Shown here in pieces: positions 1 to 64,000 of a stretch of 64,000 nt of DNA. How positions within the stretch are numbered: the first letter of the stretch is position 1; every line of letters starts with the position of its first letter. Below the pieces are notes generated by a model, which saw only the letters and a program-made list of their open reading frames with translations, was not told the DNA's origin and made no database searches. A program made the position numbers and the translations under genes. This DNA is from an uncultured Flavobacteriaceae bacterium (lineage in GTDB: Bacteria; Bacteroidota; Bacteroidia; Flavobacteriales; Flavobacteriaceae): positions 1-64,000 of the forward strand of contig CAKZOR010000084.1 of the NCBI GenBank assembly GCA_937136755.1, read 5' to 3'.

Positions 1-637
1 AAAGACATCCATAAGTCATTATGCAACATAGATATAAATTGTAATTAAAGGCTTTTATTTCGTTTAGTATTGCTGAGACATCTTCAAACGGTTTGTTGAG
101 GTTAGCTTTAGATTTTTTTGCTTTAACTTTTGCTATAGGATTTGAATCCATTCCAAGGTTTACTGATTGACTAATAAGGGCGCTCAAATGACGCCTAACT
201 GAATTATAACTTGCCTTAGAAGGTTGGTTTGTGAGAAAACCTCTAATGCTATCTTCAGTAATTCTGCTGCAGGAAAGTGTCTTTTCAAATTCAGAGCTTA
301 AATAAAGTAATGTTTGCTTATACTTATTAGAATAATCTCCCTCAAGTTTAGATTTAACTGCTTTCTTAAAGTACTCTAAATCTGATAGCGAGCCTGATAA
401 AACCTCATCTCCCCTATATTCCTTTAAAACACCGCCTTTTTGTATATATGTATAAACCTCGTTGGCTAATATTTTAGCATGTACATCTCGGTCTTTTACA
501 GGAAAGCTGTTTGGATTTAAATTGGAATTAATTCTTTTTCCATTAAACAACCTATATCTTTTGTTGTTCAAGTAAAATGAAACGAATACTTTTTTTGACT
601 TAGTAACTCCTACTGTTGGGTAATTAATTGTTTCCAT
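1..637 (-). CDS. Tyrosine recombinase / phage-type integrase, N-terminal part (C-terminus beyond window start)
   Basis: Not in the ORF track because it is open at the edge. Reverse-strand translation from ATG at 637: METINYPTVGVTKSKKVFVSFYLNNKRYRLFNGKRI...YFKKAVKSKLEGDYSNKYKQTLLYLSSEFEKTLSCSRITEDSIRGFLTNQPSKASYNSVRRHLSALISQSVNLGMDSNPIAKVKAKKSKANLNKPFEDVSAILNEIKAFNYNLYLCCIMTYGCL..., open to position 1. SAM-like core-binding domain followed by the start of a catalytic domain in the style of Bacteroidota integrases; adjacent to a truncated tRNA. Confidence 0.8.
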   Translation of the reverse strand, partial: METINYPTVGVTKSKKVFVSFYLNNKRYRLFNGKRINSNLNPNSFPVKDRDVHAKILANEVYTYIQKGGVLKEYRGDEVLSGSLSDLEYFKKAVKSKLEGDYSNKYKQTLLYLSSEFEKTLSCSRITEDSIRGFLTNQPSKASYNSVRRHLSALISQSVNLGMDSNPIAKVKAKKSKANLNKPFEDVSAILNEIKAFNYNLYLCCIMTYGCL

Positions 638-708
638 TTGGCAGTGCTCTGACAGTTAAACTTTGTTTGACTGTATAATGAGCTGAAACACAATTATTTG
701 GTGAAGAT

Positions 709-757
709 GACCACCTGATTATGAGTCAGGTGCTCTAACCAACTGAGCTATAGGACC
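709..757 (-). pseudogene. Truncated tRNA gene, anticodon CAU (Met or Ile2), lacking T-arm and 3' acceptor strand
   Basis: Reverse complement GGTCCTA-TA-GCTC-AGTTGGTTA-GAGC-A-CCTGA-CTCATAA-TCAGG-TGGTC is a good 5' acceptor/D-arm/anticodon arm. It continues ATCTTCACCAAATAATTG with no TTCRA T-loop and no TAGGACC 3' acceptor strand. Confidence 0.75.
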
Positions 758-895
758 CGCATTACTGCGAACCTTTCAGTGAAAGGAGGGTGCAATATTA
801 CTACTTATTTTAAAGCAGCACAAGAAAACGCTTAAATTAGTTACTCAAAAGTCGCTAGCCTAATAAAGCTTAAAACGGCCACAAATCGTAGCTGC

Positions 896-1315
896 TTATA
901 ACTGCTCACAAAGTTCTATTAAAACGCCTGTGGTGTCTTTGGGGTGCACAAAGGCTATGCGTTTTTGGTCTGCGCCTAGAATGGGGGTCTCATGAATGAG
1001 TCTAAATCCTTGGGCTTTGAGTTGGGCTAAAGAGGCCACAATGTCTTTTACCAAGAAAGCCGTATGGTGCATGCCTTCTCCATTGGTGTGGAGAAATTTG
1101 GCAATGGGACTTTCTGGAGCGGTGGGGAATAAGAGCTCTATTTTACTTTCGCCTACTTTAAAAAAGGAGGTGATGACCTGTTGGGAAGCCACTGTTTCTC
1201 GCTTGTATGGCGCCACGCCCAACAATTGGGTATAGGTTTTCTCTGCGGCATCTAAGTCTTTGACCGCAATACCAATGTGGTCTATTTTCTCTGCGCCAGG
1301 GACTAAGGAGCTCAT
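896..1315 (-). CDS. mce: Methylmalonyl-CoA epimerase
   Basis: 139 aa, VOC-fold signature EKIDHIGIAVKDLDAAEKTY...HHTAFLVKDI...GVLIELCEQ. Confidence 0.9.
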   Translation of the reverse strand: MSSLVPGAEKIDHIGIAVKDLDAAEKTYTQLLGVAPYKRETVASQQVITSFFKVGESKIELLFPTAPESPIAKFLHTNGEGMHHTAFLVKDIVASLAQLKAQGFRLIHETPILGADQKRIAFVHPKDTTGVLIELCEQL

Positions 1316-1412
1316 TTATTTTTATTTAGGTTAAAAACAGGTTTTTGAATAAAAAACGCTGGTTTTGCGCTTATCCCACTAAAGTACACAATATTGTGCG
1401 TATTTTTGTGGC

Positions 1413-1808
1413 ATGGAAGAAACACAACGTCAGAAAAAAATAGCAGGAGTCATTCAGAAAGATATGGCAGACGTATTGCAACGCGCCGCAACAGATGGTG
1501 GCCTAAAGGGATTGTTAATTTCTGTAAGTAAGGTGAGCGTCACTACAGACCTTTCCATTGCAAAAGTGTATTTGAGTATTTTTCCAGAAGACCGCGCCAA
1601 AGAAATGTTAGAGGGCATACAGTCCAACCAGCCCTTAATTAAACACGAACTGGCCAAGCGAACCAGAAACCAACTGAGAAGAATGCCACAGTTGTTGTTT
1701 TTTATAGACGACACCTTAGCCTATTTAGACGGCATTGACCGTTCTTTAAAAGGAGAAAACAATCCTATTAAAGACCCAGATTTACTAGAAAAAAGAAAAA
1801 AGGCATAG
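1413..1808 (+). CDS. rbfA: 30S ribosome-binding factor A
   Basis: ETQRQKKIAGVIQKDMADVLQ...VTTDLSIAKVYLSIFP...RNQLRRMPQLLFFIDDTLAYLDGID; -7 box TATTTTTG at 1401. Confidence 0.92.
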   Translation: MEETQRQKKIAGVIQKDMADVLQRAATDGGLKGLLISVSKVSVTTDLSIAKVYLSIFPEDRAKEMLEGIQSNQPLIKHELAKRTRNQLRRMPQLLFFIDDTLAYLDGIDRSLKGENNPIKDPDLLEKRKKA

Positions 1809-1809
1809 G

Positions 1810-3018
1810 GTGTATGTCCCTTTTTACATAGCCAAAAGATACCTTCTCGCCAAAAGTTCACAGAACGCGGTGAACCTCATTAATTACATGACCTTCTTTG
1901 TGGTAGTCATAGGTGCTGCTGCATTATTTATTGTGCTCTCTGGCTTTTCGGGGCTTAAAGAATTCAGCCTGTCGTTCAGCAATAGTTTTGATCCAGCCCT
2001 CAAAGTGCTTCCTAAAAGTGGGAAGTATTTTGAACTGACCTCTGCGCAAGAAAATGCCATAGAATCACTTAAAGGAGTGGCTTTTTACGCCAAAGAAATA
2101 GAAGAAAAAGTGTACCTAAGCCACAGAGAAAAAAGCCAAATTGCCTATCTCAAGGGGGTAGACCAAAACTACCGAAAAGTGATCGCAGTAGACAGTGTTA
2201 TTTATGCTGGAAACTGGAACCTAACAGGAGAAAGTGTTGTGGGAATAGGCTTAGCCAATACATTAAGCCTGAGCATTCAAGACTATTACAGCCCATTAAA
2301 AATTCTAATCCCCAGGCCCTTAAAAAAGAAAAGTGGCGGAATGGGGTTTGGAAGCAAGCCCTACACAGAAGCCAACACAACCATTAGCGGAGTGTATGCA
2401 ATAGAGGCAGAAATTGACGAAAAATACCTCTTCACTAGTTTAGATTTTGCCCAGCAGCTCTTAGAAAAAAACCCGCGCGAAATAAGCGCCCTAAACTTAA
2501 AGCTCACCGCAGGAGCCAACGAAGATTTAATTGCCCTTCAGTTGTCCCAAATACTTTTAGAAAAGGTAGTGGTTAAAAACAGGGCACAACTCAATAGCGG
2601 CTTATACAAAATGCTCAACACAGAAAATATAGCCACCTACCTCATCTTTACCCTGGTACTCATCGTAGCCTTATTTAACTTAGTAGGTGCCTTAATTATG
2701 ATGATATTAGACAAAAAAGGCAATAGCAAAACCTTGTTCCATATGGGATTGAGCATTCGAGAAATCAGGCGAATTTATTTCCTGCAAGGCGTAGTGGTCT
2801 CTTTGTTGGGTGGGCTCATAGGAATTGGAGTAGCCAGCCTTTTAATTGGCTCACAAATGGTATTTGGATGGTTGAGAATATCGGCCAGTTTGGCCTACCC
2901 AGTTTCTTTTGAGTGGTTCAATGTAGGTGTAGTCCTAGGCACCATAAGTGTTTTAGGGGTACTGGCCTCTTGGGTGGCAAGCCTCAGGGTGAATGAAAAA
3001 CTCATTAAAACGGCTTAA
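1810..3018 (+). CDS. ABC transporter permease, LolC/E (FtsX-like) family
   Basis: MYVPFYIAKRYLLAKSSQNAVNLINYMTFFVVVIGAAALFIVLSGFSGLKEFSL and C-terminal FtsX TM block; GTG start 1 bp after the rbfA stop. Confidence 0.88.
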   Translation: MYVPFYIAKRYLLAKSSQNAVNLINYMTFFVVVIGAAALFIVLSGFSGLKEFSLSFSNSFDPALKVLPKSGKYFELTSAQENAIESLKGVAFYAKEIEEKVYLSHREKSQIAYLKGVDQNYRKVIAVDSVIYAGNWNLTGESVVGIGLANTLSLSIQDYYSPLKILIPRPLKKKSGGMGFGSKPYTEANTTISGVYAIEAEIDEKYLFTSLDFAQQLLEKNPREISALNLKLTAGANEDLIALQLSQILLEKVVVKNRAQLNSGLYKMLNTENIATYLIFTLVLIVALFNLVGALIMMILDKKGNSKTLFHMGLSIREIRRIYFLQGVVVSLLGGLIGIGVASLLIGSQMVFGWLRISASLAYPVSFEWFNVGVVLGTISVLGVLASWVASLRVNEKLIKTA

Positions 3019-3039
3019 GGCCTCTGGCCGATGCTTTTT

Positions 3040-4032
3040 TTAAACAAACTCGTGGTGAGAAAATACCTCTAGCACCTCATCAAAAGCGTCAAAAACATCT
3101 TTAGACTCGTCTGAAGTAACCATCTTCATTCGGTATTCCTTAAAGTTTGGAATGCCCTTGAAATAGTTGGTATAATGTCTTCTGGTTTCAAAAACACCTA
3201 GCTTTTCTCCCTTCCAGTCAATAGACATCTGAAGGTGTCTTCTAGCGGCTTCTACGCGCTCTTCTAAAGTCGGTGGCGCCTTGTGTGTGCCCGTCTTAAA
3301 AAAGTGTTTTACCTCGTTAAAAAACCAAGGATAACCAATACTAGCCCTGCCAATCATTGCGCCGTCTAAACCGTATTCGTCACGCATTTTAACAGCCATT
3401 TCTGGGGTGTCTACGTCTCCGTTTCCAAAGACTGGAATATGCATTCTAGGGTTGTTCTTAACTTCTGCAATAGGCCCCCAATCTGCTTGGCCTTTATACA
3501 TTTGAACTCGGGTTCTTCCGTGTATAGAAATGGCTGCAATCCCAACGTCTTGTAGGCGCTCTGCCACCTCTACAATTTTAATGCTGTCTGAGTCCCACCC
3601 CAATCTAGTTTTTACCGTCACCGGAAGATGGGTGTGTTTCACCATCGCCTCTGTGAGCTTGACCATTAAGGGAATGTCTCTTAATATTCCAGCGCCTGCG
3701 TTTTTACAGACCACCTTCTTCACAGGACAACCAAAATTAATATCTATAATATCTGGTTTTGAGGCTTCTACAATTTCTATGGCCTGAAGCATGGAATCCA
3801 TTTCTGCGCCAAATATTTGAATGCCCACAGGGCGTTCTTTTTCATAAATATCCAGCTTCATAGTGCTTTTAGCGGCGTCTCTAATGAGCCCTTCTGAAGA
3901 AATGAATTCAGTATATACCACGTCTGCCCCCTGCTCTTTACACAAAGCGCGAAAAGGCGGGTCGCTCACATCTTCCATAGGAGCGAGTAACAGTGGGAAG
4001 TCTGGAAGTTCAATGTCTCCAATGCGTGGCAT
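3040..4032 (-). CDS. dusB: tRNA-dihydrouridine synthase
   Basis: MPRIGDIELPDFPLLLAPMEDVSDPPFRALCKEQGAD...INFGCPVKKVVCKNAGAGIL; start trimmed from the ORF-track start at 4086 to the conserved Met. Confidence 0.9.
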   Translation of the reverse strand: MPRIGDIELPDFPLLLAPMEDVSDPPFRALCKEQGADVVYTEFISSEGLIRDAAKSTMKLDIYEKERPVGIQIFGAEMDSMLQAIEIVEASKPDIIDINFGCPVKKVVCKNAGAGILRDIPLMVKLTEAMVKHTHLPVTVKTRLGWDSDSIKIVEVAERLQDVGIAAISIHGRTRVQMYKGQADWGPIAEVKNNPRMHIPVFGNGDVDTPEMAVKMRDEYGLDGAMIGRASIGYPWFFNEVKHFFKTGTHKAPPTLEERVEAARRHLQMSIDWKGEKLGVFETRRHYTNYFKGIPNFKEYRMKMVTSDESKDVFDAFDEVLEVFSHHEFV

Positions 4033-4108
4033 AGTGCACAGATTAAAATTATGGAACAAAGATACGCAAGTGACGCTGTAAGGCAATGGTTTGGACGTAT
4101 TTTTAGCC

Positions 4109-4117
4109 TATATTTGC
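4109..4117 (+). promoter_or_regulatory. Bacteroidota-type -7 promoter box for lepA
   Basis: TATATTTGC (TAnnTTTG consensus) with an upstream TTTGG at about 4090; 22 nt before the lepA ATG. Confidence 0.55.
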
Positions 4118-4138
4118 AGCTTTATAGGCCCTATACGC

Positions 4139-5935
4139 ATGAAAAATATTCGAAACTTCTGTATTATCGCTCACATTGACCACGGTAAAAGTACCTTGGC
4201 AGACCGTTTGTTAGATTTTACAGGAACGGTGACAGAAAGAGAAAAACAAAACCAACTGCTAGACAGCATGGATCTCGAAAGAGAGCGAGGAATTACCATT
4301 AAGAGTCACGCCATTCAAATGGAGTACACTAGAAATGGAGAAACCTATATCTTAAATTTAATAGATACTCCTGGCCACGTTGATTTTTCCTATGAGGTTT
4401 CTAGATCTATTGCTGCCTGTGAAGGTGCGCTTTTAATTGTAGACGCAGCACAGAGCATACAAGCACAAACCATCTCTAACCTTTACCTGGCCCTAGAAAA
4501 CGATCTGGAAATTATTCCGGTATTGAACAAGGTAGATTTACCTTCTGCCAATCCTGAAGAGGTTACAGACGACATTGTGGATTTATTGGGTTGTAAGGCG
4601 GAGGAAGTCATTCCGGCATCGGCCAAAACGGGATTGGGTATAGAGGCCATCTTAGACGCCATTATTGACCGTGTTCCAGCCCCTGTTGGTATTATAGATG
4701 AACCGTTGCAGGCCTTAATATTTGACTCTGTTTATAACCCATTTAGAGGGGTAGAAACGTATTTCAGGGTGATCAATGGTGAAATTAAAAAAGGACAAAA
4801 AATAAAATTCGTCGCCACGGGCAAGCATTATTTTGCAGATGAGGTAGGTACTTTAAAACTCACACAACAAGTAAAACAGTCGGTTAAGGCTGGGGATGTA
4901 GGTTATTTAATCACAGGAATAAAAGAGGCCAAAGAAGTAAAGGTGGGAGACACCATCACAGACGCGGCTAACCCTACTCAAAAACCTATTGGAGGGTTTG
5001 AAGACGTAAAGCCTATGGTATTTGCTGGAATTTATCCTGTAGATACGGAAGATTACGAAGAACTTAGGTCCTCTATGGAGAAACTACAACTCAACGACGC
5101 TTCGCTGGTTTTTGTTCCGGAAAGTTCTGCGGCCTTAGGCTTTGGGTTTAGGTGTGGTTTTTTAGGAATGCTCCACATGGAAATTATTCAAGAACGCTTG
5201 GAGCGTGAATTTGAAATGACTGTAATTACTACGGTTCCAAACGTAAGTTACCACGCATTTACTAGAAAAGATACTGAAACACCTATCATTGTAAACAACC
5301 CTTCTGACCTTCCTGACCCCTCTACTTTAGACCGTGTAGAGGAACCTTATATAAAGGCAACGATCATTACAAAGTCTGATTATGTTGGGAATGTAATGTC
5401 GCTTTGTATTGACAAGAGAGGGATTATCACCAACCAAACGTACCTCACCACAGATAGGGTGGAATTGACTTTTGACATGCCTTTGGCGGAAATTGTCTTT
5501 GATTTTTACGACCGTTTAAAAACAGTGTCTAAGGGATATGCCTCTTTTGACTACGCCCCAATAGGGATGAAAGTTTCCAAGTTAGTTCGTGTAGATATTT
5601 TATTGAACGCTCAGCCGGTAGACGCGCTTTCTGCGCTTATTCACGCAGACACCGCACCAATTATTGGAAAGAAAATGTGTGAAAAACTCAGGGCACTCAT
5701 ACCGCGTCAACAGTTCGACATTCCTATCCAAGCAGCCATTGGTGCTAAAATTATCTCCAGAGAAACCATTAAGGCACTCAGGAAAGATGTTACCGCTAAA
5801 TGTTATGGAGGAGATATCTCTCGAAAGAGAAAGCTCCTTGAAAAGCAAAAGAAAGGGAAGAAACGTATGCGTCAAGTGGGGAATGTAGAAATTCCACAAG
5901 AAGCATTTATGGCGGTGCTTAAATTAAACGACTAA
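4139..5935 (+). CDS. lepA: Elongation factor 4 (LepA)
   Basis: [29 protein letters not shown]...[11 protein letters not shown]; the ORF-track start (4091) lies upstream of the promoter box, so it was revised. Confidence 0.95.
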
Positions 5936-7752
5936 GCTAAGGGTTTTCCTAAATACACCAAGCGCATGCCTTCTTTAGATTCATTGGATTGTGTCTCATA
6001 AGAAGGGATAATTTTTAAATCTCCCTCTTTGTCTTTTAAAAACAACGGAATGCTGTTAGGGGCTTTTGCCGCTTGCTGCATGACATTCTCGTAGTGAGAT
6101 TGGTCTTTAAAAGTGAGTTCTAACACCTGTGGAAACAAACGAGCAGTTTCTTCTAAGGCTATATAATCATGGGTGCTAGAGAATAAATGCTGCTTGTTTT
6201 GTAGGGCTTTATTTCCCTTTTCATTAGCGTGAATGAGTCTAAATGCCCCGTTCTCACCAAATTGTTCAGCGAACCTGTTTAAGGCAAAATCATTGATCTC
6301 TGCGTTTCCTGTAAGGGCCATTAAATAGCCTACGTCATTGAGCTCTAAATTGTCTGCTAGATTGTCCGAATATATATTGGCTGTAAGGGCGTCTATGCCT
6401 TTTTCTTTGGCAGCACTAATATTGTTCTCGTTGCTATCTATAAGCACCACATGGCGGTCATTGTCCTGAAGGTATTTAGCTATTAATCTTGATGCTGGTG
6501 CTGCGCCAACCATTAAAATTCCCTCTGATTTCTTTAAAAACACGTCCAGCCATTTGGCTACAATTCTAGCGGTAGTGGCATTTAACAAAACTGTTCCCAG
6601 CACGATCATAAAGACCAAAGGGGTAATATACTCTGCGCCAACTTCTCCTCTGGCAACTAATTTAGATCCAAACAAAGAGGCAATACCGGCTGCGACAATA
6701 CCTCTGGGGCCCACCCAACCAATAAACAATTTCTCTTTAAATTGTAAACCAGATCCCGAACTGCTCAAAAAGACCCCTAAAGGGCGTACCACTAAAATAA
6801 TTGCAGCAAACAACATAGCGGTGCGCCAATCGTAAAGTAGCATTAATTGGTCTATATTAATGTTTGCAGCCAATAGTATAAAGAGAATAGAGATGAGCAG
6901 TACGCTTAAAGACTCTTTGAAATACAAGAGCTCCTTGAGGTTGGGTAGGTTTATATTTCCCATAACCATTCCCATTACAACCACAGCCAAAAGACCCGAT
7001 TCATGGGCAAATAAATCTGAAGTAACAAAGACCAATAACACCATAGAAAGCGAGGCAACGTTCAGTAAGTAATGTGGTATAAAGCGTTTTTTAATGACAA
7101 ATACTAAGGCGTGGGCAAAGGTAAATCCGAAACTAAATCCAAAAAGCAATATTTTTCCAAAGGCAATTAATGCCGTTTGAGTAAAAGCTTGTCCGCCTTC
7201 TACACTGATGAATTCATACACCAATACCGCTACCAAAGCACCTATAGGATCTATGAGTATACCCTCCCATTTTAAAATAGCAGAAACTTCCTTTTTAAGG
7301 GGAATGTTTCTCAATATGGGAGTGATCACTGTGGGTCCAGTGACTATAATCAAAGCAGAAAACAAAAATGCCATAGGCCAACTCAGGCCAAAGATTAAAT
7401 GAGATGCAATTCCAGCGCCAAAAAATGTCACTGTAGAACCCAAGGTAATGAGTTTAGAAATGACCGGTCCTGTCGTGGCAATTTCGGATCTTTTTAGGGT
7501 AAGACCCCCTTCAAAAAGAATAATACTAATGGCTAGGGAAACAAAATAATACAAGCCGTCTCCAGGAAACAAGCCTTTGGTGCCGTTCCATATAGGCTCT
7601 ATAAGTTTGGCGCCGTCTGCCGTATAAAAGGTAGCGATAGGTCCTACCAATAAACCTATTAAAATAAGGGGTAATATGGCGGGTAATTTTAATCGCCATG
7701 CCATCCACTGGGCCACAATACCTAAAATAATTATACCGGCAAGTTCAATCAT
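5932..7752 (-). CDS. Cation:proton antiporter (NhaP/CPA1 type) with C-terminal TrkA-N/RCK-like domain
   Basis: 606 aa, 12-TM-like antiporter core ([41 protein letters not shown]) then a nucleotide-binding domain ([37 protein letters not shown]). Confidence 0.88.
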
Positions 7753-7907
7753 AGGGAAAAGTCTTTATTCGTAAAAGCTTTTAATAACAATACGGATACC
7801 ACCATAGGGCAGTGTCCGCCACCAAAATTTGAATTTAAGCTTTTTTTGGCTTTTTAAAGGCTTGGTTTTGATTAAATTTATCTCTCAAAGATAGAAAAAT
7901 AGCAACG

Positions 7908-8768
7908 ATGGTTTTACATCCAATAGAAGCAGGTAATTTTAAATTAGACGGTGGCGGTATGTTTGGCGTAGTGCCTAAAACCATTTGGCAACGCACCAAT
8001 CCAGCAGACGCTAATAACCTCATCGATATTGCTGCCCGCTGCTTACTCATAGAAGAGGGCAACAAGCTCACGCTTATAGATACTGGAATGGGCCACAAAC
8101 AGTCCGATAAGTTCTTTGGATATTACAGTCCTTGGGGGCCTTATAATTTAAAGGATTCTATTGAAAAGGCAGGTTTTTCAATGGATGAGGTTACTGACGT
8201 CTTTTTATCCCACCTTCATTTTGATCATGTGGGGGGTGCGGTGCAGTGGAATAAAGACCATTCTGGCTATGAAATGGCTTTTAAAAACGCTCATTTTTGG
8301 ACCAATAAAAATCATTGGAAATGGGCTACAGAACCCAACGCTAGGGAAAAAGCTTCTTTTTTAAAAGAAAATTTACAGCCCATAAAAGAAGCGGGGCAAC
8401 TGCGGTTTTTAAAAGACAATACTCAGGTAATGGAGCGCTCTTCTGATTTTAATTTTGAGGTGTTTTATGCAGACGGTCACACGGAAAAGCAAATGCTTCC
8501 AATGATACAATACCAGGGAAAAACATTGGTCTTTATGGGAGATTTATTGCCTACAACAGGTCATATTCCCCTACCTTATGTTATGGGCTATGACACCAGG
8601 CCGCTATTGACTTTAGAAGAAAAGGCCTATTTCTTAGGTCTGGCAGCAAGCCAGGGCTATTATTTGTTTTTGGAGCACGACGCACATCACGAAGTCATTA
8701 CCGTTAAACAGACCGAAAAAGGCGTTCGCTTGGATCGGGTATTCACTTTTTCAGAATTATTTAATTAG
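7908..8768 (+). CDS. MBL-fold metallo-hydrolase
   Basis: HLHFDHVGG motif, LTLIDTGMG, YADGHTEKQMLP, EHDAHHE. Confidence 0.88.
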   Translation: MVLHPIEAGNFKLDGGGMFGVVPKTIWQRTNPADANNLIDIAARCLLIEEGNKLTLIDTGMGHKQSDKFFGYYSPWGPYNLKDSIEKAGFSMDEVTDVFLSHLHFDHVGGAVQWNKDHSGYEMAFKNAHFWTNKNHWKWATEPNAREKASFLKENLQPIKEAGQLRFLKDNTQVMERSSDFNFEVFYADGHTEKQMLPMIQYQGKTLVFMGDLLPTTGHIPLPYVMGYDTRPLLTLEEKAYFLGLAASQGYYLFLEHDAHHEVITVKQTEKGVRLDRVFTFSELFN

Positions 8769-8805
8769 GCTTTAAACAGACCTCAAGACCCTACACTATA
8801 AATAT

Positions 8806-10527
8806 ATGAGCACACACACGAAATACATGTCCCTACCCACAAAACATCTAACCCTTCAGGCAAAATATACAGCCCTACACAGGTCAATATTTGGCGGTTT
8901 TTTTAAGCCTTTACTGCTGTTGTTTTTACTCGCCAGTTGTAAAGCTTTGCCACCCTCTTTTGTGGTGGAAACCCCTGTGCTTACTGGAAAAAAAACAGCC
9001 CTGAGCTTAGACGAGAAAAAACAATGGCCCCACAAGGATCCTTATACCGACAGTATTCCGGGAATGGGTTTGGAAAAAGCCTATGCCTATATTAAAGACA
9101 ATGGCCTCGAGTCTAACAGCATTACTGTGGCTGTGTTAGATTCTGGGATTGACCTCTTACATGAAGACTTAAAAGACCAGCTTTGGACCAACGAAAAAGA
9201 AATCGCGGCCAATGAAATTGACGACGACAACAACGGCTACACAGATGACCTTCACGGCTATAATTTTCTAGGAGAGTCTTACCATGAACAAGTAGAGGTA
9301 ACGCGAATTGTCGCATTAAAACTTGGGGACACCGCCCTTCAAGAGCGCGCACAAAAAGAATTGGAAAAAGCACTTCCCAAAGCACTTCAAGACAAGGACC
9401 AATACAGACAAATTTTAATGGCGGTAGAAACCGCCGATGCAGCCGTTAAGAAAGCGCTTGCTAAAGACCGTTACTACCTTGAAGATCTTGAAAATTTTAA
9501 CACCAATAGCATTATGCTGCAGCAGAAAATAGGGGTGCTAAAGCAAATGTTTTCTTTTGCAGATAGTATTCCACAGGTGCTTAAAGAGCTCCGTGCGGGG
9601 GTGACTCATTTTAGTGAACTAGCAGACTACAACCTCAATAAAAACTTTGATGGAAGGGCTGTTGTAGGAGACAATCCATATGATATTTCAGACGTTCCCT
9701 ACGGCAATGGAGATCCTAAAAATAGGCTTCCGGAGGAAAGTCATGGCACCCATGTGGCTGGAATTATTGGGGCACAAAGAGACAATGGATTGGGTATAAA
9801 TGGCGCTGCTGCTCAAGTAAAAATCATGGCCTTAAGAGCCGTGCCCAATGGAGATGAATACGACAAAGACATTGCTTTAGGAATTCGTTATGCGGTAGAC
9901 AATGGCGCAAAAATCATTAACGCAAGTTTTGGAAAATCCTATTCTCCAAATGTGGAATGGGTGTACGAAGCCATAAAATACGCGGCATCTAAAGACGTCT
10001 TAATCGTTCATGCAGCAGGAAATGAAGGCGAAGATCTAGACCATCCTAGCCACCCAAATTTTCCAAACGATCAGATTAACAACGGTCCAGAGATAGCCAA
10101 TAATGTACTCACAGTAGGGGCTTTAACAAGTGAATTGGGGGAAAATTTAGTGGCGGATTTTTCAAATTATGGAAAAATTAATGTAGACGTCTTTGCGCCT
10201 GGAGGAGCCATTTATTCCACCATGCCAGGGGGGGAATACGACTTCCAAGATGGCACCTCCATGGCGGCCCCCGGCGCAGCCGGTGTTGCCGCCCTAGTTT
10301 GGTCTATCTATCCAAATCTGCGTGCGGCAGAGGTTAAAAAAATACTCATGCTCTCTGGAGTACGCTCAGATATTCCAGTAATTTTGCCTTCAGATCCAGA
10401 CAAAAAGGTTCCCTTTAGCAGTCTTTCTGTCTCAGGAAGGATGATAAATGCCTACAATGCTTTAATTTTAGCCAAACAAATACAAGACAATAAATTAAAT
10501 TTAAACAAATATGATTTTATTCGCTAA
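8806..10527 (+). CDS. S8 (subtilisin-like) peptidase, lipoprotein
   Basis: Catalytic triad contexts VAVLDSGIDLLHEDL, ESHGTHVAGIIGA, GTSMAAPGAAGVAALVW; lipobox LLASC. Confidence 0.92.
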   Translation: MSTHTKYMSLPTKHLTLQAKYTALHRSIFGGFFKPLLLLFLLASCKALPPSFVVETPVLTGKKTALSLDEKKQWPHKDPYTDSIPGMGLEKAYAYIKDNGLESNSITVAVLDSGIDLLHEDLKDQLWTNEKEIAANEIDDDNNGYTDDLHGYNFLGESYHEQVEVTRIVALKLGDTALQERAQKELEKALPKALQDKDQYRQILMAVETADAAVKKALAKDRYYLEDLENFNTNSIMLQQKIGVLKQMFSFADSIPQVLKELRAGVTHFSELADYNLNKNFDGRAVVGDNPYDISDVPYGNGDPKNRLPEESHGTHVAGIIGAQRDNGLGINGAAAQVKIMALRAVPNGDEYDKDIALGIRYAVDNGAKIINASFGKSYSPNVEWVYEAIKYAASKDVLIVHAAGNEGEDLDHPSHPNFPNDQINNGPEIANNVLTVGALTSELGENLVADFSNYGKINVDVFAPGGAIYSTMPGGEYDFQDGTSMAAPGAAGVAALVWSIYPNLRAAEVKKILMLSGVRSDIPVILPSDPDKKVPFSSLSVSGRMINAYNALILAKQIQDNKLNLNKYDFIR

Positions 10528-12376
10528 ACGTGTAGTGGCATTATTCGCCTTAGCACTTTCTGTTGCCGCAACAGCTCAAAACACCGCTTACTGGCAACAA
10601 GAAGCCAATTATACCATGGATGTTACCATGGACGTAAATACATTTCAATACCAGGGAACCCAACAAATTTCTTATACCAACAACTCTCCAGACGCATTGA
10701 ATCAAGTGTTTTATCACCTTTATTTCAATGCCTTTCAACCCGGATCAGAAATGGATGCGAGATTGAGTAATATTGCAGATCCAGACGGAAGAATGATGGA
10801 GGACAAAAAAAGCAGGATTAGCCCGCTAAGTCCAGATGAAATTGGGTTTTTAGATGTAAAAAACTTACTCCAAAACGGAAAACCCGTAAACTTTACAATA
10901 GACGGAACGGTATTACAAGCCATTCTTGCAGAACCTATAGCGCCAGGAGAAACGGTAGTTTTTAGCTTAGAATTTAATGGGCAGGTACCCCTACAAATTA
11001 GACGTTCTGGAAGAAACAGTTCAGAAGGGGTGGCTTTATCTATGTCTCAGTGGTATCCTAAAATGGCAGAATACGACTTTGAAGGCTGGCACGCAGACCC
11101 TTATATTGCTAGAGAATTTCACGGCGTTTGGGGAGACTATGACGTAACCATTACCTTAGATAAAAACTATACCATTGGCGGAACAGGCTATTTACAAAAC
11201 CCTCAGGAAATTGGACACGGATATGAGGCTCCTGGAACAAAGGTTAAAAAGCAAAAAGGAAACACCTTAAGCTGGCATTTTAAAGCCCCTATGGTGCATG
11301 ACTTTATGTGGGCAGCAGACCCAGAGTACACCCATGACGTCCTTGAAATGGAAAATGGACCAAGCCTTCATTTCTTGTATAAAAACAAGCCTGAATTGGT
11401 AGAAAACTGGAAGGCCTTACAGCCAATAACAGCAAAAGCCATGGCGTTTTTTAGCAAAAATGTTGGTCCTTATCCATATGAGCAATACAGTGTAATCCAA
11501 GGAGGAGATGGCGGAATGGAATACGCCATGAGCACTCTAATCACAGGAGAGCGTAAATTAAACTCTTTAATAGGAGTAATGGCACATGAAATGGCCCACT
11601 CATGGTTCCAACATATTTTAGCGACCAACGAAGCCAAACACTCATGGATGGATGAAGGATTCACCTCTTTTATCTCGAGTTTATTCATGCAAGAAATCAG
11701 TGAAAACCCTGCTGAAAATCCATTTGCAGGAAGTTATAGAGGCTACCAGTATCTAATAAAGTCTGGAAAAGAGCAGCCTCAAACCACCCATTCAGACCGA
11801 TACGAATTTAACAGCGCTTATAGCATTGCCGCTTATTCTAAAGGGTCTATTTTCTTGTCTCAATTGGGTTATATCATTGGCCAAGACAAACTGATGGAAA
11901 CCCTTAAAAAATACTACACAGACTTTAAATTCAAGCACCCAACGCCAAACGACTTTAAAAGAACTGCAGAAAAAGTGTCAGGGCTTCAGTTAGACTGGTA
12001 TTTAATGGATTGGACACAAACCACCAATACTATAGATTACGCCATTCAAGAGGTGGTTGCGGCAGACCTTGAAAACACCACAGTGGTTTTAAAGAGAAAA
12101 GGTTTAATGCCTATGCCTCTAGATATTTTGGTGATGTACCAGGATGGGAGTCAAGAAACATTTTATGTGCCCCTTAGGATGATGCGAGGCGGGAAAGAGA
12201 ATCCTTATCCAAGCATTGAAAGAACGGTATTGCCTAACTGGGCTTGGGCTTATCCAAGCTATGAGTTTACTATTTCTAGGCCTTATCAAAGCATTAAAGC
12301 GATTCAAATAGATCCCTCTGGCCTTATGGCCGATGCTGATTTAGACAACAATTCACTCCAATCTGCAGAAGAATAG
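10511..12376 (+). CDS. M1 family zinc metallopeptidase (aminopeptidase N-like), exported
   Basis: HEMAHSWFQH (HEXXH) plus WMDEGFTSF, GGMEYAMSTL; signal peptide; 17-bp overlap with the upstream S8 peptidase gene. Confidence 0.92.
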   Translation: MILFAKRVVALFALALSVAATAQNTAYWQQEANYTMDVTMDVNTFQYQGTQQISYTNNSPDALNQVFYHLYFNAFQPGSEMDARLSNIADPDGRMMEDKKSRISPLSPDEIGFLDVKNLLQNGKPVNFTIDGTVLQAILAEPIAPGETVVFSLEFNGQVPLQIRRSGRNSSEGVALSMSQWYPKMAEYDFEGWHADPYIAREFHGVWGDYDVTITLDKNYTIGGTGYLQNPQEIGHGYEAPGTKVKKQKGNTLSWHFKAPMVHDFMWAADPEYTHDVLEMENGPSLHFLYKNKPELVENWKALQPITAKAMAFFSKNVGPYPYEQYSVIQGGDGGMEYAMSTLITGERKLNSLIGVMAHEMAHSWFQHILATNEAKHSWMDEGFTSFISSLFMQEISENPAENPFAGSYRGYQYLIKSGKEQPQTTHSDRYEFNSAYSIAAYSKGSIFLSQLGYIIGQDKLMETLKKYYTDFKFKHPTPNDFKRTAEKVSGLQLDWYLMDWTQTTNTIDYAIQEVVAADLENTTVVLKRKGLMPMPLDILVMYQDGSQETFYVPLRMMRGGKENPYPSIERTVLPNWAWAYPSYEFTISRPYQSIKAIQIDPSGLMADADLDNNSLQSAEE

Positions 12377-12420
12377 TTGGCATATTAAAACAACCTATTA
12401 AGCCCTAAAAGCAAATAAAC

Positions 12421-12861
12421 GTGTCAGATCAAGATACCGCAGGTTTAAACAAAAATCAACCGACAGAAACGCCCCAAAAATATCTTTCGGGGCGTTTTTC
12501 TCTAGGACAAAAAGAACGCTTAAAAAGCGCCAAATCTATTGAACACTTATTTTCTGAAGGGAAAGCTATTAGTGCATACCCTTTAAGATTGGTTTTTGTG
12601 AGTAAGCCGAATAGTACTGTTCCTATGCAGTGTGCTTTTAGTGTCTCTAAAAGACACTTTAAAAAAGCGGTAGATCGCAACAGGATTAAAAGATTATTAA
12701 GAGAGTCTTATAGGAACATAAAACCTACACTGTATCAAAACCTCTCTCAGCCCTATATGGGTATGATCTTATTTAATGGTAAAGAAATTCCTTCACAAGA
12801 AAATATAGACAAAAGTGTAGCAATCCTTTTAGAGAAATGGTTAAAGAGTTTATCTTTGTAG
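12421..12861 (+). CDS. rnpA: Ribonuclease P protein component
   Basis: GRFSLGQKERLKSAKSIEHLFSEGKAI...FSVSKRHFKKAVDRNRIKRLLRESYR; GTG start. Confidence 0.92.
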   Translation: MSDQDTAGLNKNQPTETPQKYLSGRFSLGQKERLKSAKSIEHLFSEGKAISAYPLRLVFVSKPNSTVPMQCAFSVSKRHFKKAVDRNRIKRLLRESYRNIKPTLYQNLSQPYMGMILFNGKEIPSQENIDKSVAILLEKWLKSLSL

Positions 12862-12877
12862 GGCTATAAAAAATCTT

Positions 12878-13660
12878 ATGAAAGAGATCCAAACGCTTGA
12901 AAAAGCCATTCAACCTTTACGCCATACACTACAAGAACACCCCTTGTACCAATCTTTAAATAGCCTTAAAGATGTGGCTATTTTTATGGAGTTACACGTA
13001 TTTGCTGTATGGGATTTTATGTCTTTATTAAAATCGCTGCAACAACAACTTACTTGTGTTAGCCTCCCTTGGGTGGCCCCTAAAAATCCCACACTCTCTA
13101 GATTTATCAATGAGATAGTGATGGGAGAAGAAAGCGATATAGACCTTAATGGAACCCCCATTAGTCATTATCAAATGTATTTAGACGCCATGAAAGAGGT
13201 AGGGGCGAGTACAGATGGAGTCAATAATTTTATAAATCTTTTAAAAAATGATGTGCCTGTAATAGAGGCTATTCGTAAAGCGCCTTTACAGCCTGCAGTA
13301 AAAGATTTTTTAAACTTTACTTTTGAAACAATAGCGACTGGAAAACCACATCTGGTTGCCGCTGCATTTACTTTTGGGAGGGAAGACCTTATACCAGACA
13401 TGTTTATAGAAATTGTAGGTAAAGCCGCAAAAAAGAATGCCACCAATTATCCAAGGTTTATGTACTATCTCAATAGACATATTGAAATAGATGGTGATGA
13501 ACATGGCCCGCTTTCCTTAAAAATGGTCAGTGAACTCTGTGGAGAAGACGCTTTAAAATGGCAAGAAGCAACAGAAGTATCTCAAAAAGCTTTAGCCGTT
13601 AGAATTGCCCTTTGGAATGCTATTGACAAAGAAATAAACGCTAAATTAGTGACTTACTAA
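12878..13660 (+). CDS. DUF3050 domain-containing protein (heme-oxygenase-like fold)
   Basis: LEKAIQPLRHTLQEHPLYQSLNSLKDVAIFMELHVFAVWDFMSLLKSLQ...YLNRHIEIDGDEHGPLS. Confidence 0.85.
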   Translation: MKEIQTLEKAIQPLRHTLQEHPLYQSLNSLKDVAIFMELHVFAVWDFMSLLKSLQQQLTCVSLPWVAPKNPTLSRFINEIVMGEESDIDLNGTPISHYQMYLDAMKEVGASTDGVNNFINLLKNDVPVIEAIRKAPLQPAVKDFLNFTFETIATGKPHLVAAAFTFGREDLIPDMFIEIVGKAAKKNATNYPRFMYYLNRHIEIDGDEHGPLSLKMVSELCGEDALKWQEATEVSQKALAVRIALWNAIDKEINAKLVTY

Positions 13661-13671
13661 AGCACTAATTC

Positions 13672-14769
13672 ATGAAAAAGCCTTTTTATTTTCTGTTACT
13701 TTTATCTGTTATTCTTGAGCTTGGTTGTGAAAATAAACCCACCAACCCACAAGAAAGTGTTCAAAGTAACTGGGAAATAGGTCCTTTTATAAAGCAAGAC
13801 GCAGAGAACCCCATACTTATTCCTAATCCAGAATTGGTTTTTTTAGACCCTGTAAGTGGGGAGGAAACAGCCTTTGAAGCAAGAAATGTGCTCAACCCAT
13901 CTGCAGTTGTAAAAGATGGAAAAGTGCATTTAATTTATAGGGCTCAAGACCAAAAAATGACTTCTAGAATTGCACTGGCCACTAGCGAAGACGGAATACA
14001 TTTTACCAAAGAAAAAGCACCTATTTTTTTTCCAGAAAATGATGATATGTTGGTGTATGAAGCTTTTGGAGGGGTAGAAGACCCCAGGGTTGTTCAGGGT
14101 CCAAATGGGGAATATATTCTTACCTATACCTCTTATGATGGAAAAACAGCCCGCCTGTGTTTGGCCACCTCAACAGATTTAAAAAAATGGACCAAACACG
14201 GCCCTGTATTAAAAGATCCTAAGAATATAAACTTGTGGTCAAAATCAGGGGCTATTGTTGTAGAACAGTTTGGCGTAGAAATGCGTGCTAAAAAAATAGA
14301 CGGTAAATATTGGATGTATTTTGGAGATACGAATCTATTTATGGCTCATTCAACCAATTTAATTGACTGGAAAGTGCTGGAAAATGCAGAAAATAATACC
14401 ATGGTTTCTGTGCTTCACCCGCGACCTGGATATTTTGACAGTAGGCTAGTAGAGCCTGGCCCATATGCATTATGGACTAAAGACGGGATAAATCTAATTT
14501 ATAACGCCAGTAATGCAGCAAATAACAATGATCCAAATTTACCTCAATTCACCTATGCTGCTGGACAAGCCTTATTTAGCGCAAGTAAACCTTACCAATT
14601 AATTGATAGAACCAAAAGTTACTTTATATATCCCGATAAGGATTATGAAAAAATAGGAGAAGTAAATGAGGTTTGTTTTGTAGAGGGTATGGTCTTTTTT
14701 AAAGATCAATGGTTTTTGTATTACGGCACTGCAGACTCTAAAATTGGTGTGGCAATAGCAGAAAAATAA
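13672..14769 (+). CDS. GH130-like glycosidase/phosphorylase, lipoprotein
   Basis: Lipobox-like LELGC; five-bladed propeller motifs NPSAVVKDGKVHLIYRAQD, GGVEDPRVV, W.MYFGDTN. Confidence 0.8.
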   Translation: MKKPFYFLLLLSVILELGCENKPTNPQESVQSNWEIGPFIKQDAENPILIPNPELVFLDPVSGEETAFEARNVLNPSAVVKDGKVHLIYRAQDQKMTSRIALATSEDGIHFTKEKAPIFFPENDDMLVYEAFGGVEDPRVVQGPNGEYILTYTSYDGKTARLCLATSTDLKKWTKHGPVLKDPKNINLWSKSGAIVVEQFGVEMRAKKIDGKYWMYFGDTNLFMAHSTNLIDWKVLENAENNTMVSVLHPRPGYFDSRLVEPGPYALWTKDGINLIYNASNAANNNDPNLPQFTYAAGQALFSASKPYQLIDRTKSYFIYPDKDYEKIGEVNEVCFVEGMVFFKDQWFLYYGTADSKIGVAIAEK

Positions 14770-14807
14770 GCGCTGACTCATTGATAGGTTTAGCCCTTCT
14801 TAAAAGT

Positions 14808-15257
14808 TTATGACATTGAAGAGCGCTCCATATAAACATGGGGAATACCGTCTTCTAAATACGTCTCTCCAAGTGCGGTAAAACCTAAATCATTATAGAA
14901 ATTTAATAAGTAAGTTTGGGCGGAAAGTCCAATTTCTGTGGTGTTAAAATGATCTTTAACAGCAGTGATAGAAGCTTGCATAATCGCTTTACCAAAATCT
15001 CTTTTTCTACAATCAGCAGCAACCACCACTCTACCAATCGCTGCTTTTTCTAAATAATCCCCTGGTCTAAAAATTCTTGTATAAGCAACAATCCTCCCTT
15101 TAATAGTTCCTAATATATGAAGGGCTTTTTGATCTTTACCATCAATGTCTTGATACACACAATCTTGCTCCACCACAAATACCTCAGAGCGCAACTGAAG
15201 TAGCTCATATAATTGTATGGTGCTTAAAGAAGAAAAGGAACAGCAGTTAATCTCCAT
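14808..15257 (-). CDS. GNAT family N-acetyltransferase (ElaA-like)
   Basis: LYELLQLRSEVFVVEQDCVYQDIDGKDQKALHI...IGRVVVAADCRKRDFGKAIM. Confidence 0.88.
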   Translation of the reverse strand: MEINCCSFSSLSTIQLYELLQLRSEVFVVEQDCVYQDIDGKDQKALHILGTIKGRIVAYTRIFRPGDYLEKAAIGRVVVAADCRKRDFGKAIMQASITAVKDHFNTTEIGLSAQTYLLNFYNDLGFTALGETYLEDGIPHVYMERSSMS

Positions 15258-15367
15258 AGTAATACTTTGTTTTTTTGGGGTGTTTTATAACTGTAGTAAT
15301 TGTTTGATCGTTGCTTATTTTACAAGTGGTAATACATTCTTAAAGTCACTCATTAAAAACTTAATAA

Positions 15368-16276
15368 CTAATCTTGAATGATCGGTTTTTTAGAATCCTC
15401 TTTTTCAAATTCAGGTTGTAAAGTCACATGGTTAATACCGTACTTCTCTAAGAGTAAAGATTCTATTTGAACCAAAACATTGTCAAATTGTTTTAGATTG
15501 AGATTTTTAGAAAATTCTATATGGGCTTCTAAATGGACTTCTGCCTCATTGAGTTGCCATACATGAAGGTGGTGGAGGTTTTTAACAGGTGAAATCTCAG
15601 AAACGTCTGCTTGTAAAGCTTTTAAATTAATATAAGAGGGGGTAAAAAGCATGAGAATTCTAGTAGCGTCTACAATAAGATCATAACCCATATACACTAA
15701 ATAAAGTGCTATAATTAAGGTAAGTAATGGATCTATCCAAAAAATGGAAAAATAGCGCATTAATAGTCCCCCTATTAAAACAGCTATTGAAGCCAACATA
15801 TCAGAGAATAAATGAATATAAGCAGACCTCATATTCATATTATCATTAGCGTCTTTTTTTAATAATAAAACACTAAAACCATTAGCTACTATACCTAATA
15901 AAGAAAACCAAATCACTAAGTCGGCCGCTATTTCTACTGGAGAAACAAAACGTTTATAAGCCTCAATAATTAAAAAAATGGCCACAATAACCAAAGAAGA
16001 CGCATTGACAAATGCCGCTATAATTTCTGCCCTTTTATAACCAAAAGTTTTTCCATAAGAAGCTTTATTTTTAGATAATCTTACTGCAACATAGCTGATT
16101 ATTAGAGATAAAACATCTGAAAAATTATGAAGTGCATCTGAAAGTAAAGCCAAACTACCAGACCATAAACCTCCAACAACTTGCGATGCTGTAATAATGA
16201 TATTAAGAAAAATAGAAATAACTAAATTTCTACCTTTAGCATCATTTGAATGATGGTGAGAATGGTGGTGTCCCAT
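15368..16276 (-). CDS. Cation diffusion facilitator family transporter
   Basis: His-rich N-terminus MGHHHSHHHSNDAKG, SLALLSDALHNFSDVLSLIISYVAV, HLFSDMLASIAVLIGG. Confidence 0.92.
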   Translation of the reverse strand: MGHHHSHHHSNDAKGRNLVISIFLNIIITASQVVGGLWSGSLALLSDALHNFSDVLSLIISYVAVRLSKNKASYGKTFGYKRAEIIAAFVNASSLVIVAIFLIIEAYKRFVSPVEIAADLVIWFSLLGIVANGFSVLLLKKDANDNMNMRSAYIHLFSDMLASIAVLIGGLLMRYFSIFWIDPLLTLIIALYLVYMGYDLIVDATRILMLFTPSYINLKALQADVSEISPVKNLHHLHVWQLNEAEVHLEAHIEFSKNLNLKQFDNVLVQIESLLLEKYGINHVTLQPEFEKEDSKKPIIQD

Positions 16277-16281
16277 AAATG

Positions 16282-16713
16282 TTAACTACAAGCAATTTTT
16301 GCTACTCTATTGGCATGTCTCCCTCCTTCAAAAGGAGTGTCTAAATACACTTTAACCATTTCTAAAGCCTGAGGTAAAGATAAATATCTCGCTGGAAGGG
16401 ATAATATATTCGCATTATTATGTTGCTTAGCTAAAGCCACAATTTCTTTTGACCAACATAAGGCAGCTCTAATATCCTGGTGTTTATTAGCTGTCATAGC
16501 GGCACCATTTCCACTACCACAAATAATAATTCCTAGCGCTGCTTTTTTAGAAGAAACCGCTTCTGCTACCGGATGAATATGATCTGGATAATCTACAGAA
16601 TCTGAAGCATCTGTTCCAAAGTTTAATACCTCATATCCTGATTCTTTAAGAAAGGCTACAATAGCAAATTTATAATCTGTTCCTGCATGGTCATTTCCTA
16701 TAGCTATAGTCAT
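16282..16713 (-). CDS. rpiB: Ribose 5-phosphate isomerase B
   Basis: MTIAIGNDHAGTDYK...DYPDHIHPVAEAV...GIIICGSGNGAAMTANKHQDIRAALCW. Confidence 0.93.
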   Translation of the reverse strand: MTIAIGNDHAGTDYKFAIVAFLKESGYEVLNFGTDASDSVDYPDHIHPVAEAVSSKKAALGIIICGSGNGAAMTANKHQDIRAALCWSKEIVALAKQHNNANILSLPARYLSLPQALEMVKVYLDTPFEGGRHANRVAKIACS

Positions 16714-16739
16714 AAGTGTTTATGTGTATTAGATGATTA

Positions 16740-17310
16740 ATTTGCCTTAAAGGTATAAAAGGCTTTGTTTGTTTTTAGGTTATAAACAATGGTTTTTTAA
16801 GTATTTACTAACCATCTATAAAATAGGTATTTAAGAAATAAGCCTTTTGTTGACAAGTGAATAAAAATTAAACACTTAAAAATTTGTTACTTATTTTAAA
16901 AAATTTAGATATAAAAATAATCTTATAAACCATTTTAATTTTGTCTTTTTTTAAGAATCACTTATCATAAAAAAATGGGGTTTTATGCACTTAAAAAAAA
17001 TAAAAAACAATTAAAAAAAAACTGTTAATAAGCTTATACATCAATGTTAATAATTGAATTAAAATTATGATTTACAATCTAATAATAAAAAGATAGTTAG
17101 TTCATAAAGTGATTTATTTATGTAAAAAAAAAAGTACTTAAAAAGTTATTACACTTATTAACACACTATAATAAGACCTATATTAATTTTATAAAAAAAA
17201 GAAGTAATAATAATAATACTGTAGTTGTGTATAACTTTAAAAGTTTAATGTAATGTTATCATATACTAACCGTACCCTTGGATTATAATTTGTAATTTTA
17301 ACAAATTTTA
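16740..17310. other. Extremely AT-rich divergent intergenic region; candidate replication origin or regulatory region
   Basis: About 570 bp non-coding between rpiB(-) and rnr(+), dominated by A/T runs. TGTTAATAA at 17023-17031 and 17045-17053; TTATTAACA at 17155-17163; TGTGTATAA (exact DnaA-box TTATNCACA complement) at 17226-17234; near-match TTATGCACt at about 16983. Confidence 0.45.
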
Positions 17311-17318
17311 AAAACCGA

Positions 17319-19529
17319 ATGTCAAAAAAGCAAAAACGTTCTAATAACCATCAGAAAAATAATATTACCAAAGGTATTTTTACTGTATTAGAACAAGACT
17401 CAAATAAACCTTTCACTTATAAAGATATTGCAGAAAAGCTTCAAATATTAGACGCTACTAGTAGAAATATTTTAATAAAAAAGTTAGTTTCTTTAAAAGA
17501 GCAAAAACGCATATCTGAACCCACAAGAGGCTATTATCAAGCAATTACTAACGATAAAACAAAACAATACCACGAAGGTACTGTAGATATTACCGGAAAA
17601 GGAAATGCTTATATTATTATAGACGGTTTTGAAGAAGACGTATTCATTCCTTTTAATAAAATAAATAAAGCGTTCCATAGAGATACTGTTCAGGTGTATG
17701 TTTACCCTAGAAGAAAAGGGAAAAAATTAGAAGGAGAAATTATTAGTATTACCCATCGATTTAAAACAACTTTTGTTGGTGTTATTGAAATACAAGATCG
17801 ATTTGCTTTTGTTAAAATAGCGGATTTTAGAATGTATACTGATTTTTTTATATCTCAGCAGGGTATTAATGAAGCTAAAAACGGAGATAAAGTTGTTGTT
17901 GAATTAAAGAATTGGGAACAAAACTCTAGCTCTCCTGAAGGAAAAATAATACAAGTATTAGGCGTTCCAGGGGAGCACCAAACTGAAATACATGCTATTT
18001 TAGCCGCTTATGGTCTTCCTTATGAGTTTCCATATGAGGTGAGTGAATTTGCCAATCAAATAGATACTAGTATTCAAGATTCTGAGATTGCTAAAAGAAG
18101 GGATATGAGAGATGTCCTCACTTTTACTATTGATCCAAAAGATGCAAAAGATTTTGACGACGCACTTTCATTTCAAAAATTAGATAATGGACATTTTGAA
18201 ATAGGCATTCATATCGCAGACGTTTCCCATTATTTACAAGAAGGTACTGTATTAGATGATGAAGCATTTCAAAGGGCAACTTCAGTTTATTTAGTAGATA
18301 GAGTGGTACCAATGCTTCCAGAAGTGCTCTCTAATGAAGCCTGTTCTTTAAGACCTCATGAAGAAAAATATACTTTCTCTGCTATTTTTGAAATAAACTC
18401 TCAAGCACAAATAATTTCTGAATGGTTTGGAAGAACTGTGATTAATTCTAATGAACGTTTTGCTTATGAAGAGGCTCAATATGTAATAGAAACTGAGTCT
18501 AATGAAATTCCATTAAACATCTCTATTAGAGAAACTAATTACAGTATTTCCAATGAAGTGAAAGAGGGTATTTTAACTTTAGATTATCTGGCTAAAATAT
18601 TACGAACCAAGCGTATGAAGCAAGGGGCTATTTCTTTTGACAAAGTAGAAGTTCGTTTTGCTTTAGATGAAGATTTTAATCCTACCACTGTATTTTTTAA
18701 AGAGTCTAAAGACGCTAATAAACTTATTGAGGAATTTATGTTGCTAGCCAATAAACAGGTCGCTGCATTTATTGGGAAACAAAGACCGGAAAAGCCATTT
18801 GTTTATAGAGTTCACGATGAACCAGATGAAGATAAATTAATTGCTTTACAGGGGGTGGTGTCTCGTTTTGGGCATCAACTAGATTTTAAATCTAAGGTAA
18901 CTATGAACCAATCTTTAAATACTTTACTACTGAATGTAAAGGGTAAAAAGGAACAAAATCTAGTAGATACCTTAGCGATAAGATCCATGAGTAAAGCTAT
19001 TTATACCACAGATAACATTGGACATTACGGACTAGCATTTGAACATTATACCCATTTTACCTCTCCGATTAGAAGGTATCCGGATGTCATGGTACACAGG
19101 TTGCTTCAATATTATTTAGAGGGAGGTTCAACCACTAAAAAAGAAGATTTAGAAAAAAAATGTAAGCACAGTTCAGATATGGAAGGTTTAGCAGCTAATG
19201 CAGAGCGTGAATCTATTAAATACATGCAAATAAAATTTATGGAAGACCACCAGGACCAAGAGTTTATTGGGGTTATTTCTGGGGTTACTGAATGGGGTAT
19301 GTATGTAGAAATTATAGAAAATAAATGTGAGGGTATGGTTAGAATTAGAGATATTAAAGGGGATTATTATTCTTTTGATCCTAAAAACTATGCTGTTGTT
19401 GGTGAAAGAAAAAAACAAGTGTACACATTAGGAGACACTGTTGTGGTGATGGTGAAAAACACCGATTTAGAAAAAAGACACTTAGATTTTTCTCTGATTG
19501 GTAAACACCCTATTAATGAGACTCTGTAG
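17319..19529 (+). CDS. rnr: Ribonuclease R
   Basis: TIDPKDAKDFDDALSF...GIHIADVSHYL...HYTHFTSPIRRYPDVMVHRLL, C-terminal S1 domain. Confidence 0.95.
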   Translation: MSKKQKRSNNHQKNNITKGIFTVLEQDSNKPFTYKDIAEKLQILDATSRNILIKKLVSLKEQKRISEPTRGYYQAITNDKTKQYHEGTVDITGKGNAYIIIDGFEEDVFIPFNKINKAFHRDTVQVYVYPRRKGKKLEGEIISITHRFKTTFVGVIEIQDRFAFVKIADFRMYTDFFISQQGINEAKNGDKVVVELKNWEQNSSSPEGKIIQVLGVPGEHQTEIHAILAAYGLPYEFPYEVSEFANQIDTSIQDSEIAKRRDMRDVLTFTIDPKDAKDFDDALSFQKLDNGHFEIGIHIADVSHYLQEGTVLDDEAFQRATSVYLVDRVVPMLPEVLSNEACSLRPHEEKYTFSAIFEINSQAQIISEWFGRTVINSNERFAYEEAQYVIETESNEIPLNISIRETNYSISNEVKEGILTLDYLAKILRTKRMKQGAISFDKVEVRFALDEDFNPTTVFFKESKDANKLIEEFMLLANKQVAAFIGKQRPEKPFVYRVHDEPDEDKLIALQGVVSRFGHQLDFKSKVTMNQSLNTLLLNVKGKKEQNLVDTLAIRSMSKAIYTTDNIGHYGLAFEHYTHFTSPIRRYPDVMVHRLLQYYLEGGSTTKKEDLEKKCKHSSDMEGLAANAERESIKYMQIKFMEDHQDQEFIGVISGVTEWGMYVEIIENKCEGMVRIRDIKGDYYSFDPKNYAVVGERKKQVYTLGDTVVVMVKNTDLEKRHLDFSLIGKHPINETL

Positions 19530-19566
19530 TATTTTTATTATCTTACTTTAATATTACATAACAATA

Positions 19567-20244
19567 ATGAAAGCATTTTTATTCTTCTTATTTTTTAGTG
19601 GTATTATTTTCGCTCAAGGGGATAATATTACATTAAACACAGAAGCTTTTTCTGAGCTTAAAGTGTATGATGGCCTTTCTGTAACCATGACAAAGGGGAC
19701 TGATAATACAGTAGTTATCTCTGGAGAAGACCCTAAAAATGTATCTATTGTTAATGAAGAAGGGGTTTTAAAAATTAAGATGAAGTTTAAAAAAATGTTC
19801 AGTGGCTACAGGACGTTTATATCGCTCAACTACTCGAGTCCTTTTAATATTTTAGACGCAAACGAAGAAGCGAGTATTAAAGTAGACAATCTCATAGAGC
19901 AAGAAAAAATTTCTTTAAAAGTCCAAGAAGGGGCTCAAATAGAAGCTTCTTTAAAAGTAGATCAACTCATAGTTAAAACTGTCACAGGCAGCCAAATTAC
20001 TACTAAAGGATACGCAAAAATTCAAGATGTGTCTATTAATACAGGGGGTATTTATAAGGGACAATCTTTAAAGACTTCTTTTACAACAATTGGTGTAAAT
20101 GCCGGAGGAATTGCCTCCATTTTTGCAACAGATTATGTGGGGGCTACCGTAAAAGCAGGAGGAAAAATTAAAGTTTTTGGGGACCCAAAGAAAATGGATG
20201 AAAAGACATTTTTTGGCGGATCTATCGAGCGTGTTAAGCAATAG
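19567..20244 (+). CDS. Head GIN (DUF2807) domain exported protein
   Basis: Signal peptide; FSELKVYDGLSVTMTKGTDNTVVISGEDPKNVSIVNEEGVLKIKMK beta-repeat pattern. Confidence 0.75.
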   Translation: MKAFLFFLFFSGIIFAQGDNITLNTEAFSELKVYDGLSVTMTKGTDNTVVISGEDPKNVSIVNEEGVLKIKMKFKKMFSGYRTFISLNYSSPFNILDANEEASIKVDNLIEQEKISLKVQEGAQIEASLKVDQLIVKTVTGSQITTKGYAKIQDVSINTGGIYKGQSLKTSFTTIGVNAGGIASIFATDYVGATVKAGGKIKVFGDPKKMDEKTFFGGSIERVKQ

Positions 20245-20246
20245 AG

Positions 20247-20924
20247 ATGTATTCAGATATTCAAGCAGCTATCCCTTTAGGTTTTTTTCTAAGCTTTATG
20301 ATAGGGCCGGTGTTTTTTGTTTTATTGGAAACAGCTGCATTAAAAGGATTTAAAGCCGCCCTTGTGTTTGATTTAGGGGTTATTCTTGCAGACATTATTT
20401 TTATTTCAGCCGCATATTTCAGTAGTATTCAATTATTAGAGAATCTCAAAAATCAACCAGGAATTTATGTGTTTGGGGGGTTAATTCTATTTATTTACGG
20501 CACCACTATAGCTTTTAAAAAAGAACCCCCATTAACAGCGTCTTCAGTGAAGGTAACCAAGAGTTATTACATAGGCTTGTTCATAAAAGGCTTTCTATTG
20601 AATTTTATTAATATTGGTGTGTTGGTTTTTTGGTTGGGTGTTATTCTTATTGTGGGGCCTAATTTAAATAATGATCCCCAACGAATGACCCTGTTTTTCT
20701 CTACAATGATAGGCGCTTATTTCGTCACAGATCTTGTGAAAATAATATTAGCTAAGCAATTAAAAAGTAAGTTAACCCCAAAAAGAGTTCATTACGTAAA
20801 AAAAATAATAGGGGCTATTTTAATCCTTTCTGGCCTTATTTTGTGTGTGAAAGGTTTTTTACCAAAATCTTCTTTAAGTATTGAAAAAAGCATGGAAATA
20901 CTCGAAACAAAAAACCCATCCTAA
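20247..20924 (+). CDS. LysE/RhtB family amino-acid exporter
   Basis: IPLGFFLSFMIGPVFFVLLETAALKGFKAALVFDLGVILADIIFI. Confidence 0.85.
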   Translation: MYSDIQAAIPLGFFLSFMIGPVFFVLLETAALKGFKAALVFDLGVILADIIFISAAYFSSIQLLENLKNQPGIYVFGGLILFIYGTTIAFKKEPPLTASSVKVTKSYYIGLFIKGFLLNFINIGVLVFWLGVILIVGPNLNNDPQRMTLFFSTMIGAYFVTDLVKIILAKQLKSKLTPKRVHYVKKIIGAILILSGLILCVKGFLPKSSLSIEKSMEILETKNPS

Positions 20925-20935
20925 GATGGGTTTTT
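20911..20935 (+). terminator. Intrinsic terminator with the lysE stop codon in its loop
   Basis: AACCCATC-CTAA-GATGGGTTTTT; TAA stop at 20922-20924 lies in the loop. Confidence 0.8.
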
Positions 20936-20943
20936 AATTTCTG

Positions 20944-21014
20944 AGGCATCGAGCAGATTCGAACTGCTGTACAAGCTTTTGCAGAGCTCTGCCTAGCCAC
21001 TCGGCCACGATGCC
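20944..21014 (-). tRNA. tRNA-Cys (GCA)
   Basis: Reverse complement GGCATCG TGGCCGAGTGGCTAGGCA GAGCT CTGCAAA AGCTT GTAC AGCAG TTCGAAT CTGCT CGATGCC T; complete cloverleaf with GCA anticodon. Confidence 0.93.
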
Positions 21015-21063
21015 TTATTCAGGATGCAAATGTAGTGCTTTTTATTATTTTAATAAACCTATA

Positions 21064-21423
21064 CTAGACTCTTTTTTCTTTAAGCACCACAGAAACTGAG
21101 GCTACATCTCCACCAATTGGGGGGTTTATTTTAGCCACAGAAACCTGTACTTTGTCTACCAAGTTAGACTGTTTAAAGATGCTTTTGATGATTCTTTGGG
21201 CCACATGTTCTAGTAATTTTGAAGGAATTTTCATTTCTTCTTTTACAATATCGTTGAGCAGTACATAATCTACCGTGTCTTCTAATTGATCTGAGGCGGT
21301 AGATTTTTTTAAGTCTGCCCACACTTTTAGTGCTACTATATAATCACTTCCTATTAAGGTTTCTTCTGCTAAACAACCGTGGTAAGCGTAAACCTTTATG
21401 TTTTTTAAATAGATCATTCCCAT
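21064..21423 (-). CDS. folB: Dihydroneopterin aldolase
   Basis: MIYLKNIKVYAYHGCLAEETLIGSDYIVALKVWADL...LEHVAQRIIKSIF. Confidence 0.9.
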   Translation of the reverse strand: MGMIYLKNIKVYAYHGCLAEETLIGSDYIVALKVWADLKKSTASDQLEDTVDYVLLNDIVKEEMKIPSKLLEHVAQRIIKSIFKQSNLVDKVQVSVAKINPPIGGDVASVSVVLKEKRV

Positions 21424-21505
21424 AATTTCAAAGATAGCAGTATACCTATAAAAACAAATGATTTATAGCGGCTAATTTCCTATTTTTGTCATAGAATAAT
21501 TTCAT

Positions 21506-23188
21506 ATGATCGAAGCAGAGAAACCCCTTAATTTTATTGAGCATATTATAGAAGACGACCTTGCGAATGGTTTTAGAAAAGACCAACTTCGTTTTAGATT
21601 TCCCCCTGAACCAAACGGTTATTTACATATGGGTCATGCCAGTTCCATATGTTTAAATTTTGGCTTAGGCAATCGTTACAACGCTCCTGTTAACCTGCGT
21701 TTTGACGACACCAATCCGGCAAAAGAAGAACAGGAATACGTAGACGCTATTAAAAAAGATGTCTCTTGGTTGGGTTTTCAATGGGATAAGGAATGTTATG
21801 CATCTGATTATTTTCAACAGCTCTACGACTGGGCTGTTGTGCTCATCAAAGAAGGAAAAGCCTATGTAGACAGCCAAACGGCAGAAGCCATAGCTACTCA
21901 AAAAGGAACCCCAACAAGCGTGGGTACCAACAGCCCTTTTAGAGATAGGTCTATCACAGAAAATATTCGTTTATTCGAAGAAATGAAAGCGGGTAAACAC
22001 GAATCAGGAACACATGTATTAAGGGCTAAGATAGATATGTCTGCCACCAATATGTTAATGAGGGACCCTATTATATATCGTATTCTTCACAAGACGCACC
22101 ACAGAACACAAAACGATTGGTGTATTTACCCCATGTATGACTGGACCCATGGAGAAAGTGATTATTTAGAGCAGGTGTCCCACTCTTTTTGTACCCTTGA
22201 ATTTGCTATGCACAGGGAATTATACGATTGGTTTTTAGACCAATTGATAGACCCTTCATTGGTAAGGCCCAAACAGAGAGAATTTGCTAGAAGAAATTTT
22301 AGCCATACTGTTGTGAGTAAAAGAAAACTCATGCAACTGGTGGAACAAGGCGTAGTAAGTGGTTGGGATGACCCAAGAATGCCCACTATTTCCGGCCTTA
22401 GAAGAAGGGGTTATACCCCAGAATCTATTGTTGCTTTTGCCAACACTATAGGAATTGCCAAGAGGGAAAACGTGGTAGACGTATCGCTTTTAGATTTTAC
22501 TTTAAGAGAACATTTAAATAGGGTGGCACCAAGAGTGATGGGTGTTTTAAACCCGTTGAAATTAGTCATTACGAATTACCCAGAAGGTCAAGAAGAACTT
22601 CTTGTGGCTGAAAATAATCAAGAAGATGACAGTGCCGGAACAAGGGAACTCCCTTTTTCTAAACACCTTTTTATAGAGCAGGAAGATTTTAAAGAAGAAG
22701 GCAATAGAAAGTTTTTTAGGCTTAAGTTGGGTGGAGAAGTGCGCCTTAAGAACGGTTATATCATAAAAGCAGCATCTTGCACAAAAGACGCCAAAGGAAA
22801 CATCACAGAGGTACAATGTACTTATGATCCTTTGAGTAAAAGTGGTAGTGGTACTGAAGAGAGTTTGAGGAAAGTTAAGGGAACCTTACATTGGGTTTCC
22901 CAGAAACACGCTTTAACAGCGAAGGTTCGTTTATATGATAGGCTTTTTACGGATCCTACTCCAGATGCCCACAAAGACAAAGACTTTATGGATTTTATCA
23001 ATCCAAACTCCTTAGAAGAAATAACTGCCTATGTAGAACCTAGTCTCGCATCTGCAAAGGTGGGAGATAAGTTTCAGTTTCAAAGAATCGGATACTTTGT
23101 GGTAGATCAAGACAGTAGTTCTGATCAATTGGTTTTTAATAAAACGACAGGACTCAGAGATACTTGGTCTAAACTAGACGCTTCTTAG
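21506..23188 (+). CDS. glnS: Glutaminyl-tRNA synthetase
   Basis: RFRFPPEPNGYLHMGHASSICLNFGLG (HIGH-like), VVSKRKLMQLVEQGVVSGWDDPRMPTISGLRRRG (KMSKS-like). Confidence 0.95.
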   Translation: MIEAEKPLNFIEHIIEDDLANGFRKDQLRFRFPPEPNGYLHMGHASSICLNFGLGNRYNAPVNLRFDDTNPAKEEQEYVDAIKKDVSWLGFQWDKECYASDYFQQLYDWAVVLIKEGKAYVDSQTAEAIATQKGTPTSVGTNSPFRDRSITENIRLFEEMKAGKHESGTHVLRAKIDMSATNMLMRDPIIYRILHKTHHRTQNDWCIYPMYDWTHGESDYLEQVSHSFCTLEFAMHRELYDWFLDQLIDPSLVRPKQREFARRNFSHTVVSKRKLMQLVEQGVVSGWDDPRMPTISGLRRRGYTPESIVAFANTIGIAKRENVVDVSLLDFTLREHLNRVAPRVMGVLNPLKLVITNYPEGQEELLVAENNQEDDSAGTRELPFSKHLFIEQEDFKEEGNRKFFRLKLGGEVRLKNGYIIKAASCTKDAKGNITEVQCTYDPLSKSGSGTEESLRKVKGTLHWVSQKHALTAKVRLYDRLFTDPTPDAHKDKDFMDFINPNSLEEITAYVEPSLASAKVGDKFQFQRIGYFVVDQDSSSDQLVFNKTTGLRDTWSKLDAS

Positions 23189-23206
23189 CGGTAACAACAT
23201 ATCATT

Positions 23207-23236
23207 AAAAAAGGGGCTGTAAAGCCCCTTTTTTTT
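23207..23236 (+). terminator. Intrinsic terminator after glnS
   Basis: AAAAAGGGGCT-GTAA-AGCCCCTTTTTTTT. Confidence 0.85.
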
Positions 23237-23254
23237 GCCCTATGCCTGTGGTAT

Positions 23255-24208
23255 TTAGGTATCGCCGTTTTCTGTTTTCTTTTGGTTTATGGTTAATGCT
23301 TTTTGTTCTTTCATAGCCTCACCAATTTGATTGCTTGCTGTAAAAGACGCCACCATATTATTGAGCATATCACTTCCAGCTTGTGGAGAGTTGGGCAGTA
23401 AGATAAGATTTGTGTTTGTTGCCTCTCCAATAGATTGAAGGGTGTCGTAATGCTGGGTTACTACAATTAGCGCAGAGGCTTCTTGTGAATTAATCCCCAC
23501 TTTATTCAGCACTTCTACAGATTCTTCTAGGCCTCGGGCAATTTCCCTTCTTTGGTCTGCTATACCCTGCCCTTGAAGCCTTTTACTCTCTGCTTCTGCT
23601 TTTGCTTTTTCTACGATGAGAATTCTTGCTGCGTCTCCCTCAAATTGTGCTGCAATTTTCTCTCTTTCAGAAGCATTAATTCTATTCATAGCCTCTTTTA
23701 CTTGGCTATCGGGATCAATGTCAGTAACTAAGGTTTTAATAATGTCATAGCCATAGTCTAGCATGGCGTCTTGTAGCTCTGATTTAACCGCTATAGCAAT
23801 GTCGTCTTTTTTAACAAAAACGTCGTCTAGCTTCATCTTAGGCACCTCTGCGCGCACTACGTCAAATACATATGAGGTAATTTGATCGTGCGGATACTCT
23901 AGTTTGTAAAACGCTTCGTAAACTTTTTCTCTAATAACAACGTATTGCACTGAAACTTTGAGCTTTACAAAAACGTCGTCTTTGGTTTTTGTCTCTACAA
24001 TCACATCTAATTGTTGAATTTTTAAGCCTACCCTTGCGACAATCCTGTCTACAAAAGGAATTTTTAAATGAAGCCCAGAAGTTCGAATAGAGTGGAAACG
24101 CCCAAAACGCTCTACAATAGCTGCTGTCTGTTGTTTTACGGTGAAAAAGGATCTCAGAAACCCTAAAAAAAGAAGGAGCCCTAGAAAAATTAATACATAT
24201 TGTTCCAT
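23255..24208 (-). CDS. SPFH/Band-7 (stomatin-like, QmcA-type) membrane protein
   Basis: VKQQTAAIVERFGRFHSIRTSGLHLKIPFVDRIVARVGLKIQQLDVIVETKTKDDVFVKL...AMNRINASEREKIAAQFEGDAARI. Confidence 0.92.
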   Translation of the reverse strand: MEQYVLIFLGLLLFLGFLRSFFTVKQQTAAIVERFGRFHSIRTSGLHLKIPFVDRIVARVGLKIQQLDVIVETKTKDDVFVKLKVSVQYVVIREKVYEAFYKLEYPHDQITSYVFDVVRAEVPKMKLDDVFVKKDDIAIAVKSELQDAMLDYGYDIIKTLVTDIDPDSQVKEAMNRINASEREKIAAQFEGDAARILIVEKAKAEAESKRLQGQGIADQRREIARGLEESVEVLNKVGINSQEASALIVVTQHYDTLQSIGEATNTNLILLPNSPQAGSDMLNNMVASFTASNQIGEAMKEQKALTINQKKTENGDT

Positions 24209-24340
24209 TGGTGGTATTGTTTTAAATGATACATAAAAGATACAAAAAAAGCAGTGCTGTTACTAATAACTGCCGTTGATAGGAATATAGCTGCTTTTAA
24301 TGGATATTGTGTAAATAAATTCGTTAGTTGCGTAAATAAT

Positions 24341-25861
24341 TTAAAGATCATTTGCTGCATTTTCCAGCGCAAGAATCCTTTCAATACAACGGTCCTTGCC
24401 CAACACTTCCATAATATCAAATACATGGGGACCACTGAGTGCGCCTACTAATGCCAAGCGAAGCGGAGGCATTACGGCGCCAAAAGAAAGCGACTGCTCA
24501 GCGATATAATTTTTTATAGTCAGCTCTAGGGCAGCGCTGCTAAAATCTGTTTGGCCTTTAATAATTTCTGTCAGCGCAGCTACAATTTGAGGGGTGTTTT
24601 CTTTCCACTGCTTTTTAAGCGCCTTTTGATCGTAGCTAGTAGGATCCACAAAAAAGTAGGCAGACAATTCAATGAGTTCATGGGTAAAAGCAGCACGTTC
24701 TTTTACCAGATCTATGATGGTCTCTAGAACACGATCACTTTTATCTTCAACAGCCGCTACACCAAATGCTGCAAGGGTATCTTTTTTAAATTCGGGTAGA
24801 ATTTTTGCTGCAGTAGCCATTTGTAGGTATTGCTGGTTGAACCATTTTGTTTTTTCAGGATCAAATCTAGCACCCGATTTTTGGACCCGCTCCAATTCAA
24901 AAGTGGCCACCAATTCATCCAGACCAAACAATTCTTGTTCCGTGCCTGGATTCCAACCCAACAAGGCTAAAAAGTTTATGACCGCTTCTGGAAAATAACC
25001 CGCTTCTTTATATCCTTCAGAGTTTAACCAAGCCAAAGGAAACACCGGAAAACCGCCTTTTTCTCCATCTCTTTTACTCAGCTTTCCTTTTCCTGTTGGC
25101 TTCATGATCAGGGGTAGGTGTGCAAACTTAGGAGCCTCCCAACCAAATGCTTGGTACAATTGAATATGTAAGGCCAGAGAGGGCAACCACTCTTCCCCTC
25201 TAATGACATGACTGATCTGCATGAGGTGGTCGTCTACCACATTAGCCAGGTGATAGGTAGGCATTCCGTCGCTTTTAAAGAGCACCTTGTCGTCTAAAGT
25301 ATCCGTTTTAAAAGAAACAGACCCTCTAATGATATCAGAGGTAGTAATGCTGGTGTTTTCGGGTGTTTTAAAACGTACCACATAGGGTGTTCCTGCCGCA
25401 ATTTTCGAAGCCGTTTCTTCTTTCGAAAGGCTGAGACTGTTGTCCAGCTTTAACCTATTGTGAGCATTGTAGATAAATGTTTTTCCTTTAGACTCATGAT
25501 CCGTTCTATGAAAATTGAGCGATTCAGGCGTATCAAATGCGTAATAAGCCGCCCCTTTTTCTACAAGGGTGTTTACATAAGCGGCATAACTGTCTTTTCT
25601 TTCACTTTGTCTGTATGGGCCAAAGTTACCTGCCTTGTTAGGACCTTCATCGTAAGGTATTCCAGCCCAATTTAATGCCTCTTCTATATATTCTTCTGCA
25701 CCATCTACAAAACGAGTTTGGTCCGTATCTTCTATTCTTAAGATAAAATCTCCCCCGTGTTTTTTGGCAAATAAATAATTGAAAAGGGCCGTTCTTAACC
25801 CACCAATATGAAGCCCACCTGTTGGACTAGGCGCAAAACGCACCCTAACTTTCTCAGTCAT
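24341..25861 (-). CDS. gltX: Glutamyl-tRNA synthetase
   Basis: MTEKVRVRFAPSPTGGLHIGGLRTALFNYLFAKK, KLSKRDGEKGG; ORF-track start (25903) trimmed to the conserved Met. Confidence 0.95.
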   Translation of the reverse strand: MTEKVRVRFAPSPTGGLHIGGLRTALFNYLFAKKHGGDFILRIEDTDQTRFVDGAEEYIEEALNWAGIPYDEGPNKAGNFGPYRQSERKDSYAAYVNTLVEKGAAYYAFDTPESLNFHRTDHESKGKTFIYNAHNRLKLDNSLSLSKEETASKIAAGTPYVVRFKTPENTSITTSDIIRGSVSFKTDTLDDKVLFKSDGMPTYHLANVVDDHLMQISHVIRGEEWLPSLALHIQLYQAFGWEAPKFAHLPLIMKPTGKGKLSKRDGEKGGFPVFPLAWLNSEGYKEAGYFPEAVINFLALLGWNPGTEQELFGLDELVATFELERVQKSGARFDPEKTKWFNQQYLQMATAAKILPEFKKDTLAAFGVAAVEDKSDRVLETIIDLVKERAAFTHELIELSAYFFVDPTSYDQKALKKQWKENTPQIVAALTEIIKGQTDFSSAALELTIKNYIAEQSLSFGAVMPPLRLALVGALSGPHVFDIMEVLGKDRCIERILALENAANDL

Positions 25862-25988
25862 GTTCTCTTTTTTATTGGGGCAAAGATACTTCAAGTGTCG
25901 CAACCATCCATAATGGATTGCGTTGAATTTTAATGCTCCAATACAGCTCCAACTGCAGTAAGTGATTATTTTTTATTAAAAAACAACT

Positions 25989-27068
25989 TTAACGGGCCTT
26001 TGCCAAGGCCTTCATCGCTTCAGGCACCCTTGGATTCATCAGTTTAAACCAAAGAGGCGGAAACAAGGAAATGACCATTGAGGTAGGGTAACCAAAGGGC
26101 ATTTGCGGCGCCTCTTCCCTACACACCAAGCTTTGGTATTTTTTAGAGGCCATATAGTGGTGGTCGCTGTGGCGGGTAAGTTCATACAGCACAATTCTAC
26201 CAATAATATGGTTGGAATTCCAAGAGTGAATGGCGCGAACTGCTTCATAGCGTCCCTGGTCATTTTTAGACCTAAGCAAGCCGTAATGTTCTATATAATT
26301 AACCGTTTCAAGTAGTATAAAGCCCACCACGCCAGCGGTGAGCATCAGCAAAGCGGTATTAATATTAAACACAAACCAAATAGTGACTAAATACACCAAT
26401 TGTAGTATAGTGTACCACATCATATCATTATATATACTCCAAAATCCCCAGCCATTTTCTCTATTGCGTTTGCCTTGAATTTTCCATGCATTGGCATATT
26501 GCCTGCTCACACTGCTGATCCAAAATCCATAGACACTTTGCTGGTATTGAGCCGTAGCAGGGTCCTCTTTGGTGGCCGCATAAGTGTGGTGTCCCCAGTT
26601 GTGTTCTATAAAGAAGTGCATATAAAAGCTGGGTAAGAGCAATGCTTTTGCGAGGGTCTTCTCTACACTATTTTTTCTATGGCCCAGTTCGTGGGCTACA
26701 TTAATTCCGTTGGTTCCTAGGGAAACCCCCAGCGAAAAGACTAAACCACAAGTCTCAAAGGCGCTCAATGCTCCATGGTATAATTCAAGAGCCGTCCACC
26801 CGACTAAGGCATAGACAATAGGTAGATTTACATACAATAGATAGTCATATATTTTGCGCACTTTTTTAAGTACTACAATTTCTTTGGGGTCATTTCTAGC
26901 ATCTTCTTTGAGTACGATTTCTAATAAAGGGATTATTCCAAATGCATAAATGAGTGCCGCAAAAGAAAACGGCCCTTTAAAATATAACGCTAAGGCTGTG
27001 GCCATTGGAATGGTATAGGCCGCTAAGTATTTAAATGAGGTCATTTTTTTTATTTCTAAGTTACACAT
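25989..27068 (-). CDS. alkB: Alkane 1-monooxygenase (AlkB-type membrane fatty-acid-desaturase superfamily)
   Basis: Three His boxes: HELGHR, HNWGHH, HSDHHYMASKKYQ; start may be internal at MTSFKYL. Confidence 0.85.
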   Translation of the reverse strand: MCNLEIKKMTSFKYLAAYTIPMATALALYFKGPFSFAALIYAFGIIPLLEIVLKEDARNDPKEIVVLKKVRKIYDYLLYVNLPIVYALVGWTALELYHGALSAFETCGLVFSLGVSLGTNGINVAHELGHRKNSVEKTLAKALLLPSFYMHFFIEHNWGHHTYAATKEDPATAQYQQSVYGFWISSVSRQYANAWKIQGKRNRENGWGFWSIYNDMMWYTILQLVYLVTIWFVFNINTALLMLTAGVVGFILLETVNYIEHYGLLRSKNDQGRYEAVRAIHSWNSNHIIGRIVLYELTRHSDHHYMASKKYQSLVCREEAPQMPFGYPTSMVISLFPPLWFKLMNPRVPEAMKALAKAR

Positions 27069-27115
27069 TTTTAGGAATCTAATCGCTTATGCTTACCTTT
27101 GCCAAAAATTTGCTG

Positions 27116-27535
27116 GTGATAGATTTTAATTTTATTGACGTACCTCCCATTGAAAATGACCAACCTTTTTTGGATTGGTTGTTAAGGGTGGCTGAATCTG
27201 AAGGCTATAGCCTATCTGCATTGACCTATATTTTTTGTAATGACCAATATTTGTTAGGGCTCAATCAAACTTATCTTTCACACGACACCCTAACAGATAT
27301 TATTACCTTTGATTATGTAGAGGGCACTTCTGTCTCTGGGGATATTTTTATTTCAGTAGACCGTCTTAAAGAAAACGCAGCAATTTTTAAAGTCTCCTTT
27401 GAAGAAGAACGCTTAAGGGTTATGGCCCATGGCCTTCTTCATTTAATGGGTTATAAAGACAAAACCACTGAGGATCAGCTAGTTATGTCCAATAAAGAAA
27501 ATGAAAAAATTAAAATGTTCCACGTGGAACAATAG
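27116..27535 (+). CDS. ybeY: Endoribonuclease YbeY
   Basis: LTDIITFDYVEGTSVSGDIFISVDR...RVMAHGLLHLMGYKDKT; GTG start proposed at 27116 because TACCTTTG (-7 box, 27094-27101) falls inside the ORF-track extension from 27089. Confidence 0.85.
   Translation: MIDFNFIDVPPIENDQPFLDWLLRVAESEGYSLSALTYIFCNDQYLLGLNQTYLSHDTLTDIITFDYVEGTSVSGDIFISVDRLKENAAIFKVSFEEERLRVMAHGLLHLMGYKDKTTEDQLVMSNKENEKIKMFHVEQ
27516..27531. promoter_or_regulatory. parS-type ParB binding site (16-bp perfect palindrome)
   Basis: TGTTCCACGTGGAACA, overlapping the last codons of ybeY (MFHVEQ*). Confidence 0.85.
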
Positions 27536-27540
27536 TTGTT

Positions 27541-29409
27541 ATGTTTCAAGAAAAGTACGATGTAATTGTAGTAGGTGGTGGTCATGCCGGTGCTGAGGCT
27601 GCTGCCGCAGCTGCCAATATGGGTTCAAGCACCCTATTGGTTACTATGAACCTTCAGTCTATTGGTCAGATGTCCTGCAACCCAGCCATGGGTGGTATTG
27701 CCAAGGGTCAAATAGTGAGAGAGATAGACGCCCTAGGCGGTTATAGTGGGATTGTATCTGACCTTTCAGCCATTCAGTTTAAAATGCTCAATAAATCAAA
27801 GGGCCCTGCTATGTGGAGCCCAAGAACTCAGAACGATAGAATGCGCTTTGCAGAAGAATGGCGTTTGGCCTTGGAGCGTACGCCTAATGTAGATTTTTAT
27901 CAGGACATGGTCTCTTCTCTTATTATAGAAGGCAACACAGTGACTGGAGTGAAAACATCTTTAGGCATTCCCATTTACGGTAAGGCTGTTGTATTGACAA
28001 ACGGCACTTTCCTCAATGGGCTAATTCATATTGGTGAACGTCAGCTTGGAGGTGGTCGTGCTGGTGAAAAAGCTTCTACCGGCATTACAGAGCAATTAGT
28101 TGCCCTTGGCTTCGAATCTGGAAGAATGAAGACGGGAACGCCTCCTCGAGTAGACGGAAGGTCGTTAGATTATTCTGTAATGATCCCTCAGCCGGGCGAT
28201 GCCCTTCCTGAAAAATTCTCATATACCAATACAACATCGCTCACCACTCAAAGGGACTGTCATATGACGCATACCTCCTCATTGGTCCATGATCTGTTGA
28301 GAGAAGGTTTTGATAGGTCTCCTATGTTTAATGGATCTATTCAGAGTTTAGGTCCTAGGTATTGTCCTTCTATTGAAGACAAAATAAATAGGTTTGCAGA
28401 CAAAGACAGCCACCAACTTTTTGTAGAACCTGAGGGCTGGGACACTGTTGAAGTTTATGTAAATGGTTTCTCTACGTCCCTACCAGAAGACGTTCAATAC
28501 AAAGCTTTACGATCTGTAAAAGGTTTTGAAAATGTGAAGTTTTTTAGACCAGGCTACGCTATTGAATACGATTACTTTCCACCTACACAACTCACCCACA
28601 CCTTAGAGACAAAATTGATAGATGGTTTATTTTTTGCCGGCCAGATAAATGGAACAACGGGTTATGAAGAAGCTGCTTCACAAGGTTTAATGGCAGGGAT
28701 AAATGCTGCTTTAAAAGTTCAAGAAAAACCGCCCTTTACCCTCCAAAGAGATGAGGCTTATATAGGTGTTTTAATAGATGACCTTATTACCAAAGGAACA
28801 GATGAGCCTTATAGAATGTTCACTTCTAGGGCAGAGTACAGAACGCTTTTAAGACAAGACAATGCAGATTTTAGGTTAACACCTATGGGTCATGCTATAG
28901 GTTTGGCCTCTGAAGAAAGGCTTAAGGCTATGGAATTAAAGGCAACAGCATCTGAAAACCTAGTCTCTTTTTTTAAAGAAACCTCTGTTAAACCTGCCGA
29001 GATTAATGATCAATTGGCCTCGGTAGATTCTGCCCCCATTGCACAATCAGGCAAATTGTTTAAAGTATTTTCAAGACCCAATGTCACTATGGATCATATG
29101 CTTTCTGTAGACAGTGTAGGTGCCTATGTTCGTGAAAATAATTTCTCAAGAGAAGTCTTAGAGCAAGCAGAGATTCAAATAAAGTACGCAGGATATATTG
29201 AGAAAGAAAAAAACAATGCAGACAAATTACAGCGCCTAGAACATGTAAAAATTCCCGCAGATTTTGATTATTCACTTTTGAAATCGCTTTCATATGAAGC
29301 CCGTGAAAAGCTTCAAGAAATTCAACCTGTGAGTATTGCGCAAGCGTCCAGAATCTCAGGAGTTTCTCCTTCTGATATTTCTGTTTTATTGGTGTTTTTA
29401 GGAAGATAG
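27541..29409 (+). CDS. mnmG: tRNA uridine-5-carboxymethylaminomethyl(34) synthesis enzyme MnmG (GidA)
   Basis: YDVIVVGGGHAGAEAAAAAANMGSSTLLVTMNLQSIGQMSCNPAMGGIAKGQIVREIDALGG. Confidence 0.97.
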   Translation: MFQEKYDVIVVGGGHAGAEAAAAAANMGSSTLLVTMNLQSIGQMSCNPAMGGIAKGQIVREIDALGGYSGIVSDLSAIQFKMLNKSKGPAMWSPRTQNDRMRFAEEWRLALERTPNVDFYQDMVSSLIIEGNTVTGVKTSLGIPIYGKAVVLTNGTFLNGLIHIGERQLGGGRAGEKASTGITEQLVALGFESGRMKTGTPPRVDGRSLDYSVMIPQPGDALPEKFSYTNTTSLTTQRDCHMTHTSSLVHDLLREGFDRSPMFNGSIQSLGPRYCPSIEDKINRFADKDSHQLFVEPEGWDTVEVYVNGFSTSLPEDVQYKALRSVKGFENVKFFRPGYAIEYDYFPPTQLTHTLETKLIDGLFFAGQINGTTGYEEAASQGLMAGINAALKVQEKPPFTLQRDEAYIGVLIDDLITKGTDEPYRMFTSRAEYRTLLRQDNADFRLTPMGHAIGLASEERLKAMELKATASENLVSFFKETSVKPAEINDQLASVDSAPIAQSGKLFKVFSRPNVTMDHMLSVDSVGAYVRENNFSREVLEQAEIQIKYAGYIEKEKNNADKLQRLEHVKIPADFDYSLLKSLSYEAREKLQEIQPVSIAQASRISGVSPSDISVLLVFLGR

Positions 29410-29416
29410 TTTTTTG

Positions 29417-29432
29417 TGTTCCACGTGGAACA
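29417..29432. promoter_or_regulatory. parS-type ParB binding site (16-bp perfect palindrome)
   Basis: TGTTCCACGTGGAACA, identical to the site at 27516; just downstream of mnmG. Confidence 0.85.
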
Positions 29433-29451
29433 ATATTATTTTAATACCCAA

Positions 29452-30297
29452 ATGCTTAAAAGAAAAGAGCGGTTTCCCTTAGAGGTTTTAGACCACGCAC
29501 ATAGCAAAGAAACGTTTAGCGTGGCCTATGTGCCAGGTTTAGAGGTGCTTCAGACTGCGCCTATTCCAGCTGAAATAGCGACCTATTATCCTGAAGACAA
29601 TTACATTTCTCATCAGAACAATAAACGCAGTTTAACAGATAGATTGTATGCGATAGCTAAAAATTATCAATTAAAAAAGAAGGCTGCCTTATTAGAAAAA
29701 CATTGCCATGGTCCAAAGAAATTTTTAGACTTTGGCGCCGGTTCTGGTGCTTTAGTGTCTTATCTAAAAAACAGGCAGTGGCATGCTTTAGGGGTAGAAC
29801 CCAATAAAAATGCTAGGGCTGTTGCTTTGGAAAATAATTGTGTTTTACACCCTTCTTTAGACAACATACCAAAGCAAGAATTCTCTGTAATATCGCTCTG
29901 GCATGTTTTAGAGCACTTACCTCATTACGAACAAAGCCTTCAGGAATTATTAGGTGTATTGGCGCCTGGAGGGAAACTCATTATTGCAGTGCCTAATTAT
30001 AATTCATGGGACGCAAAACATTACGGACCCTATTGGGCTGCCTATGATGTTCCAAGGCATTTATGGCATTTTTCTCAAGGAGGCATAAAAAAAATGGCAG
30101 TCAAAAACGGTCTGTCTTTGGAAGAAACCAGACCAATGCTCTTAGACGCTTTTTATGTGTCTTTGTTATCTGAAAGATACGCTCAAAAAAGAACCCCTTT
30201 GTTTAGCGCCTTTTTTAAAGGTCTTTATTCTAATTTATCTGCTTTAAGGTCAAAAGAGTATTCCTCTCTAGTATATGTATTAAAAAAACCAGAATAA
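29452..30297 (+). CDS. Class I SAM-dependent methyltransferase
   Basis: KFLDFGAGSGALVSYLKNRQWHALGVEPNKNARAVA...ISLWHVLEHLPHYEQSLQELLGVLAPGGKLIIAVPN; start moved from GTG 29416 (inside parS) to ATG 29452. Confidence 0.85.
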   Translation: MLKRKERFPLEVLDHAHSKETFSVAYVPGLEVLQTAPIPAEIATYYPEDNYISHQNNKRSLTDRLYAIAKNYQLKKKAALLEKHCHGPKKFLDFGAGSGALVSYLKNRQWHALGVEPNKNARAVALENNCVLHPSLDNIPKQEFSVISLWHVLEHLPHYEQSLQELLGVLAPGGKLIIAVPNYNSWDAKHYGPYWAAYDVPRHLWHFSQGGIKKMAVKNGLSLEETRPMLLDAFYVSLLSERYAQKRTPLFSAFFKGLYSNLSALRSKEYSSLVYVLKKPE

Positions 30298-30473
30298 GCG
30301 TTATTAAAAGCTTTAGCGCGTTTTTTTAACCTCAAACATAATGTAGTGTCAATTTTTTAAAAAACAGCCGCAAATTAAAGCTATGTAGGTTGTTTTTTAT
30401 TGCAAAAACTTATAACAGCGCTACTTTTTTATAAATTAATCTTATGGGTGGTTTTTGGCGCTTTTTTAAAAAA

Positions 30474-30881
30474 TTACCAAGTAGACATTTCTAAAAAGAA
30501 AACAAGCAAGACCGCAGGCACTAAATAAATGACGATTGTTCTGGCGCCGTCATAGTCTTTGGCAACCCTTTGTCCAAAAAGCAGCATGAGTAGAGTAATG
30601 CATCCTACAACTGCCGCACTTAGCGCAACGCTGGGTTTGTTGTAATGAATAATATCCATTATTCCCCAAATACCTAAAACACCGCTTATAACTTCCATGA
30701 CAATAATAGTCACCAGTAAAAAGGGCACGGTATTTTTGAGGAAACTTTTGTTAAAGTGGCCTTTGAGCCATTCAAGGTTTCCTTTCCAATCGATCAATTT
30801 GTCTAATGCGCTTTGTATAAAAGTAATACAGAGGAAAGCGAGTAGTATTAATACCGTTAAGTTGTTTTCGAAATGTAGCAT
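30474..30881 (-). CDS. DoxX-like small membrane protein
   Basis: Four predicted TM segments; FIQSALDKLIDWKGNLEWLKGHFNKSFLKNTVPFLLVTIIVMEVISGVLGIWG. Confidence 0.6.
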   Translation of the reverse strand: MLHFENNLTVLILLAFLCITFIQSALDKLIDWKGNLEWLKGHFNKSFLKNTVPFLLVTIIVMEVISGVLGIWGIMDIIHYNKPSVALSAAVVGCITLLMLLFGQRVAKDYDGARTIVIYLVPAVLLVFFLEMSTW

Positions 30882-30888
30882 AATAAAT

Positions 30889-32046
30889 TTATTTTGAGAC
30901 GGCTTTTGGCGCGTGCAGTAAGCGAGTGAGCGAAATAGCTAGGTCTGTAAAGACCATTTTCGCGTTTCCATTTCTTTCTATTTCGTACATAGCACTTTCT
31001 AAAGCCATGGAGATTTGTTCTATATTTCCTTCGTGTACAAAAGGGGCAAACTTTTTAAAATCAAAATTGGACACCTCAATTTGTGTGTGTTGCAATTGCT
31101 CTAAACCATACTCCATTAAAACCGCTTCTCTAAATAAAGACAAACAGTACAAAAGAAAGTTTTTCTGTATTTCTCTACCAGACTTAGCCACTTCCCCACT
31201 CCAATTGAGCAATTCGTTTATAGCGCTTTTATTTCCCTTAGCTTTAAATGCGGCCCTGACCCAAAACACAAACCATTCACCAAAACGCAATTCTTCTGAA
31301 TCTTGTCTAAAGAGGTCAAGCGCTTTATTGAAGTTGCCCTCTGCCACAACGGCTATTTGTTTGGCATTTTGCGCTGCCGCTCCTTCCGCTAAAAGCCCTT
31401 TCACAACATCTATTTCCTGAAGTTTCTTAAAATAGGTGATTTGGCAACGGGACCTAATGGTCGCGAGCAATTGCTCTTCGTCTTCTGCAATGAGGATAAA
31501 AAGGGTTTTTTCCGGGGGCTCTTCCAGCAGCTTTAATATTTTATTTGCCGCTGCAGTATTCATTTTTTCCACCCCCCAAACTAGCATCACTTTATAACCG
31601 CCTTCATAAGATTTTAAAGAGAGTTTTTGGCTCAGGTCTTTTGCTTCTTCTACAGAGATATTTCCCTGTTTTTTTTCCGTGCCTATCAGTTGGTACCAGT
31701 CAAAGAGGTTGCCATAAACTTGGGTTTGAATAAATGTCCTCCAAGGTGCTGCGTAATGATCGCTAATGGGTTTTGTTTTAGCCATATCTGAAGTGGCAAC
31801 AGGAAACACAAAGTGAAGGTCCGGATGGTTTAGATGATCCATTTTTAAATGGCCCGCTCGTTTCTGTTCTTCGGTTAAACCCTCAGCACTACAAAGCACC
31901 TCTCTAGCCAAAGCCAATGCCATAGCCAGCGTCCCGCTACCCTCTGCTCCCACAAACAATTGTGCATGGGCGAGATGGTTAGACGCTATAGCCGTTTTTA
32001 AACGACTCTTAATGGCCTCTTGTCCTAGAACTTCTGAAAAATGCAT
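30889..32046 (-). CDS. DNA polymerase III subunit delta' (clamp-loader ATPase)
   Basis: MHFSEVLGQEAIKSRLKTAIASNHLAHAQLFVGAEGSGTLAMALALAREV...NTAAANKILKLLEEPPEKTLFILIAEDEEQLLATIRSRCQ. Confidence 0.88.
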   Translation of the reverse strand: MHFSEVLGQEAIKSRLKTAIASNHLAHAQLFVGAEGSGTLAMALALAREVLCSAEGLTEEQKRAGHLKMDHLNHPDLHFVFPVATSDMAKTKPISDHYAAPWRTFIQTQVYGNLFDWYQLIGTEKKQGNISVEEAKDLSQKLSLKSYEGGYKVMLVWGVEKMNTAAANKILKLLEEPPEKTLFILIAEDEEQLLATIRSRCQITYFKKLQEIDVVKGLLAEGAAAQNAKQIAVVAEGNFNKALDLFRQDSEELRFGEWFVFWVRAAFKAKGNKSAINELLNWSGEVAKSGREIQKNFLLYCLSLFREAVLMEYGLEQLQHTQIEVSNFDFKKFAPFVHEGNIEQISMALESAMYEIERNGNAKMVFTDLAISLTRLLHAPKAVSK

Positions 32047-32060
32047 ATTCCAAAGATACA

Positions 32061-32086
32061 AAAAGCCGCCTTTAAAGGCGGCTTTT
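32061..32086 (-). terminator. Intrinsic terminator after the M56 gene
   Basis: AAAAGCCGCC-TTTAAA-GGCGGCTTTT perfect inverted repeat. Confidence 0.75.
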
Positions 32087-32109
32087 GATCTTTTTCTTAA
32101 AAAAGCTTA

Positions 32110-34260
32110 TTATTCTTTTTTGGTCACAATTTCAATGACCCCATTCGCGCCTTTGTCACCATATTTTTCTTGAGCAGACTTGCCTTTTAACACATTGATA
32201 CTTTCAATATTGTTTGGATCTATTTCATTCAGGTTTTTGCCTTTGTCCATGATTTTTCCATCCATTACAATGAGTGGCTGATTTTTACCCTCTGCCGTCC
32301 AGCTATTGGCTGCTCCCTTTACCACGATTATTTTTTGGTCTTTTGCGACTTTTTGTTTTTTTGCCGCTTTCTGTTCTTTTTCGGCTTTCTGTTCTTTTTC
32401 GGCTTTCAGGTTTTTAATCTGAATGACCTTGTGTTTTTTAGGGCCACTGTCTTTAGACACCCAGAGGCCTGAAACAATCTCTTCAGCAGCTTTTTCTAGG
32501 CTCTCCCCCGCTTCATTATCTTTAAACAAATCACCTTCTTTGTCTTGAAATTCTATAGCTTCAATTTTAAATTCAAGCAGCTCCTTTTTCATTTCTGAAG
32601 CCTCCTCTTTCATTTCTCTGGCTTTTTTGACCAGTAATTCTATTTTTTCTTCTGAGTCTATGAGGAAATCTTCATCAAATTCAGCGCTAAAAGTAACCAT
32701 TAAAGAATCCTTATGCTTTTTCCCGGTGCGCACCATCAGAATATTTTTCCCTTCGCTTCCTAAAATATTTTCTGAGACCACTTTTCCATTTAGGCCTTTT
32801 ACAATAAAAATACTATCTCCCTCTTTACCGCGCATCTTTTCAGTCAAGGTATTCCCCTCACTGTCTTTGATAATAAAGACATTTTCATCACTGCCGCCAA
32901 AGACATTTTCAGTCAGAATCTCGCCGTCTTCATTCCTCACTACTACCCTTGTGCTTTTGTACCCTTTAGCGACTTTAGACTTCGTTTGAGCAGCCTTAAA
33001 AGCAGCCTCCGTCAATTGATCATTTTGGCCTAAAGAAATCTCAAAGATAAAGTCACTGATAGGTTCGGTGCCACTTACCGCATACACGCCTATTTTCCCA
33101 CTATCTGACTTAAAACTCGCTTTAATTCCAGTAATTTCTCCTGCCGCATTTCGTTTGATCTTTTTAAATGAAAGCTGCACACCGTATTTATTAAAAAGTT
33201 TTTTGTAGCCATGGTCTCCTTTTAAATCTTCATCAGTAGATGTGGGGGTCACGGCCACAGAAATCCTTGTGCTTGAAACCGTCTTTTTTTCATAAGCAGG
33301 AGGTGGCGGTGGCGGAACAGAAAAGCCATTTGCCTTGTGTACTGGCGGTGGAGGAGGAGGAATGGTATCTAAAGCCTTTGGGCTTTTTGGCGGAGGTGGT
33401 GGCGCTATTTGAGCCACGACTTCCGTGTTAAATGCAAATACAAAGCCTACTAAAAGTGGGGCGAGTAACACACTGGCCCAGGGATTTTTTTTATTGTTTT
33501 TATGGTTGAGCATCATAATACGTTTTTTTAAAAATGAATGATAAAATGGGTGTACCAGACTCAAATGGTCTAAGGGCACGGTTTGTTTGAGTAATATATA
33601 TTGATAGGTTTTTAAGTCTTTGGTGGTGGCTACAGTGAGTTGGTCTGTAAGAAACTCTAGGTTTTCTACCACCGTTTTTCTGTACACCCACAAAAAGGGA
33701 TTCCACCAGGCCATTACCAATAGAAAGTTTGTGAGTAATATGTCCAAAGAGTGCCATTGTTTCACGTGAATTTTTTCATGGGTAAGTATGAGTTCATAGG
33801 CCTCAGAGCGGTATAAATGCGTGGGAAACACAATGGTATTTAAAAATGAAAACGGCCCCTTAACCGCATTGGAGAGCAGTAATTTTGGCGGTGTTTTCTG
33901 AATGGTTTTGGCTTGAATGAGTAGTTTAATAATACTGCCTAGTTTGACTATAATCCACCCTAAAATACAGGCGCTTCCTACTCCAATAATTCCCATGAAT
34001 AAAGCTTCAAGGGAGATGGTATCTGATCCGTTCTGTTGAACAGTTTCAAAAGTGCCTTGAGCCATGAGCGGGTTCCAAGTCATTTGGACAACTTTTTTAA
34101 CGCTAATAAACGGCAGCACAACAGAGAGCAATAGGCCCGATAGTAAAAAATATCTGTTAAAGGAGAATTGTTTTCTGGGATACAGCCAAAAGCGGTATAC
34201 CATAAAGAATAGGCCTAAAATGACCGTGTTTTTCCAAGCAAAATCTACAAAAGTATCCAT
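32110..34260 (-). CDS. BlaR1-like M56 family metallopeptidase with proline-rich linker, Lys-rich repeats and C-terminal TonB-plug-like domain
   Basis: ELILTHEKIHVKQWHSLDILLTNFLLVMAWWNPFLWVYRK (M56); PPPPPP segments; KEQKAEKEQKAAKKQK; tail LIVMDGKIMDKGKNLNEIDPNNIESINVLKGKSAQEKYGDKGANGVIEIVTKKE. Confidence 0.88.
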   Translation of the reverse strand: MDTFVDFAWKNTVILGLFFMVYRFWLYPRKQFSFNRYFLLSGLLLSVVLPFISVKKVVQMTWNPLMAQGTFETVQQNGSDTISLEALFMGIIGVGSACILGWIIVKLGSIIKLLIQAKTIQKTPPKLLLSNAVKGPFSFLNTIVFPTHLYRSEAYELILTHEKIHVKQWHSLDILLTNFLLVMAWWNPFLWVYRKTVVENLEFLTDQLTVATTKDLKTYQYILLKQTVPLDHLSLVHPFYHSFLKKRIMMLNHKNNKKNPWASVLLAPLLVGFVFAFNTEVVAQIAPPPPPKSPKALDTIPPPPPPVHKANGFSVPPPPPPAYEKKTVSSTRISVAVTPTSTDEDLKGDHGYKKLFNKYGVQLSFKKIKRNAAGEITGIKASFKSDSGKIGVYAVSGTEPISDFIFEISLGQNDQLTEAAFKAAQTKSKVAKGYKSTRVVVRNEDGEILTENVFGGSDENVFIIKDSEGNTLTEKMRGKEGDSIFIVKGLNGKVVSENILGSEGKNILMVRTGKKHKDSLMVTFSAEFDEDFLIDSEEKIELLVKKAREMKEEASEMKKELLEFKIEAIEFQDKEGDLFKDNEAGESLEKAAEEIVSGLWVSKDSGPKKHKVIQIKNLKAEKEQKAEKEQKAAKKQKVAKDQKIIVVKGAANSWTAEGKNQPLIVMDGKIMDKGKNLNEIDPNNIESINVLKGKSAQEKYGDKGANGVIEIVTKKE
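32335..32406. repeat. 18-bp in-frame tandem repeat coding KEQKAE-type units
   Basis: CTGTTCTTTTTCGGCTTT at 32371-32388 and 32389-32406 exact, with degenerate copies leftwards. Confidence 0.85.
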
Positions 34261-34262
34261 GC

Positions 34263-34628
34263 TTATTTATTTTTTTCTATGAGCTTAATGATCTCTTTTA
34301 ATTCACTGATGGAAATTTTTTCTTCCCTAGCAAACTGAGAGACAAGGTGGGCGTAGGAGTCACTGAAAAAATCTGAAATGGCTTTTTCCATAAAGACTGC
34401 CCTATAAGATTCTTTGCTTATTACAGGGAAGTACTCATGTGTTTTTCCATAGGCTTTATAGGCCACATAGCCTTTTTCCTCTAAGTTTCTAACCATGGTA
34501 GATAGGGTGTTGTAGTGAGGGATTTCTTGCTGGCCTTTATAGGCTTCCAAAATATCTTTCACAAACCCCTTCTTAAGTCTCCAAAGGATTTTCATCACTT
34601 CTTCTTCCTTATTGGTTAATGGTTTCAT
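34263..34628 (-). CDS. BlaI/MecI/CopY family transcriptional regulator
   Basis: MKPLTNKEEEVMKILWRLKKGFVKDILEAYKGQQEIPHYNTLSTMVRNLEEKGYVAYKAYGKTHEYFPVIS; start trimmed to the conserved Met. Confidence 0.92.
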   Translation of the reverse strand: MKPLTNKEEEVMKILWRLKKGFVKDILEAYKGQQEIPHYNTLSTMVRNLEEKGYVAYKAYGKTHEYFPVISKESYRAVFMEKAISDFFSDSYAHLVSQFAREEKISISELKEIIKLIEKNK

Positions 34629-34658
34629 AAAAACGTGTTTTAATTTTACCACAAATAT

Positions 34659-34697
34659 GTAACTAAAAAAATAGTTATACAACTTATTTTATAGTTA
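34659..34697. promoter_or_regulatory. Candidate BlaI-type operator
   Basis: Inverted repeat TAACTA-N6-TAGTTA (34660-34677) plus a third half-site TAGTTA at 34692, 20 bp from the second; upstream of the blaI-like start. Confidence 0.5.
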
Positions 34698-34757
34698 AAC
34701 GAAAACCTTGTAGTTCAATTTTTATCTTTTAGCCCTATTTGAAGGGCTTATTTTAGG

Positions 34758-34765
34758 TATATTTG
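34758..34765 (+). promoter_or_regulatory. -7 promoter box for pgk
   Basis: TATATTTG, 27 nt upstream of the pgk ATG. Confidence 0.5.
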
Positions 34766-34791
34766 TTTTTGTACAATTTTTAAAAAACCCC

Positions 34792-35988
34792 ATGAAAACA
34801 CTTTCAGATTTTAATTTTAAGGACCAAGTGGCCCTGATCCGTGTAGACTTTAACGTTCCTATGAACGAGGCACAGCAAGTCACAGACACTAATAGAATTT
34901 CAGCAGCGAAATCTACCATAGACGCCGTATTGGCGCAGGGAGGAAAAGCCGTATTAATGAGCCATTTTGGGCGTCCAAAGGGACAAGTAACCCCAAGCAT
35001 GTCTCTTTCTTTAATTGTAGACGCGGTGTCTAACGTATTAGGCGTACCGGTTGCTTTTAGTGAAGATTGTGTGGGAGAAAAAGCCCAGGCTGCAGTAGAC
35101 GCCTTGGCGCCAGGAGGGGTTTTGCTTTTGGAAAACTTGAGATTCCATGCAGCAGAAGAGGCTGGAGACGAAACCTTTGCCAAACAACTGGCTAGTTTGG
35201 GAGACATTTATATTAATGACGCTTTTGGTACTGCGCATAGAGCACATGCCTCTACCACTATTATAGCACAATTCTTTAAAGGGTCATGTTGCTTTGGTGC
35301 TTTATTGGCCAAAGAAATTTTAGCGATTGACAAGGTCATGAGCAGTGGAGAAAAACCTGTTACGGCAATTTTAGGAGGATCTAAAGTCTCTTCTAAAATT
35401 ACCATTATTGAAAATATTTTAGACAAAGTAGATCATTTGATTATTGGAGGTGGAATGACCTACACCTTTATTAAAGCACAAGGGGGTAGCGTTGGAAATT
35501 CTATCTGTGAAGACGACAAAATGGATTTGGCATTAGAGATTTTAGAGAAAGCGTCTGCCAAAGGAGTTCAGGTTCATTTACCTGTGGACGTGTTGGCTGC
35601 TGACGATTTTAACAAAGATGCCAATACACAAGTAGCAGATGTTTTTGCTATTCCTGAAGGATGGGAAGGTTTAGACGCAGGACCAAAAACCTTAGCGCAA
35701 TTTGCAGAAGTCATAGCCCAGTCTAAAACCATTTTATGGAACGGACCTGTAGGCGTTTTTGAGATAGAAACCTTTGCTAAAGGAACCATCGCCATAGGTG
35801 AGGCCATTTCTAAGGCCACTGCTGCAGGGGCATTTTCCCTTGTAGGAGGGGGAGATTCTGTAGCCGCGGTTAAAGAATTTGGATTCGAAAACAAAGTGAG
35901 TTATGTGTCTACAGGAGGCGGCGCTATGTTGGAGAGCTTAGAAGGAAAAACACTTCCAGGCATTGCAGCTATTGAGGCCATGGCTTAA
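34792..35988 (+). CDS. pgk: Phosphoglycerate kinase
   Basis: [14 protein letters not shown]...[14 protein letters not shown]...[11 protein letters not shown]...[13 protein letters not shown]. Confidence 0.97.
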
Positions 35989-36007
35989 GTTCATTTCCTT
36001 AGTGTAA

Positions 36008-37552
36008 GTGATGAAAAAATTCTACGCAGCATTATTTTTAGGAATATTTCTTGGGCCATTAGTGGCCCAAGAATCTTCTATACGCATATCTCAAGAGGCC
36101 TCTTTATCTCAAGAATTGCCAGCGCTTGCTCTAACAGACACCATCTCAAAACCTTCTTTAGAGGCCTTAGCTTTTACGGTAATTTTAGACTCTATTTTAA
36201 TGGCTTCTCATGTGGTTCAAGATCCAGAGATCAGTTATTCCGCTCAAGACAGCATCACTTTTTTTAATCCACCTAAAGACAGCTTAAAAAGACGTTTGAC
36301 GCTTTTAGATCAGAAAACTATTTTAGACAGCCGCTACAACCCTTCATTGGAGGGGGTTATTAAAATGTATTTACGTTCTAAGAGGATTCTTATTCAAAAA
36401 ATGTTGCATAGAAGCGCGTATTATTTTCCCCTTTTCGAAAGAGAATTAGACGCACTTTCCATGCCTATGGAAATTAAATATTTGGCCATTGTAGAGTCTG
36501 CTTTAAACCCCAAGGCTAGATCTAGGGTAGGCGCTACGGGGCTTTGGCAATTTATGTATGGCACTGGAAAAATGATGGGCCTTGAGGTTAATAATTATAT
36601 TGACGAGCGCCAAGACCCGTTAAAATCTACCCAAGCAGCCTTTAAATATTTAAAAAAATTACACGGGATGTTTGGCGACTGGAATTTGGCTTTAGCGGCC
36701 TATAATTCTGGACCAGGAAATGTTAGAAAAGCCATTAGGCGCGCTGGGGGTGTGAGAGATTTCTGGGCCATAAGAAGTTTTTTACCTAGGGAAACAGCAG
36801 GCTATGTTCCTGCTTTACTCACCACCATGTACTTGTTTGAATACGCAGAAAGCCATGGTTTTGAGTTGCCTAAAACGGTGGCAGCCACTTATGCTACAGA
36901 TACCATTCACCTCAAAAAAGCCATTAGTTTTACCCAACTCTCTAAGGCGCTATCGCTTCCAGAAAAAACCATTGAGCAGTTAAATCCTGTGTATAAGTTA
37001 GGCATCATTCCCGAAATAAAAGGGAAACCCCAAACCTTGAGACTGCCTCCAAAGGCCATAGATCTTTTTATTGACCAGCAAGATAGTATTTATGCTGCGG
37101 TAGCGGTAGAAATGGCTGCCTCCAAAAAACCGTTTCCAGCCCTTCAAACAGTTGGGGCACCACTCAGGTATAGTGTGAAATCTGGAGATTATTTGGGTAA
37201 AATAGCACAGCGATATGGACTGAGGGTTTCAGACATTAAAAAATGGAACAGGCTTAGAAACAACAATCTTTCCATTGGTCAGCGCCTTACGTTATATCCT
37301 AAAAGATTTCCAGCGAGTGTGTCAGGAAGCGCATCGGCCGGAGGCCAAAAAAGCGACCAAAAAAGCCCCCAGAAGTCTCCTTCAATTGCTGCAGATCAAA
37401 AGACCTACACCGTGGCTGTAGGAGACTCACTTTGGAGCATTGCCCAAAAGGTAGAAGGTGTTAGTGTGGCCGATCTTAAAAAATGGAACGATATTTGGAA
37501 CAACCAACTTAAACCAGGCACTACGATCAAGCTTTGTTCGTGCACTCCTTAA
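36008..37552 (+). CDS. Lytic transglycosylase (SLT domain) with two LysM domains, MltD-like
   Basis: YLAIVESALNPKARSRVGATGLWQFMYGTGKMMGLEVNNYIDERQDPLKSTQAAFKYLKKLHG; LysM YSVKSGDYLGKIAQRYGL and YTVAVGDSLWSIAQKVEGV. Confidence 0.93.
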   Translation: MMKKFYAALFLGIFLGPLVAQESSIRISQEASLSQELPALALTDTISKPSLEALAFTVILDSILMASHVVQDPEISYSAQDSITFFNPPKDSLKRRLTLLDQKTILDSRYNPSLEGVIKMYLRSKRILIQKMLHRSAYYFPLFERELDALSMPMEIKYLAIVESALNPKARSRVGATGLWQFMYGTGKMMGLEVNNYIDERQDPLKSTQAAFKYLKKLHGMFGDWNLALAAYNSGPGNVRKAIRRAGGVRDFWAIRSFLPRETAGYVPALLTTMYLFEYAESHGFELPKTVAATYATDTIHLKKAISFTQLSKALSLPEKTIEQLNPVYKLGIIPEIKGKPQTLRLPPKAIDLFIDQQDSIYAAVAVEMAASKKPFPALQTVGAPLRYSVKSGDYLGKIAQRYGLRVSDIKKWNRLRNNNLSIGQRLTLYPKRFPASVSGSASAGGQKSDQKSPQKSPSIAADQKTYTVAVGDSLWSIAQKVEGVSVADLKKWNDIWNNQLKPGTTIKLCSCTP

Positions 37553-37562
37553 AAAACATTTT

Positions 37563-38549
37563 ATGAAAAATATTGCGGTTTTCTTTTCTGTATTTTTCCT
37601 GCTGTCTTCCTGTAAGGAAAAATCCAATTATAAATACCTGCCCGAATCCATTGGTCAGGTGCAGTCTATTTTAGTGGTTATGGAGGAAGATTTATGGGAG
37701 AGTGCTGTGGGAGATTCCGTTAGAAAAGCTTTTATGAGCCCTATTAAGGGACTGGCTGTAGCGGAACCAGCACACCATATTCAATACATACCCCCTTCTG
37801 TTTTTAAGGGAACGGTTAAGCAAAACAGAACAGTTTTAGCAGTGGGCCTAGACAGTTTGTCTCTCGCACACATCAAAAAGGATGTGTATGCAAGACCACA
37901 ATTAATAGGGGTGGTTAAAGGCTTGGACCAAGCAGATATTATGCAGCAGTTTCAAGCGAAGAAAGCTGATTTTATCACTGCCTTTAAGGCATTGGAAATA
38001 GCCCAAACACAAGAGCGGTTTAAGCGCTCCTTAAATAAGGAAAAAGGCATTGAAAATTTGCTGGGTGTTGGGGTAGACATCCCTTCTGCTTACAGGTTGG
38101 GAATGCAGACGGAGCGCTTTGTATGGATAGACAGGGCTATTCCAGCAGGAAGTACTAACTTAATTGCTTACGCCCTACCCTATAATAGTTTCGACAATCC
38201 AGAGACCTTTATAGAAGACATTGTAGCGGCTAGGGATTCTGTGGTAAAAATTCATATTCCAGGGCCAGATGTGCCTGGAAAAAAGACTTATATGAAAACG
38301 GAAACTGTTTTCATGCCTTATGTGTTTCCAGTAGAAATTGGAGGCATGAAAGGCGTAGAGGTTAGAGGCATTTGGGAAATGCATAACTACCCTATGGCAG
38401 GACCTTTTGTGAGTTATATTTTAAATGATCCTTCCAGAGATAGAAAAATAGTCTTAGAGGGTTTTGTGTTTGCGCCTAACAAAGAAAAAAGGCCTCATTT
38501 GTTTGAATTAGAAGCGATAGTGAAGACGCTACACTCCATTCAAAGGTAA
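37563..38549 (+). CDS. DUF4837 family lipoprotein
   Basis: MKNIAVFFSVFFLLSSCKEKSNYKYLPESIGQVQSILVVMEEDLWESAVGDSVR; start revised from 37458 to the lipoprotein signal peptide. Confidence 0.82.
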   Translation: MKNIAVFFSVFFLLSSCKEKSNYKYLPESIGQVQSILVVMEEDLWESAVGDSVRKAFMSPIKGLAVAEPAHHIQYIPPSVFKGTVKQNRTVLAVGLDSLSLAHIKKDVYARPQLIGVVKGLDQADIMQQFQAKKADFITAFKALEIAQTQERFKRSLNKEKGIENLLGVGVDIPSAYRLGMQTERFVWIDRAIPAGSTNLIAYALPYNSFDNPETFIEDIVAARDSVVKIHIPGPDVPGKKTYMKTETVFMPYVFPVEIGGMKGVEVRGIWEMHNYPMAGPFVSYILNDPSRDRKIVLEGFVFAPNKEKRPHLFELEAIVKTLHSIQR

Positions 38550-38569
38550 AATAGGATCTATAAAACAAA

Positions 38570-38601
38570 AAAAAACCCTTCCAACACGGAAGGGGTTTTT
38601 T
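38570..38601. terminator. Bidirectional intrinsic terminator between convergent genes
   Basis: AAAAACCCTTCC-AACAC-GGAAGGGGTTTTTT. Confidence 0.8.
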
Positions 38602-38624
38602 AGTAGAAATGGAGTGATTTCTAC

Positions 38625-38843
38625 TTATTTTTTATCTTCAATCTTAGGATCTACGTCTTTGACGTCGTCTTTTGAAGCGTCTTTAAATTCTTTAATACCG
38701 CTTCCCAGTCCACGCATTAATTCTGGAATTTTCTTTCCTCCGAAAAGTAGTAATACAACAAGAACTACTACAACTATTTGCATGGGGCCAAAGGCTAAAA
38801 AAGGAACTAAACTGATCATAATCAATAATTTTATCTTTGACAA
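38625..38843 (-). CDS. tatA: Sec-independent translocase TatA/TatE
   Basis: [36 protein letters not shown]. Confidence 0.9.
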
Positions 38844-38900
38844 AAGTACTAAAAAAGTTCTAAGATTGTATTTTTCCCTCGCAAATCGTGATACTAAATG

Positions 38901-38908
38901 TATCTTTG
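38901..38908 (+). promoter_or_regulatory. -7 promoter box
   Basis: TATCTTTG just upstream of the M23 peptidase ATG (38915). Confidence 0.45.
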
Positions 38909-38914
38909 TAGTGT

Positions 38915-39784
38915 ATGGCTAAGAAAGCAGTAAAAAAGGAGCGCTCCAAAAATAAATGGCGTTACAAATACCGGCTAGTGGTCTTAAATGAAGACACCTT
39001 TGAAGAGAAAGTGTCCTTTAAGCTCTCTAGGCTCAATGTTTTTGTGGTAGGCACCCTTTCTGCTGTTGCTTTAATTGCAGTTACAATTGTGCTTGTGGCC
39101 TTTACTTCCCTTAGAGAATACATTCCTGGTTACGCCTCAACAGACCTTAAAAGACAGGCTGTTTCTCTAGCAGAAGTCACGGACTCTCTGAGCCAGATTA
39201 TCTCCTATAACGAACGCTATATTGAGCGCATTCGCATGGTGCTTAAAGGAGATTACGCGCCCAGCCAAATTGAGAATGACTCTTTAGACCTTCCCTTTAA
39301 TTTAGATACCACTACTGTAGCACTCACTCCTATTCGTGAAGACTCTATTTTACGCGCCAGGGTAGCCTTAGAAGACCGATACAATTTGTTTGAAAGCAAC
39401 ACCAAAGCCCTGGAAACGGCCTTGTTCCCTCCGGTTAGTGGTTTAATCACCCAGGGATTTGACCCAGAGATAAAGCATTATGCCATAGATATAACCGCGG
39501 AAGAAGACGCCCCTGTTAAAGCCATTACTTCAGGTACTGTGGTCTTTTCGGAATGGACTTCAGATACGGGTTATGTGATCATGATTCAACACAGAAACGG
39601 GATGTTGTCTGTGTATAAACACAACGGGGCCTTGTTAAAAAACCAAGGCGACCAAGTATTGGCGGGTGAGGTAGTGGCTGCCGTGGGGAATACAGGAGAG
39701 TTTTCTACAGGCGCACATTTACATTTTGAATTGTGGGAGAAAGACCGACCGGTAAACCCCTTAAATTATATAGACTTTAATTAA
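38915..39784 (+). CDS. M23 family peptidoglycan DD-metallopeptidase
   Basis: [87 protein letters not shown]. Confidence 0.93.
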
Positions 39785-39787
39785 CCT

Positions 39788-41287
39788 ATGGGCCTAAAGC
39801 AATTTGCAGCAAAGATTTTTGCTAAATACATCGTACAACAAACCGCCCAATGGGCCAATGAGCCTATAGCAACTCAAGAGGGGGTTTTTGCCGCTCTAAT
39901 AGCCCAAGCCCGCCATACACAGTTTGGGAAAGACCACGGTTTTGATCAGATAAAGACCCACGAGGATTTTGTAAAAAGTGTTCCCGTGAGGGATTATGAA
40001 GACCTAAAACCTTATGTTCAAAAAGTAGTTGCTGGAGAAAAAGACGTACTCTGGCCAGGACAACCGGCTTATTTTGCCAAGACTTCAGGGACCACTTCTG
40101 GCGCCAAATACATTCCCATTACCAAGGTCTCTATTCAGGAACAAGTAAAGGCTTCTAGAGACGCTATTCTGCATTATATACACCAGAGCGGAAACAGTGA
40201 TTTTGTGACCAGAAAGATGATTTTTTTACAAGGGAGTCCTGTTTTAGATACTTCTGGATATATTCCGACAGGAAGGCTTTCTGGAATTTCTGCCCATTAT
40301 GTGCCCAGTTACTTACAGCGCAATAGATTGCCCAGCTGGGAGACCAATTGTATAGAAGATTGGGAGACAAAAGTAGACGCCGTGGTTAAAGAAACCATTA
40401 CAGAAGATATGGGCGTGATTGCTGGAATTCCTTCTTGGGTGCAAATGTATTTTGAACGTCTCAAAGCGGCCAGCGGCAAACCGGTAGGAGACTTATTTAA
40501 GCATTTTAAGCTCTTTATTTACGGGGGGGTTAATTATGAGCCTTACCGAGCTAATTTTGAAAATTTAATAGGAAGAAAAGTAGACACCATTGAGCTATTT
40601 CCTGCCAGCGAAGGCTTTTTTGCCTACCAAGACCTGCGCGATGAAAAAGGCATGTTACTGCTCTTGAATAGCGGTATTTTTTACGAGTTTATTCCCGCAG
40701 ACCAGTTCTTTGAAAAAGATCCGCCAAGATTGACCATTGGCCAAGTATCTTTGGGTGTAAACTACGTCCTGATACTCTCTACCAATGCGGGTTTATGGGG
40801 CTACAACATAGGAGACACCGTTCAATTTACTTCTTTAAAACCCTACAGGGTGATCGTTTCAGGGCGCATTAAACATTTTATTTCTGCTTTTGGAGAACAC
40901 GTCATTGCCAAAGAGGTAGAATACGCCATGCAGGAGGCCATAGAAAAAACAGACGCAAGGGTGTTGGAATTTACGGTAGCGCCTCAGATAGCTCCAAGTA
41001 GCGGATTGCCTTATCACGAGTGGTTGGTAGCCTTTGAAAAAGAACCTTCACAACCGGCCCTTTTTTCCAGTATCTTAGACCAGTCGTTACAAGACCAAAA
41101 CAGTTATTATAAAGACCTCATTGTGGGGAAAGTATTGCAAGGCTTAAAAATTACTTCCCTCCCTACAGACGCCTTTACCCAGTTTATGAAAACCAAAGGC
41201 AAATTGGGCGGGCAAAATAAAGTGCAGCGATTGGCTAACGACCGAGAAATTGCAGACGCCTTATTAAAAATGAAAGACCATGTCTAA
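39788..41287 (+). CDS. GH3 auxin-responsive promoter family acyl-adenylating protein
   Basis: AKTSGTTSGAKYIPIT (AMP-binding), ELFPASEGFFAYQ, SGRIKHFISAFGEHVIAKEVE. Confidence 0.9.
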   Translation: MGLKQFAAKIFAKYIVQQTAQWANEPIATQEGVFAALIAQARHTQFGKDHGFDQIKTHEDFVKSVPVRDYEDLKPYVQKVVAGEKDVLWPGQPAYFAKTSGTTSGAKYIPITKVSIQEQVKASRDAILHYIHQSGNSDFVTRKMIFLQGSPVLDTSGYIPTGRLSGISAHYVPSYLQRNRLPSWETNCIEDWETKVDAVVKETITEDMGVIAGIPSWVQMYFERLKAASGKPVGDLFKHFKLFIYGGVNYEPYRANFENLIGRKVDTIELFPASEGFFAYQDLRDEKGMLLLLNSGIFYEFIPADQFFEKDPPRLTIGQVSLGVNYVLILSTNAGLWGYNIGDTVQFTSLKPYRVIVSGRIKHFISAFGEHVIAKEVEYAMQEAIEKTDARVLEFTVAPQIAPSSGLPYHEWLVAFEKEPSQPALFSSILDQSLQDQNSYYKDLIVGKVLQGLKITSLPTDAFTQFMKTKGKLGGQNKVQRLANDREIADALLKMKDHV

Positions 41288-42953
41288 TAAAAATACCAGG
41301 GCTAGAGAGTCTACCAACGCCATTGAGCGTATTTATATTACCATGAGGCACCTATTTAACAGGGGCTTTTACAAGCCGATGGGGGTTTCTGGAGAAACCC
41401 TAAGAAATGCCCTCTTACAACTCAGGCCTGAAATTTACGGAAGTATAGCAGAGGAAAAGGCAGAGCTTAACGGGCTCATCTATGTGCTGGAACGATTGCC
41501 GGAAGGGATTGAAGAGTGTCGTTTTATAAACCTCACCTCAGATGAAGGTTATGGTGCAGCGCATTTTAAAGCGATTGTACCCCCAAAGAGAAGAAGAAAT
41601 TGCTTTAGGATAGACCATGAGCAAATGAATGTGGAAATCACCAGAGGCCGTTCGGATATTTATGATATTCTCACCCACTTGACGTTCTTATTTATAGAAT
41701 CACACAAGATTTTAAAGCGTGTTTACCTTGAAGACAGTCAGAAAACGACCAGAGATTGGACCAAGTTTTCAGAAGCTATTGCCAAGGGAAAACTCACTGT
41801 AGCAGAGCGAGAAACCGCTCTAATACACATGTCTAATTTTTTAGGACGTTCTTTTCTAGAAGTCTCTGAGATGCATAAAAAATTAGCCACAAAAACACAA
41901 CCAGAACGCTTTCTAAAAGTGATTTACTGGTTGGGAAAACTGGCCATAGAAGAAGAGACCACAGGAGAAAAGCGCACCATCACTTTTAGCCCACTACTCA
42001 GGGAGCGTTTGGGGCATCACATCCATGGTGAAAGATGGGCTAACGCGATTAAAGAGACGCTCATTAAACAAGACCTTATGGGCCGCCCTTTGCACATTAT
42101 TAGCGCTAATATGCACTCAGTAATGAATGCCCTTTTCGCGAGGAAAGCTTTAGGGAAAGCATTTGAAAAAAGCACCGATCTAGCCATATACGAAGCCCTC
42201 AGCGCTCCAGAAAACGAAGCCCTCAGGGCCCAGGTTACAGAATTTGCCACAGCCCATGGAATGACCTTTATCCCAGACCAATCAGGGACCAATATAGACA
42301 TACAAATTTTTGATTTAGCCAAATCGGTTGGTCAGAGCCACTTTCTGCCTACATTTAAAGACCCAGCAAAAGCACCAGTTATTTTTGTAATGGACTACGC
42401 CTTTGGAGAGCAGGCTTATGAGACTATGGACGAGTTGTTAAAGCCCTATAAAGTGAATAGAAAAACACCTTTATTTTTAGATGTTCACTCTATCTCTATC
42501 ATGGGGAAAGCAGGAATTTTAGAAGGAGGAAAAGGAGATTTAATGATTCCAAACGCTCATATTTTTGAGGGTTCCGCAGACAATTATCCCTTTGAGAATC
42601 AGCTTTGTGCTAAAGATTTTGAAGGGCACGATTTATTGGTTTTGGAAGGGGCAATGATTTCTGTTTTAGGGACATCGCTTCAGAACAAAGACATTTTGAC
42701 CTATTTCCATGAATCTACTTGGAATGTGATAGGTTTGGAGATGGAAGGCGTGCATTATCAGAAAGCCATTCAGGTGGCTTCTAAAGTGCGTAAGAGCATT
42801 CGTGAAGATGTAGAGGTGAACTATGCGTATTACGCCTCAGACAACCCATTGGAAACCGGTAGCACTCTGGCTTCTGGTGGCCTGGGAACTACAGGGGTAA
42901 AACCTACTTACCTCATCACAGAGAAAATACTCACCCAAATTTTAAGCTCATAA
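41280..42953 (+). CDS. DUF6909 family protein (conserved Bacteroidota, unknown function)
   Basis: 557 aa; starts inside the GH3 gene (8-bp overlap); C-terminal NVIGLEMEGVHYQKAI resembles the EMEG-type substrate motif of nucleoside phosphorylase folds. Confidence 0.7.
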   Translation: MSNKNTRARESTNAIERIYITMRHLFNRGFYKPMGVSGETLRNALLQLRPEIYGSIAEEKAELNGLIYVLERLPEGIEECRFINLTSDEGYGAAHFKAIVPPKRRRNCFRIDHEQMNVEITRGRSDIYDILTHLTFLFIESHKILKRVYLEDSQKTTRDWTKFSEAIAKGKLTVAERETALIHMSNFLGRSFLEVSEMHKKLATKTQPERFLKVIYWLGKLAIEEETTGEKRTITFSPLLRERLGHHIHGERWANAIKETLIKQDLMGRPLHIISANMHSVMNALFARKALGKAFEKSTDLAIYEALSAPENEALRAQVTEFATAHGMTFIPDQSGTNIDIQIFDLAKSVGQSHFLPTFKDPAKAPVIFVMDYAFGEQAYETMDELLKPYKVNRKTPLFLDVHSISIMGKAGILEGGKGDLMIPNAHIFEGSADNYPFENQLCAKDFEGHDLLVLEGAMISVLGTSLQNKDILTYFHESTWNVIGLEMEGVHYQKAIQVASKVRKSIREDVEVNYAYYASDNPLETGSTLASGGLGTTGVKPTYLITEKILTQILSS

Positions 42954-42955
42954 TC

Positions 42956-44002
42956 ATGTCATTACTTATCACAGGAGGAGCAGGTTTTATAGGCTCACAT
43001 GTAGTGCGTTTGTTTGTACAAAAATATCCAGAATACCACATTATTAATTTAGACGCCTTAACCTACGCAGGTAATTTAGAAAACCTCATAGACATTGAAC
43101 AGGCACCCAATTACACTTTTGTCAAAGGCAGTATAACAGATAGTTCGCTTTTAAAACAGCTTTTTACACAATACGACATAAAAGGGGTTATTCACCTCGC
43201 AGCAGAAAGCCACGTAGACCGATCTATTAAAGATCCTATGGCATTTATAGACACCAATATAAAAGGCACAGCAGCGCTTTTAAACGCCTGTAGGACCCAT
43301 TGGAAATCCTTTGAGGGAAGGCGCTTTTATCAGATCAGTACTGATGAGGTCTTTGGCGCTTTGGGAGACACCGGCTATTTCACAGAAGACAGCCCATACG
43401 CGCCCAATTCCCCTTATTCTGCCTCAAAGGCCAGTGCAGACCACTTGGTGCGCGCCTATGGAGAAACCTATGGTTTGCCCTATGTGATCTCTAATTGCTC
43501 TAACAATTACGGGCCCAATCATTTTCCAGAAAAGCTCATCCCGCTGTGCATACACAATATCTTAGAGGGCAAGGAACTGCCCATTTATGGCAATGGCTTA
43601 TACACCAGGGATTGGCTGTATGTAAAAGACCATGCCTTGGCCATAGATCAGGTTTACCATCAGGGAGAAAATGCAGCAACCTATCTCATAGGGGGGCACA
43701 ATGAATATACCAATATAGACCTTATTCGCCTTTTGTGCGACCAAATGGATGCTCGCTTAAAGAGACCCCAAGGAACGGCTCAAAAACTGATTACTTTTGT
43801 AAAAGACCGTCCAGGACACGACCTTCGTTATGCCATAGATGCCAGTAAAATTCAGCAAAGCTTGGGTTGGACTCCTGCCCATACTTTTGAACAAGGACTG
43901 GCTGCCACCATCACATGGTATTTAGAACATCCAGATTGGTTAAGTCAGGTTACTTCTGGCGCTTATAAATCCTATTACGAAAACCAATACAAATCGGAAT
44001 AG
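42956..44002 (+). CDS. rfbB: dTDP-glucose 4,6-dehydratase
   Basis: LLITGGAGFIGSHVVR...HLAAESHVDRSI...YSASKASADHLVRAYGETYGLP. Confidence 0.95.
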   Translation: MSLLITGGAGFIGSHVVRLFVQKYPEYHIINLDALTYAGNLENLIDIEQAPNYTFVKGSITDSSLLKQLFTQYDIKGVIHLAAESHVDRSIKDPMAFIDTNIKGTAALLNACRTHWKSFEGRRFYQISTDEVFGALGDTGYFTEDSPYAPNSPYSASKASADHLVRAYGETYGLPYVISNCSNNYGPNHFPEKLIPLCIHNILEGKELPIYGNGLYTRDWLYVKDHALAIDQVYHQGENAATYLIGGHNEYTNIDLIRLLCDQMDARLKRPQGTAQKLITFVKDRPGHDLRYAIDASKIQQSLGWTPAHTFEQGLAATITWYLEHPDWLSQVTSGAYKSYYENQYKSE

Positions 44003-44071
44003 AAAGTGTTATTTTAGCGACAGGGTTTGAGGCGCTACAAAGCGGCCTAAAACCCGTTTAAAAAAAAGAAA

Positions 44072-44932
44072 ATGAAAGGTATTATTTTAGCAGGCGGGAG
44101 CGGAAGCAGACTACACCCCATTACTCTGGCGGTAAGTAAACAACTCATGCCTGTCTACAATAAACCCATGATCTACTACCCTATTTCTACCCTAATGTAT
44201 GCGGGTATTCGGGAGATCTTAATCATTACCACCCCTACAGATGCACCGCTTTTTAAACAGTTATTGGGAGATGGAAGCGCCTTGGGCTGTCAGTTTTCTT
44301 ATGCGGTTCAAGAGGCACCAAATGGATTGGCGGAGGCATTTATTATAGGAGAATCCTTCATTGGAGATTCAGATGTGGCCTTGATTTTAGGCGACAATAT
44401 TTTTTATGGAAGTGGTTTGTCAAAAACCCTACAAGCGGTTAAAAATCCACAAGGAGGGACCATTTTTGCCTATGCTGTTCAAGATCCGCAGCGTTATGGC
44501 GTAGTGACTTTTGACGACCAACAAAAAGCCCTTTCCATAGAAGAAAAACCGGAGCATCCGGCCTCTAATTATGCCGTTCCAGGTATTTATTTTTACGACG
44601 CCTCGGTAGTGGCCATTGCAAAGTCTATACCACCCAGTCAACGGGGAGAATTGGAAATCACAGACATTAACAGCGCTTACTTAAAGCAGGGAAAATTAAA
44701 TGTTCAAAAACTAGACGCCGGGATTGCCTGGCTAGACACGGGAACTTTTGAGTCTCTTAGACATGCGGCTCAGTTTGTAGAAGTCATAGAAACCAGACAG
44801 GGACTAAGCGTGGGATCTATAGAGTTGGCGGCTTATGAAATGGGCTATATAAGCAAAGATGCTTTTATTGCCTTGGCAAAACCATTGGAGAAAAGTGGCT
44901 ACGGAAAAAACCTATTGAGAAATCTTCATTAG
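44072..44932 (+). CDS. rfbA: Glucose-1-phosphate thymidylyltransferase
   Basis: [55 protein letters not shown]. Confidence 0.97.
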
Positions 44933-44986
44933 TATCATGAATAAAAACACTATGAACGCGACCTTAATGGAAAAACCCCTTTTGGC

Positions 44987-45529
44987 ATGGCCTATATAGA
45001 AACCCCTTTAAAAGGTTGTTTTGAAATAACCCCAACCCTATTTAAAGACGCCCGTGGCTCTTTTTTTGAGGCTTTTAATAAGGCCCATTTTCAAGCGGCC
45101 ACTGGAATTTCTTTTGAGGTAGCCCAAGAGAATCAATCTACTTCGGTGAAAGGAACCATCAGAGCCCTTCATTACCAAAAAGGTGACTACGCACAAGCCA
45201 AATTGGTTCGGGTACTAGAGGGAGACATTATAGATGTGGTGGTAGATTTAAGACCGGGCTCTCCTACCTATGGTCAACACCATCGAATACAATTAAGCGC
45301 TTTGAATCTCAAGCAGCTTTATATACCCAAAGGTTTTGCCCATGGATTTTCTGTGTTGAGTAAAATTGCTACAGTGGTGTACGCCTGTGACGCGCCTTAT
45401 CAAAAGGATCAAGAAGGCGGGGTGTATTACGCAGACCCTTCCTTAAATATTGACTGGGGCCTTGGAGACAGCACCCCTTTATTATCTGAAAAAGACCAAG
45501 CCCTCCCGCTTTTAAAAGATATTTTATAA
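44987..45529 (+). CDS. rfbC: dTDP-4-dehydrorhamnose 3,5-epimerase
   Basis: DARGSFFEAFNKAHF...QENQSTSVKGTIRALHYQ...YIPKGFAHGFSVLS; stop overlaps the rfbD start (TAATG). Confidence 0.95.
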   Translation: MAYIETPLKGCFEITPTLFKDARGSFFEAFNKAHFQAATGISFEVAQENQSTSVKGTIRALHYQKGDYAQAKLVRVLEGDIIDVVVDLRPGSPTYGQHHRIQLSALNLKQLYIPKGFAHGFSVLSKIATVVYACDAPYQKDQEGGVYYADPSLNIDWGLGDSTPLLSEKDQALPLLKDIL

Positions 45530-46494
45530 TGGGGGAGTTGCTGCAAAAAGACAGGATCTTGGTCACTGGCGCTAGTGGCCAGTTGGGACAGTCTTTACAG
45601 TATGTCCTTCAACATCAGCTTAGCCATCAAATGACTTCCGATGTGCTGGACAGCACCCCTACCCATGAGCAAATGGCTGCTTTTGCGGCAGGACATGAAT
45701 TTATTTTTTTAGACAGAAACCACTTAGATTTAAGCCCTAGGGAAACCTTTTCTAAGGATATTGAGGGACTCATAGACGAGCACTGGCCTAAGGCTTTTAT
45801 ACATGCAGCAGCATATACCCAAGTAGACGCGGCTGAATCTGACGAGCAAACCGCTTTTCAGATCAATGAACAAGCCACTGCACTGCTAGCCCAAGCCTGC
45901 GCCCAGCGAAATATTCTCTTTATTTACCTTTCTACAGACTTTGTGTTTGGCGGTAAAAACCCCCATCAAAAACCTTTTACGCCGGCAGATCCCATTGCCC
46001 CAGAAGGGGTGTATGCGCGCTCTAAAGCGGCAGGGGAAAAGGCGGTACACCGCGCTGCAGGACCTCATTATATTGTGCGTACCTCTTGGCTATTTAGTCC
46101 TTTTGGGCACAACTTTGTAAAAACCATGTTGCGTTTGGCGCAGCAAAGATCAGACCCTAAACTTCCAAGTATTTCTGTAGTAGCAGACCAATTTGGCTGT
46201 CCTACCTCTGCCTTAGATTTGGCTCGATGCCTAATACAACTGATCGCTTCAAAAGCCCAGCCTTATGGCATACACCATTACAGCAATGCAGGCCCTGCCC
46301 ATTGGGCTCAGTTGGCTGGCGCTGTTTTTGAACAGCGTAATTTGCCCATCACAGTAAAACCCATTAGCACCAAAGATTTCGCAGCACCAGCGCCTCGCCC
46401 CCACTACAGCGTATTAGAAAATACGTTAGACCCAAAGGCAAGACCTTGGAAAGAAGCTTTGGCTGAGGTACTCAATATATTAAAGACCGCTTAA
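45529..46494 (+). CDS. rfbD: dTDP-4-dehydrorhamnose reductase
   Basis: ILVTGASGQLGQSLQ...HAAAYTQVDAAESD...YLSTDFVFGG...GVYARSKAAGEKAV. Confidence 0.93.
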   Translation: MGELLQKDRILVTGASGQLGQSLQYVLQHQLSHQMTSDVLDSTPTHEQMAAFAAGHEFIFLDRNHLDLSPRETFSKDIEGLIDEHWPKAFIHAAAYTQVDAAESDEQTAFQINEQATALLAQACAQRNILFIYLSTDFVFGGKNPHQKPFTPADPIAPEGVYARSKAAGEKAVHRAAGPHYIVRTSWLFSPFGHNFVKTMLRLAQQRSDPKLPSISVVADQFGCPTSALDLARCLIQLIASKAQPYGIHHYSNAGPAHWAQLAGAVFEQRNLPITVKPISTKDFAAPAPRPHYSVLENTLDPKARPWKEALAEVLNILKTA

Positions 46495-46517
46495 TGCCCT
46501 TATAAAGTTCGCTCCAT

Positions 46518-47510
46518 ATGACGCATACAACACTGACAAAAAAAAGAATTTTAATCACAGGAGCCGCTGGCTTTTTAGGGTCTCACCTCTGTGATTTTTT
46601 TATCGAAAAGGATTTTCATGTCATTGGTATGGACAACCTCATCACGGGAGATTTAAAAAACATTTCCCACCTGTTCTCTTTACACAACTTTGAGTTTCAC
46701 CACCACGACGTCACTACTTTTGTTCACGTGCCTGGTACCTTAGATTATATTTTACATTTCGCTTCTCCCGCAAGCCCTATAGACTATCTGAAGATTCCCA
46801 TAGAAACCCTAAAAGTGGGTGCCTTGGGCACCCATAATTTATTGGGCTTGGCCAAGGAGAAAGGCGCTCGAATTTTAGTGGCTTCTACCTCAGAAGTGTA
46901 CGGAGACCCTTTGGTACACCCACAAACAGAAGATTACAACGGAAACGTGAGCCCTGTAGGACCTAGGGGCGTCTATGACGAGGCCAAACGCTTTATGGAA
47001 TCTATTACCATGGCCTACCACCGCTTTCACGGTCTAGAGACCCGTATTGTGAGAATCTTTAATACCTACGGTCCTAGAATGAGGCTCAATGACGGGAGAG
47101 TAGTTCCGGCTTTTATGGGACAGGTACTCAGAGGAGAAGACCTCACCGTATTTGGAGACGGCAGCCAGACAAGATCCTTTTGTTATATTTCAGATCAGGT
47201 AGCGGGTATTTACAGCCTGCTTATGTCTGATTACGCGGACCCTGTCAATATTGGAAACCCTCACGAAACAACTATTCTAGAATTTGCTCAGGAAATTCAA
47301 CGCCTCAGTGGTACAGATCAAAAAATAGTCTTTAAGCCCCTACCTCAGGACGACCCACTCCAGCGAAAACCAGATATTTCACTGGCTAAAAAAGTATTGG
47401 ATTGGACCCCTAAAGTATCTAGAGAAGAGGGTATTGTCAAGGTTTTTGATTATTTTAAGTCCCTGCCTTTAGAAGAATTAAACGCCAAGGCACACCGAGA
47501 TTTTAAATAA
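46518..47510 (+). CDS. UDP-glucuronate decarboxylase-like SDR (UDP-xylose synthase family)
   Basis: [40 protein letters not shown]...[22 protein letters not shown]...[15 protein letters not shown]. Confidence 0.88.
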
Positions 47511-47570
47511 ATTCACGGAGAGCCAAAGGGTTTATCACACAAAGTGTATTTTTACAAAAATTTTTACCCC

Positions 47571-48845
47571 ATGAATATTCTCATTCTAGGCGCCGGAGGG
47601 CGTGAACACACCATTGCATGGAAGCTCAAAGAAAGCCAAACCCCTACACAGTTGTTTGTAGCTCCTGGAAATGCAGGAACAGCTAAGATAGCGACTAATC
47701 TAGCGATTGGTGTCACCGATTTTCCAGCCATTAAGGAAGCAGTTTTGGCCCATGACATTCAAATGGTTGTGGTAGGACCAGAAGACCCATTGGTTTCAGG
47801 GATACATGATTTTTTTCTAGCAGACCCAGCCCTTTCGGATGTTCCTGTGATTGGCCCACAGAAAGCTGCTGCTGCCTTAGAGGGCAGTAAGGATTTTGCC
47901 AAGCAATTTCTCATGCGCCACCACATTCCAACAGCAGCCTATCAAGCTTTTACAGCTGCAAACTTGGAAGCGGGCTATGCTTTCTTAGACACATTACAGC
48001 CTCCTTATGTATTAAAAGCAGACGGTTTAGCGGCTGGTAAAGGGGTGCTAATTTTAGAAGACTTGGCAAAAGCAAAGGAAGAATTGAAAAACATGCTGGT
48101 AGACGCCAAGTTTGGCGCGGCCAGTACCACTGTGGTGATAGAAGAGTTTTTAGACGGTATTGAACTGTCTTGTTTTGTCTTAACAGATGGTAAAAACTAT
48201 AAAGTACTCCCTACCGCCAAGGATTATAAGAGAATTGGCGCTGGAGATACGGGACTCAATACCGGAGGTATGGGGGCTATTTCTCCCGTCCCTTTTGCAG
48301 ACCAAGCGTTTATGGATAAGATTCATACAAGGGTAGTGGCACCTACGATTCAAGGCTTAGAAAAAGACGGCCTCCCTTATAAAGGCTTTATTTTTATTGG
48401 CCTGATAAAAGTAGGGGAAGATCCTTTTGTCATAGAGTACAATGTGCGTTTGGGCGATCCAGAAACAGAGGTAGTCTTGCCTAGACTAAAAACAGATTTA
48501 GTCGCGGTCTTTAATGCCGTAGCCAAGCAAACATTAGATCAGATAGACTTGACAATAGATCCAAGAACAGCCACCACAGTGATGAGTGTTGCAGGTGGGT
48601 ACCCAGAAGCCTATGAAAAGGGGCATGAAATTTCAGGCCTAGACAGCCCGAGCGATGCGCTGGTTTTTCATGCAGGAACCACTTTGAAAAATGGACGCGT
48701 GCTCACTAATGGCGGCAGGGTTTTGGCGGTAACAAGTTTTGGAAACGATTACAAAGAAGCTTTGTCCAGGTCTTACGATCGATTAAAAGGCATTTCTTTT
48801 AAAGACATATACTACAGAGAAGATTTAGGTTTTGATTTGGATTAA
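47571..48845 (+). CDS. purD: Phosphoribosylamine-glycine ligase
   Basis: MNILILGAGGREHTIAWKLKES...LKADGLAAGKGVLI...GDTGLNTGGMGAISPVP. Confidence 0.96.
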   Translation: MNILILGAGGREHTIAWKLKESQTPTQLFVAPGNAGTAKIATNLAIGVTDFPAIKEAVLAHDIQMVVVGPEDPLVSGIHDFFLADPALSDVPVIGPQKAAAALEGSKDFAKQFLMRHHIPTAAYQAFTAANLEAGYAFLDTLQPPYVLKADGLAAGKGVLILEDLAKAKEELKNMLVDAKFGAASTTVVIEEFLDGIELSCFVLTDGKNYKVLPTAKDYKRIGAGDTGLNTGGMGAISPVPFADQAFMDKIHTRVVAPTIQGLEKDGLPYKGFIFIGLIKVGEDPFVIEYNVRLGDPETEVVLPRLKTDLVAVFNAVAKQTLDQIDLTIDPRTATTVMSVAGGYPEAYEKGHEISGLDSPSDALVFHAGTTLKNGRVLTNGGRVLAVTSFGNDYKEALSRSYDRLKGISFKDIYYREDLGFDLD

Positions 48846-48852
48846 AGCCTAA

Positions 48853-48882
48853 AAAAAAGCCCGCTGAAAGCGGGCTTTTTTA
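48853..48882. terminator. Intrinsic terminator after purD (bidirectional)
   Basis: AAAAAAGCCCGCT-GAA-AGCGGGCTTTTTT. Confidence 0.88.
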
Positions 48883-48910
48883 ATATGATACATGGCCTAA
48901 GCCTTAAGTA

Positions 48911-49135
48911 TTAAATATAAGAGTGAGCAGAAACGTCTTTGTTTTCTTCTCCTGAATCACTGAAACCTTTTAATTGAAGCATCCAATATACCATTGCGGC
49001 AGCGCCAATGAGCATAAAAACCCAGTTCAGTGCGTTGGCTCCCCACCAGTTGTCCATACTGCGTAAGGCGTCAAAAGGCAAGAATAAAAAATCTACAAAA
49101 AGACTTTCAATGGCTTTAAAAAGAGAAATCATCAT
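48911..49135 (-). CDS. DUF6341 family small membrane protein
   Basis: LFKAIESLFVDFLFLPFDALRSMDNWWGANALNWVFMLIGAAAMVYWMLQLKGFSDSGEENKDVSAHSYI. Confidence 0.75.
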   Translation of the reverse strand: MMISLFKAIESLFVDFLFLPFDALRSMDNWWGANALNWVFMLIGAAAMVYWMLQLKGFSDSGEENKDVSAHSYI

Positions 49136-49255
49136 GACAATTTATTTTAAGTAGCCTCAATAAAACAAGGCCAACATTTTTATTATTTAGTGTAACTTTA
49201 TCCTTGAGAAGGTTATTAAGCAACCTCTCAGTCTACAAAAGTATAAAATCTTCTC

Positions 49256-50218
49256 ATGATAAGCCACATTTTTAGCAAAACAAAGCCTGTAAATTTTTTG
49301 CTGCTTACCTTCTTATTGGCTGTTTATATACTTTCTTTCGAGGGCTTTATAGGCATTGGTTCTGGGGACAACCGTGGTTTTTGGGCCTATTTAATGCAAA
49401 ACATAGGTTTTTTCTTAAAAGGTTTGGCGCTTTTTGTTCCCGTACTCTTTCTCATAGACTTTATACTCAAAAGAAACAAACTGGTACTCACCCATAGCTA
49501 CACCCTCTTTTATTTCGTGGTTTTTTGTGGTCTTTTTCCTGCTGTTTTTTCCCATACAGACTTCCTTTTGGCTCACTTTTTTGTCCTTCTAGGACTCAGG
49601 CGTATCTTGAGCTTAAAGACCAAGCAACGCTCTAGAAGAAAAGTTTTTGAAGCCTGTTTGTGGTTTTTGGTCGCCAGTTATTTTTATGATTGGACCCTAT
49701 TATACCTCCTTGTTTTAGTGGCATCGCTCTTTATTTATGACAAAAACAATCCGCGGTATTGGGGATTAATTCTTTGGGCCATTTTGGTGTATGCAGTATT
49801 GCTTTGGGGGTTTGTTATTAGAGACAACTTTAGTTCTTTTTTCAATCAGCAGTATCTTTTTAATATTCCCCCCCAAGGGTTTTCTACTAAAATAAGCTTG
49901 TTAATTATTGGTTTTTTTGGTAGTAGCACCTTAGTGTTGTTGTGGAATTACAGCAGGAAAGCGAGCGCAAAAGTGGCTTCATTGGGGCGTAAAAATAGCT
50001 TGGCTATACTGACCTTGACCGGATTTTTAGGGGGGCTACTTTACCTCTTTTCTCCAGCAGACAACTACAGCGCATTAGTGTTTTCTTTTTTTCCCTTGGC
50101 TTTTCTTTGGAGTAACACCACGGAATTATTACCCAAAACTTGGCAGAAGGAAGTCATAATGTGGAGTATGTTAAGCGTACCCCTCTGGAGTTTAATCGTT
50201 TATTTGGTTCAAAATTAA
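49256..50218 (+). CDS. DUF6427 family integral membrane protein
   Basis: About 10 hydrophobic segments; position next to DUF6341/purD as often seen in flavobacteria. Confidence 0.7.
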   Translation: MISHIFSKTKPVNFLLLTFLLAVYILSFEGFIGIGSGDNRGFWAYLMQNIGFFLKGLALFVPVLFLIDFILKRNKLVLTHSYTLFYFVVFCGLFPAVFSHTDFLLAHFFVLLGLRRILSLKTKQRSRRKVFEACLWFLVASYFYDWTLLYLLVLVASLFIYDKNNPRYWGLILWAILVYAVLLWGFVIRDNFSSFFNQQYLFNIPPQGFSTKISLLIIGFFGSSTLVLLWNYSRKASAKVASLGRKNSLAILTLTGFLGGLLYLFSPADNYSALVFSFFPLAFLWSNTTELLPKTWQKEVIMWSMLSVPLWSLIVYLVQN

Positions 50219-50223
50219 ATGGG

Positions 50224-50231
50224 TACCTTTG
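50224..50231 (+). promoter_or_regulatory. -7 promoter box
   Basis: TACCTTTG 18 nt before the DUF4254 ATG; TTTGG about 20 bp upstream. Confidence 0.5.
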
Positions 50232-50248
50232 CCCAAAATCACTAGAAT

Positions 50249-50851
50249 ATGTTTGCTGCCACCGCTTGGAAAATTTTCAATGAAAGTATAGAGAAGTACC
50301 ATCTTTTAGACCGTGTAGATCAGGAATTCCAGAACCCCCACGACGCTAAAGAGATTGCCCATTTACTCTACAAGAAAAACTGGATAGATACGGTACAGTG
50401 GCATTATGAAGACCTTATTCGTGACCCTGCCATTGATCCTGTGGGCGCCCTTGAGCTCAAACGAAAGATAGACGCCAGCAACCAAGAACGCACTGATTTG
50501 GTGGAGTACATAGACAGTTATTTCTATGAACAATACAAAGAGGTCAACGCACAGGCAAATGCGACCATTAATACAGAAAGTCCTGCATGGGCGGTAGACA
50601 GGCTCTCTATCTTGGCCTTGAAAGTATATCATATGAGAGAAGAGGTGCTCAGAGAAGACGCTAGCCCTTCTCACACAGCGCAGTGCCAAGAGAAACTAGA
50701 AGTGTTGCTCACTCAAAAGGAAGACCTCTGTTTGGCCATAGACCAGTTGTTGGCAGATTTTGAAGCCGGAAATAAGTACATGAAAGTCTATAAGCAAATG
50801 AAAATGTACAACGACGCAGACCTGAACCCAGTGCTCAGGGCTCAGAAATAA
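50249..50851 (+). CDS. DUF4254 domain-containing protein
   Basis: 200 aa, IAHLLYKKNWIDTVQWHYEDLIRDPAIDPVGALELKRKIDASNQERTDLVEYIDSYF. Confidence 0.8.
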   Translation: MFAATAWKIFNESIEKYHLLDRVDQEFQNPHDAKEIAHLLYKKNWIDTVQWHYEDLIRDPAIDPVGALELKRKIDASNQERTDLVEYIDSYFYEQYKEVNAQANATINTESPAWAVDRLSILALKVYHMREEVLREDASPSHTAQCQEKLEVLLTQKEDLCLAIDQLLADFEAGNKYMKVYKQMKMYNDADLNPVLRAQK

Positions 50852-50876
50852 GGATTCCATTTAAACAGTCACCCCA

Positions 50877-51956
50877 TTGCCAAGCTCAGAAAACTCCTCA
50901 AAAGCTTTAAAGCACCACTTATTGGTGATCCGGCTTTCTGCTATGGGAGATGTGGCTATTATGGCGCCTGTTTTAAATGCCTTAGTCACTCAGTACCCCC
51001 AGCTACAAATTAGCTTAGTCACTTTAGAAAAGTGGGCGCCTATCTTTAGGGACATTCCCAGACTAAAAACCATCCCGGTACATACCAAAGGTATTCATAA
51101 AGGCTTTACAGGAATTTGGTGGCTCAGTCAGTCGCTAAAAAATGAAGGCTTTAGGGCGGTAGCAGACCTTCACTATGTGCTGCGTTCCCGTCTCTTGTGT
51201 TTTTTTCTGTCTTTAAGTGGCTATAATTGGGCACATATAGACAAGGGTAGGGCAGAGAAAAAGGCCTTAACCCGCCTGGAGAACAAAGTGTTTAAACCCC
51301 TTACGCACAGCAGTATTCGCTATGCGGAGGTATTCAAAAAACTAGGTTACCCTGTGGTTTTAAACGCAACGGCTGTTTTACCCAAGCCACCATCTAAAGC
51401 ACAAAGCACTTCCGAAAAGCCATTTAAAACCGTTGGCATAGCCCCTTTCGCTGCCCATGCAGGCAAGCAATACCCATTAAAGCTCCTAGTTCAGGCCTTA
51501 GAAATTTTTAGCCGTTTGGCTGGCAAAGACCAAAAAGAGATTCGTTTGGTGTTTTTTGGCGGAGGTCCTGTAGAAGCCCCAAAAATTAAAGCTCTCTGCG
51601 AGCAATTTCCCAACAGCAGCCACGCTTTGTCTCTTTCTTTTGAGCAAGAACTATCCCTGATTGCCCATCTGGATCTCATGCTAGCAATGGATTCTGGTAA
51701 TGCTCATTTGGCTGCCATGTACGGTGTGCCTACCATGACCCTGTGGGGCAACACCCATCCCTACGCTGGTTTTGCGCCTGTTTTTCAGCCAGAAAATCAC
51801 CAGTTGCTGCCGGACCGTAATCAGTACCCAGGCTTACCTACATCTGTCTTTGGAAAAGAAGTGCCTAAAGGATATGAAAAGGTCATGGAAAGTATAGATC
51901 CTAAGACGGTTGCCCATAAAATGAGGGAGTTGTTAGAAGTGGCATGGGCCAAATAG
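50877..51956 (+). CDS. Glycosyltransferase family 9 (heptosyltransferase-like)
   Basis: LLVIRLSAMGDVAIMAPVLNAL...VGIAPFAAHAGKQYPL...LDLMLAMDSGNAHLAAMYGVPTMTLWGNTHP; TTG start uncertain. Confidence 0.88.
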   Translation: MPSSENSSKALKHHLLVIRLSAMGDVAIMAPVLNALVTQYPQLQISLVTLEKWAPIFRDIPRLKTIPVHTKGIHKGFTGIWWLSQSLKNEGFRAVADLHYVLRSRLLCFFLSLSGYNWAHIDKGRAEKKALTRLENKVFKPLTHSSIRYAEVFKKLGYPVVLNATAVLPKPPSKAQSTSEKPFKTVGIAPFAAHAGKQYPLKLLVQALEIFSRLAGKDQKEIRLVFFGGGPVEAPKIKALCEQFPNSSHALSLSFEQELSLIAHLDLMLAMDSGNAHLAAMYGVPTMTLWGNTHPYAGFAPVFQPENHQLLPDRNQYPGLPTSVFGKEVPKGYEKVMESIDPKTVAHKMRELLEVAWAK

Positions 51957-51981
51957 GCTAAAAAACACCCCAACCACTTTT

Positions 51982-53055
51982 TTAGGCCACTGTGCCCTGA
52001 CAACTGCTTCCAGCACCTGCCGTACATCCGTAACAATGCTGAGAAATCACCACATCGCGCCCTTCTAATAAGGCAGTGTCGTAGTCCTTTATATGGCGGA
52101 CCTTAGCAGCTACTTTGAGCCCTAACATCTGGTTAAAATCACAGTCGTAAAGGTAGCCGTCCCAACTCACAGAAAGGGTATTGGTACACATTACGCCCGC
52201 CACAGCCGCAGGATTGTAAGCGTCTACCAAGGCATACATATAGTCTTCAAAATTCCCAGAGGCCACCAAGTAGTCTAAAAAGCGTGAAATGGGCAGGTTG
52301 GTAATGGCAAATAAGGCGTTAAATTGAATCCCAAAATCGGTGTCCAACGCTTTTTTAAAGTCTTTTTCTAAGGCAGCCTGATCTCCAGGTAAATACGCCC
52401 CAGAAGGGTTGTACACCAGGTCTAATTTTAAGTCGTTTCCAGGCATGCCGTAACCCACTTTGTTGAGCATTTTCAGGGCTTCAATGGAGGCACTAAACAC
52501 TCCATCTCCTCGCTGTTTGTCTGTTTTACCTTGGGTATAATGCGGCATGGAAGACACCACATGTACTCCGTGTTTGGCAAAGAATTCTGGCAGGTCATGG
52601 TATTTTTTGTTGGCCCTAATAATGGTGAGGTTAGAACGGACAATAAAGTCTTTTATGCCTGCGGCCGACGCCGCTTCTACAAACCACCTAAAATCTGGAT
52701 TCATCTCCGGGGCGCCTCCCGTCAGGTCCAAGGTATGGGCCCCTGTTTGGGCAATCACGTTTAAACACTGTTGCATGGTTTCCTTGCTCATTACCTCCTT
52801 TCGGTCTGGGCCAGCGTCTACATGGCAGTGTGCACAGACTTGGTTGCACATATACCCCAGGTTTATTTGAAGAATTTCCAGTTTTTTAGCCCTTAAGGGA
52901 AACTGTCCTGTTTGAGCAATTTTGTCTTTAAAGAGCGGCAATTCTCCTTCTTTAAAAGGACCTGATTGTAAGAGGTCTAACTGCTTTTGGGTTTGGGCCA
53001 ATTGGTGGCCTAGTGCTTTTAGAGATTTGGTGGCCATAGCATTTTTTAAAGGCAA
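51982..53055 (-). CDS. arsS: Arsenosugar biosynthesis radical SAM protein ArsS
   Basis: NLGYMCNQVCAHCHVDAGPDRKEVM (CxxxCxxC), DLTGGAPEMNPDFRW, C-terminal DUF3641-type CYGCTAGAGSSCQG. Confidence 0.88.
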   Translation of the reverse strand: MPLKNAMATKSLKALGHQLAQTQKQLDLLQSGPFKEGELPLFKDKIAQTGQFPLRAKKLEILQINLGYMCNQVCAHCHVDAGPDRKEVMSKETMQQCLNVIAQTGAHTLDLTGGAPEMNPDFRWFVEAASAAGIKDFIVRSNLTIIRANKKYHDLPEFFAKHGVHVVSSMPHYTQGKTDKQRGDGVFSASIEALKMLNKVGYGMPGNDLKLDLVYNPSGAYLPGDQAALEKDFKKALDTDFGIQFNALFAITNLPISRFLDYLVASGNFEDYMYALVDAYNPAAVAGVMCTNTLSVSWDGYLYDCDFNQMLGLKVAAKVRHIKDYDTALLEGRDVVISQHCYGCTAGAGSSCQGTVA

Positions 53056-53065
53056 AGGGCCTTTA

Positions 53066-53401
53066 TTACATAGAGAGTTTGTTGTACTTGTTCATCATTT
53101 GTACGCCGTGTACTAGAGTAGCGCCACTTTCAATAGCAGCACCTGCGTGAACGGCCTCCATCATCTCCTCTTTAGTAATTCCTCTTTGTAGGCCGTCTTT
53201 GGTGTAGGCGTCTATACAATAAGGACATTTTACCACATGGGCTACTGCTAGCGCAATGAGCGATTTTTCACGGGCAGAAAGCGCCCCTTCTTGAAACACC
53301 GAGTTGTAGTAATCAAAGAATTTCTCGCCCAGTTCAGGCCCCCATTCAGAGATTTTACCAAATTTCCTAAGGTCTGCTGGGTCGTAATAATTGTTGTCCA
53401 T
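53066..53401 (-). CDS. Arsenosugar-associated peroxidase-like (AhpD/CMD-fold) protein
   Basis: LIALAVAHVVKCPYCIDAYTKDGLQRGITKEEMMEAVHAGAAIESGATLVHG; CxxC of the AhpD fold; next to arsS. Confidence 0.88.
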   Translation of the reverse strand: MDNNYYDPADLRKFGKISEWGPELGEKFFDYYNSVFQEGALSAREKSLIALAVAHVVKCPYCIDAYTKDGLQRGITKEEMMEAVHAGAAIESGATLVHGVQMMNKYNKLSM

Positions 53402-53421
53402 TGCTTTGAGATTTTATTTTC

Positions 53422-53961
53422 TTACAAATACTTAGTAATCTTATTACTCATAGGCTTGGTGGTAGAGTAGAAGTAGTCTAGCAATTGGCCGTTTTCATCT
53501 ACCAAATATTTTTGGAAGTTCCATTTTACAGAAGAGCTCACCTTGCCGTTTAGGGCCTTGTTGGTAAGCCATTTGTACAAAGGGTGTTGGTTAGGGCCTT
53601 TGACTTCAATTTTGTCTGTCATAGGAAAGGTCACGCCATAGGTGGACGAGCAGAATTCTTTAATGTCTTCATTGGTGCCAGGCTCCTGAGACATGAATTG
53701 GTTACAAGGCAGCCCAATCACCACCAATTTATCCTTGTACAAGGCGCTCATTTTTTCTAAGTCTTCGTATTGAGGGGTGAACCCACATTTAGAAGCCACG
53801 TTTACAAAAAGAATTTTCTTGCCTTTGTAGGCAGATAAGTCCATAGCGTTTCCGTCTATGTCCTCTAGGGCAATGTCATATAAATTCATAGCAGTTGAAT
53901 TGTTTTGCGCAGCGAGCATTAAAGAAACACTCATGCAAAGGGTGAAAAGAATTGTTTTCAT
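53422..53961 (-). CDS. Glutathione peroxidase family protein, exported
   Basis: Signal peptide; KKILFVNVASKCGFTPQYEDLEKM...GLPCNQFMSQEPGTNEDIKEFC...VKWNFQKYLVDENG. Confidence 0.92.
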   Translation of the reverse strand: MKTILFTLCMSVSLMLAAQNNSTAMNLYDIALEDIDGNAMDLSAYKGKKILFVNVASKCGFTPQYEDLEKMSALYKDKLVVIGLPCNQFMSQEPGTNEDIKEFCSSTYGVTFPMTDKIEVKGPNQHPLYKWLTNKALNGKVSSSVKWNFQKYLVDENGQLLDYFYSTTKPMSNKITKYL

Positions 53962-54072
53962 TATTTTTTGTTTAAAGCTACTAAAAAGCCACCAAATAAG
54001 TTGGGGTCCTTATCAAAAAAAAAAGACCTGCACGAGGCAAGCCTTTAAAATATGGTGTGGATGTTTTATTTT

Positions 54073-55149
54073 TTAAACGTCGTCAAAATCTACCGCAATC
54101 TCTGTGCTAGTCACCATCGCTTGACAAGAGAGCACTAGGCCGTCTGCAATCTCGCTATCTGTGAGAATTTGATTCTTAATCATGCTAGCAGAACCCTTAG
54201 TCACTTTACAGATACAAGAGCTACAAACCCCTCCCTGACAAGAGTAAGGTGCGTCTATGTCTGCCTTGATTATAGCGTCTAGCAAGATGGTTTTGGCGTC
54301 CATCTCAATAGTGCTGGTCTCTCCATCTACGGTCACTTCTACTGCTATGTTGCCTGCGGTCAAAGCACTTTCAGTAGCTTCCCCAGCTTCTGTGGTACTC
54401 TCTGTAGCAACAGTAAACAGTTCATAGTGAATTTGGTCTGTGGCCAAACCTGCTTTTTCTAAACTCTCAGTAGCCGTTTTAATCATGCCCTCTGGCCCAC
54501 AAAGGTATGCAGCGTCAAAAGGATCGGTATCTATGTTTTTGAGCAGGTAGTTTATGGCAGCTGTGTCTATTCTTCCAAACAAAGAATTTTCTTCTTTGGC
54601 TTGGGAGTACACCCATTGTATTTTTAATTGATTGGGATAGGCCGCCTTTAGGGTTTCAACTTCTGAGCTAAACATCACGTCCTGAGGCGATTTGTTTCCG
54701 TAGATCAGGGTGAATGTATGTTTGGACCCACTGGCCAACACACTTTTGGCAATGGAGAGTATGGGGGTAATCCCACTTCCTGCAGCCACGCCTAAAATAT
54801 GTACAGGTGCTGAGGTAGGCGCGTACAAGAAACGTCCTTGTGGGGGCATAATTTCTAAGACATCGCCTTTTTGAATGTAGCGGTTCGCGTAAGGAGAAAA
54901 GGCACCACCAGCCACTTCTTTAATTCCTACTGTGATAGACGCTTGTGGCCCTGAAACTGCAGGCGCAGAAGAAATAGAGTAGGCCCTACGCACTTCTTTT
55001 CCGTGTATCTTGTGCTTAATGGTAATATATTGACCCGCCTGAAAGGTAAAATCGCTTTGTAAATGTGCGGGAATTTCAAAGCTAATAGCCACCGATTGGG
55101 TGGTTAGATTTTCTACTTGAGAAACAGTCAAAGGGTGAAATGAGGTCAT
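54073..55149 (-). CDS. Ferredoxin-NADP reductase / PaaE-like FAD- and 2Fe-2S-containing oxidoreductase
   Basis: RRAYSISSAP, GVAAGSGITPILSIAKSVL, APYSCQGGVCSSCICKVTKG, VLSCQAMV. Confidence 0.9.
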   Translation of the reverse strand: MTSFHPLTVSQVENLTTQSVAISFEIPAHLQSDFTFQAGQYITIKHKIHGKEVRRAYSISSAPAVSGPQASITVGIKEVAGGAFSPYANRYIQKGDVLEIMPPQGRFLYAPTSAPVHILGVAAGSGITPILSIAKSVLASGSKHTFTLIYGNKSPQDVMFSSEVETLKAAYPNQLKIQWVYSQAKEENSLFGRIDTAAINYLLKNIDTDPFDAAYLCGPEGMIKTATESLEKAGLATDQIHYELFTVATESTTEAGEATESALTAGNIAVEVTVDGETSTIEMDAKTILLDAIIKADIDAPYSCQGGVCSSCICKVTKGSASMIKNQILTDSEIADGLVLSCQAMVTSTEIAVDFDDV

Positions 55150-55268
55150 GGACTAAAATATTTTGTCCAAAATTACGCATTAAAGGGGGTTAAAAAAAGT
55201 CCCTTATTTTTTTCTTGTAACAAATGAACCACATTGGCTACCAACTAAAAAAGCATTAAATTTAAAGG

Positions 55269-56741
55269 ATGATTTTACAATTTATTTCTTTGGAGTGGAA
55301 GTCCTTTATTAGGGCGGCCTCCTTTCAGACCAATGTGGCCATGAAAATCCTCATGGGTTTTGCAGCCTTGTATTTTATAGTAGTCTTTCTAGGCCTTGGC
55401 GTGGGGGTGTTTTTTATCATTGAAAAAATGGAATTGGGCGACCCTTTTGAGGTGGTTAATCGGTATATGATTTACTATTTGGCCTTTGATATGGTCTTTA
55501 GGTATTCCATGCAAAAAATGCCCGTGACCAATATAAAGCCCTTTTTGTATGTGCCGCTCACCAAAAACCAGGTGGTGCGCTTTTCGCTCTTAAAAACAGT
55601 GGTCTCTTTTTTTAATTGGTCCCATGCTTTTTTCTTTTTGCCTTTCTCTATTGTGCTTATCACCAAAGACTATCCCGCTTTGGAGGTATTGTTCTGGCAT
55701 CTGGGAATGGCCGCACTTATTTATGCCAATAACTACATTAATGTATTGATCAACAGTATGTCTGGGGTATTTTATGCCTTTGTTGTGACTTTTATTGCTT
55801 TTGGTGCTGCCCATTACTTTGGTTGGTTTGACCTAACCTTATACACCGCCCCTTTCTTTAATTTATTGGGGAGCCATCTATGGGCTTGTCTTATCCCACT
55901 TGCTTTGTTGGGCATTGTGTCTAGGGCGGCCTTCCTGTATTTTAGAAAAAACATGTATTTAGACGCTGGTTTGGCCACCAAACAGGAAGAAGCCAGTACC
56001 CAGGAGTACGCCTTTTTAAATAGGTTTGGTAATTTAGGCACCTTTTTAAAGAATGACATCCGCTTGATTCTGAGAAATAAACGCTCCAAAATGGCCCTCT
56101 ATGGTGGGCTTTTCTTTTTGTTTTACGGTTTGCTCTTTTTTACCGGCGCCATTGAAGTCTATGACGGCCCGGTTTGGAAAATATTTGCAGGAATCTTTGT
56201 TTCGGGAGGCTTCTTGTTCAATTTTGGTCAGTTTGTGCCGAGTTGGGATTCTGCTTATTACCCACTCATGATGAGTCAGAATATTAAATACCAAGACTAT
56301 ATAAAAGCCAAGTGGTACTTAATAGTCTTAGCCACCGCTGCGAGTATGGTACTAGCCATGCCCTACCTTTATTTTGGCCTGAACGCTTATTTGGCCGTTT
56401 TGGTGGGTGGGATATACAATATTGGGATAAACGGTTATTTGGTACTGTGGGGCGGCGCCTATATTAAAACGCCTATAGACTTGGCTTCTGGTAAAAAAGC
56501 CTTTGGAGACAAGCAGTCTTTTAATGCCAAAACCTTATTATTAACGGTTCCTAAAATTTTATTGCCTTTAGCGATCTATTGGGTGGTAGCCCTTTTTGCC
56601 TCCGAAGAATTGGCTTTTGCCTCTGTAGCATTGGCTGGTATTGTAGGCTATTTGTTTAAAAACAAAGTATTTGAGATTATAGAAAAAGTATACAAAAGCG
56701 AAAAGTATAAAACCATAGCTGCCTACAAGCAGACCAGTTAA
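55269..56741 (+). CDS. DUF5687 family membrane protein (probable ABC permease partner)
   Basis: 490 aa, multiple TM segments, followed by an ABC ATPase gene. Confidence 0.78.
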   Translation: MILQFISLEWKSFIRAASFQTNVAMKILMGFAALYFIVVFLGLGVGVFFIIEKMELGDPFEVVNRYMIYYLAFDMVFRYSMQKMPVTNIKPFLYVPLTKNQVVRFSLLKTVVSFFNWSHAFFFLPFSIVLITKDYPALEVLFWHLGMAALIYANNYINVLINSMSGVFYAFVVTFIAFGAAHYFGWFDLTLYTAPFFNLLGSHLWACLIPLALLGIVSRAAFLYFRKNMYLDAGLATKQEEASTQEYAFLNRFGNLGTFLKNDIRLILRNKRSKMALYGGLFFLFYGLLFFTGAIEVYDGPVWKIFAGIFVSGGFLFNFGQFVPSWDSAYYPLMMSQNIKYQDYIKAKWYLIVLATAASMVLAMPYLYFGLNAYLAVLVGGIYNIGINGYLVLWGGAYIKTPIDLASGKKAFGDKQSFNAKTLLLTVPKILLPLAIYWVVALFASEELAFASVALAGIVGYLFKNKVFEIIEKVYKSEKYKTIAAYKQTS

Positions 56742-56830
56742 ATAAAGCATGACTCCTTTACAAGAGGCTTAAAAAAATATAAAGACAAGCGGCATTGCTG
56801 CTTTAACCACACGATATAAACCGATTAGAT

Positions 56831-57592
56831 ATGATCACTGTTCACGAACTTTCCAAGACCTATAAAGACCAAACGGTTTTAAACATCCCACATTTAGACA
56901 TTCCAAAAGGACAGAGCTTTGGACTTGTTGGAAATAATGGGGCAGGGAAAACTACTTTTTTCAGTTTATTATTAGACCTCATTCAGCCCAGCACAGGGCA
57001 TATAGATTCTCATGGAGTGGTGGTGAATACCTCGGAAGACTGGAAGCCTTTTACAGCGGCTTTCATTGATGAGAGTTTTTTAATAGGCTATTTAACCCCA
57101 GAAGAATATTTTTACTTCATTGGAGAATTAAGGGGTCAAGCCAAGGCCGATGTCACTGAGCTACTCACTCATTTTGAAGATTTCTTTCACGGAGAAATCC
57201 TAGGGCAAAAGAAATACCTGAGAGACCTTTCTAAAGGGAATCAGAAAAAAGTGGGTATTGTTGCTACTTTTATAGGTGCCCCAGAGGTGGTTATTTTAGA
57301 TGAGCCTTTTGCCAACCTAGATCCAACTACTCAGATTAGACTCAAAGGGATTATTAAAGATTTGGCAGCAAAATCTGGTGTTACAGTCTTGGTTTCTAGC
57401 CATGACCTCATGCATGTGACCGAAGTATGTGAACGAATAGTAGTCTTGGAAAAAGGACAAATTGTAAAGGACATTGTCACGGCTCCAGCGACTTTAAAAG
57501 AGTTAGAAGCTTATTTTTCAGGGGCAGCAGCGCCTTCACCAACAGAGACCGAGGCGGCAGCAGACATCAGTCCTGAAGACAAGACGTCATAA
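56831..57592 (+). CDS. ABC transporter ATP-binding protein
   Basis: Walker A GNNGAGKTT, signature LSKGNQKKVG, Walker B VVILDEPFANLDP. Confidence 0.95.
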   Translation: MITVHELSKTYKDQTVLNIPHLDIPKGQSFGLVGNNGAGKTTFFSLLLDLIQPSTGHIDSHGVVVNTSEDWKPFTAAFIDESFLIGYLTPEEYFYFIGELRGQAKADVTELLTHFEDFFHGEILGQKKYLRDLSKGNQKKVGIVATFIGAPEVVILDEPFANLDPTTQIRLKGIIKDLAAKSGVTVLVSSHDLMHVTEVCERIVVLEKGQIVKDIVTAPATLKELEAYFSGAAAPSPTETEAAADISPEDKTS

Positions 57593-57688
57593 GACCATAG
57601 CGTGTTTGCCAGCGATCCCCCAGAAAAATAAATTTAGGGGCTACATACCAAAACCTTGCTTTTTTAGTTTTAGGTTTGTAGGTGCCTT

Positions 57689-60364
57689 ATGAAGATCAAG
57701 ACCACTCATAAAACAATGAATTTCCCAAACGGAGCATACCCCTTATTTCAAAGGGGGTCTCGTTGTGCTGTTTTGTTGTTTTTTAGCCTATTGCTGACTG
57801 CTTGTTCCACCAACAAAGACCGTTTTTTAAACCGAGAATGGCACGCCTTAAACAGCAAATTCAATGTGGTTTTTAACGGAGAAATGGCCTTTGAACAGGC
57901 TTGGGACGGACTTCAGGATGGTTATCAGGAAAATTTTTGGGAACCCCTTCCCATAGAGCGCTTTGCCCCAAAAAACAATACTCCACTAGCGTCAGTCTCT
58001 ACCCAAAGTCCCTTTGCACTAGCGGAGCAAAAGGCCGCCAAAGCCATTGCCAAACACGGCATGACCATAAAGGGAGAAGAGAAAAATGACCAAATGGTTG
58101 CGGCTTACGCACTTTTAGGTAGGGCCAGGTATTACGACCAACGCTTTGTACCTGCTTTGGAAGCCTTTAATTATATTATTAGGCGGTACCCTGCTAGTAA
58201 TAAACTCAATGAAGTGAGGGTGTGGAAAGAGAAAACCAACCTCAGGCTAGGCAATGAGGCCATAGCCTTAGAAAACATCAATAGGCTCTTAAAATACCGA
58301 AAATTAAAAGGCCAAGTCTTGGCCGATGCCTATGCCACAAGAGCCCAAGCACACTTAGATCTCCAACAGATAGACTCTGCTAGCTGGGACCTGAAAAGGG
58401 CACAGGCGTTTAGTAAAAAGCCCTTAAAAAAAGCCAGATACGGCTACCTCTTGGGGCAGTTGTATCAGACACAACAAAAAGAAGACAGTGCCCTTTGGGC
58501 CTATGAAAATGTAGTGTCGCTCAATCGTAGAATTTCACCCATTTTTTTAGTGCAATCCAAGCTTCAGATCTTGTTTTTAAAAGCTAAGGCAGGCAATACA
58601 GATAAAGAAGCTATAGGCGCTTTGAGCAAAATGGAGGATAATTGGGAGTACAAGAATTTTTTAGACCGTATATATTTTGAAAAATCACAACTGCTCAGGG
58701 CTAGAAATCAGGATTCTTTAGCCATTGTTTACGCCAATAAATCACTTAGGGCAACGAACCAAGACCCTAAGAGAAATGCGGAGAACTACCGATTATTGGC
58801 CCAAATTTACTTTGATCAAGACCGATTTGAAACAGCGGGTTTTTATTTTGACTCCCTGTCTCAAAACCTTGTAGAAAGCAGTATGGACTATTTCAGAACG
58901 AGAAAAAAATTATCTGGTATTGAAGACCTGGTCTATTACGAAAAGCAAATTGCGGCATCTGACAGTTTACTGAGGCTCGCCGCCATGTCTCCAAAAGACC
59001 AAGAAGCTTTTGTTCAAGAGATCATCAACACCGCCAAGCGCAAAGATTCCTTGTTGCAGTTAGACTATTTATCTGAACAAAACAATGGCCTTGAATCGGG
59101 TGTAGCAACGCCCTCCAAAGGCAATAAAAACACTACCAATTTAGCTTCTAATAGCATAGGTAGGCCTTCGAATTTTTATTTTTACAATACGAACAGCCTG
59201 GCCAGAGGGAGACAAGTATTTGAGCAGCAGTGGGGAGACCGCGGCTTGGCAGACAATTGGCGCTGGATCATTAGCCCAAAGACCATCGAGGACCAAACCG
59301 TTTCTCAAGCGCCATACAAAGGCGGGACTAATACGCCAGATAAATTGTTGCCAGCGCAAACTGCTTCAGCAACAGTTTTCAAGACAACAGAGGAATGGGC
59401 AGCCTTAAAAACAGCTTATCTAGACAGCATCCCAAAAGGAGCTCAAGCCATTGAAGCTTTAAATGCGCTTTGGGAAGAAGGGCATTATCAGTCAGGAAAA
59501 TTGTACCAAGACTTTTTTAAAAGACCAGATCTTGCAGCGGACCGTTGGGGCGCATTGGTAGACAAACCCGCAACACCAAAAACTTTAGTCCCCACACTCT
59601 ACGCCCTTTATATGCTTTATAGCGAAACGGGAAATATAAACGCAGCAGTGTTGCGGGACAGGATTATTAGAAACCATCCAGATTCAGATTACGCCAAAGT
59701 CTTGCTTAACCCAACTTTAGGGGCCCAAAAAGAAGCGGAGTTTAATAGTCGCTACAAGGCCTTATTGGCTTCTTTTGACACACAAGACTTTAGTGCGGTA
59801 CTGCAAGAGAGTACCCAGTGGCTGTCTGAGTTACTAGAAGACCCTAAGGGCGCGCCCATAGCGCTTATCCAAGCCAATACCATCGGGCGCCTGTACGGCC
59901 TTTCGGCCTACAAGAGCGCCCTAAAAGAACTGCCCATAAAATACCCTAAGACCCCTGTAGCCATTGAGGCCCAAAAAAGTCTCGATCATTTTGAAGCAGA
60001 CCCTCCCAATGCGCGTTTTGACCAACTGCCTACGGCAGACAGACATTATGTGGTCCTATTGCATGAAACTCCCCATGATTCTTTGGCCTGGAGCGCTTAC
60101 CATAAAGAATTCGAGACATTGTTTCCTTCGCTTTCTGTGAGCAGGGAAGTGTTTTCGCCAGGAAAAACATTTTACGTAATCACCAAAATAAAAGACAAGG
60201 CAGCCGCGCAAAGCTTGGTTAAACACCCGTATTTTAAAACCAAAGCGTTAAAAAACCAAGAGATTTTTGTAGTTTTAGGGTCTCACTATAAAATCTTACA
60301 GCTCTATAAAAACATAGCAGACTATCGCAAGTATTTAATGGAGTCTTTAGATACCGATCAATAG
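57689..60364 (+). CDS. Type IX secretion / gliding motility TPR lipoprotein, PorW/SprE family
   Basis: Lipobox LLTACS; TNKDRFLNREWHALNSKFNVVFNGEMAFEQAWDGLQDGYQENFWEPLPIERFA; TPR-like middle. Confidence 0.85.
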   Translation: MKIKTTHKTMNFPNGAYPLFQRGSRCAVLLFFSLLLTACSTNKDRFLNREWHALNSKFNVVFNGEMAFEQAWDGLQDGYQENFWEPLPIERFAPKNNTPLASVSTQSPFALAEQKAAKAIAKHGMTIKGEEKNDQMVAAYALLGRARYYDQRFVPALEAFNYIIRRYPASNKLNEVRVWKEKTNLRLGNEAIALENINRLLKYRKLKGQVLADAYATRAQAHLDLQQIDSASWDLKRAQAFSKKPLKKARYGYLLGQLYQTQQKEDSALWAYENVVSLNRRISPIFLVQSKLQILFLKAKAGNTDKEAIGALSKMEDNWEYKNFLDRIYFEKSQLLRARNQDSLAIVYANKSLRATNQDPKRNAENYRLLAQIYFDQDRFETAGFYFDSLSQNLVESSMDYFRTRKKLSGIEDLVYYEKQIAASDSLLRLAAMSPKDQEAFVQEIINTAKRKDSLLQLDYLSEQNNGLESGVATPSKGNKNTTNLASNSIGRPSNFYFYNTNSLARGRQVFEQQWGDRGLADNWRWIISPKTIEDQTVSQAPYKGGTNTPDKLLPAQTASATVFKTTEEWAALKTAYLDSIPKGAQAIEALNALWEEGHYQSGKLYQDFFKRPDLAADRWGALVDKPATPKTLVPTLYALYMLYSETGNINAAVLRDRIIRNHPDSDYAKVLLNPTLGAQKEAEFNSRYKALLASFDTQDFSAVLQESTQWLSELLEDPKGAPIALIQANTIGRLYGLSAYKSALKELPIKYPKTPVAIEAQKSLDHFEADPPNARFDQLPTADRHYVVLLHETPHDSLAWSAYHKEFETLFPSLSVSREVFSPGKTFYVITKIKDKAAAQSLVKHPYFKTKALKNQEIFVVLGSHYKILQLYKNIADYRKYLMESLDTDQ

Positions 60365-60387
60365 GGAGCGCATTAAAGCAGAAAAAT

Positions 60388-60810
60388 ATGTTTTCAGAAA
60401 ATAAAAAAGGACAAGATCAAGGAAGCCAGCCCAATAGAATAGAGGCCAACACCCATATAAAAGGAGATATTTCTTCTCAAGCAGACTTTAGAATAGACGG
60501 TGTGTTAGAGGGAAATCTGACTACTACAGGAAAGGTGGTTATTGGTGCCTCAGGGAAAATTACTGGTAATGTCTCTTGTGTTCAGGCAGACATTGCCGGA
60601 GGTTTTGAAGGAGAATTAGAGGTAGCGGAATTGTTGAATTTACAAGAAACCGCCAAAATAGAAGGTCAGATCTATACGCAAAAACTAGCCATAAGTCCAG
60701 GCGCAGTGTTTAATGCCAAGTGTAGCATGAGGCCCAAGGGCGTTTCTACGCTACATCCAGATGCGAAAACGCCACAACAACAAGAGGCTTCTATAGCCAA
60801 AAACGGCTAA
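60388..60810 (+). CDS. Bactofilin (polymer-forming cytoskeletal protein)
   Basis: NTHIKGDISSQADFRIDGVLEGNLTTTGKVVIGASGKITGNVSCVQADIAGGFEGELEVAELLNLQETAKIEGQIYTQKL. Confidence 0.92.
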   Translation: MFSENKKGQDQGSQPNRIEANTHIKGDISSQADFRIDGVLEGNLTTTGKVVIGASGKITGNVSCVQADIAGGFEGELEVAELLNLQETAKIEGQIYTQKLAISPGAVFNAKCSMRPKGVSTLHPDAKTPQQQEASIAKNG

Positions 60811-60853
60811 GTTATCCTGGTGAAATAAACAAGACCCCCTTAGAACCCGCCAT

Positions 60854-61069
60854 ATGTCTAAAAACAGCTCTCCCAATGACCACCCCTTAAAGGCCTTGGC
60901 AAAAGTATCTGGAATGGGTATTCAAATGGGCTTGACTATTTATGGGGGAAACTTATTGGGTCGTTGGTTGGATCAAAAAATGCAATGGAGTTTTTTAGAA
61001 ATAAGCCTGACACTTTTGGCCATAGCAGTGGCCATCTACGCAATGATCAAACAAGCCAAACAGCTGTAG
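60854..61069 (+). CDS. AtpZ/AtpI family F0F1-ATPase-associated protein
   Basis: LKALAKVSGMGIQMGLTIYGGNLLGRWLDQKMQWSFLEISLTLLAIAVAIYAMIKQAKQL; upstream of atpB. Confidence 0.85.
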   Translation: MSKNSSPNDHPLKALAKVSGMGIQMGLTIYGGNLLGRWLDQKMQWSFLEISLTLLAIAVAIYAMIKQAKQL

Positions 61070-61096
61070 TATAGCCCTGTAGCCCCCTGAATCTCT

Positions 61097-61402
61097 ATGA
61101 ATACATTATTTCTAGAAGACCACTTTTATTTTAACGCCATAGCCAGTGCCTTAGTGGTGTTCATTTGTTTTTTACTTAGCAAAAGCTCTAAAACCAAAGA
61201 CTATGTGGGTTTTATATACTTATTTGGCATACCGCTAAAAGGGGTGTTTTATTACAAACGCTTTCCATTCTTATTTTCAGAAAAACTCGCTCTAGGTCCA
61301 GAGGAAAAAGTGAGTATTCTAATGCCTATGTTACTTTTTTTAGCGGTGGAGGTTTTATTTCTTTCAAAAATATTGAAGCAAAGCCCTTCAGGACAGATTT
61401 AA
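61097..61402 (+). CDS. DUF6168 family small membrane protein
   Basis: 101 aa, 3 TM-like segments, between AtpZ-like and atpB as in flavobacterial atp loci. Confidence 0.7.
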   Translation: MNTLFLEDHFYFNAIASALVVFICFLLSKSSKTKDYVGFIYLFGIPLKGVFYYKRFPFLFSEKLALGPEEKVSILMPMLLFLAVEVLFLSKILKQSPSGQI

Positions 61403-61437
61403 TCTATAAATAGGGTTTGTTTTTTGTAGAATATGCT

Positions 61438-61445
61438 TACATTTG
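61438..61445 (+). promoter_or_regulatory. -7 promoter box for the atpB operon
   Basis: TACATTTG with TTTG element about 20 bp upstream (61415-61419). Confidence 0.55.
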
Positions 61446-61478
61446 CGCAAAATTTTTTAGCGTCTATTTTATATTTTC

Positions 61479-62600
61479 ATGAAGAATAAAACCACAAAAT
61501 ACCGCCAGATCTTTGCCTTATTGGTATTAGCGTTCACGACTACTTTTGTTTCGTATGCCAATTCGGATCCACAAGAAGGAGGAATTGTAGACACCAAGAG
61601 TGAGGTAGAAGCATATATTTTACACCACATTAAGGATTCTCATGACTTTAGTTTGTTTTCTTATTCAGACAGCGAAGGAGAAAGACATCACTTTGGTTTT
61701 CCATTGCCTGTGATTGTGAAGACCAGTAAGGGAATTATTTCATTTATGTCTTCTGCTTTCCATCATGACGACAACGGTCATGTGGTCGTTGAAAAAGACG
61801 GATTAAACTTAGTAAAGCTTCACGGTAAAATATACGAATTGTCAGAGGGCGCCACAGAAGTTGCCTTTGATGAGGCGCACCACCCCACAAATGCTACTCA
61901 AACCTTAGATCTTTCCATTACCAAAAGTGTTATGGGAATTTTAATGATAGGCGTATTGTTGTTGTTGGCCTTTTCTTCTTTGGCAAGACAATACAGAACC
62001 AAACAAGTGCCTACTGGTTTTGGTAGGGTGTTGGAACCATTGGTATTGTATGTTAGAGATGAGATTGCTAGACCCAATATTGGGGAGAAAAAATACAGAA
62101 AGTTTACGGGTTACTTATTAACCGTGTTCTTCTTTATTTGGAGTCTAAACCTAGTAGGGCTAACCCCTTTAGGGTTTAATGTTACTGGTCAATTGGCAGT
62201 AACGGCTGCCTTAGCAGTACTGACACTTGTGATATACACCGCAAATGGAAATAAAGACTATTGGTTGCATATTTTATGGATGCCAGGAGTACCCTATTTA
62301 TTGAGACCTGTTTTGGCTATTATTGAATTGGCAGGAGCCCTTTTAATAAAGCCTTTCTCTTTGTTGGTGCGTTTGTTTGCCAACATATCTGCTGGACACA
62401 TTGTGGTGATGAGTTTAATAGCGATCATGTTTACCCTTAGAGAAACATTAGGCGTTGTGGGGGCTACTTCATTGTCTTTTGTGTTGTCTTTCTTTATCAC
62501 ATTAATTGAAGTATTGGTAGCCTTTTTACAAGCCTATATTTTTACCATGCTCTCTGCCTTATTTATTGGTATGGCAGTAGCAGAACACGAACATCATTAA
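61479..62600 (+). CDS. atpB: F0F1 ATP synthase subunit A
   Basis: LVRLFANISAGHIVVMSLIAIMF...EVLVAFLQAYIFTMLSALFIGMAVAEHEHH. Confidence 0.95.
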   Translation: MKNKTTKYRQIFALLVLAFTTTFVSYANSDPQEGGIVDTKSEVEAYILHHIKDSHDFSLFSYSDSEGERHHFGFPLPVIVKTSKGIISFMSSAFHHDDNGHVVVEKDGLNLVKLHGKIYELSEGATEVAFDEAHHPTNATQTLDLSITKSVMGILMIGVLLLLAFSSLARQYRTKQVPTGFGRVLEPLVLYVRDEIARPNIGEKKYRKFTGYLLTVFFFIWSLNLVGLTPLGFNVTGQLAVTAALAVLTLVIYTANGNKDYWLHILWMPGVPYLLRPVLAIIELAGALLIKPFSLLVRLFANISAGHIVVMSLIAIMFTLRETLGVVGATSLSFVLSFFITLIEVLVAFLQAYIFTMLSALFIGMAVAEHEHH

Positions 62601-62646
62601 CAAACAATATAAAACGAAAGCTTTAAAGAGCGTTTTTTTAATTTAA

Positions 62647-62850
<204 letters not shown>

Positions 62851-62868
62851 GAACTTTTGAAAAAATTT

Positions 62869-62905
62869 CATTCTCTACGGCGATTGGCCGTAGAGAATGT
62901 TTTTT
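62869..62905 (+). terminator. Intra-operonic intrinsic terminator/attenuator between atpE and atpF
   Basis: CATTCTCTACGGC-GATTG-GCCGTAGAGAATG followed by TTTTTT; perfect 13-bp stem. Confidence 0.85.
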
Positions 62906-62931
62906 AAATTAAAAAAAGCAAACCCCTTTTT

Positions 62932-63432
62932 ATGGAAACTTTATTAAACGACTTTTCACCAGGACTATTTTTAGTGTCTACCATATTATTGATAGCACTT
63001 ATTTTATTGATGGTAAAATTTGCCTGGAAACCTATTCTAACGGCTTTACAAGAACGTGAAGAAGGCATTCAAAATGCTCTGGATAGTGCTGCAAAGGCTA
63101 AAAAAGACATGGAAAGCTTAACGGCCAATAACGATCAGTTATTAAAAGACGCTAGAGCAGAAAGAGAAGCCATGCTTAAAGAAGCCCGTGAATTAAAAGA
63201 AAAAATGATCGCTGACGCTAAGGAATTGGCCAAATCAGAAGGAGATAAAATGTTGCAACAAGCGCAAGAAGCTATTGAATCTGAAAAGAAAGCGGCTGTG
63301 GCAGACATAAAGAAGCAAGTAGCTACTTTATCTGTAGCGATTGCTGAGAAAGTAATCAAAAGTGAATTGTCTAACGGAGACAAGCAGCAGAAATTAGTTT
63401 CTGACGCCCTCGGTGATATGAAATTAAACTAG
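62932..63432 (+). CDS. atpF: F0F1 ATP synthase subunit B
   Basis: Single N-terminal TM then long charged helix; KFAWKPILTALQEREEGIQNALDSAAKAKKDMESL. Confidence 0.95.
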   Translation: METLLNDFSPGLFLVSTILLIALILLMVKFAWKPILTALQEREEGIQNALDSAAKAKKDMESLTANNDQLLKDARAEREAMLKEARELKEKMIADAKELAKSEGDKMLQQAQEAIESEKKAAVADIKKQVATLSVAIAEKVIKSELSNGDKQQKLVSDALGDMKLN

Positions 63433-63436
63433 CATT

Positions 63437-63973
63437 ATGACCAACTCTAGAGCTGCCATACGTTACGCAAAAGCTTTGTTACAACAAGCCCAAGAGACTG
63501 AGGTCTTGGAGGCGGTTGCAGCAGACATGCAAGAAATGGCTACTATTATTGGAGGCAATGAAGATTTTAAATCTTTTTTAGCCAACCCTACATTGACTGC
63601 AGCTCAAAAGCAAGCAGGATTTGAAGCGGTATTTACGACAGTACACCCATTGGTTGCCCATACTTTTAAAGCTTTGTTAGACAATAAACGCTCAGGACTT
63701 AGCTTGGCGGTTGCAGTAGCGTTTACAGAATTATACGAGGCGGCACAGGGAAAGGCCAATGCAGTAGTGACGTCGGCTGTAGCGTTAAGCGAAAGCCTAG
63801 AAAAAGAAATAAAAGAAAAGGTAGCCAAATTAATCAATAAAGAGGTGACCATTACCAATCTAGTAGACCCAAGCCTTTTAGGTGGGTTTATTTTAAGAGT
63901 GGGAGATTTACAATACAACGCAAGTGTTGCTGCTCAATTGCAGCAGTTAGAAAGAGAATTTACAAATATCTAG
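63437..63973 (+). CDS. atpH: F0F1 ATP synthase subunit delta
   Basis: SRAAIRYAKALLQQAQ...SLLGGFILRVGDLQYNASVAAQLQQLEREF. Confidence 0.94.
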   Translation: MTNSRAAIRYAKALLQQAQETEVLEAVAADMQEMATIIGGNEDFKSFLANPTLTAAQKQAGFEAVFTTVHPLVAHTFKALLDNKRSGLSLAVAVAFTELYEAAQGKANAVVTSAVALSESLEKEIKEKVAKLINKEVTITNLVDPSLLGGFILRVGDLQYNASVAAQLQQLEREFTNI

Positions 63974-63976
63974 AAC

Positions 63977-64000
63977 ATGGCAGGAGTAAAAGCCGCAGAA
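63977..64000 (+). CDS. atpA: F0F1 ATP synthase subunit alpha, first codons only (truncated by window end)
   Basis: ATG GCA GGA GTA AAA GCC GCA GAA immediately after atpH; operon order. Confidence 0.75.

Follow-up and report, generated by a model that had tools for sequence, protein, structure and literature searches.

Nearly all known elements that target tRNA genes replace the 3′ side of the gene, so that the host promoter keeps driving the tRNA; elements of the reversed kind are rare and known mostly as single cases. Replacement of the 5′ half has been documented, if infrequently, in both bacteria and archaea (PMC6563490, PMC8371274): reversed-target bacterial elements are those of Zhao and Williams 2002, as relayed by PMC6563490, and the archaeal pTN3-like integrases are of the reversed-target type as well (PMC8371274). 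The anticodon arm of a tRNA gene, in which a 7-base loop separates the two halves of a 5-bp inverted repeat, was matched by earlier authors to the lambda core (PMC8371274). The family that we describe here differs from these reversed-target systems in that it comes from Bacteroidota and in that it unites usual and reversed elements in a single integrase family, with the two types also sharing tRNA species as targets. With the ordinary 3′-half islands and phages of the anticodon-arm class (PMC8371274) it shares an arm-binding N-terminal integrase part, a crossover placed in the anticodon arm and a rebuilt tRNA, but the native piece at our locus is the 5′ half, and the rebuilt tRNA of the family lies at the integrase-distal end. 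In the tRNA-dependent lysogeny of mycobacteriophages (PMC10865867) the host tRNA gene is likewise broken beside the integrase end; however, in those phages a complete tRNA is carried and none is rebuilt, whereas the relatives described here rebuild theirs. Tycheposons of Prochlorococcus, as described in PMC10872708, also combine marine bacteria, a tyrosine recombinase beside tRNA genes and changeable cargo, although this is a resemblance by description only, and the elements here are mostly 3-11 kb and belong to Bacteroidota. In the open-access papers searched, we found no description of the Bacteroidota family or of orientation switching.

The window that we analysed covers the opening 64 kb of contig C84 (71,326 bp), part of the fragmented draft genome of a marine flavobacterium (1.96 Mb in 151 contigs, 88.8% complete) whose family is judged from its relatives. 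We propose, at a probability of roughly 0.88, that the window starts inside a small integrative element that entered a tRNA-Ile2 gene in reversed orientation and whose far end rebuilds the tRNA. We call an element usual when the native 3′ part of the tRNA gene lies beside the integrase, and reversed when, as in the window, the native 5′ part does. Read from the core-gene side, the locus consists of a gene with a glyoxalase fold, 138 bp that contain TAATATTG, the 5′ half of the tRNA gene, a further 71 bp and the integrase start at position 637. The glyoxalase-fold gene (896-1315, minus strand) is probably a methylmalonyl-CoA epimerase, judging by its domain match and its synteny with genomes G001, G009 and G010, and rbfA, also recognized by a domain match, follows at 1413-1808 on the plus strand; both are core genes and lie to the right of the break, where the original prediction had placed mce and rbfA. 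The TAATATTG motif (793-800, minus strand) matches the consensus of a Bacteroidota-type -7 box and is the predicted native promoter of the tRNA. The sole complete tRNA that ARAGORN called within the window is an intact tRNA-Cys gene at 20943-21014 (minus strand).

The tRNA gene beside the integrase is represented by its native 5′ half, nucleotides 1-49, at 709-757 on the minus strand (GGTCCTATAGCTCAGTTGGTTAGAGCACCTGACTCATAATCAGGTGGTC, read from 757 down to 709), and is broken after the variable loop, with the T-arm and the 3′ acceptor strand missing. The Rfam tRNA model matched 668-757 (minus strand, 31.4 bits) with a fit confined to the 5′ side, ARAGORN called no tRNA gene at the broken site and the T-loop motif GTTCRA does not occur within 117 nt counted from tRNA nucleotide 1. 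In all five same-genus genomes with a complete site (G001, G003, G005, G009 and G011) the tRNA at this position is intact, and the window is identical to them exactly through nucleotide 49, at window position 709, where the identity stops and the relatives continue with CCTGGTTCGAGCCCAGGTGGGACCA and the window with ATCTTCACC. The contig of G010 ends within the T-arm, which places that genome outside the complete-site set. This confirms a CAU tRNA gene with an intact 5′ half and without its T-arm and 3′ acceptor strand, and the break that the original prediction had put at about 709 is exact. Its expectation of a 3′ end reading TAGGACC was mistaken: the actual strand is TGGGACC, which forms a G-U pair, so a search for the TAGGACC pattern matched nothing, and the corrected TGGGACC is also absent from the assembly.

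Because the two other CAU tRNAs of the genome, both separate and intact, are the initiator (fMet) and the elongator Met tRNA, the broken gene is identified by elimination and by sequence as tRNA-Ile2, the reader of AUA. AUA occurs 335 times in the 41 long open reading frames of the window, where it makes up about 28% of isoleucine codons, and a working tRNA-Ile2 copy must therefore exist somewhere; on the same ground, the earlier suggestion that the tRNA may have been lost is unlikely. No intact tRNA-Ile2 gene was found in the genome bin. When 400 family genomes were searched with the exact core for a broken copy, the window was the sole match, and the matches to the core in viral contigs proved to be complete, phage-borne tRNAs. 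We also considered, and dropped, a group I intron as the cause of the split: the break lies at the variable loop, and what follows is an integrase instead of a 3′ exon.

The integrase reading frame (2-637, minus strand) runs leftward off the window, as predicted, with its start 71 bp from the tRNA fragment where about 70 had been estimated. It comprises the N-terminal 212 codons of a tyrosine integrase, open throughout, and the catalytic half would lie past the contig start. The fragment matched the 'integrase' family PHROG_1 at 3e-9 and aligned with relatives that are at most 54% identical; it had no match at the Pfam cut-off, and the full-length relatives carry PF00589 with conserved catalytic residues. 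The catalytic half, the cargo and the far end of the element are absent from the source assembly, and the only two recombinases in the bin with a Pfam catalytic domain resemble XerC and XerD by length and setting.

The DNA between the integrase and the tRNA ties the window to other elements. At the integrase start lies TGTCA-N6-TGCCA (639-654, minus strand), a putative arm-type repeat for integrase binding, which occurs once in the 64 kb with both strands counted. It is a form of a family signature: TGYCA-N6-TGYCA was present around the integrase start, and never reversed, at 35 of 76 loci compared with 46 of 4800 random stretches, and many loci without the exact motif show close variants. The same motif, in the same direction, recurs 45-189 bp inside the far end in 13 of 26 bounded elements. 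The break is not due to chance, because the 5′ half is followed by this signature at the integrase start. The integrase-side arm (637-687, minus strand) is present once in its own genome and is almost identical in sequence to the arms of same-genus elements inserted in other tRNA genes: 48 of 51 positions are identical to the arm of L135, in tRNA-Asn of G005, and the arms in tRNA-Asp (G001) and tRNA-Arg (G002 and G009) are also close. All of these tRNA-Asn, tRNA-Asp and tRNA-Arg elements have the usual orientation. There is a hint that the window arm may keep a mirror-image D-arm remnant of a usual-orientation ancestor, for which shuffling gave about 1 in 100 in the Asn and Asp comparisons and 5-9 in 100 for Arg.

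Full-length relatives in the 400 family genomes, 32-47% identical, nearly all adjoin split tRNA genes. A profile search of GTDB contigs returned at least 116 relatives, and we fetched 80 loci, almost all of them labelled Flavobacteriales or Bacteroidota; the few other names are probably misbinned. Relatives were recovered only with the profile built from full-length relatives, and scans with the single integrase-fragment protein gave no match in genome or viral contigs. With the window fragment as query, the family was found neither in 50,697 phage records nor in 72,556 plasmid records, and a profile search of IMG/VR gave one distant match. Within the genus, the family or its remains occur in 7 of 12 genomes, the source genome included. 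Two integrase copies in G011, L095 (G011:C5:327646-327864) and L098 (G011:C8:63879-64007), are decayed, one of them with internal stops. A tRNA fragment lies upstream of the integrase at 74 of the 80 fetched loci, in 73 of them at 28-113 bp from the matched start, and of the six loci without one, four are truncated by the end of a contig.

Both ends are visible in 30 elements (3-11 kb, with one of 24 kb): 26 fetched loci, one element each from G324, G166 and G031, and the G009 element in tRNA-Arg. All 30 have a direct repeat of the tRNA piece at their two ends and a complete tRNA at the integrase-distal end, although a complete far-end tRNA was the selection criterion for 26 of them. ARAGORN also accepted the near copy in five usual-type loci because only its first few nucleotides are changed. 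Across the loci the tRNA reads away from the integrase in 61 (usual) and towards it in 13 (reversed), and among the 30 bounded elements 25 are usual, replacing the 3′ part, and five are reversed, replacing the 5′ half (L119 and L120, which are near-duplicates, L178, L188 and the G324 element). Each of the five reversed relatives has, at its integrase-distal end, an additional copy of the 5′ half fused to the native 3′ half, so that the tRNA there is intact. At the integrase end they resemble the window, where the fragment with the native upstream region has indeed been left broken (709-757, minus strand), unlike the common 3′-end integration; the original guess that the element supplies a replacement 5′ half at its other end is for this reason well supported, holding directly for the five relatives and by extension for the window, whose own far end lies outside the assembly. 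The best parallel is L178 (AG-349-I20), a reversed element in tRNA-Ile2 with a 49-bp repeat whose copies lie 5,570 bp apart and with a TATTTTTG box, by consensus match a predicted promoter, before the rebuilt tRNA. A clear promoter box is not visible before every rebuilt tRNA of the bounded elements.

The repeats also suggest where recombination takes place. In reversed elements they span tRNA nucleotides 1 to 43-49, except in the G324 element, which has a longer repeat, and in usual elements they begin at nucleotides 5-37 and most reach the 3′ end. The two sets overlap at nucleotides 37-43, which places the crossover in the anticodon arm; in the window the corresponding candidate core is CCTGACTCATAATCAGG (nucleotides 28-44; 714-730, minus strand).

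The empty site is known because the chromosomal sequence on the other side of the insertion opens a second contig of this assembly, C134. G009 carries in one unbroken stretch the left flank of the window, an intact tRNA and the region homologous to the beginning of C134: homology to C84 extends as far as 2096, the last base of the tRNA is 2122 and homology to C134 sets in at 2268, such that base 1 of C134, where the genome's own copy of the region behind the tRNA starts, corresponds to 146 bp past the tRNA end. The gene behind the tRNA in G009 is fasciclin-domain-like, a candidate named by eye. Behind the fasciclin-like gene of L035, at about 690 (minus strand), near the intact tRNA of G011, we observed ATGAGTCAGGTGG, which repeats a short part of the tRNA-Ile2 anticodon arm in inverted orientation and may be the relic of an old insertion or a chance occurrence. 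The comparison with an empty-site relative shows an intact tRNA in same-genus genomes and both flanks joined in G009, and the integrase, the break point and the empty site all fit the predicted attachment end of an integrated element.

We therefore envisage an element of probably a few kilobases, from the Bacteroidota tyrosine-integrase family, that would have recombined, in reversed orientation, at the anticodon arm of tRNA-Ile2(CAU). Beside the integrase, the native gene persists as a dead fragment made up of its promoter and 5′ half. At the far end, a promoter of the element and its own copy of about nucleotides 1-49 would be fused to the native 3′ half and so rebuild a complete tRNA-Ile2, as judged from the five relatives with both ends. 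The core site would be the anticodon arm, which is nearly palindromic, with TGYCA repeats next to the integrase start and within the far end acting as arm sites. The rebuilt tRNA of this element is not seen because its far end, catalytic half and cargo are missing from the assembly.

A rival reading is that neither end rebuilds the tRNA and that a whole tRNA-Ile2 lies elsewhere in the element, as in the mycobacteriophages of PMC10865867. This mechanism is already documented, and it would be compatible with a broken visible end and a bin with no intact Ile2 gene. We consider it improbable for the window, given that the far-end tRNA is rebuilt in the five reversed relatives with both ends and that the shared repeats are 43-49 bp or longer and not a short core of about 10 bp. 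That the integrase fragment was wrongly joined to the tRNA during assembly might be suspected from a junction at the very end of a contig in a fragmented draft, but the junction coincides with the break point of the family, the arm DNA and the integrase spacing agree with those of separately assembled relatives and the arm is genus-specific, which makes a chimera very improbable. Just as small is the chance of a decayed or dead-end insertion that lost its far half and left the cell living without tRNA-Ile2: decayed integrase copies are known in the genus (G011), but the frame here is open over all 212 codons, AUA makes up about 28% of the isoleucine codons and the missing part falls in an assembly gap.

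Returning to the reversed insertion with a rebuilt tRNA, we find it more probable than not that the integrase lineage has repeatedly switched between the 3′ and 5′ tRNA part, with the near-palindromic anticodon arm enterable both ways, and that the window is a recent flip, because its arm is nearly the same DNA as that of the usual-orientation same-genus elements in tRNA-Asn, -Asp and -Arg. The symmetry of the arm would permit entry in either direction. Both orientations are found in tRNA-Ile2 and in tRNA-Ala(GGC), and they interleave on an integrase tree of 76 rows, on which the 14 reversed rows need nine state changes, seven of them forced by strongly supported branches; this is a quick tree with several long branches, a half-length row for the window and a somewhat clustered reversed group. 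In L165 and L172 an element-type promoter precedes the tRNA-Ile2 5′ half beside the integrase, in L165 together with a TGCCA repeat, which looks like tandem stacking, with one element inserted into a tRNA that an earlier one had rebuilt.

No gene family other than the integrase is shared by all 26 bounded elements from the fetched loci. A conserved protein of 71-117 amino acids without a Pfam match, present in 13 of the 26 (for example L122, L178 and L181), may assist replication or transfer. In 12 of the elements there is a loosely defined cluster of secreted or lipoprotein-like proteins, of which some contain DUF285. Type IIG restriction is carried by L135 and L195, both of the window's own genus, type I restriction by L176 and L180, and GmrSD by L176. 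The 24-kb element, of the usual type and inserted in tRNA-Ile2 (L109-L110; G031:C51, about 3.3-27.3 kb), has by inspection sulfatase-like and SusC/SusD-like genes and resembles a polysaccharide-utilisation set. The family, unseen in the searched phage and plasmid collections, has both restriction systems and surface proteins among its cargo in marine flavobacteria. With both orientations in one family, in some cases in one and the same tRNA and with integrase arms that are almost identical, it offers a natural experiment on how orientation is chosen and on the handing of essential-tRNA promoters to mobile DNA.
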